A DNA stretch of 34,110 bases from an uncultured Planktomarina sp. (GTDB taxonomy: Bacteria > Pseudomonadota > Alphaproteobacteria > Rhodobacterales > Rhodobacteraceae), in NCBI GenBank assembly GCA_905182325.1, contig CAJJBD010000023.1, forward strand, positions 1 to 34,110, given 5' to 3'. The position numbers were made by a program, and so were the translations under genes. Within the stretch, counting starts at the first letter, position 1, and every line of letters begins with the position of its first letter. Below, in pieces: positions 1-34,110 of this stretch. A model generated the notes under the pieces. That model did no database searches. It worked only from the letters and a program-made list of their open reading frames with translations, and was not told the DNA's origin.

Positions 1-206
1 GTGCCTTTGCCATAACTCACCCGTGCAGCTTGGCATATGGCAGCATCGTCGCCCATATAATCGATAACCCGAACAAATCCATGGTCTAGAACGGGTTGCG
101 CATTGTAGAGGTGATTTTCCATTCCAGCCGACACAGCTCGAAGGGTCGGCTGAGGATTTGATCTCAGCTGATCAATTTCTTCTTGTTGTTGTGGCGTCAG
201 CAGCAT
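1..206 (-). CDS. thyX: FAD-dependent thymidylate synthase ThyX, N-terminal part (cut by window edge)
   Basis: ThyX makes dTMP from dUMP using methylenetetrahydrofolate, FAD and NADPH, in the cytoplasm. Only the first 68 codons are inside the window; the rest lies beyond base 1. The reading frame is not in a long open stretch, but its translation begins [14 protein letters not shown] and continues with [19 protein letters not shown] and [10 protein letters not shown], the usual N-terminus of alphaproteobacterial ThyX. The start is the ATG at 206, preceded by AGGAGA at 7 nt. It is divergent from gloA; the 96-bp gap must hold both promoters. I identify the family from the N-terminus alone, since the catalytic region is not visible. 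Confidence 0.88.
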
Positions 207-302
207 CACTATCTCCTAAGTTAACATTATCTGGAGCGATTCTCCTGACACTATATATGGAGTAACACGAAGGATGAACCTACTACATAAAGGTAAATAC
301 AA

Positions 303-725
303 ATGAAATATCTGCATACAATGGTACGAGTAGCCGATCTAGACGCATCAATTTCTTTTTTTTCAATTTTAGGACTGGAGGTAACACGTCGTTTTGAAAA
401 TGAAGCTGGGCGTTTTACCTTGGTTTTCATGGCACCACCAGGCCAACACGAATGTCCAGTTGAATTGACCTACAACTGGGGCGGTGATGACGGTCTGCCA
501 TCCGACAGCCGTCACTTTGGACACCTTGCTTACGAAGTAGAAGATATTTATGTCACCTGCCAAAACTTTATTGATAATGGGATTACCATAAATAGGCCGC
601 CGCGAGATGGCCACATGGCCTTTGTAAGAAGTCCAGACAATATTTCGATTGAGCTTCTACAAATAGGAGAGAGCCTTCCCGTTTCAGAGCCTTGGGCAAC
701 TATGGCAAATATTGGTAATTGGTAA
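303..725 (+). CDS. gloA: Lactoylglutathione lyase (glyoxalase I)
   Basis: Cytosolic metalloenzyme of methylglyoxal detoxification. It isomerises the methylglyoxal-glutathione hemithioacetal to S-lactoylglutathione. The 140-aa protein is a two-module VOC fold. The four expected metal ligands align with the E. coli enzyme: His5 (MKYLH), Glu54 (PVELTYNWG), His74 (FGHLAY) and Glu117 (SIELLQ). Length is typical. The ATG at 303 has AAGG 9 nt upstream. Its stop codon lies inside the start region of the following DUF1194 gene, so the two are probably co-transcribed. A functional link to that neighbour is not obvious. Confidence 0.95.
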   Translation: MKYLHTMVRVADLDASISFFSILGLEVTRRFENEAGRFTLVFMAPPGQHECPVELTYNWGGDDGLPSDSRHFGHLAYEVEDIYVTCQNFIDNGITINRPPRDGHMAFVRSPDNISIELLQIGESLPVSEPWATMANIGNW

Positions 726-1447
726 ATTTGTTTAAGTTAAACTGGGTTGTGGCATTTATTATGGGTGTCACAACCTTGAATGCTGCGCACGCTACTTGTC
801 GCCAAGCGCTGGTTTTAGGTCTGGATGTTTCGGGTTCAGTAGACATCAAGGAGTACCAACTTCAGTTACAAGGCCTGTCCAATGCACTGCTTAATGATGA
901 AGTTAGGAATAGCTTTTTCGTAATGCCTAAATCACCAGTAAAACTGTTGGTTTTTGAGTGGAGTGGACCAAATTATCAAAAAATTTTATTGCCATGGACA
1001 AAAATATCAAACGAGAAAACCTTGAAAAAAATCGCATCACAATTGAGTTTGAAAAAACGAGACAAGGCTCCACCAACTACAGCATTAGGCAACGCAATCC
1101 AAACTGGTATTAATTTTTTAAATCAACAAACCGACTGTTGGAAAAGAACATTGGATATTTCTGGTGATGGAAAAAATAACTCCGGTCCTGAACCACACCA
1201 GGTAAATCAACCCAACCAAATTGGAAATATTACAATCAACGGCTTAATTATTGGCGTGGATACGCCAGCCCGATTGTCACACGCCGAAATCGAAGTGAGT
1301 GAATTGGTAGCCTATTTTTCTAATCGTGTCTTGGCTGGCCCTGGTGCATTCTCAGAGGTTGCGCTCGGGTTTGCTGATTATGAACGCGCTATGATAAGAA
1401 AGTTAGTGCGAGAACTTGAATTTCTAGCTCTCAGCGTAGTAAATTGA
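719..1447 (+). CDS. DUF1194 (von Willebrand A-like) secreted protein
   Basis: A 242-aa protein with an N-terminal hydrophobic stretch (about residues 8-25) ending AHA before a Cys, which fits a Sec signal peptide and a periplasmic location. The mature part is vWA-like: DVSGS at 36-40 is a MIDAS metal motif, TALG lies near 121-124 and SGDG near 148-151, and the C-terminal half has GPGAF. This combination matches DUF1194, common in Rhodobacteraceae and of unknown function. The first possible codon is TTG at 719, overlapping the gloA stop. A second TTG at 728 would also keep the signal peptide; neither has a clear Shine-Dalgarno. The product class is well supported and the exact start is not. 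Confidence 0.85.
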   Translation: MVNLFKLNWVVAFIMGVTTLNAAHATCRQALVLGLDVSGSVDIKEYQLQLQGLSNALLNDEVRNSFFVMPKSPVKLLVFEWSGPNYQKILLPWTKISNEKTLKKIASQLSLKKRDKAPPTTALGNAIQTGINFLNQQTDCWKRTLDISGDGKNNSGPEPHQVNQPNQIGNITINGLIIGVDTPARLSHAEIEVSELVAYFSNRVLAGPGAFSEVALGFADYERAMIRKLVRELEFLALSVVN

Positions 1448-1536
1448 TAAATAAAAAATCTTTTAATCTTTCCTACACGACATGTATGTTTGCCCAATAG
1501 AAATTTAACACTATTCCAGAAAGAAGAATTTCAAAC

Positions 1537-1797
1537 TTACAAGATCTTCAGATGCGCCAAAATTTCATTGACTAGGGAGGAAAATTTCTGAGGCGGTTTT
1601 GCGGTTCCTATTATCCATGCGTAAAGGTCATGATCGTTTTCTAAAGTGAATAAATCATAATTGGATAGCTGATATAAGGTCATATCTTCCAAACGGTTGC
1701 TAGCAAAATGGCTTAAGATTATGTCCATCTCTTTAATACCACGTCTCATTGACCGCATTTTTAATCTTTTTATTTTGTGGTCACGCCGCTCACTCAT
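1537..1797 (-). CDS. sdhE: FAD assembly factor SdhE (succinate dehydrogenase flavinylation, DUF339)
   Basis: A small basic cytosolic protein of 86 aa that helps attach FAD covalently to the succinate dehydrogenase flavoprotein. The family's RGxxE motif is present as RGIKE at residues 19-23, inside the usual context RRGIKEMD. The later DHDLYAWI (about 55-62) also fits the family. Its ATG overlaps the stop of the upstream XRE regulator (ATGA), so the two are translationally coupled. The sdh structural genes are not in the window. The gene converges with the DUF1194 gene; the 89-bp gap holds no convincing terminator. Confidence 0.9.
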   Translation of the reverse strand: MSERRDHKIKRLKMRSMRRGIKEMDIILSHFASNRLEDMTLYQLSNYDLFTLENDHDLYAWIIGTAKPPQKFSSLVNEILAHLKIL

Positions 1798-2189
1798 TTT
1801 TGCGTAAGTCTTAACTGCTTTTCCAACCTACTTAGACGGTCAGCAGTTTGGGTCATCTGATTTTTAATTGAGCGAATTTCTAACAAAATAATGCCTATAT
1901 CATTTTGGACTGGTTCCTGAACAGGTTCATCCGGACCAATACCTTGTCCACTTAATAGCCAGGGCAACGAGACATTCAACATACCAGATAACATCTGAAG
2001 TTTATTTGCACGTGGTTCTGATCGATCTTCCTCCCATGCTTGAAGGGTTGCCAACTTGATACCTAATCGACGTGATAGTTGTCCTTGGGTCATGTTGGAA
2101 TTTTCTCTAGCACCGACAACCCTATCACCAAAGGTAGCCGCATTGGGTCCAAACCAGTCAAAGTCCTCGTCCTTAACTTTTTCTGTCAT
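1794..2189 (-). CDS. XRE-family helix-turn-helix regulator
   Basis: A 131-aa DNA-binding protein. The Cro/C1-type HTH spans about residues 20-80 (FGDRVVGAREN, MTQGQLSRRLGI, LQAWEEDRSEPR). A charged helical tail at about 98-128 (IRSIKN, RLSRLEKQLRL) could form a coiled coil for dimerisation. The N-terminal DWFGP and the helix spacing resemble a regulator widespread in Rhodobacteraceae. The ATG at 2189 has AGAGG 6 nt upstream. It is the first gene of a two-gene unit with sdhE (4-nt overlap), so it may be self-regulated and may tune SdhE. No operator could be picked out in the divergent gap with aspC. The target genes are unknown. Confidence 0.88.
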   Translation of the reverse strand: MTEKVKDEDFDWFGPNAATFGDRVVGARENSNMTQGQLSRRLGIKLATLQAWEEDRSEPRANKLQMLSGMLNVSLPWLLSGQGIGPDEPVQEPVQNDIGIILLEIRSIKNQMTQTADRLSRLEKQLRLTQK

Positions 2190-2216
2190 GAAATACCTCT
2201 TTCTTATCAGTTATAC

Positions 2217-2245
2217 TTGCAGCTGTTTGGGCGGAGTTCTAAGAC
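2217..2245 (+). promoter_or_regulatory. Possible sigma-70 promoter for aspC
   Basis: TTGCAG at 2217-2222, a 17-nt spacer and TAAGAC at 2240-2245 lie 32 bp before the aspC start. The hexamers are only moderate matches, so this is a suggestion based on spacing and position. Confidence 0.3.
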
Positions 2246-2253
2246 TTGATTAG

Positions 2254-3480
<1,227 letters not shown>

Positions 3481-3597
3481 ATTTCACTACAGTAATTCAG
3501 TATGGATCTTGTTTTTTATGACATGGTTTATTTTTGATGGTATTTTTGCAGGTCAGCTTCTTCAAATAGCTAACTGGTTCGATTGACGACAATGACG

Positions 3598-4947
3598 TTA
3601 TTGATCACTGCGGATTAACAAATTAAATCGTGACCAAAGCAGTAATGCTGCAATAGCAAGGCCAACGACTAAGCCAAGCCAAATACCAGTCCCCCTAAAA
3701 TCAAAGATAAAGCCCAAGATGTAGCTGATAGGGATACCGATCAGCCAATAAGATATCACCGTAATCAACATAGGCACTCGAGTATCTTGCAAACCCCGCA
3801 ATAAGCTTAAGGCCATAACTTGGGCGGCATCAACAAACTGAAACATGGAAGCTAATATCAAAAGTAATGTCCCAATACGTAATATTTCTGGCCTCAACGG
3901 ATCCCGTAGTTCTAGGAACGCACCTATCAGTATTTGAGGGGTTGCTAAAAAGAAGAAAATAGCCACCGCCGCTGCTATTGAAGATAACCCCATCGCAGCA
4001 CCTGCAGTACGCCTCACAGCTAGCCAATCTTTTCGTGCAAAAGCCTGGCCAACCCGCACTGTTCCTGCCTGAGATAAACCCATATGTACCATAAAACTCA
4101 TAGCCGCCAGTTGCAGCACAATGCCATGGGCAGCTAATTCTAACTTGCCCAACCAACCCATCATAAAAGCCGACGCAGCAAACAAGCCACTCTCCGCGAA
4201 AGCAGTAGCCGAAATTGGTATTGCAAGTCTGGCAACTGCTAAAGTTGCCATTCGATCAAATCGCCAAAACCGAGCAAACATTTTTTGTTCTTCAAAATAT
4301 ATTTGAATGTAAATTACAAACCCTATCAGAGACAAACTCATTGCAATCACAGAGGCTATTGCAGCGCCCTGTAAACCTAACTCAGGTAGGCCCCAGTATC
4401 CAAATATTAGGGCATAATTGACAAAAGCATTAATGATTAAAACACCAACAGCTAACCAAAGCACTATCCCAGTATGTTCAAGTGCTGACAGGTAACTCCG
4501 CAAAACAAGTCCCCAAATTGCAGGCCAAAGGCCAAACCCCGCTATGCGGAGATAATCTTGCGCACCCTTTGCGACCTGTGCGTCCTGTCCCATTGCCTCT
4601 AAAATAGGCGAAGCAAACCACATTGGCAGAAATAGTAATGCCGCCGCCACAGTTGAAAGCCATAGTCCCATGCGCGTCACTCTACGAGCACTCTGTGGAT
4701 CACCTTCCGCCATTGATTTTGCCACCATAGGTAGGATCGCATAGGCGAAGCCAGAAATCACTATGTAAGCGACAAATAGAACCTGCGCACCGAGTGTAAC
4801 CTGCGCCAATGCTAAAACTGAATACCAACCCAACATCAGTGTATCAGTTGTATGGACAGCAAACTGCGCAACTTGGCTACCCACCAGGGGCAATCCAAGA
4901 ACAAGGAGTGACCGTACCTCCTGCTGAAGGGTATTTGACTGTTTCAC
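3598..4947 (-). CDS. MATE-family multidrug efflux transporter (NorM-like)
   Basis: An inner-membrane antiporter that exports cationic drugs or metabolites using Na+ or H+. The 449-aa protein has about 12 hydrophobic helices in two halves, and conserved MATE signatures near the N-terminus (GLPLVGSQVAQFAVHTTDTLMLG region) and in the second half (MGLSQAGTVRVGQAFARKD). The only plausible start is GTG at 4947, because an in-frame stop lies just upstream; no clear Shine-Dalgarno precedes it. A perfect inverted repeat at 4962-4982 sits directly upstream and may be an operator. The gene is divergent from parE. The substrate is unknown. Confidence 0.92.
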   Translation of the reverse strand: MKQSNTLQQEVRSLLVLGLPLVGSQVAQFAVHTTDTLMLGWYSVLALAQVTLGAQVLFVAYIVISGFAYAILPMVAKSMAEGDPQSARRVTRMGLWLSTVAAALLFLPMWFASPILEAMGQDAQVAKGAQDYLRIAGFGLWPAIWGLVLRSYLSALEHTGIVLWLAVGVLIINAFVNYALIFGYWGLPELGLQGAAIASVIAMSLSLIGFVIYIQIYFEEQKMFARFWRFDRMATLAVARLAIPISATAFAESGLFAASAFMMGWLGKLELAAHGIVLQLAAMSFMVHMGLSQAGTVRVGQAFARKDWLAVRRTAGAAMGLSSIAAAVAIFFFLATPQILIGAFLELRDPLRPEILRIGTLLLILASMFQFVDAAQVMALSLLRGLQDTRVPMLITVISYWLIGIPISYILGFIFDFRGTGIWLGLVVGLAIAALLLWSRFNLLIRSDQ

Positions 4948-4961
4948 AGGCAGGTTTTACT

Positions 4962-4982
4962 TGGTCATTAAGTGCATGACCA
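4962..4982. promoter_or_regulatory. Perfect 7-bp inverted repeat, candidate operator for the MATE gene
   Basis: TGGTCAT, 7 nt, then ATGACCA. The dyad is 15 bp upstream of the MATE start codon in the 170-bp gap shared with parE. Its size and symmetry suit a dimeric TetR- or MarR-type repressor. No regulator gene is adjacent. Confidence 0.4.
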
Positions 4983-5023
4983 GTGGTAACTAAAAATTCA
5001 AGATTCTTAATCTCTGAATACGG

Positions 5024-5053
5024 TTGTTTCTAAATTATTGCCCAACATATAGC
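5024..5053 (+). promoter_or_regulatory. Possible promoter for parE
   Basis: TTGTTT at 5024-5029, then TATAGC at 5048-5053 with an 18-nt spacer, about 65 bp before the parE start. The match to the -35/-10 consensus is fair. No other candidate in the gap is better. Confidence 0.3.
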
Positions 5054-5117
5054 GGGACCCTTTTCTTAGGGCACAATTTCTGCCATGAGTGTCTTTAATT
5101 AATGAAAGAACAGCCCA

Positions 5118-7076
5118 ATGGCTACTGACCTATTATCTGCAACTACCGATGACACCTATAATGCTTCTTCTATTGAGGTGCTAGAGGGGCTAGAACCCGT
5201 ACGCAAACGGCCGGGAATGTATATCGGTGGAACTGACGAGCGGGCATTACATCACCTTGTTGCGGAAGTCCTGGATAATTCAATGGATGAGGCCGTAGCT
5301 GGGCATGCTAACCGGATCGAAGTGGAACTCCTGGCGGATTACTCAGTCATGGTCAGGGATAATGGCCGCGGTATTCCAGTCGATCCCCACCCAAAATTTC
5401 CAGATAAATCTGCGCTAGAAGTAATCCTTTGCACCTTACATTCGGGTGGTAAATTCTCCGGCAAAGCCTATCAAACATCTGGTGGCTTACATGGAGTTGG
5501 CGCATCAGTTGTAAATGCGCTGTCTGATAAGATGGTCGTCGAAGTTGCACGAAATCGTCAACTATATGAACAGCATTTTTCGCGTGGGATCCCGCTGGCG
5601 CCTATTGCAAAAATTGGTGCTGCACCAAATAGACGAGGTACTACGGTAACGTTTCATGCAGATCCTGAGATTTTTGGTAAACATAGGTTCAAGCCAGCAC
5701 GTTTATTTAATTCAATTCGTTCAAAAGCCTATCTTTTCTCCGGTGTTGAAATTCGCTGGAAAAGTCAAATTGACGATGGGGAAACTCCAACGGAGGCAAA
5801 ATTTCATTTTCCTGGTGGGCTGGCCGACTACTTAAATGAAACTCTCGGAAAAGCGAGTACATATGCAGATACACCGTTTGCAGGAACTGTTGATTTCAGC
5901 GAGCGCTTTAATACACCCGGTAAGGTCGAGTGGGCAATAAACTGGACCCCCTCGCGTGATGGTTTTATTCAATCATACTGCAACACCGTGCCAACTCCGG
6001 AGGGCGGTACACACGAAAGTGGGTTTTGGGCTGCAGTACTGAAAGGTATCAAAGCTTATGGCGAGTTAGTTAACAACCGCAAAGCAACGCAAATAACCCG
6101 TGATGACCTAAGTACAGGGGGATGCGCCTTAGTCTCATGCTTTATAAGTGAACCAGAGTTCGTCGGTCAAACAAAAGACCGTTTAGCCACTGTGGACGCC
6201 CAGCGGTTGGTTGAAAATGCAGTGCGTGATCGGTTCGATAATTGGCTAGCTGCTGATACAAAAGCTGCTGGAGCAATCCTTGATTTTGTTGTGTTACGTT
6301 CTGAAGAGCGCCTACGCCGCCGTCAAGAAAAAGAGACACAACGTAAATCGGCGACGAAGAAGCTTCGTCTTCCCGGCAAACTAACAGATTGCACTTCCAA
6401 AACGCGTAAAGGCACAGAATTATTTATAGTAGAGGGCGACAGTGCCGGCGGCTCTGGTAAAGGCGCACGCAACAGGGTCAATCAGGCCTTATTACCATTA
6501 AAAGGTAAAATATTGAATGTCCTAGGCGCTGCCTCGAATAAGCTAGGATCTAATGCAGAAATTAGTGATCTTTGCGAAGCCTTAGGCGTTGGTGTTGGGA
6601 GCAAGTTCAATATTGACGATCTGCGATATGACAAAATCATTATAATGACTGATGCTGATGTCGACGGCGCCCATATTGCAAGTTTATTAATGACATTCTT
6701 TTTTTCTCAAATGCGGCCACTAATTGATAATGGACATTTATATCTAGCATGTCCCCCCCTGTTTCGCCTTACTCAAGGTCCAAAACGAATATATTGTCTT
6801 GATGAAACTGAAAAAAATAATTGGTTAGAAAAGGGTATCGGCGGTAAGGGTAAAATTGATGTTAGCCGGTTCAAAGGATTGGGTGAAATGGATGCAAAAG
6901 ATTTGAAAGAGACAACCATGGATCCAGCTACCCGTAAACTTATACGCGTGACCATTGATGAAGATATCCCCGGCGAGACTGGTGATTTGATCGAGCGGTT
7001 GATGGGGAAAAAACCTGAAAAACGTTTTGAGTATATCCAAGAAAATGCGAAATTCGTGGAAGAATTAGACGTCTAA
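5118..7076 (+). CDS. parE: DNA topoisomerase IV subunit B
   Basis: ATPase subunit of topoisomerase IV, which decatenates daughter chromosomes together with ParC. The 652-aa protein has a GHKL ATPase domain (Glu50 and Asn54 in VAEVLDNSMDEA, DNGRGIP at 81-87, GGLHGVG at 122-128), the QTK loop lysine at 353, and a TOPRIM domain (EGDSAGG at 439-445, TDADVDG at 511-517). The end FVEELDV is typical of Rhodobacteraceae ParE, and the length fits ParE rather than GyrB. One local oddity is GSGKGARNR after EGDSAG, where family members usually have GSAKxARDR. The ATG at 5118 has only a weak Shine-Dalgarno. parC is not in the window. Confidence 0.95.
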   Translation: MATDLLSATTDDTYNASSIEVLEGLEPVRKRPGMYIGGTDERALHHLVAEVLDNSMDEAVAGHANRIEVELLADYSVMVRDNGRGIPVDPHPKFPDKSALEVILCTLHSGGKFSGKAYQTSGGLHGVGASVVNALSDKMVVEVARNRQLYEQHFSRGIPLAPIAKIGAAPNRRGTTVTFHADPEIFGKHRFKPARLFNSIRSKAYLFSGVEIRWKSQIDDGETPTEAKFHFPGGLADYLNETLGKASTYADTPFAGTVDFSERFNTPGKVEWAINWTPSRDGFIQSYCNTVPTPEGGTHESGFWAAVLKGIKAYGELVNNRKATQITRDDLSTGGCALVSCFISEPEFVGQTKDRLATVDAQRLVENAVRDRFDNWLAADTKAAGAILDFVVLRSEERLRRRQEKETQRKSATKKLRLPGKLTDCTSKTRKGTELFIVEGDSAGGSGKGARNRVNQALLPLKGKILNVLGAASNKLGSNAEISDLCEALGVGVGSKFNIDDLRYDKIIIMTDADVDGAHIASLLMTFFFSQMRPLIDNGHLYLACPPLFRLTQGPKRIYCLDETEKNNWLEKGIGGKGKIDVSRFKGLGEMDAKDLKETTMDPATRKLIRVTIDEDIPGETGDLIERLMGKKPEKRFEYIQENAKFVEELDV

Positions 7077-7114
7077 CCGACGAACAACTAGCCGGTCAAA
7101 AGGAGCTTTCAGCA

Positions 7115-7549
7115 ATGCCAACTTATGCAATTACAATGTTAATAGCGGGGATTGGAATTCCAGTGTTGGCTGCAATGAATTCTGCACTAGGCCGCCATCT
7201 TGAGGCGCCCATGTTGGCGGGAGCTATTCTTTTAGCTGTGGGTTTTCTCACTGCACTTAGCGTGACCTTAGTTACTGGGCCAGGTGAAATAATGAAGTTA
7301 GCCTCAGCACCAAAGTATTTATTTTTAGCCGGGATGTTGGTCGCTTTCTATGTACTTTCCATCACAGCAATCGCACCACTATTTGGCGTCGGTAATGCCA
7401 TATTTTTTGTATTGATTGGTCAACTAATATCTGCTGCTGCAATTGACCATTTTGGTTTTTTCGGTGCACAGCAAGTGCCAATAAGTTGGCCTCGGGTTAG
7501 TGGTCTGATCCTAATGACTACAGGTGTCGTTCTCACTCAGAAGGCATGA
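7115..7549 (+). CDS. DMT-family transporter, YdcZ type (DUF606)
   Basis: A short integral membrane protein (144 aa) with four or five hydrophobic helices, half the size of usual EamA transporters, as expected of the YdcZ group, which probably works as a dimer. The N-terminal GIGIPVLAAMNSALGR and the C-terminal RVSGLILMTTGVVLT fit the family. AGGAG precedes the ATG at 7115 by 9 nt. It follows parE by 38 bp on the same strand and may be read from the same transcript. Its stop is only 6 bp from the end of the convergent Ldh-family gene. The substrate is unknown. Confidence 0.85.
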   Translation: MPTYAITMLIAGIGIPVLAAMNSALGRHLEAPMLAGAILLAVGFLTALSVTLVTGPGEIMKLASAPKYLFLAGMLVAFYVLSITAIAPLFGVGNAIFFVLIGQLISAAAIDHFGFFGAQQVPISWPRVSGLILMTTGVVLTQKA

Positions 7550-7555
7550 TCTGGT

Positions 7556-8545
7556 TCAAAGTGGACCACTTTCAAGCGCGACTACAGATTGCCAAAGACT
7601 TTCAGATACGTTGATATTAGCCATTGGAACTCGGTTAGCACCCGGTAGGCGAGCTCCTTCCTGTAATTGAACTGCATCAGACAAACGAGCTAAGCGAGCT
7701 CCAAAGTCCGCATGATGTGTGCCAGGGTCGATAATAAGATAAAATTGTCCCAGACCATGTGGCACACCGTCTGCCAATTTCAAACCGCTAACATCCAGTG
7801 AGTTTACTGATCCTGTTATTCCTGCTGCCAAAATTTCAGCTAAAACTCCAAGGCCCCAACCTTTATAATCTCCAGTAGATACCAGAGATCCTGCTAAAGC
7901 AGCCTCCGGATCAGTTGTGGGTATACCTTCAGAGTCGACAGCCCAGCCGAGAGGGATCTTTTTACCAGCTGCTTTAGCCATGGTAATTTTCCCCAGTGCG
8001 ACAGCAGACGTAGAAAAATCAAAGTGAACAGACAGACCACCCTGCCCATCTGGCACAGACATGGCAATTGGGTTAGTGCCTATTACCTTTGTACTTCCAC
8101 TAGGTGGAGCAACGGCAGCGCTCGCATTGGTAAAGCCTATTGCCAAAAGTCCTTCCGCCGCCAATTGACTAGTAAAATATCCCAGTGAAGTACAAGTGTG
8201 CGCGTGCGCGACCGACAGCGAGGCCGTCCCATTTGTTTGAGTTGCCTTGATAGCGTCCGGCAAAGCACACTCAAACGCTGCTTGAGCAAAGCCATACTTT
8301 GCATCTACCAGAATTGAGCCAGGACGTGGTATCAAAACGTGGGGGTCAACCGCTCCGTTCACCCTGCCAGATGCCAACTGCAGACAATAACTTTCAAGAT
8401 AGTAAAGGCCACAAATTATATTCCCATAAGCCTCAGAGTGAGAAATAGCGCGGGCGACAGATTTGGCTATCCATTCTCGCGCTCCATAAGCTCGCAGCGC
8501 TTTTTCACTGATTTTTTCAATCTCAGAAATTGTTACTAATGGCAT
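7556..8545 (-). CDS. Ldh-family (malate/L-lactate dehydrogenase-like) oxidoreductase with altered catalytic motif
   Basis: An NAD(P)H-dependent reductase of the AllD/YiaK/DpkA superfamily (329 aa), whose members act on 2-oxo or cyclic imino acids. The cofactor-site signature GTNPIAMSVPD (about 155-165) and the C-terminal GLGVLAEILAAGITG are clear. Aligned without gaps to E. coli AllD, the family's HSHG reads IICG at residues 43-46, so the conserved Ser is Ile and the catalytic His is Cys45. A second conserved His is replaced by Thr in the HAHTCTS segment. The protein is otherwise complete, so it may belong to a distinct subfamily with other chemistry. The ATG at 8545 has AGGA 8 nt upstream. 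No pathway partner is adjacent. Confidence 0.85.
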   Translation of the reverse strand: MPLVTISEIEKISEKALRAYGAREWIAKSVARAISHSEAYGNIICGLYYLESYCLQLASGRVNGAVDPHVLIPRPGSILVDAKYGFAQAAFECALPDAIKATQTNGTASLSVAHAHTCTSLGYFTSQLAAEGLLAIGFTNASAAVAPPSGSTKVIGTNPIAMSVPDGQGGLSVHFDFSTSAVALGKITMAKAAGKKIPLGWAVDSEGIPTTDPEAALAGSLVSTGDYKGWGLGVLAEILAAGITGSVNSLDVSGLKLADGVPHGLGQFYLIIDPGTHHADFGARLARLSDAVQLQEGARLPGANRVPMANINVSESLWQSVVALESGPL

Positions 8546-8607
8546 TTAATTTTCCTACATAAAGAAACAACACTAAATTAAAAATGTATTTTAACGATTA
8601 GAAAAAT

Positions 8608-8625
8608 AAATATTTCAAAATATTT
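8608..8625 (-). terminator. AT-only palindrome after lolD, possible weak terminator
   Basis: Two copies of the self-complementary AAATATTT separated by 2 nt, followed on the minus strand by ATTTTT, just downstream of the lolD stop. The stem has no GC pairs, so it may instead be an UP-like element for the next gene. Confidence 0.25.
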
Positions 8626-8635
8626 AAATTAAAAG

Positions 8636-9313
8636 TTAAGTAATTTTTCCTTTGCCAAGGACCACATGGCGATCCATTCGAGATGCCAAATCCAAATTAT
8701 GGGTAGCAATGAGGGCGGCCATGCCAGTGGAATGTACTAAATCCATCAAGATCCCAAATACATGGTCAGATGTTTCTGGGTCCAAATTTCCAGTAGGTTC
8801 ATCAGCTAATAGAAGCTTTGGGCTGTTCGCCAAAGCTCGGCAAAACGCTACCCGCTGTTGCTCCCCACCAGACAACTCACTTGGCCGGTGATGTTCACGT
8901 TTTGCGAGGCCAACTTGGTCTAGCAGTTCTAGCGCGCGGCGGCGAGCCTCTGAACTGCGTTTACCCATAGCCTGCTGAGGTAACATAATATTTTCTGTTG
9001 CAGTAAACTCAGGCAAGAGGTGATGGAACTGATATACAAACCCAATCGTTGTTCGACGGATATCGGTGCGCAGCTTATCACCCGCCTGGGCCATGTTTTG
9101 GCCCATAATATCCAATCGGCCCTCATCCGGTGAATCCAAAAGGCCTGCTATGTGTAGTAAAGTAGACTTTCCAGCGCCAGACGGCGCTACAAGCGAAACC
9201 ACCTGCCCTGAACTAATTTGCAAAGAACAACTCTGCAAAACTGTGACCTCATTAGGTCTACCAATATTATAGGCCTTACTTATGCCATCAAGTTTTAATA
9301 CTTGGTCACTCAT
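8636..9313 (-). CDS. lolD: Lipoprotein-releasing system ATP-binding protein LolD
   Basis: ATPase of the Lol ABC complex, which extracts mature lipoproteins from the inner membrane and passes them to LolA. The 225-aa protein shows Walker A APSGAGKST (43-51), Q-loop Gln95 in YQFHHLLPEF, signature LSGGEQQR (147-154), Walker B LLLADEP (167-173) and H-loop His205. YQFHHLLPEFTATEN is characteristic of LolD. I start it at ATG 9313, which gives an 8-nt overlap with the end of lolC (ATGAGTGA) and places GAGG about 10 nt upstream. A TTG at 9328 would add five unconserved residues. It is translationally coupled to lolC. Confidence 0.95.
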   Translation of the reverse strand: MSDQVLKLDGISKAYNIGRPNEVTVLQSCSLQISSGQVVSLVAPSGAGKSTLLHIAGLLDSPDEGRLDIMGQNMAQAGDKLRTDIRRTTIGFVYQFHHLLPEFTATENIMLPQQAMGKRSSEARRRALELLDQVGLAKREHHRPSELSGGEQQRVAFCRALANSPKLLLADEPTGNLDPETSDHVFGILMDLVHSTGMAALIATHNLDLASRMDRHVVLGKGKIT

Positions 9314-10592
9314 TTCGCAGAGCCTCAACTGGGTTCATGCGTGCAGCACGGCGAGCAGGGAATATAGTAATAATAAATGATAACGATAATGAAATCCCTG
9401 CTGCCTTAAAAATATCTACACTACGCAACTCTGACGGCAAATGGTATATTCCGCGAATGGATGGATCCCAAACATCTCCTCCAGATGCGTAGTTAACAAG
9501 GCTAAATATCCCATCTATATTTATTACAAACAATACGCCAAACAATACGCCAAGCAGCGTTCCCACAAGACCAATACCAGCGCCACACAGGAAAAAAATT
9601 CGAAGGATAGTGCCTCTCGTCAAGCCCATGGTCCTTAGGATTCCAATATCTTTACCCTTATTTTTTACAAGCATAATGAGGCCCGATATAATATTCATTG
9701 TAGACAGGAGGATTAATACAATCATTATGACCAACATCACGTTATCTTCAATAGCCAAAGCTCGCAAAAAACCACCTGCGTAATCACGCCAAGTTTCTAA
9801 AATTACATTTTCAGGAATCGCCGCCTTTAAAGTTGATTTGAAATTTTCTACAGATTCTGGGTCATCAAGAAAAACTTCAATTTCATCCGCAAAACCCTCT
9901 CGATCAAAAAATCTTTGCGCAGATCCAAAGGGCATGTATACGCGAGTTTGATCTATTTCATAGTGCCCAGCTCGAAATATATAAACCACATTAAAGGATT
10001 TTACTCTTGGACTAATGCCAAACGCAGTCCGTATCCCATTTGGCGAAATAAACTTAATTCTATCTCCAATAACTAGACGCAGAGATTTCGCTACGCCCGC
10101 ACCAATCGCAACACCATCTGAAAAACCTTCAATATTACCTTTACTATCATCAGAATTTGCAATGTTTGGAATAGCTTTGAGATTAGCCAAGCTGATCCCA
10201 TAAACTACAACTCCGGTATTAAAATCAGCCGAATTGGCCATGACTTGGTTTCTAATTATCGGAGCCGCGCGTTTAACACCCGGAACCCCAGCTATCCGCT
10301 CCGCCAATAAGTCATACTCAGTAATCGCATAGTCCACTTTGTTATCATTTTTAGGATCAATACTATACTCAAAAACCGTCATATGAGCATTTGCACCCAA
10401 AATAGCGTCAACAAACTCAGTCCTAAACCCACTGCGTACTGCCAGTACAATAATCAGTGCGGCGACCGCCAACGCAATTCCAATTAAGCTGATCAACGTC
10501 ATGACACTGACGCCACCATCTGCGCGTTTGGCGCGCAGATAGCGCCAGGCCACCAAAAACTCAAATCTAGAAAAAGGAAGTGAGCGTTTCAT
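9306..10592 (-). CDS. lolC: Lipoprotein-releasing system permease LolC/LolE
   Basis: Transmembrane subunit of the Lol complex, 428 aa. It has the expected MacB/FtsX topology: a short cytosolic N-terminus (FEFLVAWRYLRAKR), one helix at about 30-52, a large periplasmic domain to about 280, then three helices (about 283-305, 330-355, 388-410) and ARRAARMNPVEALR near the end. Alphaproteobacteria normally have a single permease of this kind that forms a homodimer in place of LolC plus LolE, so the symbol is nominal. The ATG at 10592 has GGAAG 7 nt upstream. The 195-bp gap to proS upstream shows no gene. Confidence 0.93.
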   Translation of the reverse strand: MKRSLPFSRFEFLVAWRYLRAKRADGGVSVMTLISLIGIALAVAALIIVLAVRSGFRTEFVDAILGANAHMTVFEYSIDPKNDNKVDYAITEYDLLAERIAGVPGVKRAAPIIRNQVMANSADFNTGVVVYGISLANLKAIPNIANSDDSKGNIEGFSDGVAIGAGVAKSLRLVIGDRIKFISPNGIRTAFGISPRVKSFNVVYIFRAGHYEIDQTRVYMPFGSAQRFFDREGFADEIEVFLDDPESVENFKSTLKAAIPENVILETWRDYAGGFLRALAIEDNVMLVIMIVLILLSTMNIISGLIMLVKNKGKDIGILRTMGLTRGTILRIFFLCGAGIGLVGTLLGVLFGVLFVINIDGIFSLVNYASGGDVWDPSIRGIYHLPSELRSVDIFKAAGISLSLSFIITIFPARRAARMNPVEALRNE

Positions 10593-10787
10593 TAAGATAC
10601 TTCCCCATGCTGAATTGGGTTAAAGAAAAATTCATTCAAACTATTTTGTCTAAACATCAAAAGTGAAATGGAACTCCTGAGGTACTTCATATTGTTATAA
10701 GCCCTTATATCCAGTCACATATACCAGTATCAGAATTGATGTTTATTCGATATTAAGTAGATCCATACGCAACAGACCGACAGCTGT

Positions 10788-12119
10788 TTAACTATATTGT
10801 ACTACTAACTTTTTTATTACGGCTTCAGGTGAAATCTCATCACTCTTGCCAGTCCTACGATTAGTCAACTCAACTAATCCACTTTTCAAGCCACGGGGAC
10901 CAACAGTGATACGCCAGGGAAGACCAATAAGATCCATAGTGGCAAATTTTCCACCAGCTCGTTCATTACGATCATCGTATAAAGGCTCTAAGCCAGCAGC
11001 ACTAAGCATGTTATAAAGGCTTTCACATGCACTATCAGCCTCTTCATCACCTTGTTTAAGATTTATAATGCCACAGTGATAAGGCGTCACTTCCTCTGGC
11101 CATATGATCCCTTTTTCATCGTGGCTTGCCTCAATAATTGCTCCTACCAAACGGCTCACGCCAATTCCATGGCTACCCATATGTACAGGTATTTTCTGGC
11201 CTTCAGAATTCTGCACCATAGCTCCCATAGCTTCAGAATATTTAGTTCCAAAATAAAATATCTGTCCTACCTCAATTCCACGCGCAACTTGGCGCCTCTC
11301 TTCTGGGACTTCTTGAAAAGCAACCTCATCATGAGTTTCGTCAGTACGAGCGTATTTATCTGTGAATTCTTCCATAATGGATTGGCATTGCAGTACGTTG
11401 TTAAAATCAATGTCTCTGTCACCAAACTTCAATTCAGTCACGGCATTATCGTAAAACACTTCACTTTCACCAGTTTCGGCTAACACCAAAAACTCATGAG
11501 TATCTTCACCTCCAATTGGCCCGCTGTCAGCGCGCATTGGTATAGCTTGCAAGCCCATCCGCTCATAGGAGCGCAAATAACTAACTAAATGGCGGTTATA
11601 AGCATGCATTGCATCCTCTTTTGTTAGGTCAAAGTTGTAACCATCTTTCATATAGAACTCACGACCTCGCATAACGCCAAAACGTGGTCGGCGTTCATCA
11701 CGAAATTTCCACTGGATTTGGTACATGGTCAGTGGCAAGTCTTTGTAGCTGTTTATATGACCGCGAAAAATATCTGTGATAAGCTCTTCCGCCGTTGGGG
11801 TAAATAACATGTCCCGGTTGTGGCGATCTTTGAACCGAAGCATTTCTTCACCATAGTCCTCGTACCTACCAGATTCTCGCCAAAGATCGGCAGACTGAAC
11901 AGTAGGCATCATAATAGCTAGGTGACCCGCTTTTTTCTGCTCTTCATGGATAATATTTTCAACATTTTTTAAAACTTTTAAACCCAATGGTAACCATGAA
12001 TAAATACCAGCAGCAGATTGCTTAATCATCCCCGCGCGCAACATCAGGCGATGTGAAGCAATTTGTGCCTCCGCGGGGGTTTCTTTCAAGACTGGTAAAA
12101 AGTATCGGCTCAATCGCAT
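10788..12119 (-). CDS. proS: Prolyl-tRNA synthetase, short alphaproteobacterial form
   Basis: Charges tRNA-Pro with proline (class II synthetase, cytoplasm). The 443-aa protein begins MRLSRYFLP and contains the class II region TPTAEE (107-112) with [10 protein letters not shown] (139-148), the REFYMKDGY segment and motif 3 [14 protein letters not shown]. coli-type enzymes are near 570 aa because of the INS editing domain between motifs 2 and 3. Here that insert is missing, as known for other alphaproteobacterial ProRS, so clearance of mischarged tRNA should rely on a free-standing editing protein elsewhere. I place the start at ATG 12119, with GGAG 6 nt upstream. A TTG at 12131 would put the Shine-Dalgarno inside the coding region. 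Confidence 0.95.
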
Positions 12120-12147
12120 AGTAAACTCCAAGTAAGTATTAACCCTT

Positions 12148-12176
12148 TGTTTAGTGTTCTAGGGCATTTGCCACAA
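12148..12176 (-). promoter_or_regulatory. Possible sigma-70 promoter for proS
   Basis: On the minus strand, TTGTGG (12176-12171), a 17-nt spacer and TAAACA (12153-12148), 28 bp before the proS ATG. A fair consensus match with good spacing. Confidence 0.33.
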
Positions 12177-12276
12177 GCTAAAGTGGAAAAACATTACACC
12201 AGAGCAACATATTTTAGCGGCACCCCTTGCATGGTCACACTCAATAAGCAAATTGGATAGCAAAGGGAGCTAGAAT

Positions 12277-13350
12277 ATGACATTATCCGTATCCTCACAA
12301 TTGCGCTACTATGGTACTGCATTAGTATTTTTTTCTCTGCTTATTTGGATTTTGGGTAACACTCTACTACCCTTTATACTTGGCGGAGTAATTGCCTACT
12401 GCCTCGATCCTTTGGCGGACAGGTTAGAGCGGCTCGGTATTTCAAGACTGATGGCCACTTCGATTATAACTCTTGTTACAATATTAATCTTCATTATTGG
12501 AGCTTTGCTCATCATACCCCTGCTAATTGAACAGGCGATGGCTTTATTTAATGCAGCGCCTGAGATAGCCCATAATTTTTGGAAATTTTTAACAACCCGT
12601 TTTCCAGCACTTTTGGATGACAGTAGCACCATCCGGCAGTCACTCACATCCCTTGGCGAAACAATACAATCCCGTGGAGGAGATTTGGTCAATGGTATAG
12701 CCGCGTCAGTAAACTCAATTTTAAATATTTTAATCATAATTTTTATCGTACCCGTAGTTGCATTCTATCTGTTGTTAGACTGGAACAACTTAGTTTTGAA
12801 AATTGATCAGCTGGTCCCTCGCGATCATGTTGTTAACGTACGTTACTTGGGCCAGCAAATTGACGCCACTCTAGCATCGTTTATTCGGGGCCAAGGTACA
12901 GTTTGTGTTATACAAGGGTTCTACTACGCAATTACCCTAATGTTAGCTGGTCTTAACTATGGCATAATTGTGGGGTTCATAGCTGGACTGGTATCTTTCA
13001 TCCCTTATATTGGCGCAGTAGTAGGCGGTGGTTTAGCTGTTGGCTTGGCTTTATTTCAATTTTGGGGTGATTGGATAATAATTGGGATCATTGCTCTAAT
13101 TTTTCTAATTGGACAAGTTTTGGAGGGTAACTTTCTAACGCCAAAACTTGTTGGAAACTCTATTGGCCTTCACCCTGTCTGGTTGATTTTTGCACTTTCT
13201 GTCTTTGGCGGCTTATTTGGTTTTGTTGGAATGCTCCTCGCAGTGCCAGTTGCAGCCATAGTTGGTGTAGTTACAAAGTTTTTCCTAGAGAAATATAAAC
13301 TAGGATCACTTTATCATGGGCAAACAGAAGACGATGATCTCAATGGCTGA
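12277..13350 (+). CDS. AI-2E family transporter (PerM-like membrane protein)
   Basis: An integral inner-membrane protein of 357 aa with about eight hydrophobic segments. The family signature near the C-terminus is present (EGNFLTPKLVGNSIGLHP, then GGLFGFVGMLLAVPVAA). Members have been linked to export of signalling molecules or Na+/H+ exchange, so the substrate cannot be told from sequence. GGGAG lies about 7 nt before the ATG at 12277. The gene is divergent from proS and ends within the start of hdaA (8-nt overlap), so it is the first gene of a likely perM-hdaA-ppk-ppx unit. This neighbourhood is usual in Rhodobacteraceae. Confidence 0.9.
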   Translation: MTLSVSSQLRYYGTALVFFSLLIWILGNTLLPFILGGVIAYCLDPLADRLERLGISRLMATSIITLVTILIFIIGALLIIPLLIEQAMALFNAAPEIAHNFWKFLTTRFPALLDDSSTIRQSLTSLGETIQSRGGDLVNGIAASVNSILNILIIIFIVPVVAFYLLLDWNNLVLKIDQLVPRDHVVNVRYLGQQIDATLASFIRGQGTVCVIQGFYYAITLMLAGLNYGIIVGFIAGLVSFIPYIGAVVGGGLAVGLALFQFWGDWIIIGIIALIFLIGQVLEGNFLTPKLVGNSIGLHPVWLIFALSVFGGLFGFVGMLLAVPVAAIVGVVTKFFLEKYKLGSLYHGQTEDDDLNG

Positions 13351-14014
13351 ACAACTAAGCTTTGAATTGCCTGTAAAGGCAGCCTCAGGGCGCGATGCAT
13401 TTTTTATATCTGACGCCAACAGAACTGCTGTCTCAATGTTAGAAAATAGCGCACATTGGCCACAAAGAAAAATGATCCTTCTCGGCCCAAAAAAATGTGG
13501 GAAAACACATCTTTTGAAAATTTGGATCAAAGAAAACGAAGCTTTAAAGATTGATCCTTTGAACGACTTTGATCAACCATCAGACGGGGCCAGTGTTGTA
13601 GTTGATAATATACAGGATATGGCCGGAATCTCCGCCGCAGAAACCAGGATGTTCCACTTACATAACCACCTACACTCAACTGGCGGCTTTCTACTTATGG
13701 CCTCAAACATGTTGATAAGCCAGTCAGGCTTTCAGTTGGCTGACCTCTTAAGTCGACTTCAGGGTATAAGTTGCACCACCGTTCAGCGGCCCGATGATAA
13801 ATTGCTGCGTGCTGTATTACTGAAAGCATTTATGGATCGCCAGCTATCACCCCCGCCCACTGTCTTTGATTATATACTGAAAAATATGAGCCGCAGCTTC
13901 GCTGCTGCCTTTGATATTGTAAAACAACTAGACGCCAAAAGTTTGGCTGAAAACCGTCCAATCTCACGTGGAATGGCAACAAATATTTTACACAATAGCA
14001 TCAGCCATGACTAA
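13343..14014 (+). CDS. hdaA: DnaA regulatory inactivator HdaA (Hda homolog)
   Basis: A AAA+ protein that, bound to the sliding clamp, stimulates ATP hydrolysis by DnaA and prevents re-initiation. The 223-aa form begins MAEQLSFELPV, a clamp-binding motif at the very N-terminus as in other alphaproteobacterial Hda proteins. A Walker A-like GPKKCGKTHLL follows at about residues 52-62 and VVVDNIQDM is the Walker B region. The ATG at 13343 overlaps perM by 8 nt (ATGGCTGA), indicating coupled translation. In-frame ATGs at 13316 and 13334 would add nine or three residues; 13316 has a somewhat better AGGA, so the start is not certain. Confidence 0.88.
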   Translation: MAEQLSFELPVKAASGRDAFFISDANRTAVSMLENSAHWPQRKMILLGPKKCGKTHLLKIWIKENEALKIDPLNDFDQPSDGASVVVDNIQDMAGISAAETRMFHLHNHLHSTGGFLLMASNMLISQSGFQLADLLSRLQGISCTTVQRPDDKLLRAVLLKAFMDRQLSPPPTVFDYILKNMSRSFAAAFDIVKQLDAKSLAENRPISRGMATNILHNSISHD

Positions 14015-14082
14015 TGATAATCTAACTCTGTACAATCCGCTGGCAATAAGATAAAGTATTGTCCCAGCAAATAGGGCTAACG

Positions 14083-16251
14083 ATGACAAACCAGGCAGAC
14101 TTCCTTCACTCAAAATTTCCAATTCCACAAGATTGTGGATTGAATACTTCAGGGTACAATAGATTTATTAATCGAGAACTATCTTGGCTAGCGTTTAATT
14201 GGCGAGTTTTGGAAGAGGCAGGTAATCAAAATGTTCCCTTATTGGAACGGCTCAGTTTTCTGTCAATATCAGCAACCAATCTAGATGAATTTTATTCTGT
14301 CCGTGTTGCTGGATTACGTGAGCTCGCTAGAACTGGGAGTAATACCCCATCAATGGATGGACGCAACCCATCTGAACAACTTAAACTCATAGAAACCGAA
14401 GCCCGCAAATTAATAAAAGAACAACAATTTATTTTAACCAAACTTCGTAAAGAGATGGCCGCACAAAACATAAATATCTTGACAGCGGCTCAAGCTAGAG
14501 AAGGTCATTCGTATCTCCATGAAATATTTCTTTCAGATGTATTTCCAATAATATCACCTTTGGCAATCGACCCTGCACATCCATTTCCATTTATTCCAAA
14601 TTCTGGGTTTGCATTAGCGCTGCAGTTGGAGCGGAAATCTGATGGGCGAAGCCTTCGAGCTCTGGTCCCCGTTCCACAGCAGATAAACAGATTTGTAGCA
14701 TTGCGGGGACAGGGACATAACTACCTTCCACTAGAGGAATTAATTTTGATGCAGATGGAACAAGTGTTTCCTGGCTACAAATTAATGGGACATTGTGCAT
14801 TTTCCATTCTGCGGGACAGTGATCTAGAAGTTGAAGATGAAGCTGAAGATCTGGTCCGCGAATTTGAAGTTGCTTTGAAGCGGCGTCGGAGGGGAGAAGT
14901 TATTCGACTTAAGATTAGTGTTGACGCACCTGCAACACTACGCAAATCTATTATGGCCGAATTAAATGTTACTGAAAATGAAGTTGTCGAAATTGATGGA
15001 ATGATTGGACTGTCCAACTTAACTGAATTGGTCTTTGATTCAGAACCAAAATTAGTCTGGCCAAACTTCATTCCACGAGTTCCAGAGCGAGTGACAGATC
15101 ATGAAGGTGATATGTTCGCAGCGATTAGCCAAAAAGATCTGCTGCTTCAACATCCTTACGAAACTTTTGATATGGTGGTCCGTTTTCTGCAACAGGCAGC
15201 AAGCGATCCAAATGTAGTGGCTATTAAACAAACGCTATACCGTACTTCTAAACGATCACCAATTGTTGAAGCACTCTGTGAAGCTGCTGAAGCTGGTAAA
15301 TCAGTCACTGCCTTGGTCGAATTAAAAGCCCGGTTTGATGAAGCCGCTAATATTCGTCAGTCACGTCGCCTAGAACGAGCTGGTGCTCATGTAGTCTATG
15401 GTTTTATTAATCTGAAAACTCATGCAAAAATAAGTACAGTAGTCCGACGCGAAGGGGGTAAATTAGTCACGTACACTCATTACGGCACTGGAAATTACCA
15501 CCCAATAACAGCCCAGACCTATACTGACGTAAGCCTGTTTACATGTGATGCAGCGCTGGGACGAGACGCAACAAAGGTCTTCAACTATCTTTCTGGCTAT
15601 GCGCAACCTAAAACTTTAGAAAATATCTCGATATCTCCTCTCTCTCTTAAGTCAACTTTATTGGAACGAATCATAACAGAACAGACCAATGCTATTAAGG
15701 GCAAACCAGCGGCAATTTGGGCTAAAATGAATTCACTGATTGATTCAGATGTGATTGATGCGCTTTACGCTGCTGGACAAGCGGGCGTGAAAATCAATCT
15801 GGTAGTGCGTGGTATCTGTGGATTGCGTCCTGGCGTTAAAGGCCTTTCAGAAAACATTCGGGTTAAGTCAATTATTGGGCGTTTTCTGGAACATTCACGG
15901 ATTGTTTGCTTTGCTAATGGTAGCCACTTGCCTAGCCTGAAAGCAAAGGTATATATTTCATCTGCCGATTGGATGGGCCGCAACCTTAAACGTAGGGTAG
16001 AAACACTTGTTGAGATAAAAAACTCTACCGTCAAGTCACAAATTGTTAGTCAAATTATGGCAGCTAATTTGGCGGATATCGCCCAATCTTGGATTATGCA
16101 GTACGACGGAACCTACATCAGAGCAACTTGGTCCAATGACAAATTTGCGTTTAATTGTCATCGGTTTTTTATAGAAAATGCCTCCCTGTCAGGTCGTGGT
16201 AGCGCAGGTGCTAAAGATGTACCGAAATTAACACATACCGACACCACGTAA
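14083..16251 (+). CDS. ppk: Polyphosphate kinase 1
   Basis: Polymerises the terminal phosphate of ATP into polyphosphate, reversibly. The 722-aa protein is full length. It begins the conserved part with FINRELSWLAFNWRVLEEA. The phosphorylated catalytic His is His447 in LKTHAKIS, and the second active-site His is His604 in FLEHSRI. Basic phosphate-binding segments such as IKQTLYRTSKRSPIVEAL are present. I start it at ATG 14083 (AGGG 7 nt upstream) in preference to a TTG at 14059 that lacks a ribosome site. It lies 68 bp after hdaA and 74 bp before ppx, so synthesis and breakdown of polyphosphate are encoded side by side. Confidence 0.95.
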   Translation: MTNQADFLHSKFPIPQDCGLNTSGYNRFINRELSWLAFNWRVLEEAGNQNVPLLERLSFLSISATNLDEFYSVRVAGLRELARTGSNTPSMDGRNPSEQLKLIETEARKLIKEQQFILTKLRKEMAAQNINILTAAQAREGHSYLHEIFLSDVFPIISPLAIDPAHPFPFIPNSGFALALQLERKSDGRSLRALVPVPQQINRFVALRGQGHNYLPLEELILMQMEQVFPGYKLMGHCAFSILRDSDLEVEDEAEDLVREFEVALKRRRRGEVIRLKISVDAPATLRKSIMAELNVTENEVVEIDGMIGLSNLTELVFDSEPKLVWPNFIPRVPERVTDHEGDMFAAISQKDLLLQHPYETFDMVVRFLQQAASDPNVVAIKQTLYRTSKRSPIVEALCEAAEAGKSVTALVELKARFDEAANIRQSRRLERAGAHVVYGFINLKTHAKISTVVRREGGKLVTYTHYGTGNYHPITAQTYTDVSLFTCDAALGRDATKVFNYLSGYAQPKTLENISISPLSLKSTLLERIITEQTNAIKGKPAAIWAKMNSLIDSDVIDALYAAGQAGVKINLVVRGICGLRPGVKGLSENIRVKSIIGRFLEHSRIVCFANGSHLPSLKAKVYISSADWMGRNLKRRVETLVEIKNSTVKSQIVSQIMAANLADIAQSWIMQYDGTYIRATWSNDKFAFNCHRFFIENASLSGRGSAGAKDVPKLTHTDTT

Positions 16252-16325
16252 ATTCTTTCACAAACATGATGTGATTGACCCAACCTGAGCGTTTGTTAAC
16301 ATCCAGCTACCTTAGAGGGGCATAA

Positions 16326-17870
16326 ATGGATAAATTAGCAGAAATTGCTTCCAATTGGGGGCCATTTAATAGGCCATTATTTGAGAATCCTAAGGCAAGG
16401 GATCTGTCCCGTATTGGAGTGATAGATGTCGGATCTAATTCAGTACGCTTAGTTGTTTTTGATGGTGCAGCTCGATCACCTGCTTACTTTTTTAATGAAA
16501 AAGTTATGTGTGCATTAGGTGCCGGTCTTTCTGAAACTGGCAAACTAAATCCAGAAGGTCGCAGACGCGCGCTCGTGGCGTTAAGACGTTTTTGTACAAT
16601 AGGAAAAGGCGTTGGTCTGCAAGACATAACGGCTATCGCTACTGCCGCTGTTCGAGAAGCAAGTGATGGGACTAGCTTTGTGAACCAAGTATTTTCTGAA
16701 ACAGGTCTAAAAATCCATGTTATCAATGGGCCAGAAGAAGCACGACTGTCCGCACAGGGCGTCTTACTTGGGTGGCCAGGCTCCTATGGACTCGTGTGCG
16801 ACATCGGTGGTGCGTCTATGGAATTAGCCGAGATTTCTAATGGGAAAGTTGGAAAAAGAATTACTTCATCGCTGGGCCCCCTAAATATTGCTGGTATCGC
16901 TGGAGGAAAGCGTGGGCAAAAAACGTTTATTTCCACAACTTTGGATAAATTAAGCGCTCAAATGGGTTCGCAATCTGATCGATTATTTCTAGTAGGAGGA
17001 TCATGGCGTGCTATTGCCCGTATTGACATGCATCGTCGCGGGTACCCACTTCATGTGATGCATGAATACCGCATGACCTCCCAAGATATACGCAAAACAG
17101 ATGAATACATTAGTGAATATAATTTAGACAGTCTCAAATCAGAAATTAACATTCCATCAGAAAGGATAGACTTAGTTCCAATTGCGATACAAATCTTGAA
17201 AGGCCTTATTCGACGGTTTAAGCCACATGACATCGCCATATCGAGCTATGGTTTAAGGGAGGGCATGCTCTACGAACAGATGCCACAGATAATGCGAGAT
17301 CGAGACCCATTAATAGAAAGTTGCCACTTTGCTGAGCGAAAAGATGCTCGACTGCCAGGGTTCGGAATGCGGTTGCACAAATTCATTTTTCCAATCTTTA
17401 AAAATATTGTTCCAGAAAGAGCTAGGCTGGTTCGTGCTGCTTGTCTGCTGCATGATGTCAACTGGCGCGCACATCCAGATTTTCGGGCAGAAACATGCTT
17501 TGACTACGCTACACGCTCAACTCTTGGAGGTTTAAGCCATAGTGAGCGCGTATTTTTGGGACTTGCCCTAATGCACCGATATCGTAACAAACGTGATGCA
17601 AGTCGGCTTGAGCCGATGATATCCCTTTTAACTTCTGACGACAAAAAAGAAGCTGAAGTTTTGGGGAAGGCTATGCGATTGGGTGCAATGCTTTGGGCGA
17701 ACCCAGACGACGAAACTGCAAAGTTAGGTTGGGCCGCAAAGAAAAACATGTTGTCATTAACCCTTACCGCTGAGGCAGAACCTCTTTTCGGGGAGGTCGC
17801 AGAGGAACGGTTTCATTCCTTAGCTGAGGCCTTAGGTGCAAGCGCTAATCTAGATATTAAACTAACCTAA
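16326..17870 (+). CDS. ppx: Exopolyphosphatase (Ppx/GppA family)
   Basis: Removes terminal phosphate from polyphosphate; family members may also hydrolyse pppGpp. The 514-aa protein has the actin-like ASKHA fold: phosphate loop IDVGSNSVRL (33-42), the catalytic GPEEAR region (135-140) and a second loop DIGGAS (159-164). The C-terminal half carries an HD-like helical segment (ACLLHDVNWRAHP). GAGGGG 5 nt before ATG 16326 is a strong ribosome site. Placement directly after ppk supports exopolyphosphatase over pppGpp phosphohydrolase. The minus-strand TerB/J-domain gene converges 26 bp away with no clear terminator between. Confidence 0.93.
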   Translation: MDKLAEIASNWGPFNRPLFENPKARDLSRIGVIDVGSNSVRLVVFDGAARSPAYFFNEKVMCALGAGLSETGKLNPEGRRRALVALRRFCTIGKGVGLQDITAIATAAVREASDGTSFVNQVFSETGLKIHVINGPEEARLSAQGVLLGWPGSYGLVCDIGGASMELAEISNGKVGKRITSSLGPLNIAGIAGGKRGQKTFISTTLDKLSAQMGSQSDRLFLVGGSWRAIARIDMHRRGYPLHVMHEYRMTSQDIRKTDEYISEYNLDSLKSEINIPSERIDLVPIAIQILKGLIRRFKPHDIAISSYGLREGMLYEQMPQIMRDRDPLIESCHFAERKDARLPGFGMRLHKFIFPIFKNIVPERARLVRAACLLHDVNWRAHPDFRAETCFDYATRSTLGGLSHSERVFLGLALMHRYRNKRDASRLEPMISLLTSDDKKEAEVLGKAMRLGAMLWANPDDETAKLGWAAKKNMLSLTLTAEAEPLFGEVAEERFHSLAEALGASANLDIKLT

Positions 17871-17896
17871 TTTGATTTACAGTAAAAGAATTTACG

Positions 17897-18577
17897 CTAC
17901 TTCTTATTTAGTTTTTCCCATGCTTGATTGATGGCTACTAAACGGGCTTCAGCCAATTTAACCGCCTCAAGGGGCACTCCACGGGCAGTTAGCTGATCAG
18001 GATGGTTTTTTTTAACTAAGTTTCTCCAAGCGTTACGAATTTCGGTTAGTTCAGCATGTGGTAGAACGCCCAAAACATCATAAGGGTCTGCGGATGTCCC
18101 TTTGACATGTCTTGCTTTCATCACACGAAAGCATCGGTCGCCCAGTACAAAAATTTCACATACTCTTTTAAGGAATACTTCTTCCAGTTGATGATAATTA
18201 CCGTCAGCAACCGAGATATGGAAAAGTCCTTCAAGTAGGTCTTCCAAAGTATCTTTACGAGTGCCAAACATTTTTTTGATTTGACGTGCATAAGTTTCAA
18301 AGCCAGTAACATCTTGTCGCGCAAGATTAAAAACATGCGCCGCATTAGTTTCATCCGCTATTGGCACGCGGAAAACTTCTCTAAACGCTAGAACCTCTGA
18401 GTGACTTACATGGCCGTCTGCTTTTGCCATCTTTGCACTCAGAGCAATGACCGCAATCGTAAATCCTACAGTACGCTCTGGTGGCGTTTTTAATTTTCTA
18501 AAGACACTGGATAGACTCTCACCAGCAGCAAGAGCGGCTAGTACTTCAGCAATTTGTGACCAAAGCGACATACGCAT
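17897..18577 (-). CDS. TerB-like and J-domain protein (DjlA-like co-chaperone)
   Basis: A 226-aa protein with two parts. A helical TerB-like domain at about 38-158 has acidic metal-binding-like motifs AKADGHVSHSE (51-61) and SVADGNYHQLEE (122-133). A C-terminal J domain at about 164-226 has the HPD tripeptide at 192-194. The J domain should stimulate an Hsp70 (DnaK). DjlA proteins of gamma-proteobacteria carry an N-terminal membrane helix; here the N-terminus is only mildly hydrophobic, so the protein may be soluble. ATG 18577 or ATG 18571 could be used and neither has a strong ribosome site. It is the last gene downstream of scpA and the VOC gene, 43 bp after the latter. The client is unknown. 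Confidence 0.85.
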   Translation of the reverse strand: MRMSLWSQIAEVLAALAAGESLSSVFRKLKTPPERTVGFTIAVIALSAKMAKADGHVSHSEVLAFREVFRVPIADETNAAHVFNLARQDVTGFETYARQIKKMFGTRKDTLEDLLEGLFHISVADGNYHQLEEVFLKRVCEIFVLGDRCFRVMKARHVKGTSADPYDVLGVLPHAELTEIRNAWRNLVKKNHPDQLTARGVPLEAVKLAEARLVAINQAWEKLNKK

Positions 18578-18620
18578 TTATAAAAGTAAAACTCTAACAA
18601 GCAAAGCCTAAACTCTATTA

Positions 18621-19232
18621 TTAAAGTATTATTAGTTTTTGCTCTTTTTTTATCTCTGCAGAAATTTTTTCCACACCTTTTGTAAAAATTATTCGATCAT
18701 CATTTATCAAATCACCAAGTAAAGATTGCATTACTTCAGCATCTGGATGCTGGATGTGTAAGTTTTGGAGACGGCATTTGCTATCAGATAAATCAAGACA
18801 GGGGTGGAAACCATCGTGCCATTCAATCAATGCTGGGCCATAGCCTCCAAAAGGAAGTTCCCCAGACTTAGTGACAGAAATCTCCCACGTGTATTTGCCA
18901 CGTTGAAGTTTTACCGGCGCACCAAACTTAGGACCTAATTGCGTAAGCGTATCCCTAATATTTTTAGTAGCTAGGATCCAACCTACTAAACGTGGCGGTC
19001 CCACAAAATTATCGAGTCCAAACCAGCGAGCAGATGCAGGATTAGCAGCAGTTCGATCAATTGCAATGGTTTCCAGGTAACAGGTTGGTCCCATCCCCCA
19101 AAGGTCATTGTGCGTGCCAAAATATTTATGTTTACCATTTCCTGTAGGCAACTCAGTAAGCGCATTGCCAACCCACTCTGTCGCTATGTTAAGAGAAGTA
19201 CCGGCTGCCACAAGGTGATCTAAAGTAAGCAT
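18621..19232 (-). CDS. Glyoxalase-like (VOC, Glyoxalase_3-type) protein downstream of methylmalonyl-CoA mutase
   Basis: A 203-aa protein of the VOC superfamily, beginning LTLDHLVAAG with the typical first-strand His6 and continuing with YLETIAIDRTAANP, LVGWILAT and PALIEWHDGFHP. The pattern fits the Glyoxalase_3 (PF13468) group, whose reactions are mostly unknown. ATG 19232 has AGAGGA 5 nt upstream, and the gene starts 30 bp after scpA, so they should share a transcript. Methylmalonyl-CoA epimerase is also a VOC enzyme and is needed between PccAB and the mutase. This protein is longer and does not look like the standard epimerase, so a role in that step is only a hypothesis. Confidence 0.8.
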   Translation of the reverse strand: MLTLDHLVAAGTSLNIATEWVGNALTELPTGNGKHKYFGTHNDLWGMGPTCYLETIAIDRTAANPASARWFGLDNFVGPPRLVGWILATKNIRDTLTQLGPKFGAPVKLQRGKYTWEISVTKSGELPFGGYGPALIEWHDGFHPCLDLSDSKCRLQNLHIQHPDAEVMQSLLGDLINDDRIIFTKGVEKISAEIKKEQKLIIL

Positions 19233-19262
19233 GGTTATCCTCTATAACTTCGCTTTGGTATT

Positions 19263-21389
19263 TTACGCGCGTGCTTGTCGTATAAGGTTTAATACTTCCT
19301 GAGCTGCAGTTGGAATATTAGTGCCTGGCCCAAAAATAGCAGCTACACCCGCAGCTTTCAAGAAATCGTAATCTTGCTGAGGTATTACACCACCACAAAC
19401 AACAATAATTTCCTCTGCGTCAGCTGCTTTCAGTGCCTCAATTAGCTTTGGTGCAAGGGTTTTGTGACCTGCGGCTTGGCTTGAAATACCTACGACGTGC
19501 ACATCATTGTCAACAGCATCTTGAGCAGCTTCCTCTGGGGTTTGAAACAATGGCCCCACATCTACATCAAACCCTATATCAGCAAAGGCACTAGCGATAA
19601 CTTTAGCCCCCCTATCGTGACCATCTTGACCCATTTTAACTACCAGAATGCGTGGTCTCCGACCCTCAGTTTTTGCGAAATCTTCAACAGATCTCTGAAT
19701 GGCTTGAAAATCCTCATCATCCTCATAAACCGCACCATATACACCCGCCAATGTCTTCACCTCCGCTCGATGTCGGCCAAATGTACCTTCCATCGCTAAT
19801 GAAACTTCACCCACAGTTGCGCGATGGCGCACAGCTTCAATCGCTGCCTCTAAAAGATTACCACCCTCCTCACAACGACGTCCCAACTCAAGCAAAGCGT
19901 CTTCGCAAGCTAGTTTATCTCGAGTTCTACGAATTTTTTTCAGTTTAATTACCTGAGCTTCACGGACTTCGTCGTTATTAATATCACGGACCTCAATATC
20001 TGGTTGAGTTTCGATTTGGTGTTTATTGACCCCAATAATGACCTCTTCTCCACGATCTATAAGGGCTTGTCGCCGGGCAGCACTTTCCTCTATTTTCAAC
20101 TTGGGCATTCCACTTGCAACGGCTTTGGTCATTCCACCCAATTGCTCAACTTCTTCAATAAGAAGCCACGCCTCGTCTATCATATCAGCTGTGAGCTTTT
20201 CTACATAATAAGAACCTGCTAGGGGATCTATAACATTGGTAACACCAGTTTCCTCTTGTAAGATCAGTTGGGTATTTCGTGCAATGCGGGCAGAAGTTTC
20301 TGTTGGTAATGCAATTGCTTCATCGAAGCTATTGGTATGCAACGACTGAGTGCCACCTAAGACAGCTGACATTGCTTCAAAAGCTGTGCGGACAATGTTG
20401 TTATACGGATCTTGCTCTTGCAGGCTAACACCTGAAGTCTGACAGTGGGTTCGGAGCATACTTGATTTTGGGTTTTTTGGTTCAAATTCAGCCATGACAC
20501 GGTGCCACAGCACCCGTGCCGCACGTAGTTTTGCTGCCTCCATGAAGAAGTTCATACCAATGGCAAAAAAGAAGGAAAGCCGGCCTGCAAAGGCATCTAC
20601 ATCCATCCCGCGCGATATCGCTACACGCACGTATTCTCGACCGTCAGCAATTGTGTAAGCCAGCTCTTGAACCAAATTGGCTCCCGCTTCCTGCATATGG
20701 TAGCCACTTATAGAGATTGAGTTGAATTTGGGCATTTCTGCTGCAGTGAACTCAATAATATCTGCGACGATGCGCATCGAAGGCTTTGGCGGATATATAT
20801 AAGTATTACGAACCATAAACTCTTTCAGAATATCATTCTGAATAGTACCTGACAGGGAAGCCTTCTCAACACCTTGCTCTTCAGCAGCCACAATGAAAGA
20901 AGCCAAAACAGGTATAACTGCCCCATTCATAGTCATGGATACAGAAATCTTATCCAAAGGAATACCATCAAATAAAGTTTTCATATCTTCAACACTGTCA
21001 ATCGCCACTCCAGCTTTGCCAACGTCTCCCACCACCCGAGGGTGATCACTGTCGAACCCACGGTGAGTGGCGAGGTCAAAGGCGACAGAGACGCCCTGCT
21101 GCCCAGCAGATAGACCCTTACGGTAAAAGGCATTGGACTCTTCAGCAGTAGAAAATCCCGCATACTGCCTTATTGTCCAAGGTCTGCCTGCGTACATAGT
21201 AGCTTTCACACCACGAATGTAGGGCGCCTCACCAGGAATGTCCTTAATATGCTCCAAGCCATCTAAATCTTCAGAAGTATACAACGGCTGAACGTCAATC
21301 CCTTCAAGCGTTCTCCAGGTTAGCTCTTCTACAGACTTCCCCCGCAATTCTTTTTCAGCCATTTGGCTCCAAGACTTTTTACTTACCAC
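19263..21389 (-). CDS. scpA: Methylmalonyl-CoA mutase (adenosylcobalamin-dependent)
   Basis: Interconverts (R)-methylmalonyl-CoA and succinyl-CoA using coenzyme B12, the last step of propionyl-CoA assimilation. The 708-aa single-chain protein has the substrate barrel with [16 protein letters not shown] near residue 84, [11 protein letters not shown] and [13 protein letters not shown], and a C-terminal cobalamin domain with GQDGHDRG, where His591 (approximate) ligates cobalt. The start is GTG at 21389 with GGGAG 7 nt upstream. It is followed by the VOC and J-domain genes and is near pccA and pccB on the same strand. No cobalamin riboswitch features were seen in the 101-bp gap upstream. Confidence 0.96.
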
Positions 21390-21452
21390 CGGTGAGCTCC
21401 CTTTATCATGGCCACCTGATTAAATATTTTCTACTTTGCCCCTTCGCTTGTA

Positions 21453-21475
21453 TGCTCAAAACGTTTATATGAGCA
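21453..21475. promoter_or_regulatory. Inverted repeat upstream of the DUF4174 gene
   Basis: TGCTCA, 11 nt, then TGAGCA, ending 15 bp before the DUF4174 start in the gap divergent from scpA. It could be an operator or a 5'-UTR hairpin. Arms are perfect but short. Confidence 0.3.
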
Positions 21476-21490
21476 GACAAAGGAGATATT

Positions 21491-21937
21491 ATGTTAAATC
21501 GAATTTTTGCTGTGTTTTTTGGTATCACAATACTAAGTTCATCCGCTACAGCAGGCGAAACATTAGCAGCCTGGCAGGCTAATCCATCGCGTATATTTTC
21601 GACCTCAGATGTTGACCTATCAGATATGGTTTGGGTTGCACGTCCACTAGTTATTTTTGCCAACAGTCCCTTAGATCCAACTTTTAAAGAGCAAATGGCT
21701 CTGTTGCAAGAAGGTTTAGATGTGATCTTGGAACGAGATGTAATGATAGTCGTTGATACAAACCCAAAATTAAAAACCGCTCTCCGTGAAAACCTAAGGC
21801 CCAAGGGGTTCGTGTGGGTGTTAATTGGTAAGGACGGCAACGTGAAATTAAGAAAACCGTTTGCCTGGGATATGCGGGAACTAAGCCGTGTAATTGACAA
21901 AATGCCAATGCGCCAACAGGAAATCAAAAAGCCATGA
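21491..21937 (+). CDS. DUF4174 secreted protein
   Basis: A 148-aa protein with a hydrophobic N-terminus (about 4-20, ISSSATAG-type end near residue 22), so probably exported to the periplasm. The mature part has a thioredoxin-like pattern without active-site cysteines: RPLVIFANSPLDPTFKEQM, a VDTNP segment, LRPKGFVWVLIGKDG and KLRKPFAWDMREL. This matches DUF4174, of unknown function and frequent in Rhodobacteraceae. AGGAG is 6 nt before ATG 21491. It is the only plus-strand gene inside the propionyl-CoA block and is divergent from scpA and convergent with pccA. Why it sits there is unknown. Confidence 0.85.
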   Translation: MLNRIFAVFFGITILSSSATAGETLAAWQANPSRIFSTSDVDLSDMVWVARPLVIFANSPLDPTFKEQMALLQEGLDVILERDVMIVVDTNPKLKTALRENLRPKGFVWVLIGKDGNVKLRKPFAWDMRELSRVIDKMPMRQQEIKKP

Positions 21938-22001
21938 GCCATTGCGCACAACAGGGCCTTGAGTTCAAGATAGAAAATGGTTGCAGTAATTGAATTCAAA
22001 A

Positions 22002-23999
22002 TCACTCAAATTCCATTATTACTTCATCTACCGCAAGGCTACTGCCAGTTAGCACATTGATTTCTTTTACAACTGACTTTTTCTCCGCCCGAAGAATATT
22101 TTCCATTTTCATCGCCTCAATTGTACATAAGGCTTGCCCTTCCTGCACCTCATCACCAACATTAACATCGACCTTAATAAGCAGACCAGGCATTGGGCAA
22201 AGAAGGAGTTTAGATGTATCCTCTGCCGTTTTTGTCAACATTAATTTGGCTAATTCTGTTTGGCGTGGACTACGAACATTCACTATCATATCAGCGCCAC
22301 GAAACCGGACCCTAAATCCACTTGTTCGTTTTTCGACCTTTAGTGCGATATCCTCCCCATCAACGTTCATCAACGCCATAGATTGACCCGGTGTCCAGTC
22401 GCTGGACACACGGTTACTGCCAGTTTCAAAATGAACAGTAGAGCCATTCGGATCAGCAGAAATCGTTACTGGAAACTCATGTCCCTGAAGGCTAACTATC
22501 CAGTCGTCTCGAACACGTCGGGTATGATTGTCCATACGACCAGAAACCCGAGTACGTCGGATCTCACCTAATCGATACATTGCCGCAGCACAGGCAGCCA
22601 CAGTTTTTAATGTTTTATGTGGCAGCTCAACTCCCTGAAATCCATCTGGATATTCCTCCTCAATAAAGGCAGTCGTTATGTCGCCAGAACAAAATTTTGG
22701 GTGGTCCATCACAGCAGATAAAAACGGTATATTATGCCCAATCCCCTCAATTTCAAAAGCATCTAACGCATTACGCATTTGTACAATAGCATCATCTCGG
22801 CTTGGGGCCCAAGTGCATAATTTTGCGATCATTGGGTCATAGTACATACTGATTTCGCCACCTTCGTATACCCCAGTATCATTGCGAACCACCATCATTT
22901 CACTGCTGCTCTCACTTGGAGGCTGATACTTTCTTAATCGACCAATAGAAGGTAAAAAACCACGGTAAGGATCTTCTGCATAGAGGCGGCTTTCAATTGC
23001 CCAACCATTAATTACGACATCCTTTTGGGCTATACTCAGTACCTCTCCGTTAGCTACTCGGATCATTTGTTCAACCAAATCAATTCCAGTTATCAATTCT
23101 GTCACAGGGTGCTCTACCTGCAACCGGGTATTCATTTCCAAAAAGTAAAAGTTCTGATCAACATCTACAATAAATTCCACAGTTCCTGCACTGGTGTACC
23201 CAACTGCTCTTGCCAGCGCGCATGATTGTTCACCCATCAGCTCACGAACTTCCGAGGTTAGAAATGAGCTGGGAGCCTCTTCAATAACTTTTTGATTCCG
23301 TCGCTGAATTGAGCATTCTCGCTCATTTAGGTAAATATAGTTCCCATGGCTATCAGCCAAAACTTGGATTTCTATATGCCTTGGTTGCGTGATAAATTTT
23401 TCAATGAAAATACGATCATCACCAAAACTTTTTGCCGCCTCATTCTTTGAAGATTGAAAACCTTCACGAACCTCTTCATCATTCCAGGCAATCCGCATGC
23501 CCTTACCACCACCACCAGCACTGGCTTTTATCATAACTGGGTAGCCAACTTCATTTGAAATTTTAACAGCTTCATCCGCATCATCAATAATGCCCATGAA
23601 ACCAGGAACAATATTCACTCCAGCGTCCTGAGCCAGTTTCTTAGATGTAATCTTATCGCCCATGCTCTCTATCGCACTCGCCGGTGGTCCAATAAAAATC
23701 ACATTTTCGGCCTCTAGAACCTCAGCAAAAACCTTATTCTCAGACAAAAACCCATATCCTGGATGCACTGCATCAGCACCAGTTTGACGTACTGCGTCCA
23801 TCACTTTTTCAATCACAATATAGGACTCATTAGCTGGAGCAGGACCAATATGAACTGCTTCATCAGCCATTTTCACGTGCAAAGCGTGGACATCCACATC
23901 AGAATAAATAGCAACAGTTTTAATCCCCATGGCTTGAGCAGATTTTATAATCCGACAGGCGATCTCACCACGATTAGCTATTAGAATTTTTTTAAACAT
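22002..23999 (-). CDS. pccA: Propionyl-CoA carboxylase alpha subunit (biotin carboxylase plus biotin carrier)
   Basis: Carboxylates its own biotin with ATP and bicarbonate so that PccB can make (S)-methylmalonyl-CoA. The 665-aa protein has a biotin carboxylase domain (FKKILIANRGEIACRI, ATP-grasp loop GGGGKGMRI, EMNTRLQVEHPVTE), a linker domain and a C-terminal biotinyl domain with EAMKMENIL, where Lys631 is the biotin site. I start at ATG 23999 (AAGGA 7 nt upstream) because the upstream residues of the open frame are unconserved. A strong intrinsic terminator ends 50 bp upstream, so pccA probably has its own promoter or depends on read-through. PccA and not acetyl-CoA carboxylase is supported by the length, pccB and scpA. 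Confidence 0.95.
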   Translation of the reverse strand: MFKKILIANRGEIACRIIKSAQAMGIKTVAIYSDVDVHALHVKMADEAVHIGPAPANESYIVIEKVMDAVRQTGADAVHPGYGFLSENKVFAEVLEAENVIFIGPPASAIESMGDKITSKKLAQDAGVNIVPGFMGIIDDADEAVKISNEVGYPVMIKASAGGGGKGMRIAWNDEEVREGFQSSKNEAAKSFGDDRIFIEKFITQPRHIEIQVLADSHGNYIYLNERECSIQRRNQKVIEEAPSSFLTSEVRELMGEQSCALARAVGYTSAGTVEFIVDVDQNFYFLEMNTRLQVEHPVTELITGIDLVEQMIRVANGEVLSIAQKDVVINGWAIESRLYAEDPYRGFLPSIGRLRKYQPPSESSSEMMVVRNDTGVYEGGEISMYYDPMIAKLCTWAPSRDDAIVQMRNALDAFEIEGIGHNIPFLSAVMDHPKFCSGDITTAFIEEEYPDGFQGVELPHKTLKTVAACAAAMYRLGEIRRTRVSGRMDNHTRRVRDDWIVSLQGHEFPVTISADPNGSTVHFETGSNRVSSDWTPGQSMALMNVDGEDIALKVEKRTSGFRVRFRGADMIVNVRSPRQTELAKLMLTKTAEDTSKLLLCPMPGLLIKVDVNVGDEVQEGQALCTIEAMKMENILRAEKKSVVKEINVLTGSSLAVDEVIMEFE

Positions 24000-24048
24000 T
24001 AAGAAATCCTTCTTATCATATCGCAACTTATGCCACGATATTCCGAGG

Positions 24049-24081
24049 AAAAAAACCGGTTCCAGCGATTGCTGAAACCGG
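24049..24081 (-). terminator. Strong intrinsic terminator just upstream of pccA
   Basis: On the minus strand CCGGTT, one mismatch and CAGC form a stem closed by loop AATC with GCTG and AACCGG, followed by seven T. It ends 50 bp before the pccA ATG and follows the 13-codon ORF. It would end transcripts arriving from pccB, or act as an attenuator. A GTTCC just after the small ORF could pair with GGAAC of the right arm as a weak alternative structure. Confidence 0.8.
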
Positions 24082-24098
24082 CTGAGGAAAGAAGGAAC

Positions 24099-24140
24099 TT
24101 ATGCATTTTCGAAAAGGTCAATTCCGAATCCACTTACCAT
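24099..24140 (-). CDS. Candidate 13-codon peptide ORF preceding the pccA-upstream terminator
   Basis: ATG at 24140 with AGGA 8 nt upstream encodes MVSGFGIDLFENA and stops 18 bp before the terminator stem. The arrangement (ribosome site, very short frame, hairpin with T-run, then a structural gene) looks like a leader peptide or a small mRNA/sRNA. The codons are not enriched for Val, Ile, Met or Thr, the amino acids that yield propionyl-CoA, so classical amino-acid attenuation is not supported. Upstream, TTGGGA, 17 nt and TAAATT could be a promoter. The frame could be accidental; conservation is untested. Confidence 0.3.
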   Translation of the reverse strand: MVSGFGIDLFENA

Positions 24141-24239
24141 CGTTATGCTTCCTAAATTTAAACCTGCATAGTGCACATCCCAAATAGGTGACCAAGTCAG
24201 CGTAAATCTGCACAATTAAGTTATTTGAGCCAAGCGAAT

Positions 24240-24599
24240 TCATGCCGACCAGCCCGGATCAAATATTTGCGGAAACGTACATTCTGCCTTCCCAAGGTCT
24301 ACTCGCAGCCTAGCTTCATACGACCACGGATCGAAGTCGTCCTCTGCCGGAAGAACCTCACGTTCAAAAAGCCAGGACAACCGACCAGTATCTAGATTGC
24401 CACGTTCAAAAGAATTTTCGCCAAAGTAGTCAATCAAAGCATGCAAAAAAGCCTCATCAGCCCTTCGATCAGGTGGGCGCCTATCCGCGTAACGTTCTCG
24501 ACGAATGATTTTTGTTGCCCCTTTTTTACTTGCCCGCCGGATAGTGAATTGAAAATCCGTTCCTGTAAGCCGGCCAGGAAACCCACGGTGCTTTTCCAT
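24240..24599 (-). CDS. Uncharacterised 119-aa protein between pccB and pccA
   Basis: I do not recognise this protein. It has no signal peptide or membrane helix. The N-terminal half is strongly basic (RRASKKGATKIIRRERYADRR-like segments around residues 20-45), followed by a helical FLHALIDYFGE (about 52-62) and an acidic, aromatic C-terminal part with DFDPWSYEARLRVDLG. The ATG at 24599 overlaps the stop of an upstream 34-codon frame (TGATG), which could supply translational coupling, as no Shine-Dalgarno precedes it; a GTG at 24602 is in frame. Its place between the two carboxylase subunits suggests an accessory role for the enzyme, but that is only context. Confidence 0.7.
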   Translation of the reverse strand: MEKHRGFPGRLTGTDFQFTIRRASKKGATKIIRRERYADRRPPDRRADEAFLHALIDYFGENSFERGNLDTGRLSWLFEREVLPAEDDFDPWSYEARLRVDLGKAECTFPQIFDPGWSA

Positions 24600-24703
24600 C
24601 ACAGGAATTTTTTCAAAGCGAGAGACGGGTCATAGCTTTTCGAAATATCTTTAGCGTTCCAACTATCAATATCCACATATTTTTTACAAAGGTATATTAT
24701 CAT
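24599..24703 (-). CDS. Candidate 34-codon ORF linking pccB to the 119-aa gene
   Basis: ATG at 24703 lies inside the last codons of pccB (20-nt overlap) and the TGA shares its A with the ATG of the next gene (TGATG). The peptide starts [19 protein letters not shown] and ends ALKKFL. GGA lies about 6 nt upstream of the ATG; an internal GTG would give 25 residues. The tight joins on both sides favour a real coupling ORF, but no family is recognised and it may only serve to carry ribosomes to the next start. Confidence 0.35.
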
Positions 24704-26216
24704 GCTTTTTCCATGGGTTTTTTAGGGATTTACCCCGAAGGCTTGCGAATGCCCTGCACACCCTACGACGGGTTGAACCAGGTATTATAACTTCATCAAT
24801 AAAACCCTTTTCAGCAGCTATAAATGGGTTAGCAAATCGCTCTTCATAGTCTGCTGTGTGTTGAGTAATTTTTTCCTGATTATTAAGAGCCGCCCTATGA
24901 ATGATCTCTGTTGCACCTTTAGCTCCCATTACGGCAATCTCAGCTGTCGGCCAAGCATAGTTAAAATCCCCGCGCAAGTGCTTAGAGGCCATTACGTCAT
25001 ACGCCCCCCCATAAGCTTTGCGAGTAATCACTGTCACCTTTGGAACTGTAGCTTCACCATAGGCAAACAAAAGCTTTGCGCCATGTTTGATAACCCCACC
25101 AAATTCTTGGCTGGTGCCCGGTAAGAATCCAGGTACGTCAACGAGCGTTAAGATAGGAATTTCAAATGCATCACAAAACCGTACAAAACGAGCCGCTTTT
25201 CTACTCGCATCAATATCTAAACATCCAGCCAACACCGTGGGCTGATTGGCGACAACACCCACCGTTGAACCCTCCATACGAATAAATCCAGTGAGTATGT
25301 TCTTGGCAAAATCTTCCTGAATTTCATAGAAATCGCTTTCATCAGAAACTTTTAGAATGAGCTCTTTCATATCATAAGGCTGATTTGGATTTTGTGGAAT
25401 AAGTGTATCTAAACTTGCCTCCACCCGAGAGGGGTCATCAAAAAATGGTCGTACCGGCGGCTTTTGCCGATTATTCAAAGGCAAGAAATCTATAAGCCGC
25501 CGCACCTCTGTGAGGGCAATAACATCATTTTCAAAAGCCCCGTCAGCTACCGAAGATTTTTTTGTATGTGTGGACGCACCACCCAATTCTTCTGCTGTGA
25601 CAATTTCATTTGTAACTGTTTTTACAACGTCAGGGCCAGTAACAAACATATAGCTACTATCCTTAACCATGAAAATGAAATCAGTCATTGCAGGCGAGTA
25701 TACTGCTCCACCTGCGCACGGACCCATAATGACACTAATCTGTGGTACGACACCTGATGCCATTACGTTGCGCTGAAATACTTCGGCATATCCTGCTAGG
25801 GATGCGACACCCTCCTGGATACGGGCACCTCCTGAGTCATTCAATCCTATAACTGGGGCGCCATTCTGCATCGCCATATCCATAATTTTACAAATTTTTT
25901 CAGCATGTGTTTCAGAAAGGGAGCCACCAAATACAGTAAAGTCTTGACTATAAACGTAAATCATTCTGCCATTAATTGTACCCCAACCGGTTACGACACC
26001 ATCACCTGGGAATTGTTGTTCATCCATGCCAAAATCAACACAACGGTGCGCTTTGAACATATCAAATTCTTCAAAGCTGTCATCATCAAGAAGTAAGTCA
26101 ACACGCTCACGTGCTGTAAGCTTCCCCTTGGCATGCTGGGCATCAATTCGGTTTTGCCCGCCACCCATGCGTGCGACGCCTCGACGCGCTTCTAGTTCTG
26201 TTAAAATTTTATTCAT
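24684..26216 (-). CDS. pccB: Propionyl-CoA carboxylase beta subunit (carboxyltransferase)
   Basis: Moves the carboxyl group from biotin on PccA to propionyl-CoA. The 510-aa protein has two crotonase-fold halves. The first contains [21 protein letters not shown] at the N-terminus and [16 protein letters not shown]. The second contains [31 protein letters not shown] and [21 protein letters not shown]. All are standard for PccB. GAGG is 8 nt before ATG 26216. It starts the minus-strand propionyl-CoA block. Rhodobacteraceae often have a divergent regulator gene beyond this start; here that side is occupied by gene fragments and no intact regulator is seen. Confidence 0.96.
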
Positions 26217-26332
26217 GATATCACCCTCGTTCTTTATTCATATCCCCGAAACGTTAGAAAGCGAAGAATAAATTAGAATGTTAATATACTAGCTGTTGAA
26301 AAGTAAGGCGTTTAAGTCTGTTGAATCCTTGT

Positions 26333-26533
26333 TCATACAAAAATTATATAGTTAAGTTTTTTTGAGGTTTCAGGATTTAGGACAAGACGACTAACAATAT
26401 TACCAGCCACTAGATCATTTAGCGCCTCTGCCGCTTGATCCAAAGAGTACGTGGCCAACGGAATAGACAAATTCATAACGTTTTGAACGAACTTTAAAAG
26501 TTCCTGGAACTCTTCCAGTGTTCCAACATATGA
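26333..26533 (-). pseudogene. C-terminal remnant of a zinc-type alcohol dehydrogenase
   Basis: The minus strand encodes 66 residues ending in TGA at 26333: YVGTLEEFQELL, IPLATYSLDQAAEALNDL and GNIVSRLVLNP. This is the last part of a medium-chain (MDR) alcohol dehydrogenase. There is no start codon and a TGA lies immediately upstream, so the rest of the gene (zinc sites, nucleotide-binding fold) is gone. The last residues after LNP look like drift or extension. It abuts the DUF1810 piece within a few bases, marking a rearrangement joint near 26534. Confidence 0.75.
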
Positions 26534-26539
26534 TCAAAT

Positions 26540-26647
26540 ATGATGCTTGGGTACAGTGAACGAGCAGGGAATTATGGTATTGATACAGTTAAAGAGGCTA
26601 AAGCATTTATTTCCCATCCTACTTTATCAGCTACTACCTGCTGGGCT
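26540..26647 (+). pseudogene. Fragment resembling DUF1810
   Basis: The plus strand from 26540 reads GYSERAGNYGIDTVKEAKAF followed by ISHPTL. The pattern YGI-x4-EA-x-AF-xx-HP-x-L matches the middle of DUF1810 proteins (about 140 aa), where residues Y-I-x4-EA-x-AYL-x-HPxLG are typical. Only about 30 residues of resemblance remain. The frame then runs antisense into the reductase piece, so both ends of the domain are missing. The identification rests on one motif. Confidence 0.5.
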
Positions 26648-26655
26648 AGGCTAAC
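26648..26655. repeat. 8-bp direct repeat, copy 1, at the 3' edge of the reductase fragment
   Basis: AGGCTAAC, covering the stop codon of the ferredoxin-NADP reductase piece. The identical copy at 27387-27394 marks the other edge of that piece. Confidence 0.5.
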
Positions 26656-27392
26656 CCACAAAGGCCTTCTCAATTACATAGTCACCTGGATCAGAATTAG
26701 CACCCTCGCGTAGCCCATAATGTTCGAGAATACGTTTCGTGTCAGTGTTCAACCCCATAGATCCACAAACCATCGCGCGGTCGTTGGTGGCGTTGAAGTT
26801 GGTAATGTTTAGGTTTTCAAATAAACTTCCATCTTCTAGCGCTGTGGTGATACGGCCCATTTTAGCCGAGGTTTCGCGGGTAGTAGTCGGGTAGTAAAGC
26901 AATTTATGCTGCGCTTCTTCGCCCACTAAAATATCATTTTTAGTCTCTGCTATCAGCTCTTCGCCAAATTTGAGGTCTGCCAAGTCCCGGCAGGTATGGG
27001 TTAAAACCACCTAATTAAAACGCTCATAAGTTTCTGGCTCACGCAGTAGAGAGGCGAATGGCGCGATGCCTGTGCCAGTTGAGAAAAACCACATACGGTT
27101 GGCTCGTGTCAAAGCGTCATGCACCAGTGTGCCTACAGATTTCTGCTTCAAGATCAACTGGACGCCCACTTTGATATGCTGTAATTTGCTCGTAAGCAGG
27201 CCATTATCAACTTTGATAGAATAAAATTGTAAGGTTTCATCCCATGCTGGTGAGGAGATGGAATAAGCGCGTAGCAACAGTTTTTGCTTACCAGTTTCGG
27301 TGTGTGGATCACCCAAAAGGCCAATCATAACAAATTCACCTGAGCGAAACCGCATGGATGCAGGCCGTGTCACGCGAAACCGAAACAGGCTA
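26651..27392 (-). pseudogene. fpr: Ferredoxin/flavodoxin-NADP reductase, 5'-truncated and interrupted by an in-frame amber codon
   Basis: The minus strand encodes a recognisable Fpr: LFRFRVTRPASMRFRSGEFV, LLRAYSISSPAWDE (FAD site), STGTGIAPFASLLREPETYE (NADP site), YYPTTTRE, MVCGSMGLN and the C-terminal VIEKAFVG. About 25-30 N-terminal residues are missing before LFRFR. A TAG at 27013-27011 interrupts ERFN and VVLTHTCRD without a frame change; homologs carry a residue such as Lys there, and AAG to TAG needs one base change. Apart from these lesions about 245 codons remain intact, so the decay looks recent. Read-through cannot rescue it, because the N-terminus is also lost. A working copy is presumably elsewhere. 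Confidence 0.85.
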
Positions 27393-27394
27393 AC
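27387..27394. repeat. 8-bp direct repeat, copy 2, at the 5' edge of the reductase fragment
   Basis: AGGCTAAC again, exactly where resemblance to Fpr begins. The flanking bases of the two copies differ, so the repeat is limited to eight bases. Confidence 0.5.
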
Positions 27395-27400
27395 AGAACC

Positions 27401-27574
27401 TTCAGTTCAGACAGTTACGCACACTATCTTCACCACAAATACTTTGAGTGTAACTACGCAGATGGAATTCTGCCCTTGGATAAATGGTTTGGCACATTCC
27501 ATGATGGAAGCGAGGAAGCACAAGAACGTCTAACGCATAGACTTAAGGAAAAAACTAAGAAAGCCACAAACTAA
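27401..27574 (+). pseudogene. C-terminal remnant of a sterol desaturase / fatty acid hydroxylase
   Basis: The plus strand encodes about 57 residues up to TAA at 27572: SYAHYLHHKYFECNYADG, then PLDKWFGTFHDG and a charged tail. YLHHKYFExNY and DxWFGTFHDG are the conserved C-terminal iron-ligand and end motifs of the fatty acid hydroxylase superfamily. All the membrane helices and earlier His boxes are absent and there is no start codon. Its 5' joint with the antisense reductase piece is near 27395-27400. It ends 5 bp from the integrase stop codon. Confidence 0.8.
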
Positions 27575-27579
27575 ATGAT

Positions 27580-28731
27580 CTAGTCTTCAATCTCTAACAT
27601 CCACTTATACTTGAGCCTATCATCATATCCACTGCCGTAGCGACTACCCACGCCAGCCGTACTCCATCCACCGAGAGCGTCAATCATATCCGATGGGCAT
27701 TGAACCTCCCGCAATCGATCCCGGAAACTGTGCCTGAAGGAGTGAACCACACAATCTTCTGGCACCCTTTTGCTGAGCCACTTATTAAGTGACCCACTCG
27801 CAGAGTTCGCTTTGACTGCCGTATCATTACAGTAGCGAGGAAAAGCGAATTGTCCCGATGCATTTGTTACTACTCGCTGAGCCGCCCATAGGCTGTTGCC
27901 TACTAAAGGAAGTGGTCGTGCACTGCCCTTAGTCCTGAGACGTCGCCAAGGATGGGGTTTGATATCAAGGTAAGGGTTTTCCGCATCCAGCTTTATGTCA
28001 TTAACCAAAAGCCCACATGCCTCAGACAAACGCATGCCACTGTCGCTAATCAAGGCTATCAACCAGCGTTGGTCATCGTCGTAGTCACAGCATTCAGCTT
28101 GGACGTTCCTGATATCTGACAATGGAATAGGTTGCCTCTTAGTTTCGAGGTCGTCCTCTGGGATAAACACACCACCAAAGGGATTAGAGAGATGCAGCCC
28201 ATGCTCTGAGATGCATAGATTTATGACAGCCTTAACGGTTGAGAATACTCTGCGCACAGATGAAGAGGACAAACCCTTGGCTAGCAAGTGGTCTCTAAAA
28301 TCAGCACCATTCCGCAGGGATAGGTCCCCAATGGTAACGTTGCCAAGGCAGGCCGTGAGATAACGTTGGTTGCGCTCCGTGCATTTCCTAAAGTTATCAG
28401 TCTTTGCTGTACCCTTGAGACGTAAGTAGAGATCGAATCCATCAGAGATCAAAAAGTCATTTCTTGCACTGATAAAGTTTGCCCCAAAGACCACGGACCT
28501 TGGTTCTGGTGATTTAAAATCAAGCACCTCAAGACGCATTCGATCCCAGATATTCTCCAGCCTACTGGACAGCTCTAGGGACAGCCTGCTCGCCTTATCT
28601 GGGGACTTGGTATGAAGACATTTTACAAAGCGTGGGCTCTGGAACTGAACTTTAAGGCCCTGTGGGACACGACGCGTGTAGTAAAAGACATCACGTTTGG
28701 TGGTTAGGTAAAGTGGTTTTTGGTAACCCAT
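27580..28731 (-). CDS. Tyrosine recombinase (phage-type integrase, DUF6538 N-terminus)
   Basis: A site-specific recombinase of 383 aa. The N-terminus (YLTTKRDVFYYTRRVPQGLK) matches the DUF6538 arm-binding type, followed by a core-binding region (about 95-190). The catalytic set is complete: Arg234 in SGMRLSEACG, Lys268 in RTKGSAR, His330 and Arg333 in HSFRHSFRDR, Trp356 in GGWS and Tyr365 in SRYGSGY (Tyr369 is an alternative). It therefore looks functional although everything next to it is broken. I use ATG 28731; a GTG at 28740 adds three residues. Codon use appears GC-richer than its neighbours. Its start faces a tRNA-Leu-like att core 76 bp away. Confidence 0.9.
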   Translation of the reverse strand: MGYQKPLYLTTKRDVFYYTRRVPQGLKVQFQSPRFVKCLHTKSPDKASRLSLELSSRLENIWDRMRLEVLDFKSPEPRSVVFGANFISARNDFLISDGFDLYLRLKGTAKTDNFRKCTERNQRYLTACLGNVTIGDLSLRNGADFRDHLLAKGLSSSSVRRVFSTVKAVINLCISEHGLHLSNPFGGVFIPEDDLETKRQPIPLSDIRNVQAECCDYDDDQRWLIALISDSGMRLSEACGLLVNDIKLDAENPYLDIKPHPWRRLRTKGSARPLPLVGNSLWAAQRVVTNASGQFAFPRYCNDTAVKANSASGSLNKWLSKRVPEDCVVHSFRHSFRDRLREVQCPSDMIDALGGWSTAGVGSRYGSGYDDRLKYKWMLEIED

Positions 28732-28747
28732 GTGGTACACCCGTTTT

Positions 28748-28774
28748 CTTGCAAAGGTTTAAATTCCTTGCAAA
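28748..28774. repeat. Pair of direct repeats CTTGCAAA upstream of the integrase
   Basis: CTTGCAAA at 28748-28755 and again at 28767-28774, 19 bp apart, between the integrase start and the att-like core. Spaced short direct repeats here suit integrase arm-type or excisionase sites. Confidence 0.4.
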
Positions 28775-28806
28775 TTAGGTACTTGGATCATGGATCTTGG
28801 TTAAAG

Positions 28807-28823
28807 TGGTGCCCAGAAGAGGA
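28807..28823 (-). other. tRNA-Leu 3'-end-like attachment core (att)
   Basis: TGGTGCCCAGAAGAGGA on the plus strand is, reversed, a tRNA 3' end: T-stem half CCTCT, acceptor half TCTGGGC, discriminator A and CCA. It agrees with the ends of alphaproteobacterial tRNA-Leu genes that begin GCCCAGA. The match stops after 17 bp and no tRNA body follows, which is what an integration core left by a tRNA-targeting recombinase looks like. It lies 76 bp from the integrase start. Confidence 0.6.
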
Positions 28824-28829
28824 GGTTTG

Positions 28830-28856
28830 ATGTCAAATACACAAATATCGTGGTGA
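28830..28856 (+). other. 8-codon frame behind a perfect Shine-Dalgarno, next to the att core
   Basis: AGGAGG at 28820-28825, then 4 nt and an ATG encoding MSNTQISW before TGA. The ribosome site straddles the end of the att-like core. It may be the start of a gene cut off by recombination, a leader for the exporter at 28964, or chance. Confidence 0.25.
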
Positions 28857-28963
28857 CGTTGACTGTAGCAAACAAATAAAATTTGTACGTCAGTGTCCTT
28901 ATTGCGTAGGTTTTCTAATTTGCATCACTGGACAAGCCTCCAGAGCCTATATAGCCCTCTTTA

Positions 28964-30187
28964 ATGGATAATTTAGGCTCCTCAAAATTTCTCACTAATA
29001 CTACGCCGCCCAGTATGTTTACATTAGTCTGCCTAGCTGGAGTCGGCGCCTTAGCATTAAACATGCACCTGCCGTCGTTGCCAGCAATGGCTAATACCTT
29101 TGACGTTAGTTATTCCGCAACTACACTTTCAATAACATTATTTCTTGCAATGAATGCCATTTTTCAGATTTTTGTTGGACCATTATCAGACCGTTATGGA
29201 AGAAGGCCCATTGTTTTGGGATCATTGTTCATATTTTGTTTGAGTTCAGTAGGCTGTATCCTAGCGCCTAATTTTGAAATTTTTCTTATGTGTAGAGTCA
29301 TGCAAGCTGTTGTCGTGGCTGGACTTGTAATTTCACGTGCAGCGATCCGTGATTCCTACGGCCAAAATCAAGCAGCTTCTGTTTTGGGATATGTAACCAT
29401 GGGGATGGCAGTTCTTCCATTAATTGGTCCTGCTTTGGGAGGAGTATTAGAAGTGAAGTTTAGCTGGATCGCTAGTTTCTGGGTTTTGCTGGGAGTGGGG
29501 ATATTTGTATTTTTATTAACCTATTTTGACATGGGTGAAACAAACCGCCGCAAAACAAATTCGATGGCTGCACAATTTCGCTCCTATCCCGAACTTTTAA
29601 AAGCACGCCGGTTTTGGGGCTATAGCCTCACTGCAGCTTTTAGTGCAGGCGCATATTACGCCTACTTAGGGGGTGCTGCTTATATTGGACGTGAGGTATT
29701 TGCGCTCACGCCTGATATTTTGGGATTTTATATTGGAACACCTGTTATTGGGTATATCATTGGAAATGGGCTTTCCGGAAAGTTTTCTACGGCTCTTGGT
29801 ATAGATAAAATGGTTTTAATGGGTGCCATAGTAACTACATTTGGAATGGCTTTATGTGTGATCTTTTTCTTATTCACCAACCCAATTCCATTTTCATTTT
29901 TTAGCTGTGTGTGTCTCATGGGTTTAGGCAATGGCATGGTACTCCCAAATTCTAATGCAGGTATGATGTCCGTCAGACCTCATTTGGCAGGTTCAGCTTC
30001 CGGCATTGGAGGTACGATCAACACCGGTGGTGGAGCCATAATCGCCACTGGCACAGCCGCTTTGTTAACACCCGGTACAGGTGCCATGCCCTTAATTTTA
30101 ATTATGCTAGCCAGCTCTATAATGTCAATTATTACAATTGGATATGTATTTAAAAGGACCCTAGACTTAGAAGAATCTAATAGTTAG
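28964..30187 (+). CDS. MFS drug exporter, Bcr/CflA type
   Basis: A 407-aa inner-membrane proton-driven exporter with 12 hydrophobic helices. Signatures of the Bcr/CflA group are visible: MHLPSLPAMANTFDVS in the first helix, GPLSDRYGRRPIVLG after helix 2 (the MFS loop motif), CRVMQAVVVAG and LPLIGPALGGVLE. Members export drugs, sulfonamides, dipeptides or cysteine, and the sequence does not say which. ATG 28964 has only a weak ribosome site; an imperfect alternative is the Met at about codon 18. The upstream 223 bp carry the att-like core, so the gene sits at the edge of the integration region. It converges with betB. Confidence 0.9.
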   Translation: MDNLGSSKFLTNTTPPSMFTLVCLAGVGALALNMHLPSLPAMANTFDVSYSATTLSITLFLAMNAIFQIFVGPLSDRYGRRPIVLGSLFIFCLSSVGCILAPNFEIFLMCRVMQAVVVAGLVISRAAIRDSYGQNQAASVLGYVTMGMAVLPLIGPALGGVLEVKFSWIASFWVLLGVGIFVFLLTYFDMGETNRRKTNSMAAQFRSYPELLKARRFWGYSLTAAFSAGAYYAYLGGAAYIGREVFALTPDILGFYIGTPVIGYIIGNGLSGKFSTALGIDKMVLMGAIVTTFGMALCVIFFLFTNPIPFSFFSCVCLMGLGNGMVLPNSNAGMMSVRPHLAGSASGIGGTINTGGGAIIATGTAALLTPGTGAMPLILIMLASSIMSIITIGYVFKRTLDLEESNS

Positions 30188-30213
30188 TAATCTTAAATTG
30201 CATCATCAAAAAT

Positions 30214-31668
30214 CTAATATGGCGCCTCTAATTCACTCATTCGAACATAAACTGATTTCAACTGGGAATAATGGTTAATAGCAGCCTTTGAGTTTTCGCG
30301 CCCAACACCAGACATTTTTACTCCTCCAAATGGAGCCTCAACAGGTGCATCATTATACGTATTAATATAACATGTTCCAGCTTCGAGAGATTTTACCATC
30401 CGGTGCGCCCGCGGCAAGTTTTGAGTAAATACGCCCGCCGCCAATCCATATTCTGTGGCATTAGCACGTGTTAAAACCTCAGCTTCTTCTTTAAATTCAA
30501 GAATAGAAATGACCGGTCCAAAGATTTCTTCACGAGCAATAATCATATCATCTTTAACATCAGAAAATATCGCAGGTGTAAGCCAATAACCCGGTTTATC
30601 TAAACGCTCTCCACCACATATTAGTTTTGCACCCTCAGCAATACCTTTTGCAATGAAGCCTTCAACGGTCTTACATTGGTGCTCAGAAACCATAGGCCCA
30701 AAGTTGGTAGCTTCGTCCATTGGGTCACCCAGAATTGCAGATCCAACTCGCGCCGTCAAACGCGCAAGAAAGGCAGCCTTAATACCCGTTTGAACAAAAA
30801 CACGGGTCCCATTTGAGCATATCTGTCCAGAAGAATAAAAATTAGCAAGAATTGCTCCACTGACGGCGTCCTCTAAATTAGCATCATCAAAAATTATTAA
30901 GGGAGATTTTCCGCCCAACTCCATGGTAACGTGGCGCATTCCTTCAGCTGCTGCCGCATAAACTTTTCGGCCTGTCGACAGTGATCCGGTAAGCGAAACC
31001 TTATCTACCCGTGGATCTGTCACTAGGGATGCCCCAACATCTCCTAAACCCTGAACCACGTTATAAAGACCAGCTGGCAGGCCAGCCTCATGGAGAATTT
31101 CAGCAACCTTTAAGGCGCACAGCGGGGTAGTTTCCGAAGGTTTAAAAACCATCGAATTACCACAAGCCAACGCAGGCGCACCTTTCCATGCTGCAATTTG
31201 GGTAGGATAATTCCATGCTCCTAAACCAACACAGACCCCCAATGGTTCACGAATTGTATAAATAAAATCGTCGCCAAACTGGACATGTTCTCCTGTAAGG
31301 CTACCCGCGATTCCGCCAAAATACTCCAAAGCATCAGCGGCCGAAGTTGCATCAGCTACTAAAGTTTCTTGTAAGGGTTTGCCAGTATCAAAGGTTTCTA
31401 ATTCTGATAGCTCACGGTTCCGCTCTCGCATTATGTCTGCAGCCCTTCGCAAAATGCGACCACGTGCAGTACCAGTAAGAGCCGCCCAGGCCGGCTGAGC
31501 TTTTTTGGAAGCAGCCAAAGCGGCCTCTATTATTTGAGATGTGGCGGCATGCACCTGAGCAATTACATGGCCTGTAGCTGGATAAATTACATCAATGGCT
31601 TTACCCAATTTATCTTCAACGTATTCACCATTTATGAAATGACTTGCAGTCGGTTTCGGATCAATCAT
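30214..31668 (-). CDS. betB: Betaine-aldehyde dehydrogenase
   Basis: Oxidises betaine aldehyde to glycine betaine with NAD+. The 484-aa aldehyde dehydrogenase aligns along its whole length with E. coli BetB, including [39 protein letters not shown] and [12 protein letters not shown]. Catalytic residues are Asn153, Lys176, Glu250 and the nucleophile Cys284. GAGG lies 10 nt before ATG 31668, which overlaps the stop of the DMT transporter gene (ATGA). betA, betI and betC are not visible nearby, so choline oxidation must be encoded elsewhere, or the enzyme acts on a related aminoaldehyde such as trimethylaminobutyraldehyde. Confidence 0.92.
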
Positions 31669-32555
31669 AACACAGTCCTCTCACGTCTTCGTTTTAGTTG
31701 TGCCTCACGCAGAGTGATATAGAGTACTGACCCAATTATTATAACACCACCCAAAATTACAAACCCATCTATACGTTCACCAAACAACAAAAACCCAACG
31801 GCAAAAGCCCAAATCAACTGTAAAAACGTAATTGGTTGAGTAACTGTTAAAGATGCTGACAGAAAAGCTAATGACATTGCATAGTGGCCTGCAACAGCAA
31901 AGGTAGCTACTAAGAAAAGCATTAATAATTCAAAACCTGTAGGGTTAATCCATACCGGAATTACTAACGGAATTAGACCAACAGTCACACCTATCGAAAG
32001 TAGTGCCAAGACCATTTCAGCACTTGCTACATCAGTCAGCCGTTTAGCAGTCAAGTAACTCGCACCCATAAAAAGGGTTGAACTTAGCATTGCAAGATGG
32101 CTCATAGACACTTCGCGAAATCCCGGCCTTAAAACTATCAAGACGCCAATAACCGCCAACAAAATTGCCATCCCACGCCGCAGGGCGAGCCGCTCTCCCA
32201 ATATAAGTACAGCGCCAATTGTGACAAATACTGGCGTAAGGTACCCCATGGCTGACACCTCAGCGACGGGAAGCCTAGCCATTGCATAAAACCAAAGAGT
32301 GACTGCAAATGTGTGGACAAGTGCACGAACAACGCCAAGCTTTACGACTTCTCCAGTTAAGCCTTCAAGCCACAACATACGCAATATAGGAAATAAAAAC
32401 ACCAAACCCAAAACATAACGCAAGAAGGCACTTTCAGCCGCTGGGAGTCTTGTCCCAACATATTTAACACCGACATACACGCCTATAAAGCACAGACCTG
32501 ATGTGGCCATCCACAATGCGCCAATAATTGGTTTATCAACTCGAGCCAATGTCAT
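31665..32555 (-). CDS. EamA/DMT-family transporter
   Basis: A 296-aa membrane protein with ten hydrophobic helices in two EamA repeats. The repeat 1 end [23 protein letters not shown] and the repeat 2 end [20 protein letters not shown] show the family's characteristic GE-R pattern, followed by a basic tail. It is coupled to betB by a 4-nt overlap, so it may carry a substrate or product of that enzyme, although the family's range is broad. ATG 32555 has only GAG as a possible ribosome site. An out-of-frame 10-codon frame starting at 32571 with AGGA in front overlaps the start and may feed ribosomes to it. Confidence 0.9.
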
Positions 32556-32660
32556 AGCGTATCGCTCTCATGCTGATCCTAAAGAGGCAATACTAAACCA
32601 ACCAACACCATCAACTAAAATTGGTATAAATAGATATTTTTCATTATTTTAAAAAATTTA

Positions 32661-32685
32661 GCACATGCCACCAAGTGGCATGTGC
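32661..32685 (-). terminator. Strong bidirectional intrinsic terminator after the ABC transporter gene
   Basis: A perfect 10-bp stem, GCACATGCCA and TGGCATGTGC, with a 5-nt loop. T-rich tracts lie on both sides: TAAATTTTTT on the minus strand and TATTTTTT on the plus strand. It lies 45 bp after the stop of the substrate-binding protein gene and separates it from the DMT/betB operon. Confidence 0.85.
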
Positions 32686-32729
32686 TATTTTTTAGCCCAC
32701 AGTAATTACGGACAACAATTACTATACGT

Positions 32730-33719
32730 TTACTTCAGAGCTGCATTAGTAATGACATGGGTCCAGGCACCACTAGGCATTTTAGTAATCACTGGATCTG
32801 AACCGCCAGTCATAAGACTAGAAACTGTGCGATTAAAGTCCGCCTCTGATAAGGCTCCATTACTGCCAGCTGTAAGCTTAGCAATTTCACTCATCTGAAT
32901 AGTATTAGCATCGACAGTCTGTGCACCTGATTCATCATTATCTACAACAATTTGTGCAGCTTCAGCAGTATTATTTTCAGCGTACTTCCAACCTTTCATG
33001 GATGCTCGAACAAACCGAACCATTCTATCCACAAATGCTGGATCTGATAAGTCTTCTTCTCTTACATAAAGACCGTCTTCCAATGTTGCGACGCCCTGAT
33101 CTTCATATCTAAATACAGTAAGTTCCTCAGGCTTCAGACCCTCAGCCAAAACTTGCCAATACTCATTATATGACATAGCAGACACACAATCTGCGTCACC
33201 CTGCGTCAAAGGCAAAATATCCCAACCTTGTTTAAAAACAGAAACTCCGCCGGCACTTCCATCAGTCGCTAGCCCTAGTTTGCTCATCCAGCTTAGGAAT
33301 GGCCACTCATTTCCGTAATACCAAACATAAAGGTTCTTATCTTTTAGATCAGCAACTGTATTAACACCTCTATCTTTTCGGCAGACCAACATCATTCCAG
33401 ACCCGGCAAAAGGCTGTGCTATGTTAACATTTGCAAAGCCCTTTTCTCGTGCAGCTAATGCTGAGGGCATCCAAGTTACAGCAACATCAGCCCCGCCACC
33501 GGCAAGAACACTCATTTCACCAATATCAGGCCCACCAGCTTTAATCGTAACATTTAAGCCTTCGTCCGCGTAAAAACCTTTATCCTGAGCAACATAATAC
33601 CCAGCAAATTGTGTTTGAGTTACCCATTTTAATTGGATCGTTACGTCATCTGCTGCTGTGGCAATTGAAGCAGTAAACGCAGCGATAGCTCCAAGTGTAA
33701 AAGTTATAAATTTTCGCAT
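32730..33719 (-). CDS. ABC transporter substrate-binding protein, NMT1/THI5-like
   Basis: A periplasmic solute receptor of 329 aa. The signal peptide is MRKFITFTLGAIAAFTAS to about residue 23 (ATAA before DD). The mature start VTIQLKWVTQTQFAGYYVAQ and the segment KGFYADEGLNVTIKAGGPDIG are typical of the NMT1/THI5-like group (pyrimidine precursors, riboflavin, taurine and similar ligands). It resembles receptors found with reductive pyrimidine catabolism genes in Rhodobacteraceae, so an N-heterocycle ligand is my guess. I choose ATG 33719 (GGGAGA 6 nt upstream); upstream in-frame residues are not signal-like. It follows the permease gene by 50 bp and ends at a strong terminator. Confidence 0.9.
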   Translation of the reverse strand: MRKFITFTLGAIAAFTASIATAADDVTIQLKWVTQTQFAGYYVAQDKGFYADEGLNVTIKAGGPDIGEMSVLAGGGADVAVTWMPSALAAREKGFANVNIAQPFAGSGMMLVCRKDRGVNTVADLKDKNLYVWYYGNEWPFLSWMSKLGLATDGSAGGVSVFKQGWDILPLTQGDADCVSAMSYNEYWQVLAEGLKPEELTVFRYEDQGVATLEDGLYVREEDLSDPAFVDRMVRFVRASMKGWKYAENNTAEAAQIVVDNDESGAQTVDANTIQMSEIAKLTAGSNGALSEADFNRTVSSLMTGGSDPVITKMPSGAWTHVITNAALK

Positions 33720-33757
33720 ATTATTTCTCCCTAGGTTAAATTTAATTATGTTGATGC

Positions 33758-33771
33758 AGGCACGTATGCCT
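33758..33771 (-). other. Small hairpin between permease and receptor genes
   Basis: AGGCA, 4 nt, TGCCT, overlapping the permease stop codon and without a T-run. Hairpins at this place in ABC operons can protect upstream or downstream mRNA and raise the receptor-to-permease ratio; here that is only suggested by position. Confidence 0.25.
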
Positions 33772-34110
33772 ACCTTTGCGACGGGTGCCAAAAAGTTATC
33801 CACTTTTCCAGCAATACGACCCCCCCATAAAACAGCGAACCCGCCATCGCCGCTACTGTTATTTCTGCCCAGACCATATCTAAATTAAAACGAGGGGCTT
33901 CCGTCGATATTCTGAATCCCATGCCCCTAATTGGGGATCCAAAAAACTCAGCAACAATTGCTCCAATTAAGGCTAGCGTTGTACAGATCTTAAGGCCATT
34001 GAAAATAAAAGGCATTGCCACCAAAAGTTTCAATTTAAGTAATGTCTGGAGATAACTAGCATTATAAGTTTGCATCAGATCCTTATGAATTTTATCAGAC
34101 ATTTTCATTC
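33770..34110 (-). CDS. ABC transporter permease, C-terminal part (cut by window edge)
   Basis: The frame stays open to the edge of the window, so the N-terminal part lies beyond it. The visible 113 or so residues contain the BPD_transp_1 coupling region, roughly TLLKLKLLVAMPFIFNGLKI (a variant of the EAA loop, which contacts the ATPase), then membrane helices and ALIGAIVAEFFGSPIRGMGF, as in permeases of the nitrate/taurine/NMT1 class. The Met at 34108 is almost certainly internal. It is upstream of and co-oriented with the receptor gene, so both belong to one importer whose ATPase gene is outside the window. Confidence 0.88.
   Translation of the reverse strand, partial: MKMSDKIHKDLMQTYNASYLQTLLKLKLLVAMPFIFNGLKICTTLALIGAIVAEFFGSPIRGMGFRISTEAPRFNLDMVWAEITVAAMAGSLFYGGVVLLEKWITFWHPSQR

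What the first reader, a model, noticed from the sequence alone, without database searches (positions are those of the whole stretch)
26217..28830. Integration hot spot made of four gene stumps plus an intact recombinase
Between pccB and the MFS gene, four unrelated truncated genes lie end to end on alternating strands with joints only a few bases wide: an alcohol dehydrogenase tail, a DUF1810 piece, a ferredoxin-NADP reductase and a fatty acid hydroxylase tail. An apparently complete tyrosine recombinase and a tRNA-like att core follow. Serial integration and imprecise deletion explain this better than decay of one operon. An active capture mechanism that leaves C-terminal stumps is possible but unproven.
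Basis: partly seen in the sequence, partly recalled or inferred. Interest (0 to 1): 0.75.

Follow-up and report, generated by a model that had tools for sequence, protein, structure and literature searches.

The report
Broken mobile element beside intact recombinase
Between two ordinary genes this bacterium carries one 2.6-kb patch of leftover gene ends plus an intact DNA recombinase, and relatives of that recombinase sit in mobile elements built from mirror-image halves joined at the end of a tRNA gene.

Summary
The stumps and the intact tyrosine recombinase are real; the hot spot is not. In 18 of 19 other genomes of the genus pccB and the MFS gene could be compared, and in all 18 they lie 140-217 bp apart; the 19th was untestable. 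Two close relatives show the empty site, so the window holds one insert of about 2.6 kb. Two of its joints are older than its arrival: DUF1810|FNR recurs at 95% identity in Rhodobacteraceae bacterium ASP10-04a (backbone 69-78%), and hydroxylase|recombinase recurs elsewhere in that genome. The recombinase (DUF6538 + Phage_integrase) belongs to an alphaproteobacterial clade that sits at tRNA genes. In 34 of 39 testable relatives, inverted repeats of 60-344 bp bracket the integrase gene; beside a tRNA they include its 3' end. Ten elements also have a cargo module with its own inverted repeats (287-3183 bp), and cargo occurs in both orientations. The window keeps integrase, one arm and a tRNA-Leu(CAG) core, but no second arm and no tRNA: a relic. 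How it reached pccB-MFS is unknown. My searches of an open-licence library found no description of this design.

The parts
24684..26216 (-). pccB, left backbone gene
   Evidence: ORF; same neighbour of the MFS gene in 18 of 18 testable genomes
26217..26294 (.). left backbone flank, homologous to the empty sites of G014 and G016 up to 26294 / 26292
26295..28899 (.). insert of about 2.6 kb (ends uncertain by a few bases)
   Evidence: empty sites in G014 (L073 7290/7297) and G016 (L074 837/844)
26336..26533 (-). alcohol dehydrogenase-like C-terminal tail (weak identification)
26540..26630 (+). internal DUF1810 fragment, joined to the 3' flank of FNR as in G005:C38
   Evidence: Pfam E 7e-5; L071 match 86.8% over 38 aa; alignment
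26651..27392 (-). ferredoxin-NADP reductase pseudogene: N-terminus missing, TAA at 27011-27013
27392..27574 (+). fatty acid hydroxylase C-terminal 60 codons
27580..28740 (-). complete tyrosine recombinase, DUF6538 + Phage_integrase
28741..28805 (.). arm A: upstream arm of the integrase, 91.6% (83 bp with core) to L141
28806..28822 (-). orphan core = 3' end of tRNA-Leu(CAG) plus one base, read on the - strand
28823..28899 (.). 77 bp of unknown origin between core and right junction
   Evidence: no convincing match in 19 other genomes of the genus
28900..28963 (.). right backbone flank
28964..30187 (+). MFS transporter, right backbone gene

Best explanation
The insert is one piece of mosaic foreign DNA that arrived once, in this lineage, between pccB and the MFS gene. 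It is a relic of an integrase module whose relatives sit at tRNA 3' ends. In intact relatives the module reads tRNA - core - arm A - integrase - a slot with none to a few genes - arm A inverted - core inverted; in some a cargo module with its own inverted arms, and a third, direct core, follow. In the window the integrase, one arm A and one core remain; the slot holds gene remains (hydroxylase end, FNR pseudogene, DUF1810 piece, ADH-like tail); the second arm is lost. Shown: a single insert; two pre-existing joints; an intact recombinase gene; the clade and its architecture. Inferred: that the stumps are former slot contents, that deletions such as the joint at 27392 trimmed them, and that the piece came in by a route other than recombination at its own core. 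With one core left the recombinase can hardly excise this insert; it might still act on other cores of the genome.
For: Empty sites in two close relatives and in all 18 testable genomes. DUF1810|FNR joint shared with G005:C38 (95% over 734 bp); hydroxylase|recombinase joint shared with G005:C2 (78% over 605 bp); backbone shared with G005 only 69-78%. Integrase domains and invariant residues. Arm A and core as in L141. Nearest relatives L141 and G005:C2 have one gene behind the integrase, then the inverted arm. Inverted repeats around the integrase in 34 of 39 testable relatives.
Against: No relative with the whole row was found. The window has no second arm and no second core, so its membership rests on integrase, arm and core. 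In G005:C38 the FNR points the other way relative to the nearby arm than it does relative to the integrase here. The ADH-like tail has no known source. 5 of 39 testable relatives lack the inverted repeats. The entry mechanism is not shown.
Confidence: 0.65

Rival explanations
1. One reading: pccB-MFS is an integration hot spot where elements came and went and left stumps.
For: Several unrelated fragments with narrow joints lie together beside a recombinase.
Against: All 18 testable genomes of the genus have an empty gap. Two joints pre-exist elsewhere. No core at the junctions or between the pieces.
Confidence: 0.1
2. The recombinase itself inserted the piece at a secondary, non-tRNA site, and later changes hid the core at the junction.
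For: Intact integrase and core. Little or no target loss. Other orphan cores without a recognisable tRNA exist, e.g. L141.
Against: The core is 77 bp inside the right junction, and no core-like sequence was found at the left.
Confidence: 0.14
3. Assembly chimera.
For: Draft genome of 52 contigs, 78% complete; donor-like DNA is 95% identical to another species.
Against: The insert is flanked on both sides by backbone matching G014 (84.5% left; 78% and 84% right, against its two MFS copies) and G016 (84.8% and 82.1%); several independent misjoins within 2.6 kb would be needed; the FNR copy has its own stop and 5% divergence.
Confidence: 0.05
4. An active mechanism captures gene 3' ends and leaves C-terminal stumps.
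For: Three of the pieces keep gene 3' ends, on alternating strands, beside a recombinase.
Against: No repeated site separates the pieces. The DUF1810 piece is internal. FNR keeps nearly its whole length but has a stop. ORFs in the slot of several relatives look complete (by inspection only).
Confidence: 0.04

Closest known systems
tRNA-targeted tyrosine-recombinase integrative elements and genomic islands (P4-type islands are the textbook case, recalled)
   Same: Phage_integrase-type recombinase, core equal to a tRNA 3' end, relatives directly downstream of tRNAs.
   Different: Relatives have an inverted core and 60-344 bp inverted arms around the integrase; the window has no tRNA and only one core.
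Tycheposons (passages of PMC10872708 seen; the original description not held, recalled)
   Same: tRNA-bordered, tyrosine recombinase, cargo in a marine bacterium.
   Different: In those passages no inverted repeats around the recombinase are described; the recombinases were not compared here.
Integrase-less cassettes with attachment sites (CIME- or integron-like, recalled)
   Same: Relatives G009 and G018 hold direct repeats of about 80-140 bp centred on the same core with genes and no integrase between.
   Different: Not seen in the window itself; no attC test was made.
Yeast 2-micron plasmid (recalled)
   Same: By inference, a circle formed by core1 x core3 would carry two identical attachment sites in inverted orientation.
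   Different: Bacterial, integrates at tRNAs, different recombinase; no circle was observed.
Shufflons (recalled)
   Same: Gene ends on alternating strands near a tyrosine recombinase.
   Different: No recombination sites between the pieces; the pieces are unrelated genes.

Membership tests
tRNA-targeted tyrosine-recombinase integrative element | complete tyrosine recombinase | tested here: met
   386 aa, Phage_integrase E 9e-11, invariant R/H/R/W/Y
tRNA-targeted tyrosine-recombinase integrative element | core identical to a tRNA 3' end of the host | tested here: met
   28806-28822 matches tRNA-Leu(CAG) at G000:C19
tRNA-targeted tyrosine-recombinase integrative element | located at the tRNA gene | tested here: not met
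   no tRNA in the window
tRNA-targeted tyrosine-recombinase integrative element | second core bounding the element | tested here: not met
   no second core with 5 or fewer mismatches in 26217-28962
double-inverted-repeat element described here | integrase of the clade with arm A and core at its start | tested here: met
double-inverted-repeat element described here | inverted second arm and core behind the integrase | tested here: not met
   none in the window; so the window is a relic, not an intact member
double-inverted-repeat element described here | cargo module with its own inverted repeats | tested here: not met
   no such repeat in 26210-28970
Integron | IntI-type integrase and attC sites | not tested
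   Pfam shows DUF6538 + Phage_integrase; no attC search was made
Shufflon | recombination sites between the exchanged segments | tested here: not met

The most novel reading that the evidence does not exclude
The window is a broken copy of an apparently undescribed class of alphaproteobacterial mobile elements made of two mirror-ended modules, integrase and cargo, that share tRNA-derived cores in the order forward - inverted - forward. The recombinase would insert and excise the whole at a tRNA, flip the cargo module between the second and third core, and let modules be exchanged among elements. An excised circle would carry two identical attachment sites in inverted orientation. The slot behind the integrase gathers genes, whose remains are the stumps seen here.
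Probability: 0.5. Interest if true: 0.8.

Novelty: new variant of a known kind. Interest (0 to 1): 0.58.

Why it matters
The stump patch itself is ordinary genome debris. It matters because its recombinase leads to a design that departs from the usual picture of tRNA islands (two direct cores, recalled): a copy of the tRNA end, inverted, sits behind the integrase and matches the resident tRNA. In one genome (G159) two integrase modules, 92.7% identical over 1415 aligned bases, sit at two different tRNA-Thr genes, and in each the inner and outer core agree with each other and with the local tRNA. That suggests recurrent exchange between inverted sites, by the recombinase or by gene conversion, and the cargo is found in both orientations. 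Cargo includes a type I restriction system in Ruegeria sp. TM1040 and proteins matching Mza defence models in L226. If the recombinase drives this, inversion, module exchange and amplification models become directly testable in cultured marine bacteria.

Tried and rejected
Recombination sites between stumps: none found. A 14-nt perfect inverted repeat, 26409-26422 / 27571-27584, was set aside as probable chance (my own rough estimate is 1-2% for a stretch of this size). Target-site duplication: at best a 5-bp near-match at the two junctions, read by eye. Source of the ADH-like tail: none in the genus. Viral contigs: no relative, with six narrow peptide patterns. Phage records: 2, at 31.6%. Plasmid records: 9, of which one covers at least 80% of the query, Ruegeria sp. 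TM1040 at 40.3%. Selection on the integrase: dN 0.188 with saturated dS against L141, consistent with constraint but no proof for the window copy. I first read the scattered integrase N-terminal pieces (L071, L077, L081, L082) as decayed integrases; since the arm of L094 reaches into the integrase start, leftover second arms are as likely; this is inference. Frequent flipping of the integrase module is disfavoured: 28 arm-bearing loci (and L221) have the integrase start next to the tRNA; one, L080, has the reverse and lies at a contig end.

Full report
What is there. The window is contig G000:C23 of a draft genome of 1.90 Mb in 52 contigs, 78% complete. Between pccB (24684-26216) and an MFS gene (28964-30187) lie an ADH-like tail, a DUF1810 piece, an FNR pseudogene, a fatty acid hydroxylase tail, a complete tyrosine recombinase and a tRNA-like core. 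The ADH label is weak. The FNR lacks its N-terminus and has an in-frame stop at 27011-27013; the genome has another FNR at C43, 69% identical in DNA and 78% in protein to this one.

One insert, not a hot spot. G014 joins window 26294 to 28907 with 6 bases between; G016 joins 26292 to 28894, also with 6 bases between. Alignment and string positions put the insert at about 26295-28899, with little or no loss of target. Of 19 other genomes of the genus, 18 have pccB and this MFS gene on one locus (19 loci, as G003 has two), with 140-217 bp between the aligned ends; G008 could not be tested because its contig ends in the MFS gene. G014 carries the MFS gene twice in tandem, but still directly beside pccB.

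Joints older than the insert. From 26545 the DUF1810-FNR piece matches G005:C38 at 95% over 734 bp, including the DUF1810|FNR joint; the match stops at a masked stretch of G005, so its far end is not known there. The pccB-MFS backbone shared with G005 is 69-78% identical. G005 is Rhodobacteraceae bacterium ASP10-04a: its contig C2 and LAQD01000022.1 have the same length, 90,003, and the same match. The hydroxylase|recombinase joint recurs in G005:C2, 78% over 605 bp. The FNR|hydroxylase joint at 27392 shows 1 bp of overlap between the two parents. The whole row was not found in another genome.

The recombinase. Pfam gives DUF6538 + Phage_integrase, and R237, H333, R336, W359 and Y368 are invariant in nine aligned relatives. 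Many relatives in the genus start about 60-150 bp downstream of a tRNA 3' end. The window core is the tRNA-Leu(CAG) 3' end plus one base, but no tRNA is there and no second core with 5 or fewer mismatches.

An architecture found on the way. Behind the integrase, relatives carry an inverted copy of the tRNA end, as the tip of long, often perfect inverted repeats. One search examined 71 loci, the window being one. 39 have at least 38.5% identity to the window integrase and at least 1.4 kb downstream: 34 have inverted repeats of 60-344 bp (77-100% identity) around the integrase, 5 have none (L098, L187, L228, L203, L206). Two of the 34 are poor (L092, 77%, 2.5 kb away; L222, 79%). Of 11 less similar loci, 1 has them (L218, 37.8%). 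Of 20 loci with less downstream sequence, 10 have them. Sources: genus (22 of 61 genomes with a match at E 0.001, relatives beyond the genus included), family (23 of 295 at E 1e-30), class (10 of 385 at E 1e-40), TM1040 and L141. Not every hit of those calls was fetched, second integrases inside a locus were not counted, and some integrases are partial or broken. A phylum sample gave 5 of 398 genomes at E 1e-50, all of this family or class, the own genome included. Of three loci new there, one (L233) has the repeats (113 bp, 90%) and two (L235; L236, a partial integrase) do not.

Cores track the tRNA. One search found an arm of at least 60 bp together with a tRNA at the integrase start in 28 loci (L182, with a 39-bp repeat that lacks the tRNA end, was dropped). 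In 25 of the 28 the inner core equals the resident tRNA end over the 9-16 bases compared; L215 and L218 differ at one base, and L227 is offset by a gap. Fourteen tRNA kinds occur, tRNA-SeC included. Telling pairs: L170 (Thr-CGT) and L186 (Thr-TGT) of one genome, 92.7% identical, and L091 (Ser-GGA) and L093 (Ser-TGA), 91.7% identical; in each element both cores agree with its own tRNA. Other loci show only a tRNA 3' fragment at the core (L214, L226, L200) or no recognisable tRNA.

Cargo modules. Ten loci have a second pair of inverted repeats starting at the inner core: 1148 bp at 100% in Ruegeria sp. TM1040 (L164; the same BRO protein accession is annotated at both ends), 3183 bp at 100% in L214, and 287-767 bp at 95-100% in L091, L093, L094, L097, L099, L223, L226 and L227. 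A direct third core of 16-17 nt was found at 5.6-9.0 kb in 5 of the 9 arm-bearing loci. L091, L093 and L094 (G011) and L097 (G004) carry related cargo: L091 and L094 agree in orientation, L093 and L097 agree, and the two pairs are opposite (summed matches of 7.2-7.9 kb in reverse and 0 forward in the three crosswise comparisons made). L226 holds proteins matching MzaB-E models and a DNA methylase; L214 holds two RTX-repeat proteins.

How it may work. Inferred: core1 x core3 would excise the whole; core2 x core3 would flip the cargo; agreement of core2 with the tRNA needs repeated exchange between inverted copies, by the recombinase or by gene conversion. No recombination product was observed. 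Against frequent flipping of the integrase module, 28 loci and L221 have the integrase start next to the tRNA and one, L080, has the reverse.

Fit of the window. It keeps arm A and core at the integrase start, as in L141 (91.6% over 83 bp). L141 and G005:C2 carry one gene behind the integrase and then the inverted arm. In the window that position holds the stumps and the second arm is lost, so I read the insert as a trimmed integrase module. What brought it to pccB-MFS is unknown.

Literature. Search listings only. DUF6538 occurs in none of the library's papers. Passages by term were seen in PMC8138268, PMC10872708 and PMC10675870 ('integrase' and 'genomic island' occur 0 times in its main text). 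None of what I saw describes an integrase bracketed by inverted repeats that end in the tRNA sequence. The library holds openly licensed papers only, so a description elsewhere is possible.

Noticed in passing
L164:11905-24674 (Ruegeria sp. TM1040 megaplasmid NC_008043.1): Finished example of the double-inverted-repeat element at tRNA-Phe: 85-bp arms (100%) around the integrase, 1148-bp arms (100%) around a type I restriction system.
   Followed up: yes
L149:19-5085, L146:6554-8115, L150:2704-11759: Direct repeats of about 80-140 bp centred on the tRNA-Leu(CAG) core with genes but no integrase between them: cassette-like tandem units (genes of L150 not listed).
   Followed up: partly
L078:8059-8138 and L071:5487-6296 (G005): In G005 the FNR locus near tRNA-Asp keeps only the last 18 codons or so, while an apparently intact FNR lies on another contig beside a DUF1810 fragment: an apparent gene relocation.
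   Followed up: partly
L091, L093, L094, L097: Related cargo modules of about 6-7 kb occur in opposite orientations between their inverted repeats.
   Followed up: partly
L080:1-1473 (G018:C15): The only arm-bearing locus found with the integrase reversed relative to its tRNA (Leu-GAG), with 108-bp perfect arms; it begins at a contig end, so it could be an assembly effect.
   Followed up: partly
L061 and L042 (G014:C124): Tandem duplication of the MFS gene next to pccB in G014.
   Followed up: no
L082:7514-8825, L083:8545-8706, L084:3-482 (own genome, contigs C46, C26, C12): Further integrase fragments of the family in the window's own genome, in the same fetched stretches as tRNA-Lys, tRNA-Asn and tRNA-Leu(GAG) genes.
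   Followed up: partly
window 24240-24602: A 120-aa ORF (-) upstream of the 674-aa carboxylase-like ORF and downstream of pccB; not identified.
   Followed up: no
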